A model generated the notes under the pieces. That model was not told where the DNA came from and did no database searches. It saw nothing but the letters and a program-made list of their open reading frames with translations. Positions 1-64,000 of a stretch of 64,000 nt of DNA are shown piece after piece; positions within the stretch are counted from its first letter, which is position 1; each line of letters begins with the position of its first letter. This stretch comes from Geobacter sp. SVR (lineage in GTDB: Bacteria > Desulfobacterota > Desulfuromonadia > Geobacterales > Pseudopelobacteraceae), in the NCBI RefSeq assembly GCF_016865365.1, contig NZ_AP024469.1, positions 2,820,501-2,884,500 on the forward strand. The letters run 5' to 3'. A program made the position numbers and the translations under genes.

Positions 1-1
1 A

Positions 2-856
2 ATTTTCGCGAATGTAGCGGAAGGTGGGCATGTAACACAGGCGAGCACCCGGTTGCTGCTGACGCAATCTGCGGTCAGCATGGCCATTGCCGAACTGGAA
101 CGACTGGCAGGCGCACCGCTTTTTGAACGGCAGGGCAGGCGTCTGTTTCTGAATGACCGGGGGCGACACATTCTCCCGGACGTTCAGGACGTGCTCACGA
201 AAGTCCGGACCATAGAACGGTTCCTGGAGGAATCTGTCGGAGAGCCGAGCGGAGTTCTGCATGTGGGGGCCAGCACCACTATCGGCAACTATATGCTTCC
301 TGCCATTATCGGAGAATTCTCGCGGCTCTATCCCCGGGCACAAGCGCTGCTTCATATCGGCAATGCCCAGCAGATGGAAAAAGCGGTGGAAAGTGGAGAA
401 TTGGACCTTGGACTTATCGAAGGGCTCCCCCACATCGGTTCGCTCAGCGTGACACCCTGGAAGCCCGATGAACTTGTCATCGTTGTCGGGAAAGAGCATG
501 AATGGGCAGCGGGGAAACAGGCGTCTCCCGAGATGCTGGAAAATGGGCTCTGGATAATGCGGGAAAAAGGTTCCGGCACACGGGAGATATTCGAGGCAGC
601 CATGGGCAGACAGGGGATCACCTTCTCTGTTGCCCTGGAGCTGGGGCATACCGAGGCAATCAAGAAGGCGGTGGAGGCTGGCCTGGGTAGTGGGTGCCTG
701 TCGAGAATGGCTGTTCAGAGAGAGTTGGATAATGGCTGGCTCGTTGAAATCGCAAGCCCGCTCGACCTGCAGAGAACCCTCATAATCCTGACAAGAAAGA
801 GTGAACACCAGACAACACTGTTGAAGGCATTTCTCGCGCTGTTGCTCCCCCGGTAA
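2..856 (+). CDS. LysR-family transcriptional regulator, 5' end outside the window
   Basis: DNA-binding transcriptional regulator of the LysR family. The open frame runs in from the window edge and reads FANVAEGGHVTQASTRLLLTQ, the usual LysR helix-turn-helix, before the first in-window start-like codon (TTG at 53). The true start therefore lies upstream and the gene is truncated by the window, not broken. After the HTH and linker comes a periplasmic-binding-protein-like effector domain, starting near GVLHVGASTTIGNYMLP, of the kind seen in CysB/CysL-like and selenium-metabolism-associated LysR proteins. The effector cannot be read from sequence. The stop at 854-856 is followed by about 90 bp and then the convergent reductase gene. 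Confidence 0.9.
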   Translation: MFANVAEGGHVTQASTRLLLTQSAVSMAIAELERLAGAPLFERQGRRLFLNDRGRHILPDVQDVLTKVRTIERFLEESVGEPSGVLHVGASTTIGNYMLPAIIGEFSRLYPRAQALLHIGNAQQMEKAVESGELDLGLIEGLPHIGSLSVTPWKPDELVIVVGKEHEWAAGKQASPEMLENGLWIMREKGSGTREIFEAAMGRQGITFSVALELGHTEAIKKAVEAGLGSGCLSRMAVQRELDNGWLVEIASPLDLQRTLIILTRKSEHQTTLLKAFLALLLPR

Positions 857-947
857 CCGGTGAGGAGTTCCGGGGACTCCATCCTGTCCCCGGAATCTTA
901 AGGTTGAACCTGAATCGGTAAGGCCTTCCTGGCTCACGGATTCAGGT

Positions 948-3422
948 TTAAATGAACAGGTTCGTATTCCCTTCCTCGGCAGCCGCGAGATAAGAGGCCA
1001 CGCCGCCGCTCTCCACCCCTTCCACCAGTTCCTCCTGCTTGATCCCCATCAGGTCCATGGACATCTGGCAGGCCACCAGCTCGATCCCCATCGTCCGGGC
1101 CTGGGCGATCATGCTCTCCAGGGAAGCGACGTTCTTCTGTCCCATGATCATGCGGATCATTCGGGGGCCGATACCTGCCATATTCATCCGTGACAGGCCG
1201 AGCTTCGCCGCACCGCGCGGCATCATCATGCCGAACATTCTATCCATCAGTCCTTTACTGACCGTCACCCGCTCGGGCCGGCGCAGCACGTTCAATCCCC
1301 AGAAGGTGAAGAACATGGTGACCTTCCGTCCCATGGCAGCGGCCCCGGTGGCAATGATGAACGAGGCGATGGCTTTGTCGAGATCTCCGCTGAAGACCAC
1401 GATCGTCTTGGAAGTCCCGGCCCGATGGGGGCCCCTTTCTACCGGCACCGCGGTGGCGGGCACCCCACACCGTATCCGGGCCATGATCCTGCCCGGTTCG
1501 CGCTCAAGGGCGAGCAGCGTATTGCCAGTCTTGGAGCACCACGCCTGCACATCGTTGGCAAAGCCGGGGTCGGAGGCGGTAATCTCCAGCACCTCCCCAT
1601 CGTTCAACTGCTGCATGCTGTTATGCAGTTGCAGAATCGGCCCCGGACACTGGAGTCCGCAGGCATTGACCTTCACCATCTCCGCCGTCGGTATCCCCTC
1701 CCCCGCTTCGTTTTTCGGCGCGGCAGCGACTACACCCTTGTCCGCCGGAGCCTGCGACCGCAGTTCCTGCTCCTTGAGCACCGTTTGAAAGACCCGATAC
1801 CCGCCGCTCAGGTTCTTTACGGATCGGAATCCGTTCTGCAGTAAAATCCGGGATGCAAGGTACGCCCGCAACCCGACTTGGCAATAGACGACGATTTGCC
1901 TGTCCCGCGGCAGTTCCTGCAAGCGCCCCCGCAACTCATTGAGCGGAATGTTCACCGCACCGGGAATGGCGCCCAGTTGGAACTCGACCGGCTCGCGGAT
2001 GTCGAGCAGAAACCGTGCACTCGCTTCCTGCTCTCGCAACTGGTCCCAGGTGATGACTGCCATGTCGTCGTTGATGATGTTCGTGGCGGTGTAACCCGCG
2101 ATATTGACCGGGTCCTTGGCTGAAGAAAAGGGAGGAGCATAGGCCAGTTCCAGGTCGGTCAGGTCGAAGACCGTCTTTTCGAATCGGATGGCTGTTGCCA
2201 GCACGTCGAGACGCTTGTCGACCCCTTCATGACCGGCCGCCTGAGCCCCCAGGAGCCGTCCCGTATCCGGGGCGAACAGGAGCTTGATGGTCAGGGTCGA
2301 TGCCCCCGGATAATAGGATGCATGGGAGTTGGAATGGGTGATCGAAACCGCGTAGTCGATTCCCCGCTTCTTCAAGGCTTTTTCGCTCAATCCGGTCGAG
2401 CCGGCATGCAGGTCAAAGACCTTGACGATCGAGGTGCCCTGGGCGCCGCGATAAACGGCATCCCGCCCTGCCAGGATATCGGCCAGGAGCCGCCCCTGGC
2501 GATTGGCAGGCCCGGCCAACGGCACCCAACCCGGTGTTCCGGATACGATCTCCCGGATCTCCACGGCATCGCCCACGGCGTAAATATCGGGGTCGGAGGT
2601 CTGCAGCCGTTCATCGACCCGGATCGCTCCGCTGCTTCCCAGGCTTAAGCCCGCGTCTACAGCCAGCGTGGTTTCCGGGCGTACCCCTATCGCTAAAACA
2701 ACCATTTCGGCGACGATTTTTGTGCCGTCATTCAGGAGTATTTCCAGGTTTTTTCCGTTTTCATGGATGGCCGCCAGTCCGTTCCCCAGTATCAGGTTGA
2801 TTCCCCTGCCGCGCAGTTCCTGATGGACCAGGGTCGCCATTTCGTAATCGAGATTGTTCAGAACCTGATCGGACATCTCGACGATCGTCACCTTTTTACC
2901 GGCTTCTGCCAGGTTTTCCGCCATTTCGATGCCGATAAACCCTCCGCCGACAACCACGGCGGAATGCACTTCTTGTTCCGTCAGATACCCTTTGATGCGG
3001 TCGGTGTCGGGAACGGTACGCAAGGTAAAGACATTCGGCAAGCGGCTGCCCGGAACGTTCGGAACGATGGGGGACGAACCGGGTGACAAAACCAGTTTGT
3101 CATAGGCTACGGTATAGGTATTTCCCTGTTCCAGGTCCCTGACGACCACTTCCTTTTTATCACGATCGATCCTCACCACTTCACTTCTCACTTTGACATC
3201 GATGTTGAAGCGCTTTTTCATGGCTTCGGGAGTCTGCAGGAAGAGCGCGTCCCGGTCGCTGATGATGCCCCCGATATAATACGGCAGTCCACAGTTGGCG
3301 TACGAGATGGCATCCCCTCTTTCCAGGATGACGATTTCCAGACTTTCATCCAGGCGCCGCAGCCTGGCCGCTGTGCTTGCCCCCCCGGCGACTCCGCCGA
3401 CGATCACGATTTTCTTTTTCAT
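948..3422 (-). CDS. CoA-disulfide/persulfide reductase fused to rhodanese, TusA and DsrE-like domains
   Basis: Predicted cytoplasmic flavoprotein of 824 residues handling sulfane sulfur. Order of domains: FAD/NAD(P)H pyridine-nucleotide disulfide oxidoreductase (about 1-320, GGVAGG dinucleotide loop at 9-14, single redox Cys44 in YANCGLPYY as in CoA-disulfide reductases); dimerisation domain (about 330-440); rhodanese (about 455-550, active Cys514 in VVYCQVG); TusA-like domain (about 583-652, CPGP with Cys592); and a C-terminal DsrE/DsrF-like domain (about 672-824). Each module is known in sulfur transfer, so the fusion plausibly passes persulfide from rhodanese to TusA while reducing CoA or glutathione persulfide with NAD(P)H. 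An AAGGAGTG ribosome site precedes the ATG. The upstream palindrome at 3490-3515 suggests control by the adjacent ArsR protein. Substrate is inferred, not shown. Confidence 0.9.
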   Translation of the reverse strand: MKKKIVIVGGVAGGASTAARLRRLDESLEIVILERGDAISYANCGLPYYIGGIISDRDALFLQTPEAMKKRFNIDVKVRSEVVRIDRDKKEVVVRDLEQGNTYTVAYDKLVLSPGSSPIVPNVPGSRLPNVFTLRTVPDTDRIKGYLTEQEVHSAVVVGGGFIGIEMAENLAEAGKKVTIVEMSDQVLNNLDYEMATLVHQELRGRGINLILGNGLAAIHENGKNLEILLNDGTKIVAEMVVLAIGVRPETTLAVDAGLSLGSSGAIRVDERLQTSDPDIYAVGDAVEIREIVSGTPGWVPLAGPANRQGRLLADILAGRDAVYRGAQGTSIVKVFDLHAGSTGLSEKALKKRGIDYAVSITHSNSHASYYPGASTLTIKLLFAPDTGRLLGAQAAGHEGVDKRLDVLATAIRFEKTVFDLTDLELAYAPPFSSAKDPVNIAGYTATNIINDDMAVITWDQLREQEASARFLLDIREPVEFQLGAIPGAVNIPLNELRGRLQELPRDRQIVVYCQVGLRAYLASRILLQNGFRSVKNLSGGYRVFQTVLKEQELRSQAPADKGVVAAAPKNEAGEGIPTAEMVKVNACGLQCPGPILQLHNSMQQLNDGEVLEITASDPGFANDVQAWCSKTGNTLLALEREPGRIMARIRCGVPATAVPVERGPHRAGTSKTIVVFSGDLDKAIASFIIATGAAAMGRKVTMFFTFWGLNVLRRPERVTVSKGLMDRMFGMMMPRGAAKLGLSRMNMAGIGPRMIRMIMGQKNVASLESMIAQARTMGIELVACQMSMDLMGIKQEELVEGVESGGVASYLAAAEEGNTNLFI

Positions 3423-3489
3423 ACTGTGTCACTCCTTTGCGAATATCGATCGACCGGCGAGAAGGATGCCGGCTCTTTCAAAACCATCT

Positions 3490-3515
3490 ATCCATATATT
3501 ACAATATAAGGATAA
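3490..3515. promoter_or_regulatory. ArsR-type operator palindrome
   Basis: A 26-bp near-perfect palindrome: left half TATCCATATATT, 2-bp centre, right half that reads TATCCTTATATT on the other strand (11 of 12 positions match). It lies about 70 bp upstream of the reductase start and shares the core ATATTAC(A/G)ATAT with a second site at 3928-3939 in front of the ArsR gene. AT-rich imperfect palindromes of this kind are typical ArsR/SmtB sites. Binding is inferred. Confidence 0.65.
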
Positions 3516-3602
3516 AATAGATTTAAAAAAAACTTCAAAACACCGGGAATCTGGTAAAACCGGATTCAAACCGCGCTTTGAAGCAGAATCTAAAATTCGT
3601 GG

Positions 3603-3887
3603 TTACCAAAAAAGAGCTGCAATCACCTTTTTCAGATCTTCGTTGACCACCTTGTAAAAAATCTCGACTCCCTGGCGGTTTCCTTTAATAATGCCGGCAT
3701 CGCGCAGTTTTCCGAGATGCTGGGAAATGGTTGACTGAGGGATCTGGAGGCAGGACTGTATGGTATTGACATTGCACTCACCCTGTTCCAGAAGCCCCCG
3801 TACAATGCACAGTCTGACCGGATGGGCAACAGCTTTCAGAAGTTCGGCTTTGGATGTCAGCAATTCAAAATCGCCAGGATGTTCCAT
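3603..3887 (-). CDS. ArsR/SmtB-family repressor
   Basis: Winged-helix repressor of 94 residues with the typical ArsR core (KAVAHPVRLCIVRGL, then the recognition helix QSTISQHLGKLRDAGII and the wing). The ATG at 3887 is chosen over one nine codons upstream because AAGGAG sits 7 nt before it. Three cysteines are present (RLCIV, GECNV, QSCLQ); the canonical ELCVCDL arsenic/metal site is replaced by ECNVNTI. With the adjacent sulfur-transfer reductase and shared operator motifs, a persulfide-responsive repressor in the manner of SqrR/BigR is plausible, although its cysteines do not obviously match those of SqrR. Transcribed toward the reductase gene, which has its own operator. Confidence 0.88.
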   Translation of the reverse strand: MEHPGDFELLTSKAELLKAVAHPVRLCIVRGLLEQGECNVNTIQSCLQIPQSTISQHLGKLRDAGIIKGNRQGVEIFYKVVNEDLKKVIAALFW

Positions 3888-3916
3888 GGACCCGCTCCTT
3901 GTGTAACTAAACAATT

Positions 3917-3939
3917 ATCATATTTCAATATTACGATAT
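3917..3939. promoter_or_regulatory. Second ArsR-type operator-like site
   Basis: AT-rich imperfect dyad directly upstream of the ArsR gene, containing ATATTACGATAT (3928-3939), which matches the core ATATTACAATAT of the palindrome at 3497-3508. Its position fits autoregulation. The symmetry is weaker than at the first site. Confidence 0.5.
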
Positions 3940-4026
3940 ATGCAATTGGAAAAATCATCGTTAAGATACGCTGCGCTTGATACATCATCCCGAAACGAAA
4001 TCAGAAATGAAATTGGAGAGCCCCCC

Positions 4027-4626
4027 ATGTACCCTGAATCCGATGAATTGAACGACTACCTGGCTTCCGATGCCGTCATCGACTGGCAGACCCCCGCTAT
4101 CCGGGAAAAGGCTCTGGAGCTTACCCGCTCCCTCCCGGACGAAATCGCAAAGGCCCGCTGCCTGTACGAATGGGTACGGGATGTTATCACCCACACCCAT
4201 GATGCCGGCCTCGACGTCGTGACCTGCGCAGCCAGCGACGTGCTCCGTCACGGCACCGGGATCTGTTTCGCCAAGAGCCACCTTCTGGCCGCTCTGCTGC
4301 GGGCGGCCGGTATCCCGGCCGGTTTCTGTTACCAGGTATTGCGCAAGGATCCCCCCACTGATAACAGCCCGGTCCTGCACGGGTTCAACGCCATCTACCT
4401 TGCCGAACTCGACCGGTGGATCCGCGTGGATGCGCGGGGCAATACCGGGGGGATCGACGCCCAGTTCAGCCTCGCGAAAGAACGGCTCGCCTTTGCCATG
4501 GACCCTGCGGCGGACGAATTCATCTATGAGGCGATCTTTGCCGCACCGGTAGGCAGCGTGGTCGAGAGGCTGCAGATGTACGACACCCTGAACGAGCTAT
4601 GGTGGGATCTGCCGGAGTGCCTTTGA
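4027..4626 (+). CDS. Transglutaminase-like domain protein
   Basis: Protein of 199 residues with a transglutaminase-like (papain-fold) core. The catalytic triad is visible: Cys80 in HGTGICFAKSHLL, His118 in VLHGFNA and Asp135 in RVDARGN. The ATG at 4027 is preferred because GGAGAG lies 6 nt upstream; an in-frame ATG at 3940 would add 29 residues lacking family similarity and overlap the ArsR control region. There is no signal peptide, so a cytoplasmic peptidase or amidase-like role is likely. Prokaryotic members of this family are mostly uncharacterised and no substrate can be assigned. Confidence 0.85.
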   Translation: MYPESDELNDYLASDAVIDWQTPAIREKALELTRSLPDEIAKARCLYEWVRDVITHTHDAGLDVVTCAASDVLRHGTGICFAKSHLLAALLRAAGIPAGFCYQVLRKDPPTDNSPVLHGFNAIYLAELDRWIRVDARGNTGGIDAQFSLAKERLAFAMDPAADEFIYEAIFAAPVGSVVERLQMYDTLNELWWDLPECL

Positions 4627-4676
4627 GCCCCCCGAATTGCCCTCAAGGAAGTCCGGGCGCCAGGCATGACATTCTG

Positions 4677-5291
4677 TCACTTTACCAGCGACGCCTGAAC
4701 CTCATCGCCAGCCTTCTGTGGAGACCGGAAATACCGCACCGCCATCGGCACCAGCAGCATCGCACCAAGCACGATCAGCATCGTGGTATTCGGGTCGCGG
4801 ATGTATGAATTCAGTTGCAATGTCGAAACCGCGATGACGGCAAAATAGAGCATGTCACCGGTGATGGCAATGGCCCAGCCGGTCAGGAATCCATGCCCGA
4901 CAGCAAGCGCCGAGGCGCGCCCGGTCATGGGATCGACGCCAAAGGCGATCATGATCAGCGCAACGGGACCGGCGCCGGTTCCGCTGAAATGAGACACACT
5001 GCGGGCGGTGGCTGCCCTCATGACCGCATTGATACGGGCCAGAAACGGGACTTTGCTGCAGATACGTGCCATAAGGCGGAGGAGCGGTTCGAAAACGATG
5101 GCCAGAATCACATCCGAAACCAGGTACAGACAGGCCATGACAAGCCAGGACAGGCCGCTGGAATGGGCGAGCATGACGCCGGCCGGGATGCCACCACCTA
5201 CCGGAAGGAGGAACAGCTTCAGCACCGCAATCATTGCCGATGCTGATTGAGGCAAGCCGGAATACGGGCTAAAAATTGAGGAGAGGGCCAT
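4677..5291 (-). CDS. Integral membrane protein of unknown function
   Basis: A 204-residue hydrophobic protein with about four to five predicted transmembrane segments and a Gly-rich loop (FSGTGAGPVALIMIAFGVDP). A basic stretch near RLMARICSKVPFLARINAVMR probably lies in the cytoplasm. GGAG stands 5 nt before the ATG. I do not recognise a characterised family; the GTGAGP stretch suggests a transport function but this is not established. It is convergent with the transglutaminase-like gene, 50 bp away. Confidence 0.6.
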   Translation of the reverse strand: MALSSIFSPYSGLPQSASAMIAVLKLFLLPVGGGIPAGVMLAHSSGLSWLVMACLYLVSDVILAIVFEPLLRLMARICSKVPFLARINAVMRAATARSVSHFSGTGAGPVALIMIAFGVDPMTGRASALAVGHGFLTGWAIAITGDMLYFAVIAVSTLQLNSYIRDPNTTMLIVLGAMLLVPMAVRYFRSPQKAGDEVQASLVK

Positions 5292-5448
5292 GTGGCTCCG
5301 ATTGCGTCAGAGGTAGGTTTTTAACGTCACTCCAAAGCTGTCATGATGTGCTGAAGGTGTCAAGCAGGCTTTACCGTGACTCTCCCCCGATGCATTATCT
5401 CCCCCCACCCTGCATTATATCCGGAACCGGCATGGGAGCGGCCTGCGG

Positions 5449-5781
5449 ATGCATATTCTTCTCAAAACGATAATCAGCATGGCGATCATTTTTTCTGCCA
5501 CGGCAATCGGGAAGAGACTTCTCGCCACCGCCGGCCTCATTGGGGTCATGCCTCTGGCCGGTGCCCTTGTGCTTGTCTGGCTGCGCCTGGAAAGCAAGGG
5601 TGATGCGGCGATCGTGCAGGAGTTCACCAGAAGTGCCTTGTGGGGGATCGTGCTGAGCATTCTTTTTTACCTGGTAGCGTTCGTCTGCTTCAAGAAGCAC
5701 TTGCCGCTACCTGTCGTCCTCGTATCGAGTTTCGGGGCATGGTCTGGGGCGGCGTTCGTTCATCAATGGCTATTGAAATAG
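5449..5781 (+). CDS. Small membrane protein, DUF3147-like
   Basis: A 110-residue protein with four predicted transmembrane helices, beginning MHILLKTIISMAIIFSATAI and containing LIGVMPLAGALVLVWL, which resembles the DUF3147 family of inner-membrane proteins of unknown function. It is followed by a bidirectional terminator shared with the convergent OmpA lipoprotein gene. A GGGAG sits about 11 nt before the start, a slightly long spacing. Confidence 0.6.
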   Translation: MHILLKTIISMAIIFSATAIGKRLLATAGLIGVMPLAGALVLVWLRLESKGDAAIVQEFTRSALWGIVLSILFYLVAFVCFKKHLPLPVVLVSSFGAWSGAAFVHQWLLK

Positions 5782-5816
5782 GAAGTGGCGTCAATCAAAT
5801 AGAGGGGGTAAAACAG

Positions 5817-5850
5817 AACCGGCGCCGCGGAATCATTCCGGGCGCCGGTT
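5817..5850. terminator. Bidirectional intrinsic terminator
   Basis: Strong hairpin with outer arms AACCGGCGCC and GGCGCCGGTT and an inner GGAATCATTCC dyad, lying between two convergent genes that end at 5781 (+) and 5891 (-). Short T/A tracts flank it. Confidence 0.75.
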
Positions 5851-5890
5851 TGCTGCTGCTTCATCCCAGGTTTCATTTCACGGGTTGGCT

Positions 5891-6877
5891 TTATTCACAG
5901 ATGAAATTACCCTGGATCCTTCTGTTCTGCTGCCTCCCGGCAGCGGTCTTGTTGCTGGCGATCGGTTGATCCTCGCCGAACCCTTTGGCGCTGATCCGAT
6001 CCGGATCTATCCCGAATTTATCGACGAGATAGGTACGCACGTTTTCGGCACGTTGCTGTGAAAGCTTCATGTTGTGTGCACGAGTTCCGACATTGTCGGT
6101 ATACCCTTCCACCGTCCCTTTGGCCTTCGGGAACTCTTTAAGGGCTTCGCCCCATTTATCCAGCTCGTCATAATACTGAGGCTTTATATCCGCCTTATCG
6201 AAGTCGAACTGAATGTCAATCACCGAGGGGGAACAGAGTTTTTCGGGCGAAAGCTTCTGCCGGACAACGGGAGCGGCAACCTCGACCTTCGCACTGCTCT
6301 GGGTGGTACCGCCGGCACCGCTGCAGCTCAGCGTATACGTCGTGTTTTCTTCAGGAACGACGGACATCGAGCCCTGCGGCTCCACAACGCCGATGCCGGG
6401 CTGAATGTCACAACGGGAGGCGTTCTGCGATGACCAGACAAGGGTAACCGGTTCCCCCTTGGTGACGGTTGCCCGGGTTACGGTAAAGCTGCTGATAGGT
6501 GGCGGAGGCGGAGGAACAGGTTTGGGCGCCGGAGCGACCACGGGCGGCGGAGTCGGTTTAGGCGGACAGAGCGCATTCGCTTTTGCCGTTGCCTGTTTCG
6601 CCAACGCGACCCCCTCTTCGGTGTGGCATGCCCTGAAGACGTCATAGGCATGATTTTTTGCATCTTCCGCTGCCTTGAATTCAGCCGGGCAGGCATCCGC
6701 CTTGCCTGACCGGCGTGCATTTTCGACAGCTCGATCCGCTTCCTGCATTTCAGAACGGATGTAGTAGCCGGGGATATCGCCGCGTCCCGTATTGACCTCG
6801 TAATGGGCGCAGCCGGATATGCCGCCAAATACCACTGTCAGCCAAAGAATAGGCACGAGCCGTGATAGTGGTTTCAT
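5891..6877 (-). CDS. OmpA-family outer-membrane lipoprotein
   Basis: Lipoprotein of 328 residues. The ATG at 6877 is chosen because AAGGAGA precedes it and it gives a clean signal peptide ending in the lipobox GISGC. After the lipidated Cys come a helical segment with regularly spaced Ala/Cys, a proline-rich linker (about 115-140), an Ig-like domain (about 140-215, starting SSFTVTRATVTKGEPV) and a C-terminal OmpA/MotB peptidoglycan-binding domain (IQFDFDKADI, then GYTDNVGTRAHNMKLSQQRA and NRRIQGNF). It probably tethers the outer membrane to peptidoglycan; the Ig-like insert is less common. An in-frame upstream ATG at 6991 would add a non-signal extension. Confidence 0.9.
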   Translation of the reverse strand: MKPLSRLVPILWLTVVFGGISGCAHYEVNTGRGDIPGYYIRSEMQEADRAVENARRSGKADACPAEFKAAEDAKNHAYDVFRACHTEEGVALAKQATAKANALCPPKPTPPPVVAPAPKPVPPPPPPISSFTVTRATVTKGEPVTLVWSSQNASRCDIQPGIGVVEPQGSMSVVPEENTTYTLSCSGAGGTTQSSAKVEVAAPVVRQKLSPEKLCSPSVIDIQFDFDKADIKPQYYDELDKWGEALKEFPKAKGTVEGYTDNVGTRAHNMKLSQQRAENVRTYLVDKFGIDPDRISAKGFGEDQPIASNKTAAGRQQNRRIQGNFICE

Positions 6878-7387
6878 AACACTCTCCTTCTGTCTTTTAA
6901 TACCATCTGACACCTTAAAGCGTATCCAAACGGCAGTCAATGTCAAGTAACAGTGTTTCAACCATTTGGATGGTATATAACTTCTTGTCACCGGATTGCA
7001 AATAGTACTGTGTTCGGATAAATGCCGATACTCTTACCGGTAACTGTTCCTAGTTGGTATTCAGACACTACGCCACATGGTGTATCGGGAATTGCCATGT
7101 TTCGTTTGATTCTGCCCGGCATGCGGTCAGCCGCATTCTTCAGCAGCACCTTTGGAGGGGGCACTGGTTTTGGACCGCCAGCGCGAGGTTCGGGTACATG
7201 TTCCTGTTTCTGGTCTCCTATACCCTCTTCGCCAAAGGATGGCAGCATACAAGACAGCACTATACCGGCACTTAATCCCTTGACTACCGGACGGAAGTTA
7301 CACTAACCTCCTGAGAGGCTGCGGTCCGTGCTGCAGCTGCCGGCTGTGCCGGTTCAAAACTACATCCACTACAGAAGGAGCAGATCA
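6878..7387. other. Intergenic region without a convincing gene
   Basis: About 510 bp between the divergent OmpA lipoprotein gene and the gene at 7388. Open frames of 60-95 codons exist on both strands (7022-7306 + and 6988-7260 -), but they overlap each other, lack ribosome sites and have no recognisable content. The minus frame has a PEPRAGGPKPVPPPK stretch that faintly resembles the Pro-rich linker of the neighbouring lipoprotein and could be a decayed remnant. The promoters of both flanking genes must lie here. Confidence 0.5.
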
Positions 7388-7744
7388 ATGAACGTTTCGA
7401 TTACTTACAGAGCACATATCGAAGACGGCGTGCTGGACGAGCTTGCCGGCCAACTGCCGGTAATCATCGCAAAGGTTCTGGAGGTGCCCGGGGGGAACCT
7501 GGCACGGCTCAAGCCGGACCAGATTTCCCTCTCCTTTTCCCAGGCCAGCCCCCGCGATACCGGAGCGGACATTCGAATCATAGCGTTCGCCAAGAGCAAT
7601 TTCGCCCGCAAATCGACGGAAAACGACCTGGCACATCAAATACTGGAAAAGGTCACCGATGTGACCGGCACGAGCGCCCAAAAGTGCTCGGTCAACATCC
7701 GTCTGTACCTCATGGAGATCGGAACGGCAGAACAATCGGCCTGA
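7388..7744 (+). CDS. Conserved hypothetical protein, possibly tautomerase-like fold
   Basis: A soluble 118-residue protein starting at the ATG 7 nt after AAGGAG (7375-7380); an upstream in-frame start at 7328 has no ribosome site. The order of strands and helices (MNVSITYRAHIED, then a helix, KPDQISLSFSQASPRDTGADIRIIAFAKS, then a helix and INIRLYLMEI-like end) is reminiscent of small tautomerase or MIF-like folds, but it lacks the N-terminal Pro1 that is catalytic in that superfamily. Function unknown. It is followed by the yjdM-like gene 84 bp downstream. Confidence 0.6.
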   Translation: MNVSITYRAHIEDGVLDELAGQLPVIIAKVLEVPGGNLARLKPDQISLSFSQASPRDTGADIRIIAFAKSNFARKSTENDLAHQILEKVTDVTGTSAQKCSVNIRLYLMEIGTAEQSA

Positions 7745-7828
7745 TGGCCGTAGATCGGTTTCCGGCGGGGCATTCACCACGCCCTGCGCCCCTCCGGTCA
7801 CCGGTAACCACACATGACAAGGACACCA

Positions 7829-8167
7829 ATGACCAGCCTGCCCAAATGCCCCACATGCAGCTCCGAATACACCTACGAAGACGGAGAACTGTACGTCTGC
7901 CCCGAATGCGCCCACGAGTGGGCAATAACGCCATCGGAGTCCGCCGAAGCCGACAGCGTGGTACGTGACGCCTTCGGCAACGTGCTCAGTGACGGCGACA
8001 CGGTCACCGTCATCAAGGACCTGAAGATCAAGGGGTCGTCATCAGTTGTCAAGGTGGGCACCAAGGTCAGGAACATCCGCATCGTCTCGGGAGACCATGA
8101 CATCGACTGCAAGATCGACGGCATCGGCGCCATGCAGTTGAAATCCGGGTTCGTCAAGAAGGCGTGA
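7829..8167 (+). CDS. yjdM: Zinc-ribbon protein of the YjdM/PhnA family
   Basis: A 112-residue protein closely resembling E. coli YjdM (formerly PhnA). The N terminus has a zinc ribbon with two CxxC pairs ([21 protein letters not shown]), and the C terminus the family signature [21 protein letters not shown] and [18 protein letters not shown]. The ATG at 7829 is preferred over 7814 because it matches the usual [10 protein letters not shown] start. Despite the old name it is not part of the C-P lyase core; its function is unresolved. Confidence 0.93.
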
Positions 8168-8215
8168 TCCGCGGAATCTCTACCGCTTTGTAAATCCCCA
8201 GGACATGGTATTATT

Positions 8216-8971
8216 TTGATTAACGGCGAACGCATGTTCATCCTGGCGCTGGTTCTTGCCCTGCTGGCCTCCTGCGGCGCCCATGACCGGCAGGCCTACC
8301 GGGCAGAGCCCCCTTACCCCCGCACGGTCGGACAGAAGCCCTACACCATAAACGGCGAGCGCTACGAGCCACTTTCCAGCCATGCCGGTTTCGTGCAATC
8401 GGGCATTGCCAGTTGGTACGGCAGCGACTTCCACGGCAAGACGACCAGCAATGGCGATACGTACGACATGTACGCCATGACCGCTGCCCACAAGACACTC
8501 CCCCTGGGAGTGTACGTGAAAGTGCGCCGCCGCGATGACGGCCGTGAAACCGTGGTGCGGATAAATGACCGCGGCCCTTTCGTGGCCGGCCGGGTCATCG
8601 ACCTCTCCTATTCCGCTGCCAAGGCCCTCGGCATCCTCGGGCGCGGGACCGCCCCGGTGACGGTCGAAGCGCTCGGCTATCTCGACGAAACCGTCAAAGG
8701 CCAGGTGGTCTATCGCGGACCTGCCAGCTACGACAGAGGCTCCTTCGGCATCCAGGTAGGCGCCTTCGGGAACTATGACAATGCCCGCAAGATGGCCGAG
8801 ACGGTGAAGCAGCGTTACGGCACCTCATCCATCCGGGAAGCGGTTGTCAACGGTACCCGCTACTACCGAGTCAGGGCAGGAAACTATGCGTCTCTGAAGG
8901 AAGCGGAACAGGTGCGGGAACGGTCACCGGACAAAATGATTGCAGGAGGATTTGTGGTGGCTTTGGACTGA
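8216..8971 (+). CDS. rlpA: RlpA-family lipoprotein (septal-ring lytic transglycosylase-like) with SPOR domain
   Basis: Lipoprotein of about 251 residues. The signal peptide ends at a lipobox LLASC. A double-psi beta-barrel RlpA domain follows (QSGIASWYGSDFHGKTTSNG through INDRGPFVAGRVIDLSYSAA), with the conserved Asp/His elements of the lytic transglycosylase core, and then a C-terminal SPOR domain (FGIQVGAFGNYDNARKMAE onward) that binds denuded septal glycan. The TTG at 8216 gives the signal peptide a positively charged n-region; an ATG at 8234 would remove it, so the start is uncertain by six codons. Likely acts in daughter-cell separation or rare lipoprotein A-type envelope maintenance. 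Confidence 0.9.
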   Translation: MINGERMFILALVLALLASCGAHDRQAYRAEPPYPRTVGQKPYTINGERYEPLSSHAGFVQSGIASWYGSDFHGKTTSNGDTYDMYAMTAAHKTLPLGVYVKVRRRDDGRETVVRINDRGPFVAGRVIDLSYSAAKALGILGRGTAPVTVEALGYLDETVKGQVVYRGPASYDRGSFGIQVGAFGNYDNARKMAETVKQRYGTSSIREAVVNGTRYYRVRAGNYASLKEAEQVRERSPDKMIAGGFVVALD

Positions 8972-9080
8972 AATGGCGTGATGCATGGCGTGAATATCCC
9001 CTGCGGCAGCCCCTTTTTCATTGAACGGTAGAATTGTGAGAGCAGGACATCGAACACTACCCCATGGTAAGGAGGATTCC

Positions 9081-9866
9081 ATGAAAACGCTGAAGAGCTG
9101 GATTGCGGGAGGTTTGCTGATGCTTGTCCTGACGCCTGCGGCCGCGTCCGCCATGGGGCTCGAGCTGTCGCTGGGGGCCTGGAACCAGACTCCATCAGGA
9201 GATGTCTCCTTCAACGGTTCCTCGGGAAACGACAACCTGAGCATCAAGGACAACCTGAGATACGATGAGCGAAGCCGGATCCTCGGCCGCGTTAAGTTCA
9301 CCACCCCCCTGTTCCTGCCCAACATCTATTTCCTGGCCACACCGTCCAACTTCAGCGACAGTACCGGCAGCAAAGATACCTCCTTCCATTTCGGCGACTC
9401 TACCTTTGCCGCCAATGTTCCCTTTTCCTCGGAACTTAGGCTCGATCACTATGACCTGGATCTGTACTACGGCATACCGGGGCTCAAAACCGTGACAGCC
9501 CAGATACTCAACATCGACGTGGGGTTCGGAACGAGGATCTTCGACTTCAAGGTACGCCTGACCGGCCAGTCGACCAATGGCACGACTGTCACCGAGTCCC
9601 GGAGCCAACTCATCGCCATTCCGATGGCCTATGTCGGCCTCCAGATACGACCGCTGAAGTGGCTTGCCATCGAGGGAGAGGGGCGCGGGATCCTCTACCA
9701 GAAAAACCACTACTACGATGCCATCGGACGCCTGAAGCTCAAGCCGCTGGGCCCCCTCTTCGTTGCCGGCGGCTACCGCTACGAACGGTTCGAGACCGAT
9801 GTGGACAATGTCAAGGCCAAGGCGATTTTCGATGGTCCCTTCGCCGAACTGGGACTGGAATTCTGA
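9081..9866 (+). CDS. Outer-membrane beta-barrel protein, TIGR04219-like
   Basis: A 261-residue exported protein. The ATG at 9081 follows AAGGAGGATTCC and gives a signal peptide cleaved near AAASA-MG. The mature part is rich in alternating hydrophobic strands with aromatic ends (LFLPNIYFLATPSNFSDS, LDHYDLDLYYGIPGL, PLFVAGGYRYERFETD), closing with a C-terminal Phe (AELGLEF), typical of an outer-membrane barrel. It resembles the TIGR04219 family, which has no assigned function. Confidence 0.82.
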   Translation: MKTLKSWIAGGLLMLVLTPAAASAMGLELSLGAWNQTPSGDVSFNGSSGNDNLSIKDNLRYDERSRILGRVKFTTPLFLPNIYFLATPSNFSDSTGSKDTSFHFGDSTFAANVPFSSELRLDHYDLDLYYGIPGLKTVTAQILNIDVGFGTRIFDFKVRLTGQSTNGTTVTESRSQLIAIPMAYVGLQIRPLKWLAIEGEGRGILYQKNHYYDAIGRLKLKPLGPLFVAGGYRYERFETDVDNVKAKAIFDGPFAELGLEF

Positions 9867-9924
9867 GGGGGCGCCCTCTTGAAACCGGGTAGCACCGGTG
9901 CCCCCGCGAACACAAGGAGAAACC

Positions 9925-10257
9925 ATGACCGATCTTTTTCCACCGCCGATCCGGAATCTTCCGGCAGCGGACATTCCGCTCGAAGGGCTCAGGGCGTATC
10001 TTTCTCAGTCCGAATCACACCAGATAATCTTCATGGAGTTCGAGAAAGAGGTGGATCTGCCCGAGCATGCGCACGCCGCACAGGTCGGGATCGTTCTGGA
10101 GGGAGCGATCGAACTGACGATCGGGGGGCAAACGAAAACCTATGCCAAAGGCGACAGGTACTTCATCCCCGCAGGAGTGCCCCATTCGGGAAAGATCCAT
10201 GCAGGCTACGCGGATATCACCTTCTTCGACGAGCCGTACCGCTACGCCAGAAAGTAG
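9925..10257 (+). CDS. Cupin-domain protein
   Basis: A 110-residue single-domain cupin. The first motif (HAHAAQVGIVLEGAIELTIGG) and the second (GDRYFIPAGVPHSGKI) keep the metal-binding histidines, so it probably binds a divalent metal. The ATG at 9925 follows AAGGAG. Whether it is an enzyme or a sensor cannot be decided. A terminator-like hairpin follows at 10364. Confidence 0.88.
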   Translation: MTDLFPPPIRNLPAADIPLEGLRAYLSQSESHQIIFMEFEKEVDLPEHAHAAQVGIVLEGAIELTIGGQTKTYAKGDRYFIPAGVPHSGKIHAGYADITFFDEPYRYARK

Positions 10258-10363
10258 TCCTCCTACCCTGCAGCGTGGATGCCGGGGCTCCGGAGCAGAC
10301 TCGGAGCGCGGCGCACTATCCTTCCCGGCGTACATAACCCCGTCATCGTAAACATCCCGACAC

Positions 10364-10388
10364 AAGCCCCTCCACCACGGAGGGGCTT
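10364..10388 (+). terminator. Intrinsic terminator
   Basis: Perfect 10-bp stem AAGCCCCTCC / GGAGGGGCTT with loop ACCAC, followed by TTC. It lies 107 bp after the cupin gene and before the diguanylate cyclase gene. The T-tract is short. Confidence 0.65.
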
Positions 10389-10551
10389 TCGCGCGCCGGT
10401 GCCGGCATGGTGCGAATTCTACCACTGCCGTCGAAATAGCTTTAATGAAAACGAAAAGTATGCTATTGAGCGTAGCTATTTTTAGACACGAGCCTGCAAT
10501 GCCGATCCCGGCACCATGCAGCAACACTTCGCCCTTACACAGAGGTATCCC

Positions 10552-11571
10552 ATGCTCGACCAGATCGGAAAATCGTCGGTACGTTCTCACCGGCTCCTCG
10601 AAGTCATCAGTTTCCAGACCGAAGTTGTACAGTTGGGCATAGACCTGGGCGCGGTCATGGCACTGGTGGCCGAACGCTCCCAGCTGATAACGGGCGCACA
10701 TGGTGCGGTGGTTGAACTGGCGGAAGGAGAGGACATGGTCTATCGTGCCGCGGCCGGCATTGCCGCCCCCCAGCTCGGACTCCGGCTGAAGCGCAACACC
10801 AGTCTCTCCGGGTATTGCATCGGAGTGGGTCATTCGGTTTTCTGTGAAGATTCGGAGAACGACCCGCGCGTTGACCGCGAAGCCTGTCGCCGGGTCGGCC
10901 TACGCTCGATGATCGTGGTGCCGCTGAAACACCACGACGATGTGGTCGGCGTACTGAAAGTGATGTCGCCCGACACCAACGTATTCAACGATGAGGATGT
11001 TCAGGTGCTGGAACTGATGTCGGGGCTGATAGCCGCTTCCATGTCCAATGCCTCCAAATACGAATCCGGCGAATCCGGCGAATTGTTCTATCGAGCAACG
11101 CACGACCCCTTGACCGACCTGTCCAACCGGGCCCTGTTCTTCGATCATCTGCGTCAGCGCTTCGCCCAATCGCACCGTTCCTCCGAGCAGTTCGGTCTCC
11201 TTATTCTGGATATGGACGGTCTCAAATATATCAACGACACCTATGGGCACCGGGCCGGGGATGCGGCCATCAAGGAATTTGCAACACGCATCAGGCATGC
11301 ATCGAGGGATGCCGACACGGTGGCGCGCCTTGGTGGCGACGAGTTCGGCATCATCCAGCACCGTATCAAAAGCCGGGAAGAAGCGGGTGCCGCGATTCCC
11401 CGGCTCATGCAGCGGGTCCGCCTGCCGTTCGAGTTCGAATGCAGGCCGCTCCCCCTGGCGGCAAGCATCGGATCGGCCTACTTTCCGGAGGACGGCATCG
11501 ACATGAACCTGCTCGTGGAAAAAGCCGACCAGGCGATGTATGCGATGAAGCGCAGCCGTAAGGGAGCCTGA
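10552..11571 (+). CDS. GAF-domain diguanylate cyclase
   Basis: Soluble signalling protein of 339 residues: an N-terminal GAF domain (about 15-165, GAHGAVVELAEGEDM to the LKVMSPDTNVFNDEDV end) and a C-terminal GGDEF domain with an intact RLGGDEFG active site and the LDMDGLKYINDTYGH metal/substrate motif. It should make cyclic-di-GMP, with activity tuned by a ligand of the GAF domain. The ATG at 10552 follows GAGG at good spacing; an ATG at 10516 is possible. No clear RxxD inhibitory site precedes GGDEF. No membrane segments. Confidence 0.92.
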   Translation: MLDQIGKSSVRSHRLLEVISFQTEVVQLGIDLGAVMALVAERSQLITGAHGAVVELAEGEDMVYRAAAGIAAPQLGLRLKRNTSLSGYCIGVGHSVFCEDSENDPRVDREACRRVGLRSMIVVPLKHHDDVVGVLKVMSPDTNVFNDEDVQVLELMSGLIAASMSNASKYESGESGELFYRATHDPLTDLSNRALFFDHLRQRFAQSHRSSEQFGLLILDMDGLKYINDTYGHRAGDAAIKEFATRIRHASRDADTVARLGGDEFGIIQHRIKSREEAGAAIPRLMQRVRLPFEFECRPLPLAASIGSAYFPEDGIDMNLLVEKADQAMYAMKRSRKGA

Positions 11572-11596
11572 CCGCGAAGGTCCCCCTCTTCCACCC

Positions 11597-11615
11597 GCCC
11601 CCGATCACCGGGGGC
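11597..11615. terminator. Terminator-like hairpin
   Basis: Stem GCCCCCG / CGGGGGC with loop ATCAC, 25 bp after the diguanylate cyclase stop. There is no T-tract, so it may serve for RNA stability rather than termination. Confidence 0.4.
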
Positions 11616-11859
11616 AATGAGCAGAAATTAGGCATCCTCCCTCTCCAAACCGTTTCCACCCCGGATAAATAACGGTCTGATTTACAACGACAAGCCCCTC
11701 CGCAGGCGCCGGCCGCTTTTAGGCCTGTCCGAAAAATGACCAGCAGCCGGCACTTTTACTCGTCGAAAACCTCCTGGAAGCCCCTGCAGACGCCATCCGC
11801 GGTCGACTCGCCCCCTGAATGAGATCATATCCCCCTAAAAACACAGGCTTTGTGCAGCA

Positions 11860-11876
11860 TGGCACTCAGATTGCTA
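11860..11876 (+). promoter_or_regulatory. Sigma-54 promoter of the chemoreceptor gene
   Basis: TGGCACTCAGATTGCTA matches the sigma-54 consensus TGGCAC-N5-TTGC exactly, with GG (11861-11862) and GC (11873-11874) separated by 10 bp. The start site would be near 11886, about 50 bp before the chemoreceptor ATG. The rest of the 11572-11935 gap holds only the hairpin at 11597. Confidence 0.75.
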
Positions 11877-11935
11877 AACGAGACACATGCGGCCTTTAAA
11901 GCAGCGGCCGAATGCCATCGACTCAAGAGGGAGCT

Positions 11936-13558
11936 ATGCGGAAGACGGGAATTTCGATGCGGACGCGATTGGTGTGGTTTTTGGCTGCAGGCATGGCCGC
12001 GGGTATCACCATAATGGTCGTTGCCACCGGCGGCATGATCGGCAGTAAAGTGCCGGGGGAAACGCTCGGCCGGCTGTACGCCTTTTATGCCCTGTTCGGT
12101 CTGACCTGGCTGTCAATCACGGTCATGGCCGGTTGTATCCTGCTGCGCCGCCCGATGAAAGCACTGGCCGAGATGACGGGGGAGATCGACAGGATGGCCG
12201 AGGGGCATTTCAACACCACCGCTGTCGTTACAGGCGCGGGGGAGATCGGTGCACTGGGGGAATCGCTGCAGCGCATGTGCCGATCCCTTGACAGGAGCCT
12301 GGGGGGGATCATCGTCACCTCGAACCGTCTGTTTGCATCGGGAGCGACACTTGACGGCAATGCGGAGCGCTTCGCCGCCAATGCCGCCGTGCAGACCGAA
12401 CGGGCGCACCAGATCGCGACCGCGGCCGAAGAGATGTCGCAGACCATCGCCGACATCGCCAGAAACGCGGCCAATGTCTCGGATACTTCCCGGGATGCGG
12501 TGGAGATCGTCAGGGAAGGGAAAACGATCGCCGCCGGCGCCGTGGAAACGGCCGACCGTGTCCACACGGCAACGACCCAGCTTTCGGCCGCCATCACCAC
12601 CCTCAACGCCAGCATTCTCGAAATCGGCACCTTTGTGACGGTGATCGAGGAGATCGCGGACCAGACCAACCTGCTGGCACTGAATGCCGCCATCGAGGCG
12701 GCCCGTTCCGGCGAGCACGGACGCGGATTCGCGGTAGTGGCCGACGAGGTGCGCAAACTGGCCGCACGGACCATACAGGCTACTGCCGAAATATCGAGCA
12801 AGATCCGGGCGGTCCAGAACGAGTCCACCCGCACCGCCACATCCATGCAGGACGCCTCCAGCGAGGTGGTCAGGACCTCTCAGGGAATCAGGCAGGTGGA
12901 GGTGTCGCTGGACCGGATCGTGGAGGCCTTTGACACGGTCAACGACAAGATCATCGGCATGGCGTCCGCAGTGGAACAGCAGTCCGCCACCACCCAGCAG
13001 GTTACGACCGGCATCGAGGACTGTTCCAAGCTGTCGGAGCAGATGGGATACATGGCCGGCGAGGTGGCCCAGGAGGTCAAGGTTCTGGGGGGGATCACCG
13101 ACGAACTGCTGCTGGTGCTCGGAAAGCAACGATTGGCGGCCCATTTCAGGAGCGGGGAGATCATAGCCGAGATATCCGCGAACCGTGAACTGCTCAGCAT
13201 GGAGCGCCGGCGCCAGGAGATCTGCCTGCGCCAGATGCTGCACACCCACCCTTTCATCGAACTGCTGTACGTCACCGATGCCCACGGCAGGCAGATCACC
13301 TCGAACATCGGCGGCGACAGCGACGGCTCGGCATCCTACGGCTCCGACGGATTCGGCATGGACTGGTCGAACCGGCCGTGGTTCACCGGCGCCAAGGGCA
13401 GCATGGGCAGCCACATCACAGACCTGTACCGCTCCATGGCTACCGACACCTTCTGCTTCACGGCAGCGACCATTCTGAAGGATGGACAGGACCGCTTCCT
13501 GGGGGTGCTGGGGGCTGACATCAATTTTCAGCGTTTCGTTCAGTCACAGGGGCTGTAG
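11936..13558 (+). CDS. Methyl-accepting chemotaxis protein with C-terminal Cache-like sensor
   Basis: Chemoreceptor of 540 residues. Two transmembrane helices (about 12-35 and 50-70) are separated by only about 15 residues, so there is essentially no periplasmic domain. HAMP follows (about 70-123), then the methyl-accepting coiled coil with the conserved hairpin tip [20 protein letters not shown]. After the coiled coil lies a domain of about 145 residues with Cache/PDC hallmarks ([32 protein letters not shown]), which topology places in the cytoplasm. It probably senses a small intracellular ligand and signals to CheA/CheW. Expression should be sigma-54 dependent. An ATG 8 codons upstream is an alternative start. 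Confidence 0.92.
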
Positions 13559-13712
13559 GGACACGGCAGTTCCCATTCTCTTTCGAAGCGGATACCGGCT
13601 CAGGCCGTCAGGCAGATCGCTTCGGACCATCGGCAATGCCTGCGGAATTGACGGGAGATTGTCACCGATGGTGGGGCAGATAGTGAAGCGGCTGAAGTTG
13701 GCCTGCAGGGGC

Positions 13713-14078
13713 TTACTTCACCACGTGCCGCTTCAACTCCTGGGAGGCCTTCTCCATGGTCTGCAGGTTGACCAGGTCCTGATACCCGGCCTTCTTCAAC
13801 GCCTCCAATGCCAGCCCGGTTCTGCGGCCGGTGCGACAGTAAAGGTAGATACGGGTCTTCTTGTCCGGTGCAACGCCCGTGATCCCCTGCTCGATCCTGT
13901 CGTGCGGAATCAGTACCGCCCCTTCCAGATGGCCGGCCTTCCATTCCGCTTCAGTACGGACGTCGATCACAACCGTCTGGGGGGCCGCGACGCGCTGCTG
14001 CTCCCCGGCGGACGCGCCGAAAGCGATCTGCAGCAGAAGTGAGACAGACAGTGCCAGCATTGCAAGAATCTTTCTCAT
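13713..14078 (-). CDS. Periplasmic rhodanese-like sulfurtransferase
   Basis: Single-domain rhodanese of 121 residues with a cleavable signal peptide (MRKILAMLALSVSLLLQIAFGASAGE), so it acts in the periplasm like PspE. The active-site loop YCRTGRRTG carries the catalytic Cys, and VIDVRTEAEWKAGHLEGAVLIP is the usual N-terminal rhodanese motif. The ATG at 14078 is preferred to one 34 codons upstream because it starts the signal peptide. It probably transfers sulfane sulfur to cyanide or thiols; the natural acceptor is unknown. It lies 79 bp downstream of the VOC gene on the same strand. Confidence 0.88.
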   Translation of the reverse strand: MRKILAMLALSVSLLLQIAFGASAGEQQRVAAPQTVVIDVRTEAEWKAGHLEGAVLIPHDRIEQGITGVAPDKKTRIYLYCRTGRRTGLALEALKKAGYQDLVNLQTMEKASQELKRHVVK

Positions 14079-14157
14079 AGTTGCCCTTTCCCTCGTTGAA
14101 TAGTGCAAGGGGACGGCTGCCGTATCAGCCATCCCCTTGCAGTTGCCGGCGTTTTTA

Positions 14158-14631
14158 TCATTTCCCGGCCATTTTTGCAAAGGCCTCCTTGGCCCCTTCC
14201 CGGATCTCTTCCGGCGTCAGGTCCCGCGTATGCGTGGCCAGCATCCAGTTGTAGCCAAAGGGATCGTTCACCGAACCGGCGCGGTCACCCCAGAACATTT
14301 CCTCAACCGGCATCTGGACCGTGGCCCCCGATTCGACCGCCCTCCTGAAAGCCGCATCCACATTCTCCACATACAGGTAAAAGCCGACCGGCGAGCTGCC
14401 CAGGGTTTCCGCGCTTTTGCAGGCCTGTTGCGGATGTTCTTCGCCCATCATGATGATCGAATCGCCGACTTTGAGTTCGGCGTGCATTATGCCTGTGCCC
14501 TCCGGGCCCGGCATAACGAACCGTTCCTCGGCGCCAAAAGCGCGTTTGTAGAAATCGATGGCTTTGCGCGCATCCTTGAACACAAAGATCGGTGTGACAC
14601 TGTGATAGCCTTCCGGAATTGGATGTGCCAT
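14158..14631 (-). CDS. VOC (glyoxalase/PhnB-like) family protein
   Basis: A 157-residue protein of the vicinal-oxygen-chelate superfamily, PhnB-like subgroup: VTPIFVFKDARKAIDFYKRAFGAEERFVMPGPEG, SIIMMGEEHPQ (cut here at motif level) and the C-terminal VEEMFWGDRAGSVNDPFGYNW. Such proteins bind a divalent metal between paired beta-alpha-beta-beta-beta modules, but this subgroup has no defined substrate. AGGGAGG precedes the ATG at 14631; the longer in-frame start at 14721 lacks a ribosome site. Probably cotranscribed with the rhodanese gene. Confidence 0.85.
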   Translation of the reverse strand: MAHPIPEGYHSVTPIFVFKDARKAIDFYKRAFGAEERFVMPGPEGTGIMHAELKVGDSIIMMGEEHPQQACKSAETLGSSPVGFYLYVENVDAAFRRAVESGATVQMPVEEMFWGDRAGSVNDPFGYNWMLATHTRDLTPEEIREGAKEAFAKMAGK

Positions 14632-14839
14632 GATCGTCCTCCCTGCGGGAGCCGGGCCGTCTCCCGTTCGTGTCGTTTCCGGCCTGTTCGATGATGTGCC
14701 CGTTACTGTATAATTATACAACTTCTTTTTTCCGGATGCCCCTGTTTATGACAGGTGAATTCCGTCGTGAATCTCCCCTGTTGGATGGTATTATTAGACC
14801 AGGCTGACCGCACTGCGACTCCGGCCGGAAAGGCACCCC

Positions 14840-16315
14840 ATGAAAATCGACGTCATCTCCACTTCCCCGCTGAAATATGCCACTCCTGCCCTGGTGATCG
14901 GTTGTTTCGAAGACGGGAGCGACGAACTGTTTACCGCCTGCGATGCCGCCCTGGACGGCTGCCTCAGTCGTCTGGCCGCCACCAGGGAGTTTAGCGGCAA
15001 GCTCAACAGCACCCGCCTGATCCATACCCTGGGCAGACTGCCGGCCGAACGCCTGCTGTTGGTCGGGCTCGGAAAAAGGGATGCGCTGAACGACGAGCGG
15101 CTGCGCCAGGCTGCCGGTAATGCCGTCCAGGCGCTGCGTGCGGCGCGCGTGGCGAATTTCGCCTCGGCGCTGCCTCTGGCGGGGGCTGACACGGCCCTGG
15201 AGGCGGCCTGCGAGGGGGCTTTGCTGGGCAGCTACAGCTTCGACGAATATAAGACCAAGGACCGCGCAGAGCGCTTCCTGTTCGAAGGTATGACCCTGCT
15301 GCTGCCCGAGGGGATCGCCGGAGAGGGGCGCACCCGCATCGAAAAGGTCCGGGCCGTCTGCCGGGGCGTGAGCCTGGCCCGCGATCTGGTGTCACATCCG
15401 GGCAACGTGGCCACGACCGGGTATCTGGCTGCGACGGCCCGCGAACTGGCAGCGCGCCATTCGCTATCCTGCACGGTGTTGGAGATGCAGGAGCTGGAAA
15501 AGCTCGGGATGAATGCCCTGGTGATGGTCGGCAAGGGCTCAGTCGAGCCGCCGCGCCTGATCGTGCTGGAGTATCGCGGCAGCGACGACAGAAGCAAACC
15601 GCAGGTGCTGATCGGCAAGGGGATCACCTTTGACGCCGGGGGCATCTCGCTCAAGCCGGGGCCCGGGATGGAAGCGATGAAAACCGATATGGCCGGAGCA
15701 GCCGCAGTGCTGGGAACCCTGGAAGCGGCAGCCCTGCTGAAGCTGCCGGTCAACCTGATCGGAATCATTCCCACGGCCGAGAACATGCCCGACGCCAAGG
15801 CCTTCAAGCCGGGGGATGTGATCACCTCCCTGTCCGGGCAGACCATCGAAGTCACCAACACCGATGCCGAGGGTCGCCTGATCCTGTGCGACGCGCTGCA
15901 CTACGCCCGGACCCACTACAAGCCCTCGGTGATGGTCGATCTGGCGACCCTGACCGGTGCCTGCGTAGTGGCTCTCGGGCATGAGGCCAGCGGACTGATG
16001 GGGAACGATCGTCGGCTGATCGAAAGCCTCAAACGGGCGGGCGAGCGCTGCGGCGAACGGGTATGGGAACTGCCGCTGTGGGACGAATACGGCGAAACCA
16101 TGAAAAGCGACATAGCCGACCTGAAGAATGCCGGCAGCCGTGACGGCGGCAGCATTACCGCCGCCTGGTTCCTGAAACAGTTCGTGGGGAGGACTCGCTG
16201 GGCCCATCTGGACATCGCCGGCACTGCCTGGAGCGACAAGACCCGCCCCTGCTCGCCCAAGGGGGCCACCGGCGTGGGAGTGCGCCTGCTGATCGAATAC
16301 CTGCGGGGACGGTGA
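14840..16315 (+). CDS. pepA: Leucyl aminopeptidase (M17)
   Basis: Cytosolic zinc/manganese aminopeptidase of 491 residues, full length for PepA. The C-terminal catalytic half shows the metal-binding motifs GKGITFDAGGISLKPG, KTDMAGAAAV and the family signature NTDAEGRLILCDAL, plus the bicarbonate-site Arg of that signature. The N-terminal third is the variable macro-like domain. It removes N-terminal residues in peptide turnover. Some PepA proteins also bind DNA, which is not implied here. Followed at 146 bp by a transporter gene with its own start. Confidence 0.96.
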   Translation: MKIDVISTSPLKYATPALVIGCFEDGSDELFTACDAALDGCLSRLAATREFSGKLNSTRLIHTLGRLPAERLLLVGLGKRDALNDERLRQAAGNAVQALRAARVANFASALPLAGADTALEAACEGALLGSYSFDEYKTKDRAERFLFEGMTLLLPEGIAGEGRTRIEKVRAVCRGVSLARDLVSHPGNVATTGYLAATARELAARHSLSCTVLEMQELEKLGMNALVMVGKGSVEPPRLIVLEYRGSDDRSKPQVLIGKGITFDAGGISLKPGPGMEAMKTDMAGAAAVLGTLEAAALLKLPVNLIGIIPTAENMPDAKAFKPGDVITSLSGQTIEVTNTDAEGRLILCDALHYARTHYKPSVMVDLATLTGACVVALGHEASGLMGNDRRLIESLKRAGERCGERVWELPLWDEYGETMKSDIADLKNAGSRDGGSITAAWFLKQFVGRTRWAHLDIAGTAWSDKTRPCSPKGATGVGVRLLIEYLRGR

Positions 16316-16461
16316 CAAATGCATCCCCGTTGCCGGTGCCGGAGATGCTTTCCGGCATCGGCAGAGGGGCATTCCGGCAGGTCTGGCGCCCTCGGCAGGA
16401 AAAAGGGGGCGCCTGTCAGAAATCGCTCTCAATCCCCTGCAAGCTCGTCTATAATCCCCCC

Positions 16462-17334
16462 ATGTCGACCCTCGCCTTCACCCTGATCGTTATCTCGGCC
16501 GTAATGCACGCACTCTGGAACATGATGGTCAAGAGAAGCCGGCACAAGACCGTCTTCATCTGGTGGATGTTCGTTGCCTCGGCCGGCCTGTTTACCGTGA
16601 TGCTGCCGCTGGCACCGGAACCGTTCGGGTGGCCCGCTCCCCGCACGCTGGCGCTGATCGCCACGGCAGCCGTCTGCTTTGTGCTGTATCACCTCTTCAA
16701 CGGACGCGCCTACCGGACCGGGGATCTGTCGGTGGTGTATCCCCTCTGCCAGACCTCGATGGTCTACGTCCCGATCTGGGGAGCCGTGCTGCTGAGCGAA
16801 CGCCTGACCCTGGCGGGACTGTGCGGCATCCTACTGGTGATCTTCGGCACCTACACGGTGCAGTTGCAGCGCTTGTCCGCACTCGAGCTGACGCGTCCCT
16901 TCCGCGATCTGCGCACCACCTCGGTTCAGGCCGCCCTGGCAGCCGGTTTCATCTATTCAATCGGGTCCATTGCCGAAAAAACCGGCGTTGGAAACTACTC
17001 TCCGCTCTACTTTACCTACCTGCTGGTACTGGCGATGCTGGCTCTGATGAGCTTCAACCTGCTGCGGCCCAAATACCGGGCGTTGATCATGGAGGAGTGG
17101 CGCGAACACTGGCGCCTCATCCTGTGCAGCGGACCGGTCATGATGGCCTCCTTTCTCACCTTCCGCTACGGCCTCAACCGGGCGCCGGTCAGCTATGCCG
17201 TGCCGGTGCGCCAGGTCAGCATCCTGGTGGGGGTGCTGATCGGCATCCTGTTTCTGGGGGAGTCGTTCGGCAGAATCAGACTGATGGCAGCCGCGCTGAT
17301 TCTGGCGGGTGCCGTCCTGATCCGGCTGGGATGA
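16462..17334 (+). CDS. EamA/DMT-family transporter
   Basis: Inner-membrane protein of 290 residues with ten predicted transmembrane helices in two EamA repeats (MSTLAFTLIVISAVMHALWN and, in the second half, a FIYSIGSIAEKTGV start). Ends in the typical LMAAALILAGAVLIRLG. Family members export or import small metabolites. The ATG at 16462 is chosen because it starts the first helix; no good ribosome site precedes it. Substrate unknown. Confidence 0.85.
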   Translation: MSTLAFTLIVISAVMHALWNMMVKRSRHKTVFIWWMFVASAGLFTVMLPLAPEPFGWPAPRTLALIATAAVCFVLYHLFNGRAYRTGDLSVVYPLCQTSMVYVPIWGAVLLSERLTLAGLCGILLVIFGTYTVQLQRLSALELTRPFRDLRTTSVQAALAAGFIYSIGSIAEKTGVGNYSPLYFTYLLVLAMLALMSFNLLRPKYRALIMEEWREHWRLILCSGPVMMASFLTFRYGLNRAPVSYAVPVRQVSILVGVLIGILFLGESFGRIRLMAAALILAGAVLIRLG

Positions 17335-17630
17335 TTCCGAAGATTTTCGGGCCTGCCAGTGTACTCTTTTCAGGCCAGCACTGCTTTGAACGCGATGACG
17401 CCGTGAGGGTTATCCGACTGCCGGCAAGGGAAACGGGACTCTGTCGAGGATCCGACGCTGATTTTGGAAGCATTGCGCAACGGCATGACAAAGGAGAAAC
17501 TCGGAAACGGGGGTGCGGGGTAAATCCGGGTGGGAGCTTGGCTTGGAGTTGCTTCTGGACATCTGCGGAAGCTGACATACGGAATCCGTATGGTACGCTC
17601 CGGATATGCCGAACCGGCGATGGCGCCGGC
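17335..17630. other. Intergenic region, nothing recognised
   Basis: About 300 bp between the convergent transporter and XRE-receiver genes. No gene-like frame has a ribosome site or family similarity. A GC-rich dyad near 17614-17632 (GCCGAACCGGCGATGGCGCC) may form a weak hairpin. Confidence 0.4.
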
Positions 17631-18311
17631 TCACGAATCGAGGGTATGCCTGATCTTTTTGAGAAGTTCGAGGGGTGACATCGGTTTCTGGATGAAGTTG
17701 AATTTTTCGACCCCACCCAGGCAATCGGCGGCATAGGCGCTCATCAGCACCACCTGGGCATCCGGCTGCAGTTCGAGTATCTCCTTGTAGGCCTTGACGC
17801 CATCTTTGCGCGGCATCATCACATCCATCAGAATCATGCTGATGCTCTGCATGTTGTTTTTGAAGGTTTCGACCGCCTCCTGGCCATCTTCGGCCAGCAG
17901 GATGTGGTATCCGAATTCTCTCAGCAGTTGGGACAGCATTTCGCGAAGCTGGATTTCGTCGTCCACCAGAAGAATCGTCTCATTTCCCCCGTAATCGGTA
18001 CACTGGCTCAACATGCCCTCCCCCTGGTCGCTTATCCAATTGCCGTACACCAGTTTCTGATCGAGCTTCTGCAGCCTGGCGCTGTTGTACTTCAGCAGCA
18101 ACTCGATCTCCGCAAGTATCCGCGATGCAGAGACATTCAGGGCGCTGGCCAGTTCGAAAATGGTGACAAGAGTCGGCTGCTGTTTTCCGCGCTCCAGCTG
18201 CGAGATAAACGCACGCCCGAGAGAACTTGATATGGACAGTTTCTCCTGGGAAAAATTGCGTTCCTTTCGCAGCCTGCGGATCACCAGGCCGAATGCTTCT
18301 TCAATGGTCAA
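17631..18311 (-). CDS. XRE-type HTH fused to a response-regulator receiver domain
   Basis: A 226-residue regulator with an N-terminal XRE/Cro helix-turn-helix (about 5-70: FGLVIRRLRKERNFSQEKLS, FISQLERGKQQPTL) and a C-terminal receiver (about 112-222) with the full active site: Asp117/Asp118, phospho-acceptor Asp163 in LMDVMMPRKDG, and Lys209. DNA binding at the N terminus and receiver at the C terminus is the reverse of most response regulators. The start is taken as TTG at 18311 because GGGAGGA stands just upstream; an ATG at 18383 without a ribosome site would add 24 Lys/Phe-rich residues. No kinase is adjacent. Target unknown. Confidence 0.85.
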   Translation of the reverse strand: MTIEEAFGLVIRRLRKERNFSQEKLSISSSLGRAFISQLERGKQQPTLVTIFELASALNVSASRILAEIELLLKYNSARLQKLDQKLVYGNWISDQGEGMLSQCTDYGGNETILLVDDEIQLREMLSQLLREFGYHILLAEDGQEAVETFKNNMQSISMILMDVMMPRKDGVKAYKEILELQPDAQVVLMSAYAADCLGGVEKFNFIQKPMSPLELLKKIRHTLDS

Positions 18312-18717
18312 AAAATCCTCCCGAAATTTATCTTTTTTAAATATCAAAAAAAATTGAAACAATCTGTTGTCTTTCAACAACATTCATTCGGAAAGCGTCA
18401 CGAAATCCGCCCCGGATGATCGGCACCAGCCCCTTCTTCGGCCGTTGCAGAAGGTTGACTTCCGGGATTATGGAATTAAAATTTATAAATGCCTGACGAT
18501 AACCCAGATACCGAACATTGGCAAAGAGTGGGGGATGGAAGGGCACAGGGCTCGCCTGGATGCCTGGTTGCCGGAAATCGTTGGAGTACCGGCAGCCCGG
18601 CATTTTTGCATCTGCGGAAAAGCCCGCCATTCCCGGGCACCATGAACCATGGACGGCGAAGCCGCGCCGGAGCGTCGGGTGTCGCCGGTTCAGCGGTGAT
18701 TATTATCGGAGGATAGC
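18312..18717. other. Intergenic region between divergent genes
   Basis: About 400 bp holding the promoters of the divergent XRE-receiver gene and the membrane protein at 18718. A small dyad TGTTGTCTTTCAACA lies near 18366-18380. A 92-codon frame at 18367-18645 (+) has no ribosome site and no recognisable content. No known riboswitch pattern was seen. Confidence 0.4.
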
Positions 18718-19563
18718 ATGAATAAAAAATTTCACAACGTGGCGGTTTTGGTGGAGTTCATTGCCGGTTCGGGACTTGCCATCTTCTTTCATTGGGTGCT
18801 GCACTACAAGGAAGCTGCCTACACAATCTTCGGCATCGGCATTCTCCTGTCCCTGGTCACCTACCTGATCAGGGAGGAGATCGAAAAGACGCGCGAGGAC
18901 GTGCTGGAGAGCTATACCCATGCCCATGAGATCACGTTCGCCATAGCCAGAATCGAGGACCCGGAATGCCAGATCAGGGCGCGCGAACTCCTGTCTTCGT
19001 CCATGCGCACCATTTCGCTGCTTGAGCAGGGCTTCATCCCGCTGGAGGAAATGGAATATCATCTGGAAGGGGCAAAGCAGATGGAGCAGGCCTTTCACAG
19101 CGTCAAAACCGTTGACCCCCTGTCGAGCGGTCTGGATTTGCGGGGAGCGCTGGTCAATTTTTACCAGGCCGAGCAGCGCGCCAGGGAACGCGGAATCAGG
19201 GTCAGTCGCATCTTCATCGGCAGCCGCGAAGAACTGGCCATGCCGGAATTCCAGAAGATTCTTACTGCCCTGCATCATGAGAACGTCGGCGTGCGGATAG
19301 CATTTCGCGACGAGTTGCCGCCGATCGGCGCCATCGGGAAGAACGACACGGTGAATTCACTCGATTTCGCCATCTACGACGACCGCGTGGTGGTCGATGT
19401 CTACGGCAAAACCGGGAAGTATTTTGGCAAGAAGACCGCCCGCACCAGCGAAGTGGCCAAGTATCTCCATCTCTACGACCTGATCGAACACAGTTCCCAC
19501 GCCGTCACCCTGGAGCAGGACAGGATCGTGCCGGCCAACGACTTCATGCCGATAGCCGCCTGA
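18718..19563 (+). CDS. Membrane-anchored protein of unknown function
   Basis: A 281-residue protein with two N-terminal transmembrane helices (about 8-28 and 34-51), a charged helical linker (EEIEKTREDVLESYTHAHEI) and a cytoplasmic alpha/beta domain (about 130-270) with FYQAEQRARERGIRVSRIFIG and DFAIYDDRVVVDVYGK. The C-terminal part has a phospholipase-D-like or DUF6879-like feel (a strand ending in a conserved D and a YGK turn) but the HKD motif is absent. GGAGG precedes the ATG. Role unknown; the helical linker and lone position suggest signalling or effector function. Confidence 0.65.
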   Translation: MNKKFHNVAVLVEFIAGSGLAIFFHWVLHYKEAAYTIFGIGILLSLVTYLIREEIEKTREDVLESYTHAHEITFAIARIEDPECQIRARELLSSSMRTISLLEQGFIPLEEMEYHLEGAKQMEQAFHSVKTVDPLSSGLDLRGALVNFYQAEQRARERGIRVSRIFIGSREELAMPEFQKILTALHHENVGVRIAFRDELPPIGAIGKNDTVNSLDFAIYDDRVVVDVYGKTGKYFGKKTARTSEVAKYLHLYDLIEHSSHAVTLEQDRIVPANDFMPIAA

Positions 19564-19572
19564 AGTCCGGAC

Positions 19573-19609
19573 AAAAAAAAGACCGGCTGGTAGCCGGTCT
19601 TTTTTTTTT
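19573..19609. terminator. Bidirectional intrinsic terminator
   Basis: Stem GACCGGCT / AGCCGGTC extended by A8 on the left and T10 on the right, loop GGT. It terminates the gene ending at 19563 and, on the other strand, the one ending at 19619. Confidence 0.92.
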
Positions 19610-19618
19610 GCTGTTCGT

Positions 19619-19870
19619 CTAGCGACGCGTAATGGTCTTTTGAGCGGTCTGTTTCTCCGGCTTGGCCCGGCTCTTTTCGTTTTTTTCGGAACCCTTGGCC
19701 TTGTTCAGCGCTTCTTTTGAAATGGTCACCGTATCGGTCGTGGCCGTAAGAATCGCCTGACCGGCCCTCATGGAGGCCTGCGCCGATGCCTGCTGCTGGG
19801 TGGGGGGCGTCACCTGGTCCAATTCTCGCAGGCTTGTGGCCAGATTACTGCCGGAAACTACTGACACCAT
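19619..19870 (-). CDS. Small hypothetical protein
   Basis: An 83-residue hydrophilic protein starting at an ATG with a strong AAGGAGG upstream and ending at a strong terminator, so it is probably expressed. The N-terminal half is Gln/Ala/Ser rich (TPPTQQQASAQASMRAGQAI) and the C-terminal half Lys rich (KAKGSEKNEKSRAKPEKQ). The start MVSVVSGSNLATSLRELD is reminiscent of small putative motility-associated proteins, but no function can be given. Confidence 0.6.
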   Translation of the reverse strand: MVSVVSGSNLATSLRELDQVTPPTQQQASAQASMRAGQAILTATTDTVTISKEALNKAKGSEKNEKSRAKPEKQTAQKTITRR

Positions 19871-20036
19871 GGTATCCGCCTCCTTGCAAAGATTCAGACA
19901 CAGGTCACTATAGTTTTATAAGTACCGTTTTCGCAAGCAAAATTTGGTATACTCCTCCGGGCGCCGTGGCCGAAACTCCCCCTGAACGCTTCGACGATGC
20001 CGGCATGGCTGCCTGCATTCCAAAGGGAGGACTATC

Positions 20037-21257
20037 CTGAATTCAACCATCGAAATCATACGGCAAGTATTCCCACCCCACTGTCACCGGCTGGTATTCC
20101 TGGTCGGCGGCAGCGTCCGCGACCATTTGCTGGGGCGCGAGATCAGGGACATCGACCTGGCCGCCGCACTGGCGCCTGCGCAGCTTCGTGCCGCCGGTTT
20201 CCGGCTGGTGGAGGGCAAAAGCACCGATCCGATCTGGTTCGCGAGCAACCCATCCTTCGGCACGATCGAACTGACGGCGTTGGCTGATACCCCTCTCCTC
20301 GATGCCGATCTCGTCCGCCGCGACTTCACCGTCAATGCCATGGCCATGGACCTGTCCGGCAGGCTGATCGATCCCCTGGGAGGACGCGGCGACCTGGAGG
20401 CCGGCCTGTTGCGGGCATGTACAAAACGCACCTTTGCGGACGATCCGTTGCGCATCTTCCGGGCCTTCCGCTTCGAGGCGGACGGTTGGCGCCTGAGCGA
20501 CGATACGGGGGAGCTGATCCGCTCGCAGGACTGGTCCGGCAGCTTTGAAACGATTCCTGTAGAACGCTTCAGCCGGGAAATGGTAAAGGCGCTGTCAGCC
20601 CCCCATCCGGAGCGTTTTTTCCGGGACATGCTCGAATACGGTGTCGGCCGGCAGTACCTGCCCGAACTCTTCCGTATGGGCGGAGTCCCGGCCGGCCCGC
20701 TTGCCCACCATCCCGAAGGGGATCTCTGCACCCATTCGCTCCAGGTGCTCGAGCGGCTGTCGTCCCATTCCGACAGCCCTCTGGCCCGTTTCTGCGCCCT
20801 GTTCCATGACATTGGCAAACTCGCCACCGATCCGTCCGAATACCCTGCCCATCACCGGCACTGCCTGAGCGGCTTCGACATGGCCCGTCCCTTCAACCAC
20901 CGTCTGCGGCTGCCGGCCGCTTTCGGCACGGCCCTGGCCTGGACCAGCCTGCTGCACGGGCACCTCAACAGATGGAGCGAACTCAGGGATTCGACCAGGA
21001 TAACGACCGTTGAAAAGGCTGTGAAAGGGGGTATCGCCGGAATCCTGCCGTTGGTCTCGGCCGCGGACAAGGGGGCGGAGGGAGAACCGGCGGACTGGAC
21101 TGAAATCATGCGGATCGTCCGGATGAACACAACCCGGCTCGGCATCGAGCCGGACCGGTTGACGAGCATACCGGCTCCCCAACGTCCGGACCTGATCCTG
21201 CAGAGGCGGATCGAGTACCTGCGCCGGCACCGCTGCGCGAACCAACCGGAGGGTTAA
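20037..21257 (+). CDS. tRNA nucleotidyltransferase / poly(A) polymerase family protein with HD domain, apparent CTG start
   Basis: Enzyme of 406 residues of the class II CCA-adding / poly(A) polymerase family. The nucleotidyltransferase motif FLVGGSVRDHLLGREIRDIDLA, the RRDFTVNAMAMD motif and ADDPLRIFRAFRFEA are intact, followed by an HD hydrolase region (FCALFHDIGKLATD). The essential GGSVRD lies before the first ATG/GTG/TTG of the frame (TTG 20127), and the frame is open only from 19986. The only plausible start is CTG at 20037, 6 nt after GGGAGG. It may add or repair CCA ends, or be a paralogue with another nucleotide substrate; which one cannot be told. Confidence 0.85.
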   Translation: MNSTIEIIRQVFPPHCHRLVFLVGGSVRDHLLGREIRDIDLAAALAPAQLRAAGFRLVEGKSTDPIWFASNPSFGTIELTALADTPLLDADLVRRDFTVNAMAMDLSGRLIDPLGGRGDLEAGLLRACTKRTFADDPLRIFRAFRFEADGWRLSDDTGELIRSQDWSGSFETIPVERFSREMVKALSAPHPERFFRDMLEYGVGRQYLPELFRMGGVPAGPLAHHPEGDLCTHSLQVLERLSSHSDSPLARFCALFHDIGKLATDPSEYPAHHRHCLSGFDMARPFNHRLRLPAAFGTALAWTSLLHGHLNRWSELRDSTRITTVEKAVKGGIAGILPLVSAADKGAEGEPADWTEIMRIVRMNTTRLGIEPDRLTSIPAPQRPDLILQRRIEYLRRHRCANQPEG

Positions 21258-21338
21258 TTCTGGGAACAGGGCGGAAAGCCGGGATCGACAGGGGTCCTCT
21301 CAGGCCGGCAGGATGAAGGTCCGGGGGGCGGTTGCCGG

Positions 21339-22097
21339 CTATTCCGACATCTTGCGACGGAAGATCCGCACGGCGGCAATGAACGTGATCAGGGCCATGA
21401 CAGCCACCTGGGCTCCGAAGGCAGCCGAGAAGTCGCCATGCACCAAGGCATGGCGGGAGCCTTCGAACAGGGCGGTGGTCGGCAGCGCCTTGATCCAGGG
21501 CACCAGCGTGGACGGGTAGGAAGAGAGGGGGAAGAACAGCCCGGACATGAAGATCAGCGGCATGATCAGGATCGCTTCGACCCTGCCGATGGTTTCGGGC
21601 TTGTCCATGATCGTGCCGGAGATGACGCCGGCACAGGAGAACAGGGCTGAGCCGGGGATCAGGAAAGCCAGGTAGGCCAGCAGATTGGCGGGAGCAAACC
21701 TGAAGGGGGTGATGGCGAAGATCACCAGCGCAACGCTGAGCCCCTTGATGAGACCATGGGTGAAACCGGAGAAGATCTTCGCCACCACGATCTCGGATAC
21801 GCTGATCGGGGTGACCCGGTAGGATTCGATGGTGAACTGCACCCTGCGGTGGAACCAGAGGCTCCAGACGCTTTCGCTGTAGGCGGCGTTGACCGCTGTC
21901 ATCGTGATCAGGCCGGGGGCGATGAACAGACTGTAGGGCACCCCCTCCACCTCACCGATATAGCCCTTCATGCCAATGCCGAAGGCCAGGTAGATGGTGA
22001 GCGGATACGCCACCACCGCCACCAGCTCCGACAGGATACTGCGCCGGAGCACCAGCATGTCGCGCCGCCAGATTGCCACGGAACCCTGCAGCTTCAT
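21339..22097 (-). CDS. ABC-2 transporter permease (NodJ/DrrB-like)
   Basis: Membrane subunit of 252 residues with six predicted helices and the ABC-2 signature near the C terminus (IMPLIFMSGLFFPLSSYP). The ATG at 22097 overlaps the ATPase stop by 4 bp (ATGA), so the pair is translationally coupled. Closest in type to NodJ/DrrB exporters; the substrate (glycan, lipid or drug) is unknown. There is no third exporter component nearby. Confidence 0.9.
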   Translation of the reverse strand: MKLQGSVAIWRRDMLVLRRSILSELVAVVAYPLTIYLAFGIGMKGYIGEVEGVPYSLFIAPGLITMTAVNAAYSESVWSLWFHRRVQFTIESYRVTPISVSEIVVAKIFSGFTHGLIKGLSVALVIFAITPFRFAPANLLAYLAFLIPGSALFSCAGVISGTIMDKPETIGRVEAILIMPLIFMSGLFFPLSSYPSTLVPWIKALPTTALFEGSRHALVHGDFSAAFGAQVAVMALITFIAAVRIFRRKMSE

Positions 22098-23020
22098 TCG
22101 CGCACCCCCGCGCCGGTCAGGCTGATGAACACATCCTCCAAGGTCCGCTCGCGCAATGAAATGCGCCTCAGCGGCGCCCCGTTCAGGGCAGTCACCACTT
22201 CGGACAGGCATTCCCAACTCTCCAGCGCCACCTGGACCGTCCGGCCAACTGCGCTGACGCCGCGCACGCAGGCCATGCCCCGCAACAGGTCCCTGTAGCG
22301 ATCACCTTCCTCGCCGAACTCGATCTCGTACACCGTATCGCCGGTCAGGCGTTCCTTCAGTTCCTGGGTAGTACCCTGGACGATCAGGCGGCCGTGGTCC
22401 ATGATGGCGATCCGGTCGCAGAGCTGCTCGGCCTCTTCCAGATAATGGGTGGTCAGGAAAATGGTCATGCTGCCGGCAATCGAGCGGATATACTCCCAGA
22501 CCGCCCGCCGCGACTGCGGGTCCAGCCCGGTGGTCGGCTCGTCCAGGAACAGTACCTGCGGCTGGTGCACCAGTGCCCGTGCCACCACCAGCCGGCGCTG
22601 CATGCCGCCGGAGTAGGTATCGGGAAAATCCTTCTGACGATTGGCCAGCCCCATCAATTCCAGCAGCTCGTCGATCCGCTGGCGGTAGAGCCGTGCCTCC
22701 ATGCCGTGCAGACGCGCGTGCAGTTCCAGATTCTCGCGGGCAGTCAGGTACCGGTCCAGGCTGTTCTCCTGGGGCACCACGCCGATCAGGCGCCGGATCT
22801 CGCGCCCCTGACAGCGGATGTCGAGCCCCTGAATCAGGGCCGTTCCGCTGGTCTGGCGCATCAGGGTGGTCAGGATGCGGATCAGGGTGGTCTTGCCGGC
22901 GCCGTTGGGGCCAAGCAGGCCGAAGATCGACCCCTGTGCCACCGTGAGGTCGAAATCCTCCAGGGCGGTCAGGCTGCCGTAGCGTTTGGTCAGCGACTGG
23001 GTAATGATAGCGGCGTGCAT
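22094..23020 (-). CDS. ABC transporter ATP-binding protein (NodI/DrrA-like)
   Basis: ATPase of 308 residues with Walker A GPNGAGKT, Q-loop GVVPQENSLD, signature SGGMQRRL, Walker B VLFLDEPTTGLDPQ and the H-loop TTHYLEEAEQ. It carries a DrrA-type C-terminal extension ending EDVFISLTG. The start is taken at the ATG giving MHAAIITQSLTKRYG; another ATG three codons upstream is possible and neither has a strong ribosome site. The promoter lies in the 23021-23228 gap shared with the divergent zinc-ribbon gene. Confidence 0.92.
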   Translation of the reverse strand: MHAAIITQSLTKRYGSLTALEDFDLTVAQGSIFGLLGPNGAGKTTLIRILTTLMRQTSGTALIQGLDIRCQGREIRRLIGVVPQENSLDRYLTARENLELHARLHGMEARLYRQRIDELLELMGLANRQKDFPDTYSGGMQRRLVVARALVHQPQVLFLDEPTTGLDPQSRRAVWEYIRSIAGSMTIFLTTHYLEEAEQLCDRIAIMDHGRLIVQGTTQELKERLTGDTVYEIEFGEEGDRYRDLLRGMACVRGVSAVGRTVQVALESWECLSEVVTALNGAPLRRISLRERTLEDVFISLTGAGVRE

Positions 23021-23112
23021 GAGAACCATACTAGCACACAAAACGCCGGAAATGAACCGCATCAGGGCCCCCCGCGGCTGCCCGGAAAATATCGGGACCC
23101 TGCCGAACAGCT

Positions 23113-23142
23113 TTGACACCGGCCTTCGAGTTCGGGTATACT
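23113..23142 (+). promoter_or_regulatory. Sigma-70 promoter
   Basis: Consensus TTGACA (23113-23118) and TATACT (23137-23142) with an 18-bp spacer. The expected start is near 23149, about 80 bp before the zinc-ribbon gene and only about 20 nt before the hairpin at 23171. Confidence 0.8.
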
Positions 23143-23170
23143 GGCTCCAATCTGAAACGCACTCCGCACG

Positions 23171-23202
23171 GCCCGCGGCATTTCGGCGCGGGCTTTTTTT
23201 TT
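23171..23202 (+). terminator. Leader terminator / attenuator
   Basis: Stem GCCCGCG / CGCGGGC with a 9-nt loop and nine T residues, a textbook intrinsic terminator. It lies between a consensus promoter and the zinc-ribbon gene on the same strand, with no other + strand gene between. It would release an RNA of about 50 nt or act as an attenuator. Confidence 0.8.
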
Positions 23203-23228
23203 GGAAAATCCCCACGACAAGGAAAAGC

Positions 23229-23696
23229 ATGAGAACCACCACGTTATCTGCAGGAGACATCATCGAGGCCCGCTGCACGCGGTGCCGTGACATATTGAAT
23301 CATCGCATTGTCGCCATGGTCGGCGAAAAGGTGGTGCGGGTGGAGTGCAACACCTGCGGAGGAGTGCACAACTACTATCCACCCCCATCGGCCAAATCGG
23401 CCTCCTCCCCCCGGCAGGCTTCCCCGCGCACCGGTGCAACTGCCCGCGCAACCTCGACCGGTACGCGTTCCGTCAAAAAGGACCCGGTCGAGGCCGAGCA
23501 GGAAGAGTGGAGCGCGCTTCGTCCTGCCATGCAGGTCGAGCGGGCGCTTGCCTATGACCTGAACGGCAGATTTACAGCCAACACGCTGCTGAATCATCCC
23601 GCGTTCGGACTCGGCATCGTGAAACAGGTCATCCCCCCCAACAAGATGCAGGTGTTGTTCGAGGACGGAATCAAGCTGTTGCGTTGCCAGGCCTGA
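23229..23696 (+). CDS. Zinc-ribbon protein of unknown function
   Basis: A 155-residue cytoplasmic protein with two CxxC pairs (CTRC at the start, CNTC 28 residues on) forming a probable zinc ribbon, a low-complexity Ser/Pro/Thr linker (about 60-90), and a compact C-terminal domain FTANTLLNHPAFGLGIVKQV ... MQVLFEDGIKLL that resembles the short SH3-like, CarD/DUF3553-type beta fold. Such proteins are common next to informational genes in Geobacter-like genomes. First gene of a probable operon with rsgA (23-bp gap). Confidence 0.75.
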   Translation: MRTTTLSAGDIIEARCTRCRDILNHRIVAMVGEKVVRVECNTCGGVHNYYPPPSAKSASSPRQASPRTGATARATSTGTRSVKKDPVEAEQEEWSALRPAMQVERALAYDLNGRFTANTLLNHPAFGLGIVKQVIPPNKMQVLFEDGIKLLRCQA

Positions 23697-23719
23697 GGCG
23701 GTCCGGCACGGAGTGAGGC

Positions 23720-24673
23720 GTGAAAGACAAGCCCTTCAGAAGCGGAAGCACCAGGCCCACGAGCGGCGTATCCGGTAACGGTACGGAATGTGAGGGGCTG
23801 ATCGTTGCCCACCACGGCGTCGCGGTGGAGGTGCGACTCGCGGACGGGTCCCGTCGCATGGTCCGCATCAAGCGCAACTCCGGGCATGTGGTCGGCGACA
23901 GGGTTACGGTCACGGGCGAAACGCTGCAGCGATTGCCGCGCAGCACCGAGCTACGCCGCGGTGATGCCCGGGGCGGCGTACATCTGGTGGCAGCCAACCT
24001 GGATGTGCTTGGCATAGTGGCTGCCCAGCTGACGCCGGCCGGATTCATCGACCGGGCCATCGTGGCGGCGCGTGCCGCAGGACTCGCCCCGTTCCTGGTG
24101 ATCAACAAATGCGATCTGGAAGAAATGAGCCAGGTCAGCGCCGCTCTGTACAGTCTCTATACCGGCTCACTCCCGATCTTCCCCCTGAGCGCCCTCACCC
24201 GCACCGGACTTGCCCCTTTGCAGGAGTTCCTCAGCTCCGGGCACCGCGGAGCCTTCGTCGGTACGACCGGCGTCGGCAAAAGCGCGCTTCTGAACGCCCT
24301 CTGCCCCGACATCGACCTCAAGGTCGGCTCTGCCAGCGAATACAAGCACATGGGACGCCACACCACCACCGTTGCCACCCTGCACGCACTGGCCGGCGGC
24401 GGCGAACTGGTGGACACCCCCGGTTTCCGCGACTTCGGTCTGGTGGACATCACCGTGGACGATCTGGCAGCCTACTATGCCGGTTTCGAGGAACATGAAG
24501 GCTTCGCCTGCCGCTTCCGCAACTGCCGGCACCGTTCGGAGCCCGGCTGCGCTGTGGCCGCCCTGCTGGAGCAGGGGCGCATTCCGGCCGAGCGCTATGC
24601 CACCTATCTGGATCTCCTGAGCGAAGTGGAAGCCGGCGAGGAAGAGTCCCGCAGCAGGAACTGGAGGAACTGA
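23720..24673 (+). CDS. rsgA: Small-subunit ribosome biogenesis GTPase RsgA
   Basis: Circularly permuted GTPase of 317 residues, 30S maturation factor. An N-terminal OB-fold (about 25-85) is followed by G4 (INKCDL), G1 (GTTGVGKSALLNAL), G3 (DTPGFRDFG) in permuted order, then the C-terminal zinc knuckle (CRFRNCRHRSEPGC with the intervening His). The G2 Thr-rich loop RHTTTVATLH is present. It starts at GTG 23720. Second in the operon; six bp separate it from the next gene. Confidence 0.95.
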   Translation: MKDKPFRSGSTRPTSGVSGNGTECEGLIVAHHGVAVEVRLADGSRRMVRIKRNSGHVVGDRVTVTGETLQRLPRSTELRRGDARGGVHLVAANLDVLGIVAAQLTPAGFIDRAIVAARAAGLAPFLVINKCDLEEMSQVSAALYSLYTGSLPIFPLSALTRTGLAPLQEFLSSGHRGAFVGTTGVGKSALLNALCPDIDLKVGSASEYKHMGRHTTTVATLHALAGGGELVDTPGFRDFGLVDITVDDLAAYYAGFEEHEGFACRFRNCRHRSEPGCAVAALLEQGRIPAERYATYLDLLSEVEAGEEESRSRNWRN

Positions 24674-24678
24674 GCACC

Positions 24679-25356
24679 ATGGCACAACCCTGGAAGATCA
24701 TCGACAGGATAGAAACGGACGAAGGTGCTTTGGAGCTGCGTCAACGGGGCGAACGCGACTTCCTGATCATGATCGGCAATCAGGTTCTGATGAACAGCCT
24801 GGCCAACCGCTCCGAGGTAGAACTGGGACGACTCGGTTGCCGCGGCCTGCAGGAGCGGGAGCGTCCGCGGGTGCTGGTGGGCGGGCTGGGGATGGGCTGC
24901 ACGTTGCGGGGGGTGCTCGACAGTCTGCCCGCTGCGGCCGGCATTGTGGTGGCGGAACTCAACCCGGTGGTGCTGGAATGGTGCCGGGGACCGCTGGCGG
25001 AGCTGACCGGCAATGCCGTGGCCGACCCGCGCGTCGAGGTGCGGATCGGGGATGTGGCCGATCTGATCCGCCGCAGCGCCGCCGAGGGGGGAGAAGCGCG
25101 CTTCGATGCTCTCGTGCTGGACCTCTACCGGGGACCCCACGCGAAAACAGATCCTGTCGGCGACCCCCTTTACGGCAGCCGGGCCATCGAGAACATGCGG
25201 CGGGCACTCAGACCGGGAGGAACGGTGGCAGTGTGGGGCGAGCAGTACGACGAAGGCTTTGACCGGCGCCTGCAAAAGGCCGGATTTACGGTCAGCACCA
25301 CCCGCCCCGGCCGGGGCGGGCTGCGTCACGCGGTTTTTCTGGGACAATTGAAATAA
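24679..25356 (+). CDS. Spermidine-synthase-like methyltransferase-fold protein
   Basis: A 225-residue protein with a Rossmann methyltransferase/aminopropyltransferase fold: VLVGGLGMGCTLRGVLD (nucleotide loop), IVVAELNPVVLEWCRG (acidic end of strand 2), FDALVLDLYRGPHA. It resembles short spermidine-synthase-like proteins that lack the full N-terminal domain of SpeE, so a polyamine role is unproven. Last gene of the zinc-ribbon, rsgA operon. Confidence 0.82.
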   Translation: MAQPWKIIDRIETDEGALELRQRGERDFLIMIGNQVLMNSLANRSEVELGRLGCRGLQERERPRVLVGGLGMGCTLRGVLDSLPAAAGIVVAELNPVVLEWCRGPLAELTGNAVADPRVEVRIGDVADLIRRSAAEGGEARFDALVLDLYRGPHAKTDPVGDPLYGSRAIENMRRALRPGGTVAVWGEQYDEGFDRRLQKAGFTVSTTRPGRGGLRHAVFLGQLK

Positions 25357-25375
25357 CAACGGCAAACTATCGCTC

Positions 25376-25392
25376 ACAGGGATGAACAGGAT
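25376..25392 (+). repeat. Dispersed intergenic repeat, copy 1
   Basis: ACAGGGATGAACAGGAT; the exact 17-mer recurs on the opposite strand at 60034-60050, and a shorter variant (ACAGGATGAAC) lies at 58571-58581. All three sit between genes. The rest of the 25357-25538 gap shows no gene. Confidence 0.55.
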
Positions 25393-25538
25393 AAGACCTG
25401 AAAGGCCTGTGACCCCAAATTCTTCCGGTCCTGATTTTTACAATCCTTTCAACTCCTGTCTATCCCTTGATTTTTTTTTGAAAAGTTTTTCCTCTGTGCC
25501 CTCTGTGCCAGAGGCCTCTTAACGTCCCCTTCCCTGCT

Positions 25539-27716
25539 TCAACTCTCCCCCTGCGGTGCCTCCTTGATGGAAAGCGAGATCCGTTTGCGCTGCGGTTCCA
25601 CTGCCAGCACCTTGACCTTGACCACCTGCCCGGTCTTGACGGCATCGTTGGGATCCTTGACGAAGCGCTTGGCCAGATGGCTCACGTGCACCAGCCCGTC
25701 CTGGTGGACGCCGATGTCCACAAAAGCGCCGAAAGCGGTCACATTGGTCACCACACCCTGCAACACCATATCGACCTTCAGGTCGCCGATCTCGCGGATG
25801 TCCTCCCTGAAGGCGGCGCTCTGGAACTGACTGCGCGGGTCGCGCCCCGGTTTCTTCAGTTCCGCGATGATGTCGTTCAGGGTCGGCAGGCCGATCTCCT
25901 CCGTCACGTAGCGCCGGGGATCGATGCGGGCGATCAGCGCCTGATCCGAAGCCAGCTGCGTCAGGGACACCCCCAGGTCGGCGGCCATGGCCTCCACCAG
26001 CGGGTAACGCTCCGGATGCACGGCGGTGTTATCCAGCGGATGCTCCCCTCCCCTGATGCGCAGGAAGCCGGCCGACTGTTCAAAGGCCTTGGCCCCGAAG
26101 CGCGCTACCTTCAACAGTGCCTGCCGCGAGGGGAACGGGCCGTTTTCGTCGCGATGACGGGTAATCGCCTTGGCCAGTGACGGTCCCAGACCGGAGACAT
26201 AGGACAACAGCGCCCAGGAAGCGGTGTTCAGGTCGACCCCCACGTAGTTGACGCACGACTCCACCACACCGTCCAGGGACTTCTTGAGCAGGGACTGGTT
26301 GACATCGTGCTGGTACTGCCCCACGCCGATGCTTTTCGGATCGACCTTGACCAGTTCCCCCAGCGGGTCCTGCAGCCTGCGGGCGATCGAAATGGCCCCC
26401 CGCACGGTCAGGTCCAGATCAGGGAATTCCTCCCGGGCGATGTCCGAGGCCGAATAAACGCTGGCGCCCGCCTCGCTGACCGAAACCACCGGCAGGTGTC
26501 GTCCCGCACCGGCCAGGGTCTCCCGGGAAAAAATCTCCATCTCCCGTCCGGCAGTACCGTTGCCCACCGCAATCATCTCGATGCCGTGCGTCTCCACCAG
26601 GCGCAGGAAGTCCTGCCGGGCCTGGGGAATACGCCCCTCGCCGATGTGCGGATAGACCGTCACATGCTCCAGAAAGCGTCCGGTGGCATCCACTGCCGCC
26701 AGTTTGGAGCCGGTGCGGAAGCCGGGATCTATACCCAATACCCGTTTGCCTCCGGCCGGCGGGGCCAGCAGCAGGTCGCGCAGGTTGCGGGCAAAGATCG
26801 CGATGGCTTCCTGGTCCGCCCGCTCCTTTGCCTCCAGGCGCAGTTCCACCTCGATGGAGGGAGAGATCAGCCGCTTGTAGGCATCTTCCGCAACCCGTTC
26901 CAGCAATGGTGTGAAAACGCTCTCCTGCCGGATCAGGCGCGCCTTCAGGCCTGACAGGATCTGCTCGGCCGGCGCATCGATCGACAGATAGAGCACCTCC
27001 TCCTTCTCGCCGCGGCGCATGGCCAGCATGCGGTGGGAGGGGATCGCAGTCAGCGGTTCCCGGTAATCGTAATACATCTCGAACTTGGTGACCTGCCCCT
27101 GCTTGTCGGACGCCACCCGCGAGACCATCACCCCCTGCTCGCCGGTCAGGCGGCGCGCCACGGCGCGGCTATCGATATCTTCGGCCAGCCGTTCGGCCAG
27201 AATATGGCCAGCCCCTTCCAGGGCCGCAGCCGCATCGGGCACCTCCTGTTCCGGATCGACAAATGGCTGGGCTGCCTGCTCCGGGCTGCCCTCCCGCAGT
27301 TCCTGGGCCGCGATGATGTCGGCCAGCGGCTCCAGCCCCCGCTCGCGGGCAATGGTCGCCTTGGTGCGGCGCTTGGGCTTGTAGGGGAGGTACAGGTCCT
27401 CGACTTCGTTTTTCTGGCGCGAATTCTCGATGCGCTGCCTGAGCTCCGGAGTCAGCTTGCCCTGCTCTTCAATCGAGCGCAGCACGGTTGCCTTGCGCTC
27501 CTGCAGCTCGCCGAAATAGCACAGCTGCTCCTCCACGAGGCGGATCTGCACCTCGTCGAGTTCCCCGGTACGTTCCTTGCGATACCGGGCAATAAAAGGG
27601 GCTGTGGCACCTTCCTGCAGCAGTTCGACGGTATGTTCGACCTGAAACGGTTTCAGTCCGGTCGCTTCGATGATATACGGGACAACGATGCATGCCTGTT
27701 CTGCGGTCAATTTCAT
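25539..27716 (-). CDS. tex: Tex-family RNA-binding transcription accessory protein
   Basis: A 725-residue protein, usual length for Tex. N-terminal helical Tex domain (PFIARYRKERTGELDEVQI), YqgF/RuvX-like domain (VLGIDPGFRTGSKLAAVDATG), helix-hairpin-helix repeats (about 490-600, ALLSYVSGLGPSLAKAI) and a C-terminal S1 RNA-binding domain (VLQGVVTNVTAFGAFVDIG). It acts in the cytoplasm in transcription or RNA handling. The ATG at 27716 follows CAGGAG; an ATG 21 codons upstream is unlikely. Confidence 0.95.
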   Translation of the reverse strand: MKLTAEQACIVVPYIIEATGLKPFQVEHTVELLQEGATAPFIARYRKERTGELDEVQIRLVEEQLCYFGELQERKATVLRSIEEQGKLTPELRQRIENSRQKNEVEDLYLPYKPKRRTKATIARERGLEPLADIIAAQELREGSPEQAAQPFVDPEQEVPDAAAALEGAGHILAERLAEDIDSRAVARRLTGEQGVMVSRVASDKQGQVTKFEMYYDYREPLTAIPSHRMLAMRRGEKEEVLYLSIDAPAEQILSGLKARLIRQESVFTPLLERVAEDAYKRLISPSIEVELRLEAKERADQEAIAIFARNLRDLLLAPPAGGKRVLGIDPGFRTGSKLAAVDATGRFLEHVTVYPHIGEGRIPQARQDFLRLVETHGIEMIAVGNGTAGREMEIFSRETLAGAGRHLPVVSVSEAGASVYSASDIAREEFPDLDLTVRGAISIARRLQDPLGELVKVDPKSIGVGQYQHDVNQSLLKKSLDGVVESCVNYVGVDLNTASWALLSYVSGLGPSLAKAITRHRDENGPFPSRQALLKVARFGAKAFEQSAGFLRIRGGEHPLDNTAVHPERYPLVEAMAADLGVSLTQLASDQALIARIDPRRYVTEEIGLPTLNDIIAELKKPGRDPRSQFQSAAFREDIREIGDLKVDMVLQGVVTNVTAFGAFVDIGVHQDGLVHVSHLAKRFVKDPNDAVKTGQVVKVKVLAVEPQRKRISLSIKEAPQGES

Positions 27717-27872
27717 TACGGCTCCTGTATCGGTGATGTAAGGGAGCGGCATACTACTACAGATCCGCAAAAAAGACAAAAGGACGCAGGGGCAGTGCTG
27801 CCTGAAAGGTGGGAGTCAACGGGGAATTGGCGGGATGGACTGAGGAGCGCGCGCCCGATGGAAAATGAACGC

Positions 27873-27900
27873 AAAAAGGCCGGCACGCGTGGGGCCGGCC
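27873..27900 (-). terminator. Intrinsic terminator of the FmdB-like gene
   Basis: On the minus strand GGCCGGC and GCCGGCC arms with a 9-nt loop are followed by TTTTTGC, 45 bp past the stop of the FmdB-type gene. Confidence 0.8.
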
Positions 27901-27944
27901 CGGGCGTTAGCGGGACAGGTATTGCCGGTTTCTCGACCGCTGCT

Positions 27945-28124
27945 TCAGATGCGGGGCTGTGGCAGACGCCGGTTCTCCCAGGCATGGGCTTCGCGATACT
28001 GCAGCAGCGCAAATCCCTTGTTGCACTGAGGACACACAACTCCACCGCGGCGGTGTTCACTGATCGTGGACACAACCTGGAACTTTTTGCCGCACCCTTC
28101 ACAGCGGTATTCATAAATCGGCAT
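27945..28124 (-). CDS. FmdB-family zinc-ribbon protein
   Basis: A 59-residue protein starting MPIYEYRCEGCGKKFQVVST, the typical FmdB/CxxC-CxxC ribbon, with the second pair in VVCPQCN. AAAGGAG precedes the ATG at 28124. Members are small putative regulatory proteins; the function is not established. An in-frame ATG 31 codons upstream is rejected because the family begins at MPxYEY. Confidence 0.9.
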   Translation of the reverse strand: MPIYEYRCEGCGKKFQVVSTISEHRRGGVVCPQCNKGFALLQYREAHAWENRRLPQPRI

Positions 28125-28282
28125 GGCGATTATCTCCTTTTCCGGCCGGTGTGCCGTGACACGTCCCATTCTAACGAACGTTTGATTTATATGTACCATA
28201 TCCCCGGCAGAATGCAATGAAACTTTGAAGCCCGATCATTTTTTTGTCGCGCATTCCGGGGGAGGTCTGATAGGGTACGCCC

Positions 28283-28879
28283 ATGGACCGACAGGATTAC
28301 CGCACCAGATTGGTTTCAACCGCTACCGCCCTCTTTGCGGAGCGGGGACTGCATGGCGTCAGCATCAGGGAACTCTCCACCGCCGCCGGCGTCAGTATAT
28401 CGATGGTTTCGTACTACTTCGACGGCAAGGAGGGGCTGTACTGGTCGGTCCTGCAGGAACAGTTCGCCTGTTTCGATTACATCGACGACATCCGGGAAAA
28501 GGATGCCACCCCGCTGGAGAAGATCGAAGAATACATCCGCTGGTCGATCAAACGGCACCGCAGCAACCCTCTGCTGCTGCGTTTCTACACCAGCGAACTC
28601 ACCACCCCTACCCGCGGCTTCGCCACCATCGTTCAACCCGCCATCCGCAAGGTGCTGCAGATCCTGATCGAGATTATCGAGCAGGGTATCGCGCAGCAGC
28701 AGTTCCGCCAGGGGCTGAACCCCGAGGACACCGCCCTTGCCATGGCCGGCATGGTCAACTATTACTTTCTCAGCACCCTGGCCACCCAGGAGTTCATCAA
28801 CCACTCCCCCGAGCGGGACGAAGAGCTGATCCGACACTACATGGACATATTCACCACCGGCATCGTGCAACGCAGCTGA
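28283..28879 (+). CDS. TetR-family transcriptional regulator
   Basis: A 198-residue repressor with the N-terminal TetR helix-turn-helix (TALFAERGLHGVSIRELSTAAGVSISMVSYYF) and a C-terminal helical ligand domain. The C-terminal domain resembles the CecR/YbiH type often linked to efflux or fatty-acid genes. It lies 322 bp upstream of the multicopper oxidase gene on the same strand; whether it controls that gene is unknown, as the latter appears to have a sigma-54 promoter. Confidence 0.92.
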   Translation: MDRQDYRTRLVSTATALFAERGLHGVSIRELSTAAGVSISMVSYYFDGKEGLYWSVLQEQFACFDYIDDIREKDATPLEKIEEYIRWSIKRHRSNPLLLRFYTSELTTPTRGFATIVQPAIRKVLQILIEIIEQGIAQQQFRQGLNPEDTALAMAGMVNYYFLSTLATQEFINHSPERDEELIRHYMDIFTTGIVQRS

Positions 28880-28947
28880 ACGCCCGTAACGGGCTCGCTT
28901 TCCCCACCTTTGCGGTTCCATTTCCGCCCGCTGTCCTGCCCCTTTTT

Positions 28948-28989
28948 AGTGTAAACACAATCCGGCGAAGCGTCGGAACACTTTACACT
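28948..28989. promoter_or_regulatory. Inverted repeat upstream of the oxidase promoter
   Basis: Arms AGTGTAAA (28948-28955) and TTTACACT (28982-28989) 26 bp apart, with an inner CCGGCGAAGCGTCGG dyad. It lies 50-90 bp upstream of the sigma-54 promoter at 29040, a suitable place for an enhancer-binding protein or for the upstream TetR protein. Confidence 0.5.
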
Positions 28990-29039
28990 CTCCGCCACCC
29001 TCAAACCAAATTACACAACAACATTAAATAATTAAAATT

Positions 29040-29056
29040 AGGCACCCTTATTGCTG
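29040..29056 (+). promoter_or_regulatory. Sigma-54 promoter of the oxidase-cohesin operon
   Basis: AGGCACCCTTATTGCTG: GG at 29041-29042 and GC at 29053-29054 separated by exactly 10 bp, with the TTGC block perfect and one mismatch in TGGCAC. The start would be near 29066. A hairpin with arms AGGCATCA (29113-29120) and TGATGCCT (29137-29144) lies in the leader. Confidence 0.65.
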
Positions 29057-29201
29057 TGATACGTCTCATTGCGGTTAGTCCAAACGCCGATGTCTCGGTC
29101 CGATTACAGCCGAGGCATCATGCGGCCATACTCCAGTGATGCCTTGGTGCTTGTCCTAAAATCAAGCGGCTAATCTCCAAAGAGAAAGGAGCACACACGA
29201 C

Positions 29202-31655
29202 ATGCATGACGGAACGGGATTCAAACGAAGGGCTGTCGCCCTGGGAGCGGGGCTGGTCCTGTTGACCCAGGGGCACATGACTGTTGTATCGGCCGCGCCG
29301 GTGCCGGGAGGCACGCTTGATCCGACCACCATCCCCAAATTTGCGACCCCCCTGGTCATACCGCCGGTAATGCCGAAAAGTACCGTCCAACCCGGCAATC
29401 CTGCAGCGGACTACAACATTGCCGTGCGCCAGTTCAGGCAGCAGATCCTGCCATCCGGTTTCCCGTCCACCACGGTCTGGAGCTACGGCCGAGCCCAAGA
29501 TGTCCTGCCGGCGAATTTCGTGGCTCCGGCCCCGCTTTCCAGCGGCATTTCCTTCAACTACCCCGCCTTTACGGTGGAGAATACCTCCGGCAGCCAGACA
29601 AAAGTACGCTGGATCAATGACCTGAAAGATGCCAGCGGTAATTTCCTGCCCCACCTCCTGACCGTCGATCAGACCCTGCACTGGGCCAATCCGCCTGCCA
29701 CCGGCTGCGCCGACGGCGGCAACCACACCGACTGCATGACCATGAATCCGGCTCCCTATACCGGTCCGGTTCCGCTCGTGACGCATGTCCACGGCTCCCA
29801 TGTCAACCCCCAGAGCGACGGATATCCGGAGGCATGGTGGCTGCCGGCGGCGAACAACATTCCGGCCGGCTATGCCAAACGGGGGTCCAAGTTCGACCAG
29901 TTCGACAACACCAACACGGTTCCGGGATCGGCGTATTACGGGTACGAGAACAACCAGCCTGCCGCAACGCTCTGGTACCACGACCATGCCCTGGGCATGA
30001 CCCGCAACAATGTCTATGCCGGACCAGCCGGATTCTGGCTGATCCGCGGAGGAATCAACGGCGACGGCCATGTCAGGGACAACCAGGGCAACATGGCCTA
30101 TCTACCCGGCCCTGCTCCCAAGACAGCGGGGGGGGATCCCAACTTTACCCCCTCGGTGCGCGCCAAGATCCGCGAGATCCCCCTCGCGATCCAGGACAGA
30201 TCCTTCAATGCCGATGGTTCCCTGTTCTACCCCGGCAACCGCGCCTTCTTCGAAGAGCTGAACGTTCCGGCGCAGCCCGAGCAGTTCCCCGGGGCCGGGG
30301 TACTGGACATTCCTTTTGTACCCGGCTCCGACATCGCCCCTATCTGGAATCCGGAGGCCTTTTTCAATACCATGGTGGTCAATGGCAACACCTGGCCGCA
30401 GCTGGAAGTGGCACCCGCCCTGTATCGCCTGCGCCTGCTGGACGGCTGCAACTCCCGTACACTCAACCTGGCCCTGTTTCAGGTTCTGAATCCCGGTACA
30501 GCCAACGAGACCCTCGGAGCGGAGCTACCCTTCTTCCAGATCGGGGCCGAGCAGGGCTTCCTGCCCAAGGTGGCCATGATACAGACCGGTTTTGCCGCCC
30601 AGCTGCCGGGCAACGGGACCCTGCCGACGGTTACCCCTGATCCCGCCAATCCGAGGGCGCTGTTGATGGGGCCGGCCGAACGGGCCGACGTGATCGTCGA
30701 CTTCCGCAATCTTCCCACTGGTACCGTAGTCCGCATGATCAATACCGCGCCGGATGCCCCCTTCGGCGGTTTCCCGGATGATCCCTCCGATCCCGGCACC
30801 ACCGGTCAGGTGATGCAGTTTGTGGTCAACAGCACCCTCACGCAGGCAACGGACGCCACTGCCACGCCTCCGCAAAACCTGGTCCTGCCGGCGGAAGGCC
30901 AGCTCGGGGCCACTACCAATACCCGCCAATTGACCCTCAACGAACTGGAATCGAATCAGGTATGCGTGCAGGAGGTCAATGGCTCGCTGGTGGCCATTCC
31001 GAATGTGCCTTTCACTCCCGATGATCCGTCGGTTTTCCTCAATGCCTGCGCCACTGCCGGCGGATTCCCGATGGGGCCCAAGGCAGCCCTGCTGGGTGTC
31101 CTGACGCAGGATGCCGGCAACAATCCGATCAGCATACCAAAGCTGTGGGCAGAACCGGTCACCGAAGCCCCGCTGCTGAATGCCGTCGAGGAATGGCAGA
31201 TTTTCAACACCACCGTGGATGCCCATCCGATCCACCTGCACTTGGTGCGCTTCCTGGTCCTCGATCGCCAGGATTTCGACCCGGTCACCTTTGCCCCGCT
31301 CGGATCGCCGACCCCGGTCAATCCCAACGAGGAAGGCTACAAGGACACGGTGGTGGCAATGCCGGGGCAGATCACCCGCATCAAGGCCAAATTCGACATC
31401 CCCGGCGAGTATGTATGGCACTGCCATATCGTCGAACATGAGGACAACGAGATGATGAGACCATACATCGTTCGCTTCGACCCGAACTTCCCCGACTTCA
31501 ACCAGGACGGCAAGGTCGACAATGCGGATTACGCCATCCTCCTGGCGGAGATCCGCAAGACAACGCTCCGCAATCCGGCCTTTGATCTCAATCGGGACGG
31601 CAAGGTCGACCTGCTCGACGCCCGCTTTTTCTACACCATAATGCAGGGTATCTAA
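29202..31655 (+). CDS. Secreted multicopper oxidase with C-terminal dockerin (OmpB-like)
   Basis: An 817-residue exported oxidase. Signal peptide (about 1-32, ends VVSAAP). All four copper motifs are present: THVHG (His195, His197), WYHDHALG (His260, His262), HPIHLH, and HCHIVEHEDNEMM with the type-1 Cys and Met. It oxidises metals or organics outside the cell; Geobacter OmpB is a related multicopper protein tied to insoluble-metal reduction. The last 53 residues (765-817) hold two repeats with dockerin-type calcium loops, DFNQDGKVDNAD and DLNRDGKVDLLD, 30 residues apart, matching a type-I dockerin. The next gene encodes a cohesin-like protein. AAGGAG lies 9 nt before the ATG. Confidence 0.93.
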   Translation: MHDGTGFKRRAVALGAGLVLLTQGHMTVVSAAPVPGGTLDPTTIPKFATPLVIPPVMPKSTVQPGNPAADYNIAVRQFRQQILPSGFPSTTVWSYGRAQDVLPANFVAPAPLSSGISFNYPAFTVENTSGSQTKVRWINDLKDASGNFLPHLLTVDQTLHWANPPATGCADGGNHTDCMTMNPAPYTGPVPLVTHVHGSHVNPQSDGYPEAWWLPAANNIPAGYAKRGSKFDQFDNTNTVPGSAYYGYENNQPAATLWYHDHALGMTRNNVYAGPAGFWLIRGGINGDGHVRDNQGNMAYLPGPAPKTAGGDPNFTPSVRAKIREIPLAIQDRSFNADGSLFYPGNRAFFEELNVPAQPEQFPGAGVLDIPFVPGSDIAPIWNPEAFFNTMVVNGNTWPQLEVAPALYRLRLLDGCNSRTLNLALFQVLNPGTANETLGAELPFFQIGAEQGFLPKVAMIQTGFAAQLPGNGTLPTVTPDPANPRALLMGPAERADVIVDFRNLPTGTVVRMINTAPDAPFGGFPDDPSDPGTTGQVMQFVVNSTLTQATDATATPPQNLVLPAEGQLGATTNTRQLTLNELESNQVCVQEVNGSLVAIPNVPFTPDDPSVFLNACATAGGFPMGPKAALLGVLTQDAGNNPISIPKLWAEPVTEAPLLNAVEEWQIFNTTVDAHPIHLHLVRFLVLDRQDFDPVTFAPLGSPTPVNPNEEGYKDTVVAMPGQITRIKAKFDIPGEYVWHCHIVEHEDNEMMRPYIVRFDPNFPDFNQDGKVDNADYAILLAEIRKTTLRNPAFDLNRDGKVDLLDARFFYTIMQGI

Positions 31656-31717
31656 GCGATGCATACGGCGGCCATCCGCAGCGATGACCGCCTCACCATT
31701 CATTCAAGGAGACCGTC

Positions 31718-32290
31718 ATGAAGCGATTCATCCCGATGTTCATCCTGTTCTGCCTGTTCGCGCTGACCGGCCATGCCCTGGCCTACAGTGTCACGCTCTC
31801 CCCCAACTTCCAGTCGATCCAGACCGGCGGCAGTTCCCGGGTGGATGTAAACCTTTCCGTCACCCCCGGCGAACAGCTGTTCGGTTTCAACCTGGCCCTC
31901 ACCTTCGACCCTGCCATCCTGCGCTTCGACAGCCTGCTGTTCAGCACCCCGATCACAAACGACTACCTGGCCGGCTTCACCCCCCCATCGGCCGGCAGCA
32001 CCAACATCGTGACCTTCGACGCCGGACTGGCCTCCCTGAACGGGGTTACCAGCGATACTACGTTGGCCTCGCTGTACTTCACCGGCATCGGCGTCGGCAC
32101 CAGCCAACTCGATCTCTCCGGCACCGTTCTCGACCTGGACCCTGCCACAGACCTGGTACCGGTCAGTGCTACCGGCAGCATCCAGTCAACCTCTGCTCCG
32201 GCCCCGGTTCCTGAGCCTGCCACCTGCCTGCTGCTCGGCTCGGCTCTGGCAGGCATGGTCGGACTGAGGAAAAAACTCCAGAAAGCATAA
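31718..32290 (+). CDS. Cohesin-domain protein with PEP-CTERM anchor
   Basis: A 190-residue exported protein: signal peptide (about 1-22), one cohesin-like beta-sandwich (about 24-155; VDVNLSVTPGEQLFGFNLAL, FDPAILRFDSLLF, LASLYFTGIGVGTSQLDLSG) and a C-terminal PEP-CTERM sorting signal (VPEPA at 164-168, hydrophobic helix, RKKLQKA tail). PEP-CTERM proteins are processed by exosortase for surface or exopolysaccharide attachment. It lies 62 bp after the dockerin-bearing oxidase with GGAG before its ATG, so it probably presents that enzyme on the cell surface. No exosortase is in this window. Confidence 0.88.
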   Translation: MKRFIPMFILFCLFALTGHALAYSVTLSPNFQSIQTGGSSRVDVNLSVTPGEQLFGFNLALTFDPAILRFDSLLFSTPITNDYLAGFTPPSAGSTNIVTFDAGLASLNGVTSDTTLASLYFTGIGVGTSQLDLSGTVLDLDPATDLVPVSATGSIQSTSAPAPVPEPATCLLLGSALAGMVGLRKKLQKA

Positions 32291-32294
32291 GCTC

Positions 32295-32334
32295 CCCCCA
32301 ACGGCCCGTCTCCGGTGAGACGGGCCGTTGGGGG
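32295..32334 (+). terminator. Strong hairpin after the oxidase-cohesin operon
   Basis: Perfect 18-bp stem with a 4-nt loop CGGT (arms 32295-32312 and 32317-32334; inner part GGCCCGTCTC / GAGACGGGCC). No T-tract follows, but position and strength fit a terminator. Confidence 0.7.
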
Positions 32335-32386
32335 CATTGCGCCAGAGCCGTGACCGCCTCCGTCTCTGTTGGAGCAGGCGTTTACC

Positions 32387-32402
32387 TGGCACCCCCGTTG
32401 CT
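32387..32402 (+). promoter_or_regulatory. Candidate sigma-54 promoter upstream of polX
   Basis: TGGCACCCCCGTTGCT matches TGGCAC-N5-TTGC at all ten conserved positions (GG 32388-32389, GC 32400-32401). The leader to polX would be about 180 nt and contains a hairpin CCCTCTGC (32523-32530) / GCAGAGGG (32541-32548). No other gene lies between. Confidence 0.5.
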
Positions 32403-32592
32403 CCGCCACCTCCCTGACATACCTGTTCCTGCCGTGGACTACTCCCCTGCAAACCCTCAACCTATCCCGCTGAATACGTTCCGCACGATGTTTCATGGGC
32501 AAACCCGTCCGGCAGGTGATCGCCCTCTGCACCGTTCAACGCAGAGGGAGGCACGTTTCCGGAATGAAGCTATACTTCTAGAAGGTGACACC

Positions 32593-34326
32593 ATGAAAAA
32601 TATCGAGATCGCCCGCATATTTACGGAGATTGCCGACATCCAGGAATTCAGGGGATACGACATCTTCAAGATCAGGGCATACCGCCGGGCAGCGCTGAAC
32701 ATGGAGGGGCTTGCCCGGGATGTGGCCACGCTCTCGCACAAGGAACTGCTGGAAATCCCCGGCATAGGCCGCGATCTTGCCGCAAAGATCGAGGAGTATC
32801 TCGACACGGGCAGCATTGCGGTCCACGAACAGCTCAGGCAGGATGTGCCGCCCGGGATGCTGGAACTTCTGGCCGTCCCCGGTCTGGGTCCCAAGACTGC
32901 CCGACTGCTCTACGAAAAAGGGGGGATACGCAGTCTGGACGATCTGGAGCGGGCTGCATCCGAGCACCGGCTGGCAGGGCTGCCCAAGATCCGGAGCCAG
33001 GCCGAGCAGAATATCCTGAGAGGACTTGCCCTGGTGAAGCGGGGGCGGGAGCGCTTTCCCCTGGGACGGATGCTCCCCCTGGCCCATGAACTGGCGGAGG
33101 AGCTCAGGAAACATGCCGCTCTTGAGCGGATCGAGGTTGCCGGAAGCATCAGGCGCTGGAAGGATACCGTCAGGGACATCGATCTCGTCGCCACCTCCAC
33201 CGATCCGGCGGCGCTGATGGCGGCCTTTGTGGCCCTGCCCCAGGTGGAGCGTCCGGTGAGCCATGGGTTGACGAAATCCACCGTGCTGGTGCGACACGGG
33301 GTCCAGGTGGACCTGCGGGTGGTCGGCCGGGAATCTTTCGGTGCCGCGCTGGCCTATCTCACCGGCGCCAAGAACCATAACGTGCGGCTCCGTGACATGG
33401 CGGTGCGTTTGGGGTTGAAGATCAACGAATACGGCATTTTCACCGAAAAAGGGGACCAGCGCCTGGGTGGCGAGGAGGAACAGGAGATCTACCGCATCCT
33501 CGGGCTGCCCTTTATCGAACCGGAATTGCGCGAAGACCGGGGAGAGATCGAGGCAGCCCTGGCAGGTGCGCTTCCCCGGCTGGTAACGAAAGCCGACATC
33601 CGGGGAGACCTGCATGTCCACTCCCGCAGGAGCGATGGTTCCCATTCGCTGGAAAAGCTGGCAGAGGCTGCCAGAGAGCGGGGCCTGTCCTACATTGCCC
33701 TGACCGACCACTCCCGCAGCCTGGCCATGGCACGCGGCCTGACGATCGAACAGCTGCTGGAACAGCACCGGGAGATCGAGGCATTCAACCGCAGCAATCC
33801 CGGCTTCACCATCTTGCACGGCACTGAGATGGACATCCTAGGGGACGGCAGGCTTGATTTTCCGGATGATGTGCTGCGGGATCTCGACTTGGTGATCGCC
33901 TCGATCCACTCCGGATTCAGGCAGCCGCGCGAGCAGATTACCGCCCGTCTCGTCGCTGCCATGCGCAACCCCTTTGTCTCGATCATCGGGCATCCCACCG
34001 GCCGGCTGATCGGCGAGCGGGAGCCCTATCCGGTCGATATGGAGGAAGTGCTGCGGGTGGCCCAGGAAACCGGCACCGCCCTTGAAATCAATGCCTATCC
34101 GCTGCGGCTCGACCTGAACGATGCTTCTGCACGGCGGGCCGGAGAACTGGGGGTGGCGGTGGCGATCAATACCGATACCCATGTCATCGACAACTTCGAT
34201 GCCCTGCCCTACGGAATAGCGGTTGCTCGGCGGGGCTGGCTGGAAAAGGGGAACGTGCTCAATACGCTGGGAAAGGGCGAACTGCTGAAGAGGCTCAAGG
34301 GGGGAAACCGGATGAAGCGGAGCTAG
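32593..34326 (+). CDS. polX: DNA polymerase X with PHP domain
   Basis: A 577-residue bacterial family-X polymerase, full length. Helix-hairpin-helix regions (LLEIPGIGRDLAAKIEEYL and LAVPGLGPKTARLLYEKG), the nucleotidyltransferase core with catalytic aspartates (VAGSIRRWKDTVRDIDLVAT, VQVDLRVV) and a C-terminal PHP phosphoesterase domain (GDLHVHSRRSDGSHS, TDHSR, HGTEMDI, IGHPTGR). It fills short gaps in base-excision or alkylation repair, and the PHP domain gives 3'-5' exonuclease activity. The ATG at 32593 follows AAGGTG. Its 3' end is convergent with the riboswitch RNA on the other strand. Confidence 0.95.
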   Translation: MKNIEIARIFTEIADIQEFRGYDIFKIRAYRRAALNMEGLARDVATLSHKELLEIPGIGRDLAAKIEEYLDTGSIAVHEQLRQDVPPGMLELLAVPGLGPKTARLLYEKGGIRSLDDLERAASEHRLAGLPKIRSQAEQNILRGLALVKRGRERFPLGRMLPLAHELAEELRKHAALERIEVAGSIRRWKDTVRDIDLVATSTDPAALMAAFVALPQVERPVSHGLTKSTVLVRHGVQVDLRVVGRESFGAALAYLTGAKNHNVRLRDMAVRLGLKINEYGIFTEKGDQRLGGEEEQEIYRILGLPFIEPELREDRGEIEAALAGALPRLVTKADIRGDLHVHSRRSDGSHSLEKLAEAARERGLSYIALTDHSRSLAMARGLTIEQLLEQHREIEAFNRSNPGFTILHGTEMDILGDGRLDFPDDVLRDLDLVIASIHSGFRQPREQITARLVAAMRNPFVSIIGHPTGRLIGEREPYPVDMEEVLRVAQETGTALEINAYPLRLDLNDASARRAGELGVAVAINTDTHVIDNFDALPYGIAVARRGWLEKGNVLNTLGKGELLKRLKGGNRMKRS

Positions 34327-34366
34327 GGAGGTAATCCTCCGCCCCTGCATTGACGGGGAAATGGGA

Positions 34367-34392
34367 AAAGCCGCCGGCAGGCCGGCGGCTTT
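34367..34392. terminator. Bidirectional intrinsic terminator
   Basis: Arms AAAGCCGCCGGC and GCCGGCGGCTTT with a very tight loop. On the plus strand it ends polX; on the minus strand it follows the riboswitch aptamer after 11 nt and reads into TTTTCCC. Confidence 0.88.
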
Positions 34393-34403
34393 CGAGATTT
34401 TCA

Positions 34404-34503
34404 CCTGTTTCTTCGGCAGCGCGGCTACCTGTTATTTTCATAACGGGTCCGTCGGCTTTGTGTCCCCGAAATTTCTTCCGGGTTTACCTTTTTCGGAAAC
34501 AGG
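34404..34503 (-). promoter_or_regulatory. GEMM-I cyclic-dinucleotide riboswitch, no downstream gene on its strand
   Basis: Read on the minus strand: P1 stem CCTGTTTC / GAAACAGG closes the element at both ends; inside are GGTAAACC, a hairpin capped by a GAAA tetraloop (CCGGAA-GAAA-TTTCGG), the conserved GGGACACAAAGCC, a second hairpin GTTAT-GAAA-ATAAC, and the 3' block GGTAGC-CGC-GCTGCC. This order and these motifs match the GEMM-I (c-di-GMP-I / cGAMP) aptamer. By alignment with the Vibrio Vc2 element the ligand-contacting position 20 is G, favouring c-di-GMP, but cGAMP is not excluded. Transcription would run toward polX's 3' end; no minus-strand gene follows. Confidence 0.85.
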
Positions 34504-34511
34504 CTGATTCA

Positions 34512-34539
34512 AGTGTACCGTATGGGTGCCGGATGTAAA
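34512..34539 (-). promoter_or_regulatory. Promoter of the riboswitch RNA
   Basis: Minus-strand TTTACA (34539-34534) and TACACT (34517-34512) with a 16-bp spacer. The start would fall near 34505, immediately before the first base of P1, so the RNA appears to have its own promoter, separate from mobB upstream. The remaining bases of the 34327-34656 gap show nothing else. Confidence 0.6.
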
Positions 34540-34656
34540 GCAATGAGCTGAATTTATTTTCAAGACACTGATATGACAAGACTTTTCGTCACTGTTCCGC
34601 TTTAATGTTCCGAGAAATCGGCCGCCTCCACCCGGATGTGCCGGAACGCCGGTGAA

Positions 34657-35157
34657 CTATCTGAGGAAGCGCTCCTCAATGAACGACGCCACCTGGGCCG
34701 CATCGTTCAGGTCGAGGACCGGCACGTCCAGTTCCAGCGGCTCGTCGCTGGCCACCGCAATGAGAGCGGGATCGTGCTCCTCTCCCCGGCACAGCAGAGC
34801 GGCGCTGCGCTCGCGGCGATGCAGCTCGATCTTCGGCAATGCGCTCTTTTTGAATCCCTCGGTCAGCACGATATCCATGTCCCTGAAATAATCGAGCAGC
34901 TCCTCGAGGGGGGGCGAGGCGGCATGCTTCTTCACCATGGCGAGCTTCTCGGGAGAAGAAATCAGCATGGTATCGGCACCGGCAGCGGTCAGGCGGTAGC
35001 TGTCCTTACCGGGATGGTCGATCTCGAAGCGATGGGCATCGTGTTTGATGACCCCGATCCGGTAGCCCCGCTCCTTCAGCAGGACGATTACCTTCTCGAG
35101 CAGGGTCGTCTTGCCCGTGCCCGATTTTGCCACAAACGATACTGCTTTTACTTCCAT
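34657..35157 (-). CDS. mobB: Molybdopterin-guanine dinucleotide biosynthesis adaptor MobB
   Basis: A 166-residue P-loop GTPase (AKSGTGKTTLLEKVI Walker A; VIKHDAHRFEIDHPGKDSYR; DIVLTEGFKKSALPKIELHR) that assists attachment of GMP to molybdopterin. GGGAGA precedes the ATG. It lies 31 bp after the heme-sensor GGDEF-EAL gene on the same strand, so the two are probably cotranscribed, and moaA lies nearby on the other strand. Confidence 0.94.
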   Translation of the reverse strand: MEVKAVSFVAKSGTGKTTLLEKVIVLLKERGYRIGVIKHDAHRFEIDHPGKDSYRLTAAGADTMLISSPEKLAMVKKHAASPPLEELLDYFRDMDIVLTEGFKKSALPKIELHRRERSAALLCRGEEHDPALIAVASDEPLELDVPVLDLNDAAQVASFIEERFLR

Positions 35158-35188
35158 GGTTGTTCTCCCTGTACCGCTTTGCGGGTTC

Positions 35189-37765
35189 TCACTCTTTCCG
35201 CCCGGTCAGCAGGAGATCCGGTCCCGGCCTGCCGGTATGGTATCCCTGGGCCAGATCGATGCCCAGATCGCGGATCGCATTCAGCACCTCTTCGGTTTCG
35301 ACATATTCGGCGATGGTCTGGATGCCGAACTCGTGGGCCAGCACCGCCAGGGTCTTCACAAAGGCCATGTCCTTTGCGTCGCTCAGCATGTTCCGCACGA
35401 AGATCCCCTCGATCTTGACGAAATCGATCGGCAGCCTGCGGATGTACTGGAACGACGAAAAACCGGAGCCAAAATCGTCGATGGCGAACTTGAAACCCTC
35501 CAGCTTCAGGTCCTGGACGAAGTTCTCCAGCAGGGTCATGTTCTTCACCGTTTCCCGTTCCGTAATCTCGAACACCACCCGGTCATGCCGGATCCGGTAC
35601 TGGTGGGTCAGCCTGATGATTGAGGGGACGAAATCCTTCAGTATCAGTGATTTGGGGGAAAGGTTGATAAAAAGGTACCCCTCGTAGCCCGCCGCATGCG
35701 CCTTTTCAAAGACCTTTTCCATCAGGATGCCGTCCAGACGGCTGACAACTCCCAGCCGCTCGGCAACCTCGATGAACTCGGCTGCCGGCGTAATCCTGCC
35801 CTCCACCACCAGTCGGCAGAGCACTTCATGGCAGACAATCTCCCGGGTGTCGGTGGTAACGATCGGCTGGAAGAACGGTATGACCTGCCGTTCCTCCAGT
35901 GCCTGCAACAGGACCCGCGACATCTCGTTGCTCTTCTGGAACACCTCCACGACATCGTCGTTGGTGGGGATGGCAATGCAGTTTTTACCCAGCCCTTTTG
36001 CTTTGTAGGTCATGTTGTCGGCGAACAGGAACAGATCCTTGGCCTTGAGCGCGTGGGTCGGGTAGATGGCGAAGCCGATGGATCCGGTGGCGCGTATCTT
36101 GGCACCGTCCGGAGAGACCAGCGTCATGCCAGCCATGGCCTCCCTGATCCGGTCCGCCACCATGAACACCTGCTCCTGATCGGCTTCCGGCAGCACCAGC
36201 GCGAATTCGTCTCCGCCGTAGCGCGAAAGTATGTCGCCGGTACGGAGGCAGTCGTGTATGGTTTCCGCGATCTTTGCCAGGTACTTGTCTCCCACCAGGT
36301 GACCGTAGGTGTCGTTGATATGCTTGAAGTTGTCCAGGTCGATCACCAGCACGCCGAAATGATAGTTATGCCGCTCGGCGCGGCCGATTTCATAGCCAAG
36401 CAATTCCCAGAACACCCGCTGGTTGTAGAGGTTGGTCAGGGGATCACGGGTGGCGTAGTATTCCAGGTCCTTGGTGTATTTATAGATCGCCTTGATGGAA
36501 CCGACCACATTCAGCAGGGTGGTCAGAATGCTGTTGATGACCAGCGAGCGGATCGGGTCCTTCATGATCTGCGACTGGACTCCGATACCTACAACGCCGC
36601 CGATCTGCGGCCGCTCCAGGTACAGCGACTTGGTTTCCAGCTCTATCTCCTGGACGGTGAGCTCCAGAGGCGCACGCTTCTCGTTGGCGATGTTGTGGGT
36701 CAGCTGGATGGAGACCCCATCATGCGACCGGAGATTTTCGCGCTCCGCCTGCTGGTGGATGATCTCTTCCATCACCTGGCGGGTCGCCGGCGACGGGGGA
36801 GCGGCCCAGAAAACCTCGATATCGTAGATCTCTTCCTCGATCTGGAAGATGCAGAACAGGGCATAGGCCGGCATTACCTTGTTGATTTCTTCCAGCAGGT
36901 AGCTGACCCGTTCCTTCCAGTCACGGATGGAGTCGCCGGTGATGATGAAGCGCTCCAGCACCTTGATCTCGAACTCCAGCATCTCCTTGCCGACCGCCAT
37001 GTCCTTTATGCGCTGGACAAACGTGCCGAACCCGCCGTAGATCTCTTCCAGCTCTCCGAACTTGAGGGTTTCGGATTCGGCCTCCAGTTCCATGCCCACC
37101 TTGGTCAGGTCGGAAATCCTGGTGACGCTCTGCACCTTGTTGTTGAGCCTGGCGATCGCCTCGCCCAGATGGCGGTTTACGAAACGGGAGACCAGGGAGG
37201 CCATCAGCAGGGGAATCGGCAACAGCAGGTTGAAACAGAGGAAAGCGCGGTACACCATGGCATCGCTCACCTCGGTGATATCCTCCTTGATTTCCAGCAC
37301 TCCCAGCACGTCTCCCGGTTTGACGCCGGGATGGCAGGCAATGCAGCCGGCCTCCGCCTTGAGGGGGAGCAGATGCTGAAACACGGGAAAGGAGCGCTGA
37401 TGCAGCGGTTCGCCCTGGGCGAATACGGCCGCGATATCCGGGTCGTTTTCCGTTCCCTGGGGGGCTGCAGGATGCAGGGTGATGCTGAACTCTCCAGAAA
37501 CCTGCTGACGGAAACCGCGCAGTATGTTTTCCATCTCGGTGCGCGAGAGACCGCGTTCCATGGCCTGAATCATCGAGGCCCTGATCTGGCGCGCGATGGC
37601 GACGGAGGCCCGCTCGGAATCCTCTTGGGCTTGCCGCAGCATGATCCAGGACATGATGCCGATCACCGAGACAAAGGTGATCGTCGAAACGATCATGGTC
37701 GCCGTGAAGATGAATCGTTTCAGCGTTATGGAGGTGAAGCTGAGGAATCTTTCAAGAAGAATCAT
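35189..37765 (-). CDS. GGDEF-EAL signalling protein with c-type heme-binding periplasmic sensor
   Basis: An 858-residue inner-membrane protein. Two transmembrane helices (about 20-42 and 172-194) bracket a periplasmic domain with one c-type heme motif, CIACH (141-145). HAMP-like and GAF-like regions follow (about 195-420), then GGDEF with an intact RYGGDEF (517-521) and EAL (about 620-855) with E647-V-L, NLSP, FEITERE, DDFGSGFSS, K784 and the AEYVET glutamate, so both synthase and phosphodiesterase sites look usable. It probably links redox state or a gas at the heme to c-di-GMP. The ATG at 37765 follows GGGAGAG; an upstream ATG at 37861 is unlikely. Upstream of mobB. Confidence 0.93.
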   Translation of the reverse strand: MILLERFLSFTSITLKRFIFTATMIVSTITFVSVIGIMSWIMLRQAQEDSERASVAIARQIRASMIQAMERGLSRTEMENILRGFRQQVSGEFSITLHPAAPQGTENDPDIAAVFAQGEPLHQRSFPVFQHLLPLKAEAGCIACHPGVKPGDVLGVLEIKEDITEVSDAMVYRAFLCFNLLLPIPLLMASLVSRFVNRHLGEAIARLNNKVQSVTRISDLTKVGMELEAESETLKFGELEEIYGGFGTFVQRIKDMAVGKEMLEFEIKVLERFIITGDSIRDWKERVSYLLEEINKVMPAYALFCIFQIEEEIYDIEVFWAAPPSPATRQVMEEIIHQQAERENLRSHDGVSIQLTHNIANEKRAPLELTVQEIELETKSLYLERPQIGGVVGIGVQSQIMKDPIRSLVINSILTTLLNVVGSIKAIYKYTKDLEYYATRDPLTNLYNQRVFWELLGYEIGRAERHNYHFGVLVIDLDNFKHINDTYGHLVGDKYLAKIAETIHDCLRTGDILSRYGGDEFALVLPEADQEQVFMVADRIREAMAGMTLVSPDGAKIRATGSIGFAIYPTHALKAKDLFLFADNMTYKAKGLGKNCIAIPTNDDVVEVFQKSNEMSRVLLQALEERQVIPFFQPIVTTDTREIVCHEVLCRLVVEGRITPAAEFIEVAERLGVVSRLDGILMEKVFEKAHAAGYEGYLFINLSPKSLILKDFVPSIIRLTHQYRIRHDRVVFEITERETVKNMTLLENFVQDLKLEGFKFAIDDFGSGFSSFQYIRRLPIDFVKIEGIFVRNMLSDAKDMAFVKTLAVLAHEFGIQTIAEYVETEEVLNAIRDLGIDLAQGYHTGRPGPDLLLTGRKE

Positions 37766-38087
37766 GGTGCTCTCCCGTCTCAGGTGGCAGGGACGGCGGG
37801 CTGCCGCGGGGGAATTCGTATACGGACCCCTCTTATACAAGAGAATGGCCACGGAAGGCAATCACTTTAGGCTAATTAAAACCGGGCAAAAGCTGCTCCG
37901 GGGCCCATCCGGACCGTTTGTTCCGGTTCAGACGTTTCATCGCAGTTCTGCCCATGTGCCCCCCCTGCCCGGCCGGCGCCGGTCACTGCGGCCGAAGATG
38001 GCAGGAATGCTGATTCCTGGTTGCCAAATGGCCGTCATTGATCCAATATTGATAGCATATGTACCAGCCGGATAAAAGGACTCATAC
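37766..38087. other. Intergenic region between divergent genes
   Basis: About 320 bp containing the promoters of the GGDEF-EAL gene and moaA. Several GC-rich dyads occur (GCTCCGGGGCCCATCCGG near 37890-37907, CCGGCCGGCGCCGG near 37970-37983). A molybdenum-cofactor riboswitch is a natural expectation before moaA but I could not fit its consensus. Confidence 0.4.
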
Positions 38088-39068
38088 ATGCAACTGATCG
38101 ACTCCTTGGGGAGACACATAAATTACCTGCGCCTGTCGGTCACCGACCGCTGCAACATACGCTGCTTCTATTGCATGCCCAAGGAAGGGATCGTCAAAAC
38201 GGGACACGACGCGGTTCTCTCGTACGAGGAGCTGCACCTGATTGCCGAGACCGCGGTTGGGCTGGGGATCGAGAAGATACGCATTACCGGGGGCGAACCG
38301 CTGGTACGGGCCGGACTGATCGGTTTTCTGGAAAGGCTGGCAGCCATCGGGGGGCTCAGGCATCTGGCCCTGACCACCAACGGACTGCTGCTGGAACAGA
38401 TGTCCGAGGATCTTTTTCGGGCCGGAGTGCAGCGCCTGAACGTCAGCCTCGATTCGCTCGATTCCAAGACCTTTGCCGAGATCACGCGGGGGGGAGACAT
38501 ACAGCGCGTGCTGTCCGGACTCGAAGCAGCCGAACGGGCAGGTTTTCCTCCCCCCAAGATCAACGTGGTTGTCATGCGCGGGGTCAACGACTCCGAAATC
38601 CTCGACTTCGCCGAAATGACACGCGAACGCGGCAATTCCGTCCGCTTCATCGAATACATGCCGGTCGTAAAGGAACCGGGATGGCAGCGTTTCTGCATCT
38701 CCGGGAAAGAGATCCTGCAGCGGATAGCAGAGCGTTATCCCCTGGAGCAGGTGGACAAGGGGGCCTACGCCGGCCCTTCACGGGATTTCCGCATCCCCGG
38801 CGCCAGCGGCAGCATAGGCATCATCACTGCCGTGTCCGGCCACTTCTGCAGCGAATGCAACCGCATCCGGGTTACCGCAACCGGCCAGGCCAAGGGGTGT
38901 CTGTTTTCCGACGAGAGGACCGACCTGGTTCCGTTCCTGCGCCCCGCCGATCCTCAGCGGCTGCGGGAGGTGCTGAAGGGAATCGTGGCCGGCAAGCCGG
39001 AACGCCACGGCATGTCCTGCGACGGCTATGCGCACAGCAATTTCGCCATGTCGCAGGTGGGGGGATAG
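38088..39068 (+). CDS. moaA: GTP 3',8-cyclase MoaA
   Basis: A 326-residue radical-SAM enzyme for the first step of molybdenum-cofactor synthesis. The N-terminal cluster motif CNIRCFYCMP and the C-terminal second-cluster motif CSECNRIRVTATGQAKGC (last Cys completes the set) are intact, as is the GGEPLVR SAM-binding motif. The last residues are SQVGG; the C-terminal double Gly needed with MoaC is present. The start ATG follows AAAGGACTC. Its partners are not in the window except mobB. Confidence 0.96.
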   Translation: MQLIDSLGRHINYLRLSVTDRCNIRCFYCMPKEGIVKTGHDAVLSYEELHLIAETAVGLGIEKIRITGGEPLVRAGLIGFLERLAAIGGLRHLALTTNGLLLEQMSEDLFRAGVQRLNVSLDSLDSKTFAEITRGGDIQRVLSGLEAAERAGFPPPKINVVVMRGVNDSEILDFAEMTRERGNSVRFIEYMPVVKEPGWQRFCISGKEILQRIAERYPLEQVDKGAYAGPSRDFRIPGASGSIGIITAVSGHFCSECNRIRVTATGQAKGCLFSDERTDLVPFLRPADPQRLREVLKGIVAGKPERHGMSCDGYAHSNFAMSQVGG

Positions 39069-39105
39069 GGACGGAACAATAGATCCGGCTCTGATGCTGA
39101 ATGCG

Positions 39106-39139
39106 AAAGGGGGGCGGCCTTGTCAGGCCGCCCCCCTTT
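39106..39139. terminator. Bidirectional intrinsic terminator
   Basis: A 15-bp perfect stem (AAAGGGGGGCGGCCT and its complement) with loop TGTC between the convergent moaA and desulfoferrodoxin genes. Confidence 0.9.
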
Positions 39140-39165
39140 CATGTGACAGGATCCGTCGAAATAAA

Positions 39166-39546
39166 TCAGGCCTTGGCAGCCCACTGTCCGTGCAGGTTGC
39201 AGTACTCACGGGCAGTAAGGTTGGCGGCCTGGACCGGGAAAAAGGCCTCGGGAGTCTGCCCTGGCTTGAGGAACTGCCGATAGGCCTTGCCGTCGGCAAC
39301 GATTTCGATCCACTCGATGTAGTGTTTTTCCTCCATCGGATGCACAACGCTTCCGACGGTAACCTTGACTCCGCCTTCCACCACCTCGATCACCGGAACA
39401 TGTTTCTCCTTGGCCGCATCCACCGTGTTCTCGGCCTGCAGAGTCATGTTCTGGCCGCAGCAGACCAGATTGGATCCGCCGCCATGGACCACCTCGACGA
39501 TATTGCCACACAGATCGCATTTGTATACTTCCAGAAGATTCGGCAT
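39166..39546 (-). CDS. dfx: Desulfoferrodoxin (2Fe superoxide reductase)
   Basis: A 126-residue superoxide reductase. The N-terminal desulforedoxin centre has CDLC and VCC (about residues 10-30), and the C-terminal catalytic iron site has [21 protein letters not shown] and the EYCNLHGQW Cys-His pair. It reduces superoxide to peroxide in the cytoplasm using electrons from rubredoxin-like partners. AAAGGAGG precedes the ATG at 39546. Located 45 bp after rubrerythrin on the same strand, forming an oxidative-stress pair. Confidence 0.95.
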
Positions 39547-39591
39547 GTTCTTTTCCTCCTTTTCAATAGAGTGGGCTGACAACAGCCCTGA

Positions 39592-40170
39592 TTACCAGTT
39601 TTCACCCAGAAGCTCGAAATGCGCCTTGGGATGGACACAGGCCGGGCATACCTCGGGTGCTGCCTTGCCGTGGTGGACGTAACCGCAATTACGACAGCGC
39701 CAGGTGGTCTCCTCTTCGCGCACAAACACGCTGTCCGCTTCAATGTTGGCCAGAAGCTCGCGGTAGCGCTTTTCGTGCTGTTTTTCCGCTACGGATATGG
39801 CATTCCAGGCAGCGGCGATCTCGGGGAATCCCTCTTCCTTGGCCGTGGCGGCGAATTCGGGATACAGCTGGCTGTACTCCTCATGTTCGCCGTTGGCCGC
39901 AGCCAGCAGATTCTCCGCAGTGCTGCCGATCCTCCCCGCAGGGAAGCAGGCGGTGATCTCCACATCTCCCCCTTCCAGGAATTTGAAGAAACGCTTGGCA
40001 TGCTCCTTTTCCTGGTTGGCGGTCTCCTCGAAGATGTCGGCGATCTGGACGTATCCCTCTTTCTTGGCAGCTGCCGCGAAATAGGTGTAGCGGCTGCGGG
40101 CCTGGCTTTCGCCGGCAAACGATTTGAGCAGGTTCTGTTCGGTCTTTGTTCCCTTGATGGATGCTCCCAT
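39592..40170 (-). CDS. rbr: Rubrerythrin
   Basis: A 192-residue peroxidase with an N-terminal four-helix diiron domain (FAGESQARSRYTYFAAAAKKE, EETANQEKEHAKRFF, EHEEYSQLYPEF, ISVAEKQHEKRY carrying the ExxH ligands) and a C-terminal rubredoxin-like Fe(Cys)4 domain (CRNCGYVHHGKAAPEVCPAC). It reduces hydrogen peroxide, taking over from desulfoferrodoxin, the next gene. No PerR-type box was identified with confidence. Confidence 0.96.
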   Translation of the reverse strand: MGASIKGTKTEQNLLKSFAGESQARSRYTYFAAAAKKEGYVQIADIFEETANQEKEHAKRFFKFLEGGDVEITACFPAGRIGSTAENLLAAANGEHEEYSQLYPEFAATAKEEGFPEIAAAWNAISVAEKQHEKRYRELLANIEADSVFVREEETTWRCRNCGYVHHGKAAPEVCPACVHPKAHFELLGENW

Positions 40171-40261
40171 TCTACCCCTCCGTGGTAATTCACCAAATGT
40201 AATACGACAAAGTTTGTCCTTTTATATAGATCTTCATGTCATTTTGCAAGCAGAAATGAAA

Positions 40262-40287
40262 ATGGGGATGCGTTGCCGCATCCCCAT
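40262..40287 (-). terminator. Intrinsic terminator of the citrate synthase gene
   Basis: Stem ATGGGGATGCG / CGCATCCCCAT with a 4-nt loop, followed on the minus strand by TTTTCATTT, 27 bp past the citrate synthase stop. Confidence 0.88.
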
Positions 40288-40313
40288 CGGTGTGTCGTTT
40301 GCTGCGAGTCGGA

Positions 40314-41642
40314 TCAGGACAGCTGACGGCCACCCTCTGCGGCCCACTTCTCCAGCATGGCGGTGGTAACGGACTTGGGACGCTCGATGGCATAGCCCAG
40401 ACCGCGGTCCCAAGTGATGTTGGCCATGCAGCCCAGAGCACGCCCCACACCGAACAGCACGGTGTAGTAGTCGAACTCGGTGACGCCGTAGTACATCTGG
40501 ATGACGCCGGACTGTGCGTCGACGTTCGGCCAGGGGTTCTTGGTCTTGCCGTGCTCGGTCAGAACGCCCGGTGCGGTTTCGAAAATCATGGAGACCAGCT
40601 TGAACAGCTTGTCGTCCTTCAGGCCCGGGGTAGCCAGGCAGAACTCGCGCTGAGCCATGTAGCGCGGGTCGGTCTTGCGCAGAACGGCGTGACCGTAACC
40701 GGGGATGACCTGGCCGGCATTGAGGGTATCCCAGAGAGCCTTGGTGATCAGTTCTTTGGTCGGCTCGATGTCTTTGCAGTACTTCTCCTGGAACTTGAGG
40801 GTCCAGTCGAGCACTTCCTGGTTGGCAAGGCCGTGCAGCGGGCCGGCCAGGCCGTTCAGGCCTGCGGAGTAGGCATAGTAGGGGTCGGACAGGGCCGAGT
40901 GCACCAGGTGAGTGGTGTGGGCCGAAACGTTGCCGGACTCGTGGTCGGAGTGCAGGATGAAGTACATGCGGGCAACGTCCTTGTACTCTTCCTTCTGGCC
41001 GATCATGTGGGCGAAGTTGGCGCCCATGTCGAGCGTGGGATCGATGGCGATCTGCTTGTCGCCCTTGTACTTGAGGTTGTAGATGAAGGCGGCGATGATC
41101 GGAATGCGGGCCACGATGTCGCTGGCGTCTTCATAGACGTATTCCCAGGCGGTCATCTTGTTGAACTTGCCCGAATTGTAGAAGCCGGCGAACTTGGAGT
41201 CCTTCTGCAGGGCCAGAAGACCAACCGACAGCATGACCATCGGGTGGCTTTCCTTGGGCAGGGCGCGGATGGCGTCAAATACGTACTGGGGCACGACTTG
41301 GCGGGTCTTCCACTCAGCCACGACTTCTTCGACCTGGGCCTGGGTTGGGACATCGCCGGTCAGCAGGAAATACCAGAAGGATTCAACGGTCGGATAGGCG
41401 GAGCCGGCAGCCTTGGGCAGGGCCTCGAAGGTCTCGGGGATGTTCTTGCCGCGGAAACGGATACCCTCCTGCGGGTCCAGATAGGAGATGTCGGTGACCA
41501 GGCTGCGGATGTCGCGGGCGCCACCGATGCACTGGTCAATGTTGACCTGGTCGATGATGACTTTGCCGAATTCCTTGACGAGCCTGGTGGTGCGGGGACG
41601 ATGCTCCTCGATCTTCTGCTTCAGTGTCTCTTTCAATGCCAT
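40314..41642 (-). CDS. gltA: Citrate synthase, eukaryote-like type
   Basis: A 442-residue citrate synthase, first step of the TCA cycle. Active-site histidines and Asp are visible: ILHSDHESGNVSAHT, LNGLAGPLHGLANQEVL, NAGQVIPGYGHAVLRKTDPR. The sequence is of the mitochondrial-like type described for Geobacter sulfurreducens rather than the usual bacterial hexameric type; this supports the taxonomic assignment. A ribosome site AAAGGAG precedes the ATG. Confidence 0.96.
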   Translation of the reverse strand: MALKETLKQKIEEHRPRTTRLVKEFGKVIIDQVNIDQCIGGARDIRSLVTDISYLDPQEGIRFRGKNIPETFEALPKAAGSAYPTVESFWYFLLTGDVPTQAQVEEVVAEWKTRQVVPQYVFDAIRALPKESHPMVMLSVGLLALQKDSKFAGFYNSGKFNKMTAWEYVYEDASDIVARIPIIAAFIYNLKYKGDKQIAIDPTLDMGANFAHMIGQKEEYKDVARMYFILHSDHESGNVSAHTTHLVHSALSDPYYAYSAGLNGLAGPLHGLANQEVLDWTLKFQEKYCKDIEPTKELITKALWDTLNAGQVIPGYGHAVLRKTDPRYMAQREFCLATPGLKDDKLFKLVSMIFETAPGVLTEHGKTKNPWPNVDAQSGVIQMYYGVTEFDYYTVLFGVGRALGCMANITWDRGLGYAIERPKSVTTAMLEKWAAEGGRQLS

Positions 41643-41905
41643 CTGGGTATTCTCCTTTCGTGGTGGGGTATACAGAGATAAACGTCGAGCCTGTTCAGCA
41701 GTGCTGCAGATATTTTATTTTCAAACCGGGGTGGAAGCCGGAAAACAAAGGCGTGCTCATTAGTCTGCCAGGGGTGTCCTGAAAAAGGATAGCAGAGCAA
41801 TTGGTTGTGGCAAGCGAAAATCTTTTTTTAGGATACTGTATACAATCGAGTGCCGTAGTTATATCGACAGCGGCTTTAAATTGCAACAAAAAATTTAACG
41901 CCGCT

Positions 41906-43102
41906 TCAGCGGGGCAGAATCACTATTTTTTCGCTGGAATGGGTCAGCTGTTTGAGCCCGTCATGACTGAGATAGAAGGTGTTTTCGATGCCGATGGCCC
42001 CCTCCCCCGGAAAGACCAGCTTGGGCTCGAAGGCAAAGGCCATGCCCTCCTCCAGCACCATTTCCGAAAAGCCGCGGGCAATGAAGGGATATTCATCGAT
42101 TTCGACCCCCAGCCCATGGCCTATGAAAGAGACCTGGGACCCGGCAGCGCCCATGAAGTTCCGGCCATGGCCGAGCCGCGTCGCCAGGGCCAGGCATTCG
42201 TCATAGATCGTGCTCCAGGGGGTGCCGGGCTTGGCCAGTTCCTTCATCAGTTCCTGCACCCTGAGCATGTCGTCATAGCCCCTGGTCAGATTGTCCGAGA
42301 GCCTGCCAATGGCGAAGACGCGGGTCTGGTCCACCAGATACCCGTCGGCGCAGGCGCCGAAATCGACCAGGATCGGCTCGTCCGGCTCGATCCGTTTCAA
42401 ACCTGCGCCCTGGCCGAAGGAGGTGTTAAGTCCCAGCCCCCCCAGAGGGGTATCGGAGTAGGAGGGCACGGCGCTGTCCGTTCCGGAGAATATCTGGGCG
42501 TAGAACAGCTCGGAGTTGAAACTGCGCATGCGCACCAGCCCCTGATGTCCGAGCTTGCGGGCGGTGAACTCCAGCTCCGCAGCCAGTTCCAGGTCGGTCA
42601 TTCCCGGGCGGATTACCTCGGCAGCCCTCTGCCAGACACGGTGGACCTGATCGGCTGCCTCCATCATCAGGTGGATCTCGTAGTGGGACTTGATCATGCG
42701 CACCCTGCGGATCAGCGGTGTGGCATCGCAATAGGCGGCATCGGGATAGACCGTGCGGTATCGCTCGAAAAAATTGACCGGCAGCACATCCAGTTCCAGC
42801 CCGATTTTCTTCGGCTGCGGATACCCGTACTCCGCCAGCTTGGCGGGAATGTCCCGCAGGGTGGAGAAGGGAATCACCTCTTTCAGTCCCGACTCCATCC
42901 GGGCCCGGCTCCACTCCTTACGCACCATGTACAGCGGCTGCCCCTGGGCCGGAACGTACAGGCTTCCACTCTGCACCGTGCCGGTGAAATAGAACAGGTC
43001 GGCGTTCTGCATGATGATGACGGCATCCAGGTGTTCCTCGGCCATCAGCTGCTGCAGTCTGCTGCAGCGATGCTCCAGTTCGGTGGCGGGGGTCAGGCGC
43101 AC
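41906..43102 (-). CDS. M24-family (Xaa-Pro) aminopeptidase-like protein
   Basis: A 398-residue cytoplasmic protein with a creatinase/prolidase N-terminal domain (CSRLQQLMAEEHLDAVIIMQ) and a pita-bread M24 domain with metal ligands in ILVDFGACADGYLVDQTRVF, SFIGHGLGVEIDEYPFI and FEPKLVFPGEGAIGIENTFYL. The start is taken as GTG 43102 because AAGGAGG precedes it; upstream ATG at 43189 lacks one. Substrate is probably Xaa-Pro peptides, though other M24 substrates are possible. Confidence 0.9.
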   Translation of the reverse strand: MRLTPATELEHRCSRLQQLMAEEHLDAVIIMQNADLFYFTGTVQSGSLYVPAQGQPLYMVRKEWSRARMESGLKEVIPFSTLRDIPAKLAEYGYPQPKKIGLELDVLPVNFFERYRTVYPDAAYCDATPLIRRVRMIKSHYEIHLMMEAADQVHRVWQRAAEVIRPGMTDLELAAELEFTARKLGHQGLVRMRSFNSELFYAQIFSGTDSAVPSYSDTPLGGLGLNTSFGQGAGLKRIEPDEPILVDFGACADGYLVDQTRVFAIGRLSDNLTRGYDDMLRVQELMKELAKPGTPWSTIYDECLALATRLGHGRNFMGAAGSQVSFIGHGLGVEIDEYPFIARGFSEMVLEEGMAFAFEPKLVFPGEGAIGIENTFYLSHDGLKQLTHSSEKIVILPR

Positions 43103-43379
43103 GTTCGATCCTCCTTGTGGACCAAGTCCGGAATTTAAGCGGTTTGGGTGGGAAAGCCCATTTTCTGTAGTAGAATTACAAATGGCCAATTAACAGCATA
43201 TTCAACAATGCCGGGGGAGAATACCGCACTGGCGGGCTGATTGCAAGCCAGGCGGGCATTGCCGGCCGTTTGTAACGATATCGTCAAAAGAATCCGGCTG
43301 TTTTTCCGGCGCTTTGCCCCCTGCACAACGTCCCCTTTCGGAGGCTTCATACCATGCCGTTCGCCATAAGGACCTGACG

Positions 43380-44945
43380 ATGCAGATTCGCCCGTCGCTG
43401 ATCGTCAAACTGACTCTGGCTACCTCTCTGATCCTGATCGGATTCATGTGGCTCCTGGACCACGTCAATCTCAGGAACTTCCGAAAGGTCATGATCGATT
43501 ACGCCGCCTCCAACGTGGACCAGATGGCGGAGATCATCAACCAGAGCGCCTACGACGCCATGATGAAGAACGATAAGGCCGGCCTGTACCAGTTGATCGA
43601 CCGCATCGCCCAAAGTCGTAGCATCGAGCATCTGCGTTTGATAGATCGGTCGGGAAAGGTTGTCTATTCGAACATCGCCAAAGAAATCGGCACGATGATC
43701 GACAAGAAGGGCGAAGCCTGCAGCATGTGCCACGGCAGCGATAATCCGCGCCTGTCAGCATCTTCCATGAACCGCAGCCGGATCTATCAGAATACCGGCG
43801 GCACGGAGGGACTGGGATTCACCAAGGCCATCTACAATCAGCCCGGCTGTTCGGCGGGATCGTGCCATTTCCACCGTTTTGACGATAAGGTTCTGGGGGT
43901 GCTGGACATCAGCGTTTCGCTGGATTATCTGCAGCAGAAATCCCATGAGTACCGACTGCAGTTCATTGTCATGGCCTGCATGCTCCTGGTGCTGATCAGC
44001 ATCCTGATGACCTATATGACCAAGCACCTGGTGGACCTGCCGGTACAGCGCCTGGTGCGGCACACCGCCCTGGTCGCTTCGGGGAATATGGATGCCCGGG
44101 TGCCGGTTACCACGACCGACGAGTTGGGGCATCTTTCCGAGGCGGTCAACCATATGACCGACAGCCTGGGCAAGGCCAGGAAGGAACTCAGGGAATGGGC
44201 CAGCAGCCTGGAACACAAGGTGGAGGAACGCAGTCTCGAGATCAAGCGCATCGAAGCGCAGCTCTACCGCTCCGAAAAATTGGCCTCGCTGGGCAAGCTG
44301 GTGGCCGGCATTGCCCATGAGATCAACAATCCGCTGACCGGCATACTGCTCTATTCCTCTATCCTGAGTAACGACCGGAGCCTTGATCCGATGCTCAAGC
44401 AGGATCTGGACAAGATCATCAGCGAAAGCAGACGCTGCGCCGATATCGTGCGGCAACTGCTCGAATTCAGCCGGGAAGCGGTACCACACAAGGAATCATC
44501 GCCGCTCGGAACGATCATCGACAAGGTGCTCAACCTGATCCAGCACCAGCCCACGTTTTTCGACATAGACATCGTCCTCAACCTGGAGCGGGAAGTGCCG
44601 GATGTGTACGTGGATCCCAACCAGATCCAGCAGGTGTTCGTCAACCTCTTCATCAATGCCTGCCATGCCATGCCGGATGGCGGCACCCTGACCATAACCA
44701 CCTCCCTGTCCCCGGACGGCGCCTATGTCTCCACCGAGATCCGGGACACCGGGCATGGCATAGCCGAGGAAGACCTGCCACGCATCTTTGATCCCTTTTT
44801 CACGACCAAATCGGACGGCACCGGCCTGGGGCTGTCGATTTCCTATGGTCTGGTGGAAAATAACGCCGGGAAGATTGAGGTGAAAAGCACGCTGGGAGTC
44901 GGCAGCGCCTTTCTGATAATGCTGCCGGTTCATAGGACAGGTTGA
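43380..44945 (+). CDS. Sensor histidine kinase with periplasmic c-heme sensor
   Basis: A 521-residue membrane kinase. Transmembrane helices (about 8-28 and 192-213) enclose a periplasmic domain with CSMCH (114-118) and a second Cys pair CSAGSCH (157-163, C-x4-CH), indicating at least one covalently bound heme. HAMP (about 214-268), coiled coil, H-box IAHEINNPLTG with His313, then the HATPase domain (VNLFINACHAMPDGG, DTGHGI, GTGLGLSISYG). It probably senses redox state or a gas and phosphorylates the NtrC-type regulator encoded convergently at 45124. AAGGA precedes the ATG. Confidence 0.93.
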   Translation: MQIRPSLIVKLTLATSLILIGFMWLLDHVNLRNFRKVMIDYAASNVDQMAEIINQSAYDAMMKNDKAGLYQLIDRIAQSRSIEHLRLIDRSGKVVYSNIAKEIGTMIDKKGEACSMCHGSDNPRLSASSMNRSRIYQNTGGTEGLGFTKAIYNQPGCSAGSCHFHRFDDKVLGVLDISVSLDYLQQKSHEYRLQFIVMACMLLVLISILMTYMTKHLVDLPVQRLVRHTALVASGNMDARVPVTTTDELGHLSEAVNHMTDSLGKARKELREWASSLEHKVEERSLEIKRIEAQLYRSEKLASLGKLVAGIAHEINNPLTGILLYSSILSNDRSLDPMLKQDLDKIISESRRCADIVRQLLEFSREAVPHKESSPLGTIIDKVLNLIQHQPTFFDIDIVLNLEREVPDVYVDPNQIQQVFVNLFINACHAMPDGGTLTITTSLSPDGAYVSTEIRDTGHGIAEEDLPRIFDPFFTTKSDGTGLGLSISYGLVENNAGKIEVKSTLGVGSAFLIMLPVHRTG

Positions 44946-44999
44946 GGCTGAGGTAAAAAGCTTGAGTTGAGGTTAAGGGGACTCCCCGCCCCTAACCCG

Positions 45000-45123
45000 A
45001 CAGGTCGTTCAAAAATGGGCAGATCGTCGCACCCGCAGGAGGCCCCGCGGAGGCGTAGCAGCGCTACGCCGCACAAGCGGGCTGACGAGGACGGCGGCGA
45101 GATGCCCGTTTTTCAACGACCTG

Positions 45124-45124
<1 letters not shown>
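45000..45124. repeat. Long inverted repeat between kinase and regulator genes
   Basis: A 125-bp palindromic element: outer arms of about 31 nt start ACAGGTCGTT and end AACGACCTGT with only about five mismatches, and an inner perfect hairpin GCGTAGCAGCGCTACGC lies near its centre. It fills the gap between two convergent genes and its last base is part of the regulator's stop codon. The inner part resembles a repeat I associate with Geobacter genomes. Confidence 0.85.
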
Positions 45125-46554
<1,430 letters not shown>

Positions 46555-46674
46555 CCCGTGTCCCTCTCTGGATTGCAGACATTGAATACAGGTCCTCAAG
46601 ATTAAAATCCTATCATCACACCCCCTCAAGTCAACTGTCCCGGGTAAAAAAGACCGGTAACAAGCCGTACAAAT

Positions 46675-46697
46675 ACTGTATCGATTTCATATACAGT
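46675..46697. promoter_or_regulatory. Candidate enhancer site for the NtrC-type activator
   Basis: Perfect inverted repeat ACTGTAT / ATACAGT with 9 bp between the arms, about 180 bp upstream of the sigma-54 promoter. Further ACAGTC/GACTG half-sites lie at 46694-46709 and 46725-46730. Position and symmetry fit an upstream activating sequence. Confidence 0.6.
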
Positions 46698-46874
46698 CGC
46701 TCCCGACTGGACACGCAGTGCAAAACAGTCGAAAAATTAAAAACTTACAATCAAGAGCCAGAACATATCCTCCGGTCCGAGCGTATCGCTTTTCTATACT
46801 CCCCCTTCGGCACAGACGCACCCCCACCAAAGTAAGTATTTGATTTTAAAACACAAATTATACACAAAACAACA

Positions 46875-46890
46875 TGGCACGCCCCATGCT
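46875..46890 (+). promoter_or_regulatory. Sigma-54 promoter of the cytochrome operon
   Basis: TGGCACGCCCCATGCT: GG (46876-46877) and GC (46888-46889) 10 bp apart, one mismatch to the TGGCACG-N4-TTGCW consensus. Start site near 46901, 60 bp before the first gene. It faces away from the sigma-54 activator gene. Confidence 0.78.
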
Positions 46891-46960
46891 AATCACAGGG
46901 CAAGGACCACGGCAAGCGAAGCTGGTCATCACCCTCATCCGCACCAAAAAGGAGAACGTC

Positions 46961-47206
46961 ATGAAAACTGCATCAGCAACCATACTGTCCCTGGTGATAA
47001 CGGTCACCCAGGCGCTGGCATCGGGAGGAGGCGACAGCGAAGGGCTCAGCCTCCTGGCAACCTTTTTCATCGCCTTTGGCGTGCTGATCGTCCTGTTCCA
47101 GTTCATCCCCGGCATCATGCTGTTCGGCGGCATGCTGAAAGGGCTCTTTTCCTCCGCCGACAAAAAGACCAAAGCATCTGCCACCGGCAGCAACGGCAAA
47201 CAATGA
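46961..47206 (+). CDS. Small membrane protein, first gene of the cytochrome operon
   Basis: An 81-residue protein with a cleavable signal peptide or N-terminal helix (MKTASATILSLVITVTQALAS), a second transmembrane helix (LLATFFIAFGVLIVLFQFIPG) and a Lys-rich hydrophilic tail. AAAAAGGAG precedes the ATG. It resembles the 83-residue protein at 47705 in layout (signal, one helix, Gly-Met-Leu-Lys-Gly turn, polar tail), so the two are probably paralogues, perhaps small subunits of the quinone-linked complex. Confidence 0.8.
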   Translation: MKTASATILSLVITVTQALASGGGDSEGLSLLATFFIAFGVLIVLFQFIPGIMLFGGMLKGLFSSADKKTKASATGSNGKQ

Positions 47207-47253
47207 AGCCGGCCGGCGGGAGAGCCACCACCGGGGCAAGCGAGGGGGCGATC

Positions 47254-47640
47254 ATGCAAGGACTTCTTATCGTCGATGAAGACATGGATTGCCGGAAACA
47301 GATGGCGGAGATGTTTATCGAAGCCGGCTATAACGTCGTGGTAACCAATTCGGTGGCCAATGCCCTGTACGGCATCCTCAAGAAAACGGCGCAGGTGGTG
47401 CTGCTCGGCACCAAGTTCGACGAAATGACCGCCGTGGAGCTGATTCCGCTCCTCAAACAATGCAACCGCAAGCTGACCATCATCCTGGTGGCGGCGGACG
47501 CAACCCTGCCGCTGATCAGGAAACTCCGGAGCGAGGGCATTTTCTATCACGCCCTGAAACCGGTCAACGCCGAGGATCGCGAAGAGATCCGCCAGGCAGT
47601 GAGCTGCGCCTTCAAAAACCTGCGCCTCGATCCGGCCTGA
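47254..47640 (+). CDS. Receiver-like domain protein lacking the phospho-acceptor Asp
   Basis: A 128-residue stand-alone receiver fold: MQGLLIVDEDMDCRKQ supplies the acidic pair, and the conserved Lys is in HALKPVNAED. Where the phosphorylated Asp should be, the strand reads VVLLGTKFDEM, so Gly replaces Asp. It is probably a pseudo-receiver working by binding rather than phosphotransfer. GAGGGGG precedes the ATG at 47254; an ATG at 47203 overlapping the previous stop is a possible alternative. Placed inside the operon of membrane and cytochrome genes. Confidence 0.82.
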   Translation: MQGLLIVDEDMDCRKQMAEMFIEAGYNVVVTNSVANALYGILKKTAQVVLLGTKFDEMTAVELIPLLKQCNRKLTIILVAADATLPLIRKLRSEGIFYHALKPVNAEDREEIRQAVSCAFKNLRLDPA

Positions 47641-47704
47641 TCCGGAGGAAGCGGCGCGTATCACGAGCGGTCCCGGACCGCATACCATCACAAGGAGGCA
47701 CATC

Positions 47705-47956
47705 ATGAACGGCAAGTACAGTCTGATGACAATCGCACAAAGCCTGATGCTGGTACTGATGGGTACCGGCGCAGCCCACGCCGCATCGACCAACAAAGTC
47801 TACATGAGCGGCACCCTGATCCTTCTGTTCCTCGGATTCTGCGCCCTGGTGGTGGTAATCCAGCTCATGCCGGCCATCGCCACCCTGTACGGCATGATCA
47901 AGGGAGCCCTGAGCGGCAGCAAGCAAAAGGCCGAAGCCACCTCCCGGAACCGGTGA
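47705..47956 (+). CDS. Small membrane protein of the cytochrome operon
   Basis: An 83-residue protein: signal peptide (about 1-27, ending AAHAAS), one transmembrane helix (LILLFLGFCALVVVIQLMPA), a GMIKGALSG turn and a polar tail. AAGGAGG precedes the ATG. It resembles the 81-residue protein at 46961 in organisation. Probable accessory subunit; no known family recognised. Confidence 0.8.
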   Translation: MNGKYSLMTIAQSLMLVLMGTGAAHAASTNKVYMSGTLILLFLGFCALVVVIQLMPAIATLYGMIKGALSGSKQKAEATSRNR

Positions 47957-48006
47957 ACGAACCAATCCAAGGCATGAGGCGGACTTTATAAAAGGAGGCA
48001 ATGGCC

Positions 48007-48195
48007 ATGTTCGATCAAATGCTTAACTCGATGGGAGAAATCAAAGAGGTGTTCACGCTGGTGGATTACTACCAGTACATCAAGGGGGTCGAGTACCTGA
48101 TCTGCGTGGCATTCTTCGTCGGGTTCCCCATGTTTTACCGCTACCTGCACGGCAAGGACGAAAGCAAAGACCTCACCGGCACCCAAAAACACTAA
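48007..48195 (+). CDS. Small single-helix membrane protein
   Basis: A 62-residue protein: a short amphipathic N-terminal part (MFDQMLNSMGEIKEVFTLVDYYQYIKG motif level), one transmembrane helix (VEYLICVAFFVGFPMFYRYL) and a charged tail. GGAGG lies 8 nt before ATG 48007; ATG 48001 is only 2 nt from it and is less likely. Conserved position within the operon suggests a structural role. Confidence 0.75.
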   Translation: MFDQMLNSMGEIKEVFTLVDYYQYIKGVEYLICVAFFVGFPMFYRYLHGKDESKDLTGTQKH

Positions 48196-48234
48196 GGGAG
48201 CGTCATGAACGCCCGACAGAAAGGAGACATCACC

Positions 48235-48759
48235 ATGCGCGCTTACAGGTTCCGGCCTTCCCCGGCTCTCATGATCCTGCTGATGCTCGTCCCGGCGGTC
48301 TGCCTGGGAATCAGCATACCGGATACGATCACCCTGAACGACAAGGGCACCCTGTACGAGCCCTTCCCGTTCAACCACGCCAAGCATGTCCGGGACGCCA
48401 AGGAATGTTCGGACTGCCACCACCACACGACCGGCACGCTGGTGGAAGATCCCAATTGCGTCCGTTGTCACCGGAACAGCGGTGAAGCGAAAACCGTCAC
48501 CTGTCGGGGATGCCACTCCCGCAGCCCCTTCTCGGTAGCCAGCCTGAAGGAGCTGAGCAGCAACGAGAAAATCTACCATCGCGACAAGCCGGGGCTCAAA
48601 GGAGCCATGCACCAGGCCTGCATCGGATGCCACAGCAAACAGGCGGCAGGGCCGGTGGGATGCGAAGACTGCCACACCCGCAAGAAGGCCGGGCACGCCT
48701 TGTACAACAGCGGGGAATTCACCCCGAAAACCAGGACCGCCACGGGGCACGGACACTGA
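48235..48759 (+). CDS. Periplasmic pentaheme c-type cytochrome
   Basis: A 174-residue exported cytochrome with five CxxCH motifs in order: CSDCH, CVRCH, CRGCH, CIGCH, CEDCH. Signal peptide about 1-26 (ALMILLMLVPAVCLG). The spacing and FPFNHAKHV, which supplies distal His ligands, fit the class III (c3/c7-like) family. It probably takes electrons from the FeS/NrfD module encoded next. AAAGGAG precedes the ATG at 48235; an ATG at 48205 with GGGAG is an alternative. Confidence 0.9.
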   Translation: MRAYRFRPSPALMILLMLVPAVCLGISIPDTITLNDKGTLYEPFPFNHAKHVRDAKECSDCHHHTTGTLVEDPNCVRCHRNSGEAKTVTCRGCHSRSPFSVASLKELSSNEKIYHRDKPGLKGAMHQACIGCHSKQAAGPVGCEDCHTRKKAGHALYNSGEFTPKTRTATGHGH

Positions 48760-48836
48760 CTCTCAGCATGGGGGGAGCGAGTAAGGGACCTGCCCCCGCA
48801 AGGATAGAAGACTTTCCCAATCACAAGGAGAACACC

Positions 48837-49754
48837 ATGAAACGGAGAGATTTCCTGAAGGCCTGCCTGGTGAGCGGGGCCACCGCCTCACTCGGCATGA
48901 CCGGCAAAGCCTGGGGCAGCGGGTCCTTCGAAGGGTACCCGGACGGCATGGGGGTACTGGTGGATACTACCCGCTGCATCGGCTGCCGCAGTTGCGAAGC
49001 GGCCTGCAACAAGGAGCAGAAACTGCCCGAGCCGGCCTCCTCCTTCGACGACAAATCGGTCTTCAAAGAGACGCGCCGCACCGACGAGAACGCCCTGACA
49101 GTGGTCAACCGCTATGAGCCCCAGGAGCAAGGCAAAGGACCGGTGTATCGCAAACAGCAGTGCAACCACTGCAACGAACCGGCCTGCCTGACCTCGTGCT
49201 TCGTGAATGCCTACACGAAGACCAAGGAAGGGGCGGTCATCTACAATTCAAAGATCTGCGTGGGGTGCCGCAACTGCATGATCGCCTGCCCTTTCAACAT
49301 GCCGGCCTACAGCTACTCCAGCGCCTTCAACCCGGTGGTCAAGAAGTGCATCTTCTGCTACGACACCCGGCTCAAGGTCGGCCGTCCCCCTGCCTGCGTC
49401 GAGATCTGTCCGCAGGAGGCGCTCACGTTCGGGCACCGCAAGGACCTGATCAAGGTGGCCCACGAGCGCATCAGGGAGACCCCGGACCGCTACCACGACC
49501 ATGTTTACGGCGAAAAGGAATGCGGCGGCACCGGCTGGCTCTATCTCTCCAGCCTCTCCCCGGAACAGATCGCCCTGGATACTTCTCTGTCCAACGATCC
49601 GATCATCTCCAACGTCAAGGATTTCCTGGGCACCGTTCCAATGGTGCTGACGATCTGGCCGGCCCTGTTCAGCGGCATCCATCTGCTGGCCACCCGCAAC
49701 AAGGACCACGGCCATGAGCACGCCAACCACGGACAGGAGGACAGTAAGCCATGA
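48837..49754 (+). CDS. Tat-exported 4Fe-4S ferredoxin subunit (HybA/NrfC-like)
   Basis: A 305-residue iron-sulfur protein with a Tat signal (MKRRDFLKACLVSGA). Cys motifs for four cubane clusters: CIGCRSCEAAC, CNHCNEPACLTSC, CVGCRNCMIAC and CIFCYDTRLKVGRPPACVEIC. A C-terminal hydrophobic segment (VPMVLTIWPALFSGIHLL) anchors it in the membrane. It links NrfD to the cytochromes in periplasmic electron transfer. AAGGAG precedes the ATG. Overlaps the NrfD start by 4 bp. Confidence 0.95.
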   Translation: MKRRDFLKACLVSGATASLGMTGKAWGSGSFEGYPDGMGVLVDTTRCIGCRSCEAACNKEQKLPEPASSFDDKSVFKETRRTDENALTVVNRYEPQEQGKGPVYRKQQCNHCNEPACLTSCFVNAYTKTKEGAVIYNSKICVGCRNCMIACPFNMPAYSYSSAFNPVVKKCIFCYDTRLKVGRPPACVEICPQEALTFGHRKDLIKVAHERIRETPDRYHDHVYGEKECGGTGWLYLSSLSPEQIALDTSLSNDPIISNVKDFLGTVPMVLTIWPALFSGIHLLATRNKDHGHEHANHGQEDSKP

Positions 49755-51112
49755 AATCATTGACCGCACTCGGTGTCGAAACCGTAAAATCGATGGAAAA
49801 GGAGCCGGGACGCAAGTGGACCCTGATGGAGAAGCTGTTGCTCGGCCTCTCCCCCCAAATGTATATGCTCCAGGCCCTGCGCAACCCCTTCAACTGGTTT
49901 CTGGCGTTGGTATTCGCCATCGGCATTCCGATCATCCTGGGGCGTTTCGCCTTCGGCCTCTCCTGGGTCACCCACAGCTCCAACGACTATCCCTGGGGTC
50001 TGTTTCTCGGCTTCGGACTGTTCGGCATGGTGCCGCTCTCCTCATCCGGCTTTCAGCTCGGCACGGCTTGCGAGGTGTTCGGCCGGCACGACCTGCAACC
50101 TTTGGAACGGCTGGGGTTGCTGAACGGCCTACTGGGCTACTTCTTCGCCGTGATCTATCTGCTGTGCGACCTGGGCCAGCCCTGGCGCCTGCCCTACCCC
50201 ATGGTGGTTTCCTTCGGTCCGGCGGCGGTGCTGTTCCTGGTGGCCTGGCATGTCTCCACCTACCTCTCGGTCCAGATCGCCGAAGTTTCCACCAGTTTCT
50301 TCGAGTGGATCGGCTTTCAGGCCGGAAAGCGTGCCGTGCGCCGCATCACCCTCGGCCTGACCGTGTCCGGCATCATCCTCTCCACCCTGCACCAGGGGGC
50401 TCTGGGAGCGCTGTTCACCTATGCACCGGGCAAAGTGCACCCGCTGTGGTACTCGGCCTCGTTCCAGTGGCTGCATTTTTTCGTCTCCTCGCTGCCCGGC
50501 GGGCTCTGCATGGTGATCGTGGTCAGCACCATCGCCGCCAGAATCATTACCTGGCGCTGCGATGAAAATTATCTCGCCAATCTCGACCGGGTTACCCTTT
50601 CGCTCGCCAAGGGCGCCAGCATGGGGCTGGCCACCTACCTGACCATCAAGCTGATCGGCGTGGCGCACGACAACAAGTGGAGCTATCTGTCCACCGGCTG
50701 GGGCATGTGGTACCTGCTCGAACTGGGGGTGGGCGTGCTCCTGCCGCTGACCCTGTTCGGCTACTCCATCCGTCGCAAGATGATGGGACTGGTCCGTACC
50801 GCGGCCTTCCTGACGGTCTTCGGGGTCGTGCTGAACCGCGTCAACACCGCACTGATCACCTTCAACTGGAAGCTGCCCCATCGCGAAATCCCGCACTGGC
50901 GCGAGGCGATCATCAGCCTGACGATCTTCTGCATCTACATCGTGGTCTACCGCTTCATTCTCTACCGCCTGCCGATCCTGTACCAGTGGCAGACCCAGGA
51001 GCAGCCGGCAACGGTGCCGGTTCATGCCCGCGAACATGCCGGCCTTGCCGAGCAACCGGCCCTGGCCGCCGCCTTCCGCACCTCGCTGGTCGCGGAGACC
51101 GAGAAGCGCTGA
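49751..51112 (+). CDS. NrfD/HybB-family quinone-interacting membrane subunit
   Basis: A 453-residue integral membrane protein with about ten predicted helices, typical NrfD/HybB/PsrC type (FLALVFAIGIPIILGRFAFGL, YPWGLFLGFGLFGMVPLSSS). It exchanges electrons between the quinone pool and the FeS subunit. The Ala/Pro-rich C-terminal tail is soluble. Translation is coupled to the FeS gene by an ATGA overlap. In Geobacter such modules form the Cbc-type complexes; the exact homologue is not assigned. Confidence 0.94.
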   Translation: MKSLTALGVETVKSMEKEPGRKWTLMEKLLLGLSPQMYMLQALRNPFNWFLALVFAIGIPIILGRFAFGLSWVTHSSNDYPWGLFLGFGLFGMVPLSSSGFQLGTACEVFGRHDLQPLERLGLLNGLLGYFFAVIYLLCDLGQPWRLPYPMVVSFGPAAVLFLVAWHVSTYLSVQIAEVSTSFFEWIGFQAGKRAVRRITLGLTVSGIILSTLHQGALGALFTYAPGKVHPLWYSASFQWLHFFVSSLPGGLCMVIVVSTIAARIITWRCDENYLANLDRVTLSLAKGASMGLATYLTIKLIGVAHDNKWSYLSTGWGMWYLLELGVGVLLPLTLFGYSIRRKMMGLVRTAAFLTVFGVVLNRVNTALITFNWKLPHREIPHWREAIISLTIFCIYIVVYRFILYRLPILYQWQTQEQPATVPVHAREHAGLAEQPALAAAFRTSLVAETEKR

Positions 51113-51185
51113 TTCCCGATTCATCAGCACGTTGGCCGCAACCGCCGCTGCACATGCACTGCGAGATTCTTGACAGGAGACGACC

Positions 51186-51968
51186 ATGAAACTGCCGATT
51201 TTGACCCTATCCCTCCTGCTGGCGATCGGATGCCTCTCCTCGCCGGGGACAGCGCTGGAGATCAAGGATGTGACCTTTACCACCGAAAATGCGGGGAAGG
51301 TGGTCTTCAAGCATTCGAGCCACATGAAGAAGAAGAACGACAAGTCCCCCAACGTCAGTTGCCGGTCGTGCCATAACGAGAACATGAAAAAGAATGTGCG
51401 CTACACCATGGCGGACATGGAACAGGGCAGGTCGTGCGGCCAGTGTCACAACGGGAAGCAGGCCTTTGCCCTGGAGCAGTGCACCGGCTGCCATAAGGTC
51501 AAGGACGTCACCATCAAGGTAAAAGAGACCGGGCCGGTCATCTTCCGGCACAGCGTGCACCTGAAAAAGCAGGAGTGCTCTTCCTGCCATAACGCTCTGT
51601 TCAAGACTTCCGGCAATCCGAAGGTCAGCATGGTCGAAATGGAACAGGGCAAATCGTGCGGGGCCTGCCACAACGGCAAAAAGGCCTTTTCGATCTCGTC
51701 CTGCATCGGCTGCCACCCGGTCAGGGACGTGGTCTTCACCATCAAGGATGCCGGCCAGACCACCTTCAGCCACGCCTCGCACATCAAGATGTACGGCTGC
51801 AGCAATTGCCATACCCGCTATTATCCGCTCGGCCGCACCAAGGCCAAGGTGACCATGGTCGAGATGGAGGCGGGCAAATCGTGCGGGGCCTGTCATGACG
51901 GGAAGATAGCTTTCACGGTCAAGGAAAACTGCGCCACCTGTCACAAAGTAAAGTCGGCGGCAAAGTAG
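51186..51968 (+). CDS. Periplasmic nonaheme cytochrome built of three triheme modules
   Basis: A 260-residue exported cytochrome with nine CxxCH motifs: CRSCH, CGQCH, CTGCH; CSSCH, CGACH, CIGCH; CSNCH, CGACH, CATCH. Three repeats of about 80 residues each begin with a V-F-H-S/H-x-x-H type segment (VVFKHSSHMKK, VIFRHSVHLKK, TTFSHASHIKM) and carry the M-x-x-M-E-x-G-(K/R)-S-C-G-x-C-H turn, as in c7-type triheme nanowire cytochromes. Signal peptide about 1-24. CAGGAGA precedes the ATG. It probably carries electrons across the periplasm away from the quinone module. Confidence 0.95.
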   Translation: MKLPILTLSLLLAIGCLSSPGTALEIKDVTFTTENAGKVVFKHSSHMKKKNDKSPNVSCRSCHNENMKKNVRYTMADMEQGRSCGQCHNGKQAFALEQCTGCHKVKDVTIKVKETGPVIFRHSVHLKKQECSSCHNALFKTSGNPKVSMVEMEQGKSCGACHNGKKAFSISSCIGCHPVRDVVFTIKDAGQTTFSHASHIKMYGCSNCHTRYYPLGRTKAKVTMVEMEAGKSCGACHDGKIAFTVKENCATCHKVKSAAK

Positions 51969-52001
51969 CCGTCATTCGAAGCGTACGAGGGGAGAAGCGC
52001 C

Positions 52002-52838
52002 ATGTTCAAGTCACTCGCAGGAAAGGCATTGGTACCCGTCGGCCTGGCAGTCACCGGTTTCGTGGTGGTATGCTTCCTGCTGCTCTACACCATGGTCAAG
52101 AACGTCGTCACCCGCGACGCAGTGGGGCATGCTGCCAATCTGGCCGACACCGTTCTCAAATCCACCCGCTACGCCATGCTCAAATCGGACCGGGAAATGC
52201 TGACCACCATCGTGCATAACATTGGTGAGCAGCAGGGGGTCGAGCATGTCCGGATCTTCAACAAGAAAGGCGTGGTGAATTTTTCTTCCCGCCCGGATGA
52301 GACCGGGCACCAGGTGGACAAGAAGGCCGAGGGATGCGTGGGGTGCCATGCCGGGGCGACCCCGGCCAGCACCCTGGGCAGGATGGAGCAGGCGCGCAGC
52401 TTCAGGAACAAGGCCGGCACCGACGTACTGGCCATCACCGCGCCGATCTACAATGAACCGGAATGTTCCAATGCCGCCTGCCACGTGCACCCTGCCAGCC
52501 AGAAGGTGCTGGGAACGCTCGACATCGGTCTTTCGCAGGAGATGATGCTCTCCTCGCTGGCCTCGATCCGCAACCAGATGATCATCTTCACGGTGATGGT
52601 GCTGGCGCTGACAGTGGGTGGAGTGACCGCCCTGCTCAGGCGGAGCGTATTTCTCCCCATGCAGAAACTGAACGATTTCGTCGAGGAGGTCGAAGGGCTG
52701 GAGGAGCTCTCGGCCCCGCCCCGCCGGTTCCCGCAGGAACTTGACAGGGTGGCAAAATCCTACTATAACCTCAACGTTAAGCTTCGCAAATCCCAGCAGG
52801 AACTGGGTATCCGCAAGGACAAGGTACGGCAGGAGTAA
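52002..52838 (+). CDS. Membrane heme-sensor and HAMP protein without kinase domain
   Basis: A 278-residue protein: helix (about 10-32), periplasmic domain with CVGCH (112-116) and CSNAACH (155-161, C-x4-CH), second helix (about 192-212), then a HAMP-like segment and short coiled coil, ending with no catalytic domain. The periplasmic part matches that of the histidine kinase at 43380 in layout (KK-x-C-x-x-CH, ITAPIYNEPEC versus TKAIYNQPGC, then VLGTLDIGLS versus VLGVLDISVS). It may feed redox state to the pathway or dimerise with the kinase. Confidence 0.9.
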   Translation: MFKSLAGKALVPVGLAVTGFVVVCFLLLYTMVKNVVTRDAVGHAANLADTVLKSTRYAMLKSDREMLTTIVHNIGEQQGVEHVRIFNKKGVVNFSSRPDETGHQVDKKAEGCVGCHAGATPASTLGRMEQARSFRNKAGTDVLAITAPIYNEPECSNAACHVHPASQKVLGTLDIGLSQEMMLSSLASIRNQMIIFTVMVLALTVGGVTALLRRSVFLPMQKLNDFVEEVEGLEELSAPPRRFPQELDRVAKSYYNLNVKLRKSQQELGIRKDKVRQE

Positions 52839-52866
52839 CCGAGCAGCAGTCAGGCCGCGAGGCATC

Positions 52867-53406
52867 ATGATGCAGACCGAAAACAATCATCCGGTCGAAT
52901 TCGCACAGCCCGAACCCGAGGCGGGCGAGCTGCTGGCAGTCGTGATCGAGGCGGACATCAGGCGCCTGAAGACCTTTTCCAACCGGGGTCTCTGGGCGCT
53001 TTCGCTGTTCCTGCTGATCTCCCTGATGGCCTGGCGCGACTTTCCCCTGCTGCCGCTCCCCGACACCATCATCGCCTCCCTGGGCGCTCCCCCCTCACCG
53101 CAAGTGATCAGCACCGTGCTGCTCCTGTACACCTTTTCCGCCATCATCCTCAGCCTGTCACGCATGATGGCCGCCATGGAGCATAAAAGCAGCTTCTGCC
53201 ACGTGGGCTACCTGACCGGCTTCTTCCTGTTCTACCACTTTGCCAAGGCCCTGAATGACAACTACTGGGCCGTGCTCGGCGCGGGCTTCACCATCCTGAG
53301 CGTGGAGAGCTACCGCATCTGGAGCTACTGCAACGAATTCATCAAAAAGAAAACAGAACAGCTGGAGTATGTACGCCGCACGGGCCGGATGCCGTTGGAG
53401 GAGTAG
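52867..53406 (+). CDS. Membrane protein of unknown function, last gene of the cytochrome operon
   Basis: A 179-residue protein with four predicted transmembrane helices (about 45-60, 80-100, 110-130, 135-155) between an acidic N-terminal stretch and a charged C-terminal helix (EFIKKKTEQLEYVRRTGRM). GAGG stands 4 nt before the ATG at 52867; the next codon is also ATG. No known family recognised. It ends 46 bp before a terminator at 53452, so it closes the operon. Confidence 0.8.
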   Translation: MMQTENNHPVEFAQPEPEAGELLAVVIEADIRRLKTFSNRGLWALSLFLLISLMAWRDFPLLPLPDTIIASLGAPPSPQVISTVLLLYTFSAIILSLSRMMAAMEHKSSFCHVGYLTGFFLFYHFAKALNDNYWAVLGAGFTILSVESYRIWSYCNEFIKKKTEQLEYVRRTGRMPLEE

Positions 53407-53451
53407 CCATCATTTTCCCGGAGCCGGTGAATGTGGGGATATGGCAGGGGC

Positions 53452-53482
53452 AAAAGCCAGCGCGGATGCGGTGGCTTTTTTG
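53452..53482 (+). terminator. Intrinsic terminator of the cytochrome operon
   Basis: Stem AAAAGCCA-g-CGC with complement GCG-g-TGGCTTTT, loop of 4 nt, followed by T6. Confidence 0.85.
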
Positions 53483-53545
53483 AATTCATCAGGTACATTT
53501 CCACTTAGGGCCGGATTACTGCCGGGCACAGAGAGGTAAAACGCC

Positions 53546-54604
53546 ATGACCACTACCCGCCGCTATTCCCCGGAGGCCCTCCAGCATTCCAAGGAAAAAT
53601 CCGATGCCATGCTGGAATGGCTGCGGGGCCGCGGCAAAACCATCATCGTCATCCACGACAATCCCGATCCGGACTGCCTGGCATCCGCCATGGCTCTGCG
53701 CCATCTCATTGCCGTGAAGCTGAACCGGGATGCGGTCATGACCTTTTCCGGCATGATCGGGCGCAGTGAAAATCTTGCCATGACCAAAGAGCTGGGCATC
53801 ATGCTCACTCCCCTCGAACTGGTGGATCTGAGCGAAGTCAGCGCGGTCTGCATGCTGGACACCCAGCCCGGTACCGGCAACAATTCGCTCCCCCCGGACT
53901 GCCGTGTGGACGTCGTCATCGACCACCACCCCCTGCGGGAGGCAACCGAGCGGTGCCGTTGGGTGGATGTTCGCGAAGAGTACGGCGTCACCGCCACAAT
54001 TATTTACGAATACCTGCTGGTCCAGCAGGTCCCTATCGGCACCGCCCTGGCCACGGCCCTGTTCTGCGCCATCAAAGCCGATACCCAGGACCTGGGGCGC
54101 GAGGCTACCCGCCACGACCGGGATGCCTATCTGCACCTCTTCCCCCTGGCCAACAAGCGGCTTTTGTACGAAATCCACCATCCAAAGCTGCCGCTGGAAT
54201 ACTTCCAAACGCTCCACAGAGGAATGGAGAACGCGACGGTCTACGGCAACCTGCTGGTTGTGAACCTGCAAAAGATCTACTTTCCCGAAGTCGTGGCGGA
54301 GATGGCCGACCTCCTGATCAGGCTGGAGGGGATCGAAACCGTGCTGAGCATCGGGGGGTACAACAAGGAGCTGATCCTCTCCCTGCGCACCACAAGCCGC
54401 CAGCACAACGCGGGGGAGATCATCAGACGGCTGGTGAACGGCAATGGAACAGCCGGCGGACACGGCATGATGGCCGGGGGAAAGATCGATCGTATGCCGG
54501 GGGGCCAGACGGCGCTGCAGCAGGTGGAGGCGTCCTTGGTCCGGCAACTGCTGGAGGAACTCGCCATCACGGATGTGACGCCGAAGCATCTGATCGTACG
54601 CTGA
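53546..54604 (+). CDS. DHH-family phosphoesterase
   Basis: A 352-residue protein of the DHH/DHHA1 family (NrnA/RecJ-like). Motifs: HDNPDPDCLASAMALRHL (motif I), VIDHHPLRE (DHH), KADTQDLGRE, and the C-terminal DHHA1 GGHGMMAGG. Members degrade short oligoribonucleotides, including products of c-di-GMP breakdown (pGpG), and 3'-phosphoadenosine phosphate; which applies here cannot be told. The ATG at 53546 is weakly supported; it follows GAGGTAAAACGCC. Confidence 0.92.
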   Translation: MTTTRRYSPEALQHSKEKSDAMLEWLRGRGKTIIVIHDNPDPDCLASAMALRHLIAVKLNRDAVMTFSGMIGRSENLAMTKELGIMLTPLELVDLSEVSAVCMLDTQPGTGNNSLPPDCRVDVVIDHHPLREATERCRWVDVREEYGVTATIIYEYLLVQQVPIGTALATALFCAIKADTQDLGREATRHDRDAYLHLFPLANKRLLYEIHHPKLPLEYFQTLHRGMENATVYGNLLVVNLQKIYFPEVVAEMADLLIRLEGIETVLSIGGYNKELILSLRTTSRQHNAGEIIRRLVNGNGTAGGHGMMAGGKIDRMPGGQTALQQVEASLVRQLLEELAITDVTPKHLIVR

Positions 54605-54743
54605 CGCCACTGCCGAGCCGCAGGGGCGACATCCGAGACCCGGAACCTCATCGCGTTCCGGCCGTCAGCGTGGTATAAGATGATAAACGAAAGGCTGCTT
54701 CGATCGACAGGCAGCCTTCATCTTTCGAAAAGGAGGCGAATAC

Positions 54744-55745
54744 ATGAAGCCATTCGCACTGTTGCTCCTCATGGCCATGCTGATCTTCCCCGCACAGGCG
54801 GTTCTGGCCGAAGAGGAGCTGTCGCCGCTCTCCATCACCCTCGAAGGGTACGGCTATCCCTACCCGGTGCAGTATCTGCCGCTGTCCATGGAGGGGCAGG
54901 ACCTGCGGATGGCCTACATGGATATCCACCCCCAGAGTACCTGGAACGGCAAAACCGTGCTGCTGCTCCATGGCAAGAACTTCTTCGGCGCCTACTGGAA
55001 AGACACCATCGCATTCCTGGCCGACAAGGGCTACCGGGTGGTGGTGCCCGACCAGATCGGGTTCGGCAAGTCCTCCAAACCCAACATTCATTACAGCTTC
55101 CACGCCCTGGCCGCCAACACCCGCAAGCTCCTGGACAAACTGGACATCAGGGAAGTGATGGTCGTGGGGCACTCCATGGGGGGCATGCTGGCGACACGCT
55201 TTGCCCTGATGTATCCGGAAACCGCCACCGGACTGGTGCTGGAGAATCCGATCGGACTGGAAGACTATCGCCGCATCGTTCCCTATATCGGGGTGGACGA
55301 CCAATACCAGAGCGAGTTGAATGCCACGGCCGAGAACATCCGCGCCTATCATAAAAGCTACTTCGTGGTATGGCAGCCGGAGTACGGCGAGTACGCCGAG
55401 GTGGCGGCCCGCCAGAAGCTGTCCGGGGAATTCCCCCGCCTGGCCCTGTCCTCGGCCCTGACCTACGAGATGATCTACGAACAGCCGGTCTGTCACGAAT
55501 TCAAGGATCTGAAGGCAAAAACCCTGCTGGTGATCGGCCAGTCCGACCGGACCGTGGTGGGCAAGGCGCGGGTCAAGAAGGAGCTGCTGCCCACGGTGGG
55601 GCAATACCCGGAACTGGGGCGCCGGACGGCGCAGCTGATTCCAGGAGCACGGCTGGTGGAAATTCCGAATGTGGGGCACATCCCGCATATAGAAAAGAAA
55701 GAGCGATTTCACGCGGCCCTGCTCGAATTTCTGAGCGGACCGTGA
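54744..55745 (+). CDS. Exported alpha/beta hydrolase
   Basis: A 333-residue hydrolase with a signal peptide (MKPFALLLLMAMLIFPAQAVLAEEE). Nucleophile elbow GHSMGG, oxyanion region LLLHGKNFFGAYWKD, and acid/His in QSDRTV and NVGHIPHIEKK. Probably a periplasmic esterase or related enzyme. AAAAGGAGG precedes the ATG. A hairpin (AAGGCTGC / GCAGCCTT, 54691-54718) lies just upstream. The MFS gene follows at 23 bp, so the pair may be an operon. Confidence 0.9.
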   Translation: MKPFALLLLMAMLIFPAQAVLAEEELSPLSITLEGYGYPYPVQYLPLSMEGQDLRMAYMDIHPQSTWNGKTVLLLHGKNFFGAYWKDTIAFLADKGYRVVVPDQIGFGKSSKPNIHYSFHALAANTRKLLDKLDIREVMVVGHSMGGMLATRFALMYPETATGLVLENPIGLEDYRRIVPYIGVDDQYQSELNATAENIRAYHKSYFVVWQPEYGEYAEVAARQKLSGEFPRLALSSALTYEMIYEQPVCHEFKDLKAKTLLVIGQSDRTVVGKARVKKELLPTVGQYPELGRRTAQLIPGARLVEIPNVGHIPHIEKKERFHAALLEFLSGP

Positions 55746-55767
55746 TGTCTGAAGCCAGGCGGACCGG

Positions 55768-57117
55768 ATGAGCGCTACAGACGAGCATACAAGGAAGGGA
55801 GCCGTCATCCGTCAGCTTTTGCGCGCCCTGCGCTCCCGGAACTACCGCCTGTTCGTTGCCGGGCAGAGCGTTTCGCTGGTGGGGACCTGGATGCAGCAGG
55901 TGGCCATGAGCTGGCTGGTCTACCGTCTGACCGGGTCTGCCACGCTGCTGGGCGTAGTGGGCTTCTTCAGCCAGATCCCGTCGATCCTGATCTCCCCGGT
56001 GGCCGGGGTACTGGCCGACCACTGGGACCGGCGGCGCCTGCTGATCGTCACCCAGATGCTGGCCATGCTGCAGGCGGCCTTTCTGGCAGCCGCCGTACTG
56101 ACCGGCATCGTTCAGGTGTGGCAGATCATTGCCCTGAGCCTGGTCCTGGGCATTGTCAATGCCGTGGACATACCGGTGCGGCAATCGTTCGTCGTCCAGA
56201 TGGTCGAGCATAGGGACGATCTGAGCAATGCCATTGCCCTCAACTCATCCATGGTCAATGGCGCCCGTCTGATCGGTCCTTCGGTGGCCGGGCTGCTGGT
56301 GGCCTCGGTGGGCGAAGGGATCTGTTTTCTGCTCAATGCCGCCAGCTATCTGGCGGTGATCCTGGCGCTGGCAGCCATGCGCATCCCGCCCCGTTCGCAC
56401 CATCACCATCACCGCCCACACATCCTGCACGAACTCCGCGAAGGGGTCGCCTATGCCGCGAAATTCGGGCCTATCAGAAGCATCCTGCTGCTGGTGGCCC
56501 TGATCAGTCTGATGGGGATGCCTTATGCCGTGCTGGTGCCGGTCTTTGCCAAGGACATTCTCCACGGAGGCGCGCACACCTTCGGCTTCCTGATGACTGC
56601 GGCAGGCTGCGGAGCCTTGTCCGGCACGCTGTTCCTGGCCTTGCGCGACAGCGTGCTCGGATTGGGGCGGGTGATCGTCAAGGCCACTGTCTGCTTTGCC
56701 GCAGGCATCGCCATCTTCGCACTTTCCGACAATTTTCCGCTTTCCCTGGCTGCGCTGGCCCTGGCCGGATTCGGGGCAATGACCGTGGTGGCATCCTGCA
56801 ATACCATTCTGCAGACCATTCTGGAGGAAGACAAGCGCGGCCGGGTAATGAGCCTGTTCACCATGGCCTTTGTAGGCATGGCGCCCTTGGGCAGCCTGGC
56901 GGCCGGTTCCCTGGCCGGCATCATCGGGCCCCGCTACACGCTGTTGATCGGTGGCGGCGGCTGCCTGGCAGGGGCGGCGATGTTCGTGCGGCAATTGCCC
57001 GGCATCAGGGAAAAGGTGCGCCCGATCTACCGGCGCATGGGCATCATCCCGGAAGTGGCCGAGGGCATGGAGACGGCAGCGGAGCAGCCGCCGGTCGAGG
57101 AGGAAACCGAGCGGTGA
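55768..57117 (+). CDS. MFS exporter (MFS_3 / EntS-like)
   Basis: A 449-residue transporter with twelve predicted helices and the MFS_3 features (SLVGTWMQQVAMSWLVYRLTGSATLLG, PVAGVLADHWDRRRLLI, RQSFVVQMVEHRDDLSNAIALN). Related proteins export siderophores or drugs. A His-rich loop (PPRSHHHHHRPHILH) lies between helices 6 and 7 and could bind metal. No substrate indicated by neighbours. Confidence 0.92.
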   Translation: MSATDEHTRKGAVIRQLLRALRSRNYRLFVAGQSVSLVGTWMQQVAMSWLVYRLTGSATLLGVVGFFSQIPSILISPVAGVLADHWDRRRLLIVTQMLAMLQAAFLAAAVLTGIVQVWQIIALSLVLGIVNAVDIPVRQSFVVQMVEHRDDLSNAIALNSSMVNGARLIGPSVAGLLVASVGEGICFLLNAASYLAVILALAAMRIPPRSHHHHHRPHILHELREGVAYAAKFGPIRSILLLVALISLMGMPYAVLVPVFAKDILHGGAHTFGFLMTAAGCGALSGTLFLALRDSVLGLGRVIVKATVCFAAGIAIFALSDNFPLSLAALALAGFGAMTVVASCNTILQTILEEDKRGRVMSLFTMAFVGMAPLGSLAAGSLAGIIGPRYTLLIGGGGCLAGAAMFVRQLPGIREKVRPIYRRMGIIPEVAEGMETAAEQPPVEEETER

Positions 57118-57265
57118 CGCCGGATTCGCCGACCTGAGAGCGGACGAACGAAAGAGATGTTTGAGGCGGGAGGGCAGCCGCTTTTGTATTTCCGGGGATG
57201 TCGGCTACACTTGAATCGTATGGAGCAACCTTGAGGTTACCGAATCAAAACCACGGGGAGGATCT

Positions 57266-57493
57266 ATGCCGCTCATCCAGGTAAAGCTTATTGAGGGAGT
57301 ATTTTCGTCGGCGCAGAAGCGGGAAATGATACAGAAACTGACCGACACGATGGTTTCCATTGAAGGGGAGAACATGCGCCAGGCAACGGTGTGCATTGTG
57401 GAAGAGGTCAAAAGTGGCGACTGGGGCTTTGGCGGAAAGTCATTCAGCACGGAAGACGTGAAGGCCCTTGCGGCCGGGGAACGGAAGGGATAG
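57266..57493 (+). CDS. 4-oxalocrotonate tautomerase-family protein
   Basis: A 75-residue member of the tautomerase superfamily with Pro as the second residue (MPLIQVKLIEGVFS), which becomes the catalytic N terminus after Met removal. The rest (KREMIQKLTDTMVSIEGENMRQATVCIVEEVKSGDWGFGG) fits the 4-OT fold. GGGGAGGA precedes the ATG. Substrate unknown. Confidence 0.92.
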   Translation: MPLIQVKLIEGVFSSAQKREMIQKLTDTMVSIEGENMRQATVCIVEEVKSGDWGFGGKSFSTEDVKALAAGERKG

Positions 57494-57527
57494 CGGGCAG
57501 GGTGCCGGGATAGTCACTCTAAGAGGT

Positions 57528-57560
57528 AAAGACCTCGATTCCAGCGGATTCGAGGTCTTT
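57528..57560. terminator. Bidirectional intrinsic terminator
   Basis: Arms AAAGACCTCGA and TCGAGGTCTTT followed by T3-TTT on the plus strand; lies between the tautomerase gene and the convergent SnoaL-like gene. Confidence 0.8.
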
Positions 57561-57582
57561 TTTCATCCCTCTGCCGATCTCC

Positions 57583-57933
57583 TTACATTCCCGTTTTTAT
57601 GACAAAAGATTTCAGACCTGCGATCTTTTCGCCCTGGAAGCGGTAAATGTCGCAGTAGGAGTAGGGAACGTCATCCCCGTCTTCCTTCATGGTCATGTCA
57701 CCGTGCGCCGCGACAAAGTCACCCTCGGCGATCAGGGCGTCGACGGTAAACTTCGGCGGTTCAAAGTCCATTGATGCCATCCACTGGCGGATGGCGCCCT
57801 TGCCCTTGACAGTCTTGTTGCCGACCATCGTCCAGGTCACGTCGTCCGTGCAGAACATCAAGAATCCTTCCAGATTGTTCTCGGCAAAGGCGCTGTTCAC
57901 CTTTTCAACGATTTCTCTGTTCCTGGCTGACAT
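57583..57933 (-). CDS. SnoaL/NTF2-like protein
   Basis: A 116-residue protein with the NTF2-like/SnoaL cone fold: MSARNREIVEKVNSAFAENNLEGFLMF, TWTMVGNKTVKGKGAIRQWM, DFVAAHGDMTMKEDG, YCDIYRFQGEKIAGLKSF. Such proteins are enzymes or binding proteins of varied function; this one cannot be assigned. GGGAGGT precedes the ATG. Confidence 0.88.
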   Translation of the reverse strand: MSARNREIVEKVNSAFAENNLEGFLMFCTDDVTWTMVGNKTVKGKGAIRQWMASMDFEPPKFTVDALIAEGDFVAAHGDMTMKEDGDDVPYSYCDIYRFQGEKIAGLKSFVIKTGM

Positions 57934-58024
57934 ATCAACCTCCCGCTGTTCACCCGGCCCCCTTCACTCTTCATACGGCTCCAGCTTTTATTGTAACGGG
58001 TTTGACGGACGGAGCAATCGTTCC

Positions 58025-58516
58025 CTACGCCGTCTCCAGTTCCAACAGGGCGGCCTTGCGGTCCAGGCCGCCGGCATAGCCGGTCAGGGAGCCGTTTGCT
58101 CCAACAACCCGGTGACAGGGAATGACGATGCTGATCGGATTGTGGCCGACCGCCCCCCCTACCGCTTGGGCCGAAGGCACAATACCCTGCCGCTGCGTGG
58201 CCACCTGCCGGGCCAGCGCGCCGTAGGTGACGACCTCACCGGAAGGTATGGAGCGCAGCAGCGCCCAGATCGCCATCTGGAACGGCGTACCCTGTGGGGC
58301 AAGCGGCAGATCGAAGGTTCGCGACGATCCGGCAAAGTAGGCTGCCAGTTGACTCCGTAGCGTCACGAGAACGGAATGTTCCCCGTCCCGCTGCCATTCG
58401 GCGCAGCCTGCCGGCGCATATTTCTGCCCCACAAACCACAGCCCTGCCAGGGCTTCCCCTTCCACTAGCGCCACCATCTCGCCCAGCGGCGTATCGATCC
58501 TGCATGTCCGTTTCAT
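58025..58516 (-). CDS. ogt: Methylated-DNA--protein-cysteine methyltransferase
   Basis: A 163-residue O6-alkylguanine-DNA alkyltransferase. The acceptor-cysteine motif IVIPCHRVVGANGSLTGYAGG is intact, with the HTH GTPFQMAIWALLRSIPSGEVVTYGALA. It repairs O6-methylguanine by self-inactivation. It lies downstream of ada-alkA on the same strand; an IS3 element (58688-59933) separates them, so the repair genes may once have been cotranscribed. Confidence 0.95.
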   Translation of the reverse strand: MKRTCRIDTPLGEMVALVEGEALAGLWFVGQKYAPAGCAEWQRDGEHSVLVTLRSQLAAYFAGSSRTFDLPLAPQGTPFQMAIWALLRSIPSGEVVTYGALARQVATQRQGIVPSAQAVGGAVGHNPISIVIPCHRVVGANGSLTGYAGGLDRKAALLELETA

Positions 58517-58623
58517 TGGTCGGTACTCCTTTCATCATGGAAACCAGGAAAAACACTATTACATGGATAGACAGGATGAACTTCATAAGATTGGCGTCAA
58601 TATTCCGCAACAAGGCTTATTTC

Positions 58624-58659
58624 CCCTCTCCCTGAGGGAGAGGGTCAGGGTGAGGGGGG
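58624..58659. repeat. REP-like hairpin repeat, left of the IS element
   Basis: Hairpin CCCTCTCCC-TGA-GGGAGAGGG followed by TCAGGGTGAGGGGG. An inverted relative lies at 59937-59980 on the other side of the IS, so before insertion the two formed an inverted pair. Confidence 0.75.
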
Positions 58660-58723
58660 AAGTGGTTGATATTGCTGTTCTGCTCTCTGACCTGTCTTCG
58701 CAATAGAGGACACACTCAAAATT

Positions 58724-59551
58724 CTATGCTGCCATCTTTAGCTCCTGCTGCTCAAACTGTTCAGGAGTGAGATAGCCAATCGCAGAGTGAATCCTCTTGC
58801 GGTTGTAGAAACCTTCGATGTAACGAAATATCCGGCTCTGTGCTTCTTGCCGGGTCGTGAAGGAGCAGTGGTAAATCAGTTCTCTCTTCAATGTGGAGAA
58901 AAAGGTCTCCGTAATTGCATTGTCATAGCAGCATCCGGTTCCGCTCATGCTTTGGATGCCAGCTGCTTTCCCGACCACGGCACGAAACCGTTTGCTGCAA
59001 TATTGCGAACCACGATCCGTGTGAAAGATGAATCCTGGTGACGGCCGACGCCTGACTATCGCATTGGTAAGGGCAGCTATAACAAGATCATCCGTCATGC
59101 GTTTGTTCATGCTCCAGCCCACGATCCGGCGGGAGAATACATCGAGGACCACTGCCAAGTACAGCCAGCCCTGGACCGTTTCAATGTACGTTATGTCGCC
59201 GGTCCAGAGCCGATTGGGAGCGTCAGCGGAGAATTGACGCTTCACCAGATTGTCCGCTACAGGACGCTTGTGATCTGAATTCGTTGTAACCTTGAACTTC
59301 CGCGTCGTCTTGACTTTAAGGCCGTTTTCTCGCATCAGGCGCCAGATGCGGTTTTTACCGACGCGCCGCCCTAACTGCCGTAGGTTATGGGTAATCCGTT
59401 TCGCGCCATATGTTTTGTCGCTCTCTTCGAAGGCTGATTTGATCGTTGGCAACAACGCCTGGTCTTCGCGCTGCCGATTCGTTACTCGGCCGGCCGCATG
59501 GGCGTAGTACCAACTCCGAGTCACTCCCAGAACTCGGCACATCTCCTTCAC
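58724..59551 (-). CDS. IS3-family transposase OrfB
   Basis: A 275-residue catalytic part of the IS3 transposase, rve integrase domain with the DDE triad in GDITYIET, HTDRGSQY and NAITETFFSTLK (the last Glu about 35 residues after the second Asp). An N-terminal HTH_21-like segment (MKEMCRVLGVTRSWYYAH) precedes it. Normally made as an OrfAB fusion by -1 frameshift. It lies 23 bp after orfA in the -1 frame. Confidence 0.95.
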   Translation of the reverse strand: MKEMCRVLGVTRSWYYAHAAGRVTNRQREDQALLPTIKSAFEESDKTYGAKRITHNLRQLGRRVGKNRIWRLMRENGLKVKTTRKFKVTTNSDHKRPVADNLVKRQFSADAPNRLWTGDITYIETVQGWLYLAVVLDVFSRRIVGWSMNKRMTDDLVIAALTNAIVRRRPSPGFIFHTDRGSQYCSKRFRAVVGKAAGIQSMSGTGCCYDNAITETFFSTLKRELIYHCSFTTRQEAQSRIFRYIEGFYNRKRIHSAIGYLTPEQFEQQELKMAA

Positions 59552-59574
59552 TCCGAATTCGGAGCGGTGCTCGG

Positions 59575-59874
59575 TTATGAACCCGAATAACGATGCGGAT
59601 CCGTTGAGAAGATGGCCACAGCTTTTTTTAGGATTTCACGCTCCCGACGGAGTTGCTCGTTCTCTTTGCGGAGTTGCTTAAGCTCTGCTTCGGCAGATAT
59701 TTGACTGGCTATAGCCGGATCCTGCTGGTCACGGTGTTTCCGGATCCATCCTTTTAAGACTCCATGCGTGATCCCGAGACTGCTTTCAACTTCGCGAATG
59801 GTGCGGTTGTCTTCCAAAACCAGCTTCACCGCTTCAGCTTTAAACTCGGCATCGTATTTTCGGTTCATTCTCAT
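59575..59874 (-). CDS. IS3-family transposase OrfA
   Basis: A 99-residue DNA-binding subunit with an HTH_Tnp_1 fold (EAVKLVLEDNRTIREVESSLGITHGVLKGWIRKH) and a leucine-zipper-like coiled coil (AELKQLRKENEQLRREREILKK). A run of seven A then G at 59629-59622 on the minus strand (coding CTA-AAA-AAA-GCT) is a likely -1 frameshift site producing OrfAB. Confidence 0.94.
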   Translation of the reverse strand: MRMNRKYDAEFKAEAVKLVLEDNRTIREVESSLGITHGVLKGWIRKHRDQQDPAIASQISAEAELKQLRKENEQLRREREILKKAVAIFSTDPHRYSGS

Positions 59875-59936
59875 GACACACCCTCCTGGTCCGTTAGGAT
59901 ATAAGGTGTGTCCTCAAATGTGAAGATAGCTCACTC

Positions 59937-59980
59937 CCCCTCATCCCGCCTGCGGCCCCCTTCTCCCTCAGGGAGAAGGG
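59937..59980. repeat. REP-like hairpin repeat, right of the IS element
   Basis: CCCCTCATCCCG followed by hairpin CCCTTCTCCC-TCA-GGGAGAAGGG (59958-59980), in inverted orientation to the repeat at 58624-58659. Confidence 0.75.
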
Positions 59981-60033
59981 TTCATCGGAAGATAAGTCCC
60001 AATCGGGTCAGCTTCCAAAACCCTATCCTGTCA

Positions 60034-60050
60034 ATCCTGTTCATCCCTGT
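60034..60050 (-). repeat. Dispersed intergenic repeat, copy 2
   Basis: On the minus strand the same 17-mer ACAGGGATGAACAGGAT as at 25376-25392, here between the IS and the ada-alkA gene. Confidence 0.55.
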
Positions 60051-60114
60051 AAAATGTTTTGGTGTTACGGCTTATCTCCGTGTCCTTGTAGTGAGGTGCG
60101 CAGTATCAGGTTCA

Positions 60115-61596
60115 TCATGGCACCTCGCCATCGGCGTGCCCCAGGTGATTCCACAAGCTGATCGCGGCGTAGGACCGCCAGGGCGCCCACTGCTGGGCCA
60201 AAGCCAGCATATCCTTTTCCGACGGATTTCCCAGCGCCTTTTTCACTCCATAATCGGTATGGGGAAAGGCATCCGGCCAGCCCAGGGCGCGCATGGCCAG
60301 ATACTGCACGGTCCAGGGGCCGATACCCGGAAGCCGCAACAGATTGGCCATCTCCCGCTCCGGGTCCGCGCCCGGCCCCAGGCGGATCGCCCCGGACTGC
60401 AGCGCCTCTGCCAGGGCCCGGATCGAGCGGGCGCGGGCGCCATTTACCCCCAGTGGTCCCAGTTGGTCCTCTACCGGCTGTTCCAGGGCGCAGAGCCGAG
60501 CCGGGGTCGGAAAGGTCACGGTCAGCTCTTCGAAGGGAGTAGTCAGGGGTTCGCCCAGATGGGCCGCCATGCGCTTGGCCAGGGTCCGGGCAGCCTTGAC
60601 CGTGATCTGCTGTCCCAGGATGGCCCGCACCGTCATCTCGAAAGGGTCGAAGCAGCCCGGCAGTCGCAGGCCAGGCTCGAACACCTTCTGCCCCCCTGCC
60701 CTCATCTCCCCCAGTTTTTCCTCGATCTCACCCGGCACGCAGTTCAGATCGAACATGAACCGCACCCGCGCCAGCACCTGATTGACAGCCGGGAACAGTG
60801 ATGCCGAGACCCGCACCGCCAGTTGGTTGCGCTCCGGCTTGTTCTCCACCGCAATCCAGCCCCGCAGGGTCGCGCCCTTGTGGTTGACCGCCACGGTGCG
60901 TTGGTAGGCCGCATCCTCCACCTGCTCCACTCCCGGTATGGCACGCATCTCCAGGAATCGCAGCAGCGTCCCCCAGGCCAGGGGTGGCCGGTAGGCCAGT
61001 GACAGCGTCACCGATTCAGTCGTGTCCTGCCCGTCACCGTTCCGTTTGCGGAAGTCGGCCGGGGCAAGACCGTAGCGCTGGCGGAAGATGGCGTTCAGGC
61101 GCCTGACGCTGCCGAAGCCGGCATCCATGGCCACCTGCATGACCGGCAGCGTGGTCTCGGTCAGGAGCTGTTTAGCTGCCAGCAGGCGCCGGGTCTGCAG
61201 CCAAGCCACCGGCGGCACGCCGTATTCGCGGGCAAACACCCGCCGCAGATGGCGGTCGGCTACTCCCAGCGACTCCGCCAGATCGGCAATGGACTGGTCC
61301 GACAGCCCATCCGCCTCCATCCGCTGTGCCGCCATTCGTGCCAACCGCGATTCCGCATCCACCCACGCCAGCCCGGGAGCCAACTCGGGCCGGCAGCGCA
61401 GGCAGGGGCGAAAGCCAGCCGCCTCCGCTGCAGCGGCGCTGGGATAAAAGGAACAGTTCTTCGCCTTGGGAGTAATGGCCCGGCAGACCGGTCGACAGTA
61501 AATCCCGGTGGAGCTGACCCCCACGAAAAAGCTGCCGTCGAAGCGCGTATCGCGGGACTGCAGGGCGGTATAGCATGTTTCGGTATCCAGCAGCAT
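60115..61596 (-). CDS. Ada-AlkA fusion: methylphosphotriester sensor/activator and 3-methyladenine DNA glycosylase
   Basis: A 493-residue bifunctional repair protein. The N-terminal Ada-type zinc domain has DTRFDGSFFVGVSSTGIYCRP, then CR and CLRC, with the reactive Cys of the first motif; an AraC-type HTH follows (about 85-185); then the AlkA N-terminal domain and the HhH-GPD glycosylase (VRAILGQQITVKAARTLAKR, LLRLPGIGPWTVQYLAMRALG, catalytic Asp in HTDYG). It probably senses methyl damage and activates repair genes while excising alkylated bases. No O6-methyltransferase domain is fused; ogt is downstream. The ATG at 61596 follows AAGGAG. Confidence 0.94.
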   Translation of the reverse strand: MLLDTETCYTALQSRDTRFDGSFFVGVSSTGIYCRPVCRAITPKAKNCSFYPSAAAAEAAGFRPCLRCRPELAPGLAWVDAESRLARMAAQRMEADGLSDQSIADLAESLGVADRHLRRVFAREYGVPPVAWLQTRRLLAAKQLLTETTLPVMQVAMDAGFGSVRRLNAIFRQRYGLAPADFRKRNGDGQDTTESVTLSLAYRPPLAWGTLLRFLEMRAIPGVEQVEDAAYQRTVAVNHKGATLRGWIAVENKPERNQLAVRVSASLFPAVNQVLARVRFMFDLNCVPGEIEEKLGEMRAGGQKVFEPGLRLPGCFDPFEMTVRAILGQQITVKAARTLAKRMAAHLGEPLTTPFEELTVTFPTPARLCALEQPVEDQLGPLGVNGARARSIRALAEALQSGAIRLGPGADPEREMANLLRLPGIGPWTVQYLAMRALGWPDAFPHTDYGVKKALGNPSEKDMLALAQQWAPWRSYAAISLWNHLGHADGEVP

Positions 61597-61727
61597 GGCT
61601 GCGCTCCTTGCTTTGTTCCTCATCCAGACAAGTACAGAGTAGCATGGAGTGCGGTGGCTGTGCTCGTCATTTTCGGACATGGAAATTTTTGCACTCAGTC
61701 AGCCGGACAAGATGGTTGTTAACTTCA

Positions 61728-61755
61728 TTGACAAGGCAAAGGTTCAGCATAATTT
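61728..61755 (+). promoter_or_regulatory. Sigma-70 promoter into the AT-rich island
   Basis: TTGACA (61728-61733) and TAATTT (61750-61755) with a 16-bp spacer, facing the reading frame at 61916. The rest of the 61597-61915 gap shows no gene. Confidence 0.55.
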
Positions 61756-61915
61756 AGCCCAAATTAATTACAGTTCACACAAGTTGTCTATGCGAGAGAA
61801 TCGATAATTGAACTACTTCGCAGAGTGGATATCCCCAATATTTCACCGGCATACTCGTGGCTTCGAATTCATTCAGTGAAAGAGAGCTGATGCCTCAACT
61901 CAACATGACAATATC

Positions 61916-62167
61916 TTGCAGGAGGCGTTATGGAACAAGACAGCAACGAACCCATTAATAACAATCATAGATAAGCCTTTGTTACAGTTATTATGGTGGC
62001 ATTTTATTTTTGCAATAGTAGGAATTGGAACGGAAGCATATATCGTCTTGTTCGATATGCCACGTATATATCTACAAGACAATTTTAAAGTTATAGCCGG
62101 CCTGCCAATAGATACTGCTATTTATTTGGGAATTGTCACTCTTCTCAGGCAAACAAAGGTAAGATAA
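61916..62167 (+). CDS. Small membrane protein in AT-rich DNA, start unclear and possibly frameshifted
   Basis: An open frame of 83 codons with two probable transmembrane stretches (LLQLLWWHFIFAIVGIGTEA, DTAIYLGIVTLL). Base composition is much lower in GC than the neighbourhood, suggesting recent transfer. The best ribosome site (GGAGG at 61921) serves an ATG at 61930 in another frame that ends after 14 codons (MEQDSNEPINNNHR); the long frame must use TTG 61916 or be joined to it by a frameshift. It may be a decayed gene. No family recognised. Confidence 0.45.
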   Translation: MQEALWNKTATNPLITIIDKPLLQLLWWHFIFAIVGIGTEAYIVLFDMPRIYLQDNFKVIAGLPIDTAIYLGIVTLLRQTKVR

Positions 62168-62732
62168 TTTTTAAAACATGGCAAATCGAGGTATCAGGTG
62201 CGGGTGAATCAATAGTTATATGGGTTGTTTGTTATTTATTTATAGCCTTTTAATTTGGTTATTATGGTAAAAATGAGTTTGCTTCGCGATCCGTATGGAT
62301 CACAAACAATGGATCAGGCTTGCACTCTTTGATATTCGGGGAAAGTTGAGCATAAATATCAAATGGTGCAAGCCTGACCCAGCTGATCTTCCGTTCCCGA
62401 TAGCCAACGGCAAGCCGATCGATGGAGCTACGGCCATCCAGGAGACGGTGAGGGGGAATATGGGACTGACGGACCCTCCAAGCTCGCCACCGGCAGCGAA
62501 ATAAAGTCATTGCATCAGCCGGCACCGCCACCGATGCCATCTCACGGCCCATCGGGAGCACCACCGCAGTCCCTGCAAGCGTTTGATTCCCAGTTCTCTG
62601 GCGCCGACGATAAAATGCGCGGTCTAGAATCCATAGTTCAGCCATCAGGCCCGCCTGTCGCCTCTCCGGCACTGACCGTCACCCCTGAGCCGGCCACACC
62701 AGCCGCCGCCACACCCCAGGACAGGCCGACGG
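62168..62732. other. Region with gene remnants between AT-rich island and truncated IS
   Basis: The first 120 bp are AT-rich and empty. A dyad follows at 62311-62380. After it, a plus-strand frame reads DLPFPIANGKPIDGATAIQE and ends at 62504, and a Pro-rich frame (62510-62779, TTG start) runs into the IS copy. Both look like leftovers of interrupted genes; neither has an identifiable family or ribosome site. Confidence 0.4.
62311..62380. repeat. Imperfect inverted repeat, REP/RAYT-like
   Basis: Arms GGATCAGGCTTGCAC...TTTGATATT (62311-62336) and its complement at 62355-62380 (26 nt each, three mismatches), separated by 18 nt. The GGGTCAGGCTTGCA-type end resembles sequences that flank REP-associated tyrosine transposases; no such transposase is present here. 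Confidence 0.6.
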
Positions 62733-63044
62733 ATGGAGTCACAACGCAACACACCGCACAAGTACGATGCCGAGTTTAAAGCTGAAGCGTTGAAGCTGGT
62801 TCTAGAAGACAACCGCACCATCCGCGAAGTTGAAAGCAGCCTCGGGATCACCCATGGAGTTTTAAAAGGGTGGCTCCAGAAGCATCGTGACCAGCAAAAT
62901 CCGGCCATTGCCAGGCAGGGATCTGCAGAAGCAGAGCTTAAGCAACTACGCAAAGAGAACGAACAACTCCGCCGGGAGCGTGAAATCCTAAAAAAAGCTG
63001 TGGCCATCTTCTCGACGGACCCACATCGTTATTCGGGTTCATAA
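62733..63044 (+). CDS. IS3-family transposase OrfA with altered N terminus
   Basis: A 103-residue protein. From KYDAEFKAEALKLVLEDNRT on it matches the OrfA at 59575 closely, but the first residues (MESQRNTPH) differ and come from DNA outside the IS homology. The HTH and leucine-zipper parts are intact, and the A7G slippery run (62990-62997) is kept. Without its left inverted repeat this copy is unlikely to transpose by itself. Confidence 0.88.
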   Translation: MESQRNTPHKYDAEFKAEALKLVLEDNRTIREVESSLGITHGVLKGWLQKHRDQQNPAIARQGSAEAELKQLRKENEQLRREREILKKAVAIFSTDPHRYSGS

Positions 63045-63931
63045 CCGAGCACCGCTCCGAATTCGGAGTGAAGGAGATGTGCCGAGTTCTGGGAGTGACT
63101 CGGAGTTGGTACTACGCTCATACGGCCGGCAGAGTAACGAGACGGCAGCGCGAAGACCAGACGTTGTTGCCAACAATTAAATCCGCCTTCGAAGATAGCG
63201 AAAGCACATATGGTGCGAAACGGATCACCAATAAACTACGCCAGCTAGGGCGGCGCGTCGGAAAAAACCGCATCTGGCGCCTGATGCGCGAAAACGGCCT
63301 TAAAGTCAAGACGACGCGGAAGTTCAAGATTACGACGAACTCAGATCACAAGCGTCCTGTAGCTGACAATCTGGTGAAGCGTCAATTCTCCGCTGCCGCT
63401 CCTAATCGGCTTTGGACCGGTGACATAACGTACATTGAGACGGCCCAGGGTTGGTTGTACTTGGCAGTGGTCCTTGACGTGTTCTCCCGCCGGATCGTGG
63501 GCTGGAGCATGAACAAACGCATGACAGACGATCTTGTTATAGCTGCTCTTACCAATGCGATAGTCAGGCGTCGGCCATCACCAGGATTTATTTTCCACAC
63601 GGATCGAGGGTCACAGTATTGCAGCAAACGGTTTCGTGCCGTGGTCGAGAAAGCAGCTGGCATCCAAAGTATGAGCGGAACCGGGTGCTGCTATGACAAT
63701 GCAATTACGGAAACCTTTTTCTCCACACTGAAGAGGGAGCTAATTTACCACTGCTCCTTCACGACCCGGCAAGAAGCACAGAGCCGGATATTTCGTTACA
63801 TCGAAGGCTTTTACAACCGCAAGAGGATTCACTCTGCGATTGGCTATCTCTCTCCTGACCAATTTGAGCAGCAGGAGCTAAAGGTGGCAGCATAGAATTT
63901 TGAGTGTGTCCTCTATTGCGAAGACAGGTCA
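62760..63931 (+). mobile_element. 5'-truncated copy 2 of the same IS3-family element
   Basis: Homology to copy 1 begins near 62760 inside orfA and continues to the right end GACAGGTCA at 63931, which is identical to copy 1. The left inverted repeat and the first codons of orfA are missing. The two copies differ at scattered positions in orfB's first 50 codons but are almost identical afterwards. After 63931 the 69 bp to the window end show no feature. Confidence 0.88.
63068..63895 (+). CDS. IS3-family transposase OrfB, copy 2
   Basis: A 275-residue DDE transposase part, same length as in copy 1 and with the same GDITYIET, HTDRGSQY, NAITETFF motifs. Differences from copy 1 cluster between residues 18 and 48 (for example KSAFEDSESTYGAKRITNKL here). 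Lies in the -1 frame relative to OrfA, 23 bp downstream, as in copy 1. Confidence 0.93.
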   Translation: MKEMCRVLGVTRSWYYAHTAGRVTRRQREDQTLLPTIKSAFEDSESTYGAKRITNKLRQLGRRVGKNRIWRLMRENGLKVKTTRKFKITTNSDHKRPVADNLVKRQFSAAAPNRLWTGDITYIETAQGWLYLAVVLDVFSRRIVGWSMNKRMTDDLVIAALTNAIVRRRPSPGFIFHTDRGSQYCSKRFRAVVEKAAGIQSMSGTGCCYDNAITETFFSTLKRELIYHCSFTTRQEAQSRIFRYIEGFYNRKRIHSAIGYLSPDQFEQQELKVAA

Positions 63932-64000
63932 GCCTATGGGGGGTTTTCGTCACTGCTATTTCTCCCATTGCCTTTCGTTTCAGATGAAGTCTCACTAACA

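Follow-up and report, generated by a model that had tools for sequence, protein, structure and literature searches.

A dockerin-tailed multicopper oxidase and a neighbouring PEP-CTERM protein with a predicted cohesin fold belong to a recurrent bacterial gene pair

Why should a multicopper oxidase of Geobacter sp. SVR end in a dockerin, and why should the very next gene encode a cohesin-like domain followed by a PEP-CTERM tail? Both genes lie in the window analysed here, a stretch of 64,000 nucleotides (assembly GCF_016865365.1, contig NZ_AP024469.1, positions 2,820,501 to 2,884,500 of the forward strand), and an earlier note had read them as a redox enzyme docked onto an exosortase-sorted surface scaffold under a sigma-54 promoter. 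Our analysis favours, at a probability of roughly 0.75, a plug-and-socket display unit in which an exosortase-sorted surface receptor with a single cohesin would hold the dockerin-tagged oxidase. The pairing itself was borne out by profile, fold and gene neighbourhood; the scaffold role and the sigma-54 promoter were not. The features concerned are the following.

29040..29055, + strand: sigma-54-like site with one mismatch, unsupported as a promoter
29202..31655, + strand: gene of the dockerin-tailed multicopper oxidase (817 aa ORF; Pfam domains and copper motifs)
31494..31652, + strand: dockerin of type I, residues 765-817 (765-807 score above the Pfam cut-off for Dockerin_1)
31494..31529, + strand: calcium loop 1, DFNQDGKVDNAD, residues 765-776 (read off the translation)
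31584..31619, + strand: calcium loop 2, DLNRDGKVDLLD, residues 795-806 (read off the translation)
31718..32290, + strand: gene of the single-cohesin PEP-CTERM protein (190 aa ORF; Pfam)
31784..32197, + strand: predicted cohesin-fold domain, residues 23-160 (family profile against the PDB, AlphaFold2, fold matches)
32204..32275, + strand: PEP-CTERM sorting signal, residues 163-186 (Pfam PF07589 over cut-off)
32295..32334, strand not given: perfect 18-bp hairpin past the cohesin gene (-44.8 kcal/mol, z -6.5), without a following T-run

The oxidase has intact copper and calcium motifs. It matches Cu-oxidase_2 (7.7e-23) and Cu-oxidase_3 (2.9e-4), each over the Pfam cut-off, and carries the four copper motifs HVHG, WYHDH, HPIHLH and HCHIVEHEDNEM, which are also kept in seven dockerin-tailed relatives; the nearest solved chains include CotA laccases, placing it among the CotA-like multicopper oxidases. 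Its two calcium loops start 30 residues apart in the translation, the canonical two-loop spacing, and the tail matches Dockerin_1 (PF00404) at 1.6e-6 and 28.6 bits against a cut-off of 22.9, which agrees with the earlier assignment of this C terminus to the dockerin family. A dockerin family profile has the solved dockerin 2y3n_B as its top match (9.2e-15), and an AlphaFold2 model of moderate confidence (78.1) drew Foldseek matches that are mostly dockerins, all at E 0.9 or worse.

The oxidase and cohesin ORFs are separated by 62 bp on the same + strand. Placement of residues 24-160 among the cohesins, as the note had proposed, fails at the Pfam cut-off for the single sequence (Cohesin, PF00963: E 0.078, 13.6 bits, cut-off 24.1), and a phmmer search of the PDB with this one protein gave no match, but the family profile and the predicted fold both support it. 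A profile of 12 family members (A3) finds cohesins at the top of the PDB (5lxv at 8.5e-4, 3l8q at 9.3e-4 and 1g1k at 0.0088), with the first unrelated matches, prostaglandin synthases, from 0.19. The AlphaFold2 model (pLDDT 87.1, pTM 0.81) likewise ranks cohesins first among solved structures, both by Foldseek (4.4e-9) and by VIA-align (Z 15.6, rmsd 2.2-2.3 Å), so that by profile and model domain 23-160 is predicted to have a cohesin fold. Since there is one cohesin per protein, the word scaffold is better replaced by anchor or receptor.

The tail of the small protein has the PEP motif, hydrophobic stretch and basic end of an exosortase substrate, and scores over the cut-off for Pfam PEP-CTERM (6e-5, 23.4 bits against 20.7) and TIGR02595 (19.9 against 16). 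The Geobacter sp. SVR genome contains one exosortase match (3.2e-67), which lies over the cut-off for 8TM_EpsH and scores 201.8 bits with the XrtA model, 6 below its cut-off; by these profiles the enzyme is XrtA-like. The promoter, on the other hand, is not supported: sigma-54-like sites with two mismatches or fewer number 26 in the whole window against 34.5 expected by chance, and visual inspection of the region preceding the gene in the genus-mate Pelotalea chapellei revealed none. The hairpin at 32295..32334 may mark where the transcription unit stops.

Does the pair occur elsewhere? A dockerin-type neighbour was found at 24 of 28 cohesin-family loci (23 genomes, many families) and at 0 of 23 control PEP-CTERM loci, with the two-loop pattern and same-strand orientation accounting for 22 of the 24. 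The 28 comprise 9 loci from PEP-CTERM match rows (those of 67 rows that aligned into the cohesin part gave 12 regions outside the Geobacter sp. SVR genome, of which 9 were counted), 16 from a phylum search, kept if the open frame was shorter than about 250 aa, and L086, L099 and the window. Left out were L056 and L057, which have no family match, and L055, a 453-aa ORF with a weak match (1.6e-5) that is not a PEP-CTERM gene; taking all three as misses gives 24/31. Three duplicates were recognised (L148 = L099, L067 = L046, L066 = L048). L164 was kept although it lacks a PEP-CTERM tail, its dockerin-like neighbour being identified by eye, and the dockerin neighbour of L051 was counted through Pfam and not through the loop pattern. 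The controls, 20 other PEP-CTERM match rows plus three PEP-CTERM loci of the Geobacter sp. SVR genome, include none with a cohesin-family match at E 1, and the flanks of some are shorter than in the cases; Fisher tests on the locus counts take related loci as independent. Genome-level co-occurrence was not used as a statistic, being biased by the dockerin profile A7, whose members had been picked for their cohesin neighbours. The pairing of dockerin and cohesin genes is not due to chance.

Among distant bacteria the partner of the cohesin gene varies widely. The presumably secreted proteins encoded beside it are oxidases, di-haem peroxidases, tetrahaem cytochromes, beta-propellers and PKD proteins, and 13 of 18 cargo proteins match Dockerin_1 at E 0.01 or better, 9 of them over the cut-off. 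A DAR motif after loop 2 is shared by 13 of 17 dockerins, on unrelated cargo. From the side of the oxidase, 80 loci were kept out of 100 relatives, and a cohesin gene adjoins 5 of the 6 dockerin-tailed oxidases against 0 of the 74 others. The C terminus is out of view at 6 of the 80 (L115, L121, L127, L130, L133 and L141), so that a dockerin cannot show there; a whole-ORF re-scan returned the same six dockerin-tailed oxidases. The adjoining cohesin genes match the search profile by construction at L066 and L067, and do not at L086, L088 and L099, while the sixth oxidase (L110) has a broken frame, no adjoining cohesin gene and no family match in its genome. Pairing of a dockerin-tailed redox enzyme with a sorted cohesin is thus far more general than one locus.

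In the reading that we favour, both the oxidase and the cohesin protein would be exported, and the PEP-CTERM tail of the latter would be recognised by the XrtA-like exosortase of the genome, after which the protein would be sorted to the cell surface or the exopolysaccharide layer. Its single cohesin would bind the C-terminal dockerin of the oxidase, probably with calcium, and thereby retain the enzyme at that surface or layer. Other bacteria would use the same display unit with other cargo, often redox proteins, and a single anchor may be shared by many dockerin proteins in some genomes.

The dockerin might, however, have a different partner. A secretin of the Geobacter sp. SVR genome carries a cohesin domain over the Pfam cut-off, and it is conceivable, if unlikely, that the oxidase docks mainly on this terminal cohesin of the outer-membrane secretin, for secretion or surface attachment, the PEP-CTERM cohesin being otherwise employed. 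Within the order, 118 of 141 genomes have cohesin matches over the cut-off, and many of the matches listed lie in ORFs of about 800-1000 aa, with secretin identity checked for the Geobacter sp. SVR protein only. A dockerin-tailed oxidase without an adjacent PEP-CTERM cohesin gene is also found in G009 and in Geotalea toluenoxydans. What speaks against this partner is that at many unrelated loci the dockerin gene and that of the PEP-CTERM cohesin are same-strand neighbours, and that dockerin distances track those of the PEP-CTERM cohesin (r 0.754 over n=22 pairs, uncorrected for ancestry, and shared ancestry may explain part of it). Lipoproteins adjoining single-loop dockerin giants (L059 and L065 of the Geobacter sp. 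SVR genome, L051 elsewhere) were also considered as a second cohesin class and rejected for now, having no Pfam cohesin hit at 0.1 and an hhalign probability of 0.1% against the cohesin family profile.

Slightly less probable still is that the two domains do not bind at all, the cohesin-fold protein being an independent surface or matrix protein, the dockerin a calcium-dependent stabilising or processing tail, and their adjacency the product of a common sorting route or of co-regulation. The sub-threshold Pfam score of the single cohesin sequence would fit this, as would the three cohesin loci at which a dockerin neighbour was not found (L053, L054 and L150) and a dockerin protein in G379 that adjoins a PEP-CTERM protein without a match to the cohesin profile. 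Yet dockerins, on unrelated cargo, adjoin PEP-CTERM proteins of the cohesin type and not the controls, and cohesin and dockerin diverge together. We consider it very improbable that the pairing is spurious, produced by a handful of kindred genomes or by weak domain calls: there is close kinship within the 28 loci (e.g. L049/L050 and L153/L155), but the breadth of families, which extends to a Gammaproteobacteria bin (L193) and a Nitrospirae bin (L088, cut by a contig end), the strength of the fold match, and profiles that still recover the members tested when these are left out have, with the neighbour counts, largely refuted it already.

If the plug-and-socket reading is true, it would explain how relatives of Geobacter and other bacteria could retain secreted redox enzymes at their surface without an enzyme-borne anchor, and it would offer a compact means of enzyme display on Gram-negative cells. 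To our knowledge the surface roles of individual PEP-CTERM proteins are largely open, and here they meet the roles of non-cellulosomal cohesins and dockerins in one testable pair, in which a socket of 138 residues and a plug of 53 are served by a single sorting enzyme. More tentatively, and at somewhat worse than even odds, exosortase-sorted single-cohesin receptors holding dockerin-tagged redox enzymes may constitute a widespread Gram-negative display system, an electron-handling counterpart of the cellulosome. The redox enzymes in this wider picture would be multicopper oxidases, di-haem peroxidases and tetrahaem cytochromes, in shared surface assemblies.

How does the locus compare with known systems? 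The earlier note knew of no described system of this kind, and among the openly licensed papers searched we likewise found none combining PEP-CTERM with cohesin or dockerin. With the cellulosomal type I systems of Clostridium and Acetivibrio it shares the cohesin fold and the two-loop dockerin; those systems, however, have a multi-cohesin scaffold and plant-cell-wall enzymes as cargo, whereas here one cohesin sits with a PEP-CTERM tail in a 190-aa protein and the cargo is a multicopper oxidase in place of a glycoside hydrolase. The cohesins and dockerins of Archaeoglobus, and of ANME archaea and their syntrophic partners, are likewise single modules outside cellulosomes, and the Archaeoglobus cohesin 2xdh matches the window model at Z 14.0. 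Their role is described as open in the passages cited here (PMC5244752, PMC9012536, PMC10553843), and in those passages there is no pair such as the conserved one seen here, of dockerin and exosortase-sorted cohesin genes.

As a multicopper protein the oxidase can be likened, by descriptions only, to OmpB and OmpC of Geobacter sulfurreducens (GSU1394 / GSU2657) and to MofA, outer-surface multicopper proteins tied to metal redox in the passages cited (PMC5566968, PMC3495685); there a fibronectin domain is described for OmpB and, unlike in the window oxidase, a dockerin for none of the three. The oxidase of L086 has a multihaem cytochrome and an FKBP-type isomerase close by, surroundings that resemble those of MofA, which is adjoined by MofB and MofC (PMC5566968). 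With PEP-CTERM/exosortase sorting of the XrtA, EpsH type, finally, the locus shares a tail that passes the Pfam threshold, and the genome encodes an XrtA-like exosortase; if our reading is right the sorted protein would here itself be the receptor for another protein.

Two open reading frames were confirmed on the same strand of the window, with 62 bp between them, in a genome that forms one contig of 4.7 Mb:

29202-31655, multicopper oxidase gene ending in a dockerin
31718-32290, same strand, single-cohesin PEP-CTERM protein gene
32295-32334, perfect 18-bp hairpin 3' of the second gene (-44.8 kcal/mol, z -6.5), without a T-run

A sigma-54 promoter had been proposed before the oxidase in an earlier note, but matches to the pattern across the window are no more numerous than chance, and the promoter is not supported. 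Two perfect matches lie at window positions 11860-11875 and 32387-32402, and both beat the site before the oxidase.

Multicopper oxidase domains were detected in the first protein by Pfam, all four copper-binding motifs were found in it and in seven dockerin-tailed relatives, and CotA laccases are among its nearest solved structures by sequence. The dockerin that the earlier note had read at its end is borne out by a Pfam type I dockerin match above cut-off (residues 765-807). Among solved structures, a profile of 17 such dockerins matched the dockerin 2y3n_B best (9.2e-15), and an AlphaFold2 model of the 63-residue oxidase tail, of moderate confidence (78.1), drew weak structural matches, mostly to dockerins. 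Identity to the relative in Pelotalea chapellei is 87% in the dockerin and 77% in the oxidase part, and to that in a Nitrospirae bin (L088) 74% and 59%, respectively; in the remaining five relatives the dockerin is more divergent (38-66%) than the oxidase part (65-72%).

The placing of the second protein among the cohesins failed for the single sequence, which scored below the Pfam cut-off (E 0.078) and had no match in the PDB, but held for the family profile and the predicted fold. With 12 relatives in the profile the best PDB matches were solved cohesins (8.5e-4), and an AlphaFold2 model built from five sequences (pLDDT 87.1) returned a cohesin at Foldseek rank 1 (4.4e-9) and reached Z 15.6 across 129-131 residues in VIA-align. 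Judged by title, every listed VIA-align entry through rank 38 is a cohesin module, a cellulosomal complex or a clostridial glycoside-hydrolase module, and the first unrelated title stands at rank 39 (Z 12.1). The PEP-CTERM tail also proved sound, scoring above the Pfam cut-off; the genome holds five PEP-CTERM matches above cut-off and one exosortase, which is of the XrtA type yet falls 6 bits under the XrtA cut-off.

Besides the layout, domains and motifs of this gene pair, its recurrence beyond the window was also established. Cohesin relatives were sought in 141 genomes of the order, with the sequence of the protein itself, and in 395 of the phylum, with the family profile, and were picked before their neighbours served to judge them; two loci (L086 and L099) came via the oxidase search. 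A same-strand ORF with two dockerin-type calcium loops lies near the cohesin gene in 22 of 28 distinct loci (23 genomes), across an open-frame gap of 0-218 bp in 20 loci and of about 1.03 kb in two. Counting L051 by Pfam (2.9e-9) and L164 by reading of the sequence, 24 of the 28 have a dockerin-type neighbour; L053, L054 and L150 have none beside the cohesin gene, and L160 sits at a contig end. No two-loop ORF was found in 23 control loci with PEP-CTERM genes lacking a cohesin (Fisher p 1e-10, with kin loci counted as independent). When L053 and L054, L051, L052, L049 and L050, or L066 were kept out of the profile, the left-out members were still recovered. Seen from the oxidase side, 6 of 80 loci carry a dockerin tail and five of the six are directly followed by a cohesin-family gene, versus none of the other 74 (C terminus out of view in 6). 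The pair also occurs in a gammaproteobacterial Sedimenticola bin (L193) and, cut by a contig end, in the Nitrospirae bin.

Dockerin neighbours other than oxidases include large PKD/DUF11, carboxypeptidase-regulatory-like, beta-propeller and unclassified proteins and one EGF protein; among 18 cargo proteins scanned with Pfam, Dockerin_1 matched at 0.01 or better in 13 and above cut-off in 9. Redox cargo recurs. A di-haem peroxidase (CCP_MauG) with an oxidase-like dockerin tail lies 1.4 kb from the cohesin gene in L099 and 3.2 kb from it in L086, the two sharing 80% identity. In both genomes a further cohesin gene (L159 and L194, respectively) adjoins a protein carrying four CXXCH haem motifs: that of L159 scores above the Cytochrome_C7 cut-off and has both calcium loops, and that of L194 has a cytochrome match under cut-off and a dockerin detected only by the profile built here. 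Genome G434, which includes L099 and L159, also encodes, about 8 kb from a third cohesin gene, a protein of 415 aa that combines copper-oxidase-type domains with a dockerin (7.4e-9) but lacks HXH copper motifs. Across L099, L159, L163 and L210 this genome has three cohesin PEP-CTERM genes, its dockerin bearers being the oxidase, the di-haem peroxidase, the four-haem-motif protein, an 1800-aa protein and the 415-aa copper-oxidase-fold protein. In L086 the oxidase-cohesin pair and the dockerin-tailed peroxidase are separated by an FKBP-type isomerase and a cytochrome with five haem motifs (4538-7434), an arrangement that recalls the mofABC layout that PMC5566968 describes.

Most likely, the oxidase is clipped at the surface through the sorted cohesin protein; export, binding and location we infer. 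Both proteins would be exported, the exosortase would direct the one with the cohesin to either the surface or the exopolysaccharide, and the dockerin would clip the oxidase onto it. Distances among cohesins and among dockerins correlate with r 0.754 for 22 pairs, against a maximum of 0.39 in 9999 permutations, and with r 0.588 for 16 less redundant pairs, shared ancestry being included in both values. Thirteen of 17 dockerins borne by unrelated cargo have a DAR motif after the second calcium loop. A single anchor may serve many dockerin proteins: in G215 the dockerin profile matches 16 times at 1e-6 and the cohesin profile once at 1e-4, and in G177 the counts are 10 and three. Several of the 16 fall in very large ORFs.

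The main rival is that the dockerin binds the cohesin domain of a secretin. The window's genome encodes a GspD/PilQ-type secretin (L058 2257-4842; C1, about 2.117-2.120 Mb) whose terminal cohesin domain scores above the Pfam cut-off, and cohesin matches above cut-off occur in 118 of the order's 141 genomes. Two dockerin-tailed oxidases lack an adjoining cohesin gene. One, in Geotalea toluenoxydans, has a broken frame and belongs to a genome without a family match at 0.01; the other is that of G009, a genome with none at 1e-4. In G379 a dockerin protein (L200 5767-7623) adjoins a PEP-CTERM protein that the cohesin profile does not match, perhaps a different receptor fold. Elsewhere in the window's genome three large proteins (L059, L060, L065) have weak, mostly single-loop dockerin-like ends, and those of L059 and L065 each adjoin a small lipoprotein that no cohesin profile matched. 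A 560-aa ORF with two dockerin-like loops (Phycisphaerales, L106 8774-10453) lies near an oxidase relative that itself has no dockerin tail.

Among the openly licensed PubMed Central papers searched, none mentions PEP-CTERM together with cohesin, with dockerin or with both. Dockerin and exosortase are co-mentioned in one, a review of methanotrophic archaea (PMC5244752), and ANME archaea and their syntrophic partners are reported to have cohesins and dockerins, whose role is left open in PMC5244752, PMC9012536 and PMC10553843. The model of the cohesin protein itself resembles an Archaeoglobus cohesin (VIA-align Z 14.0).
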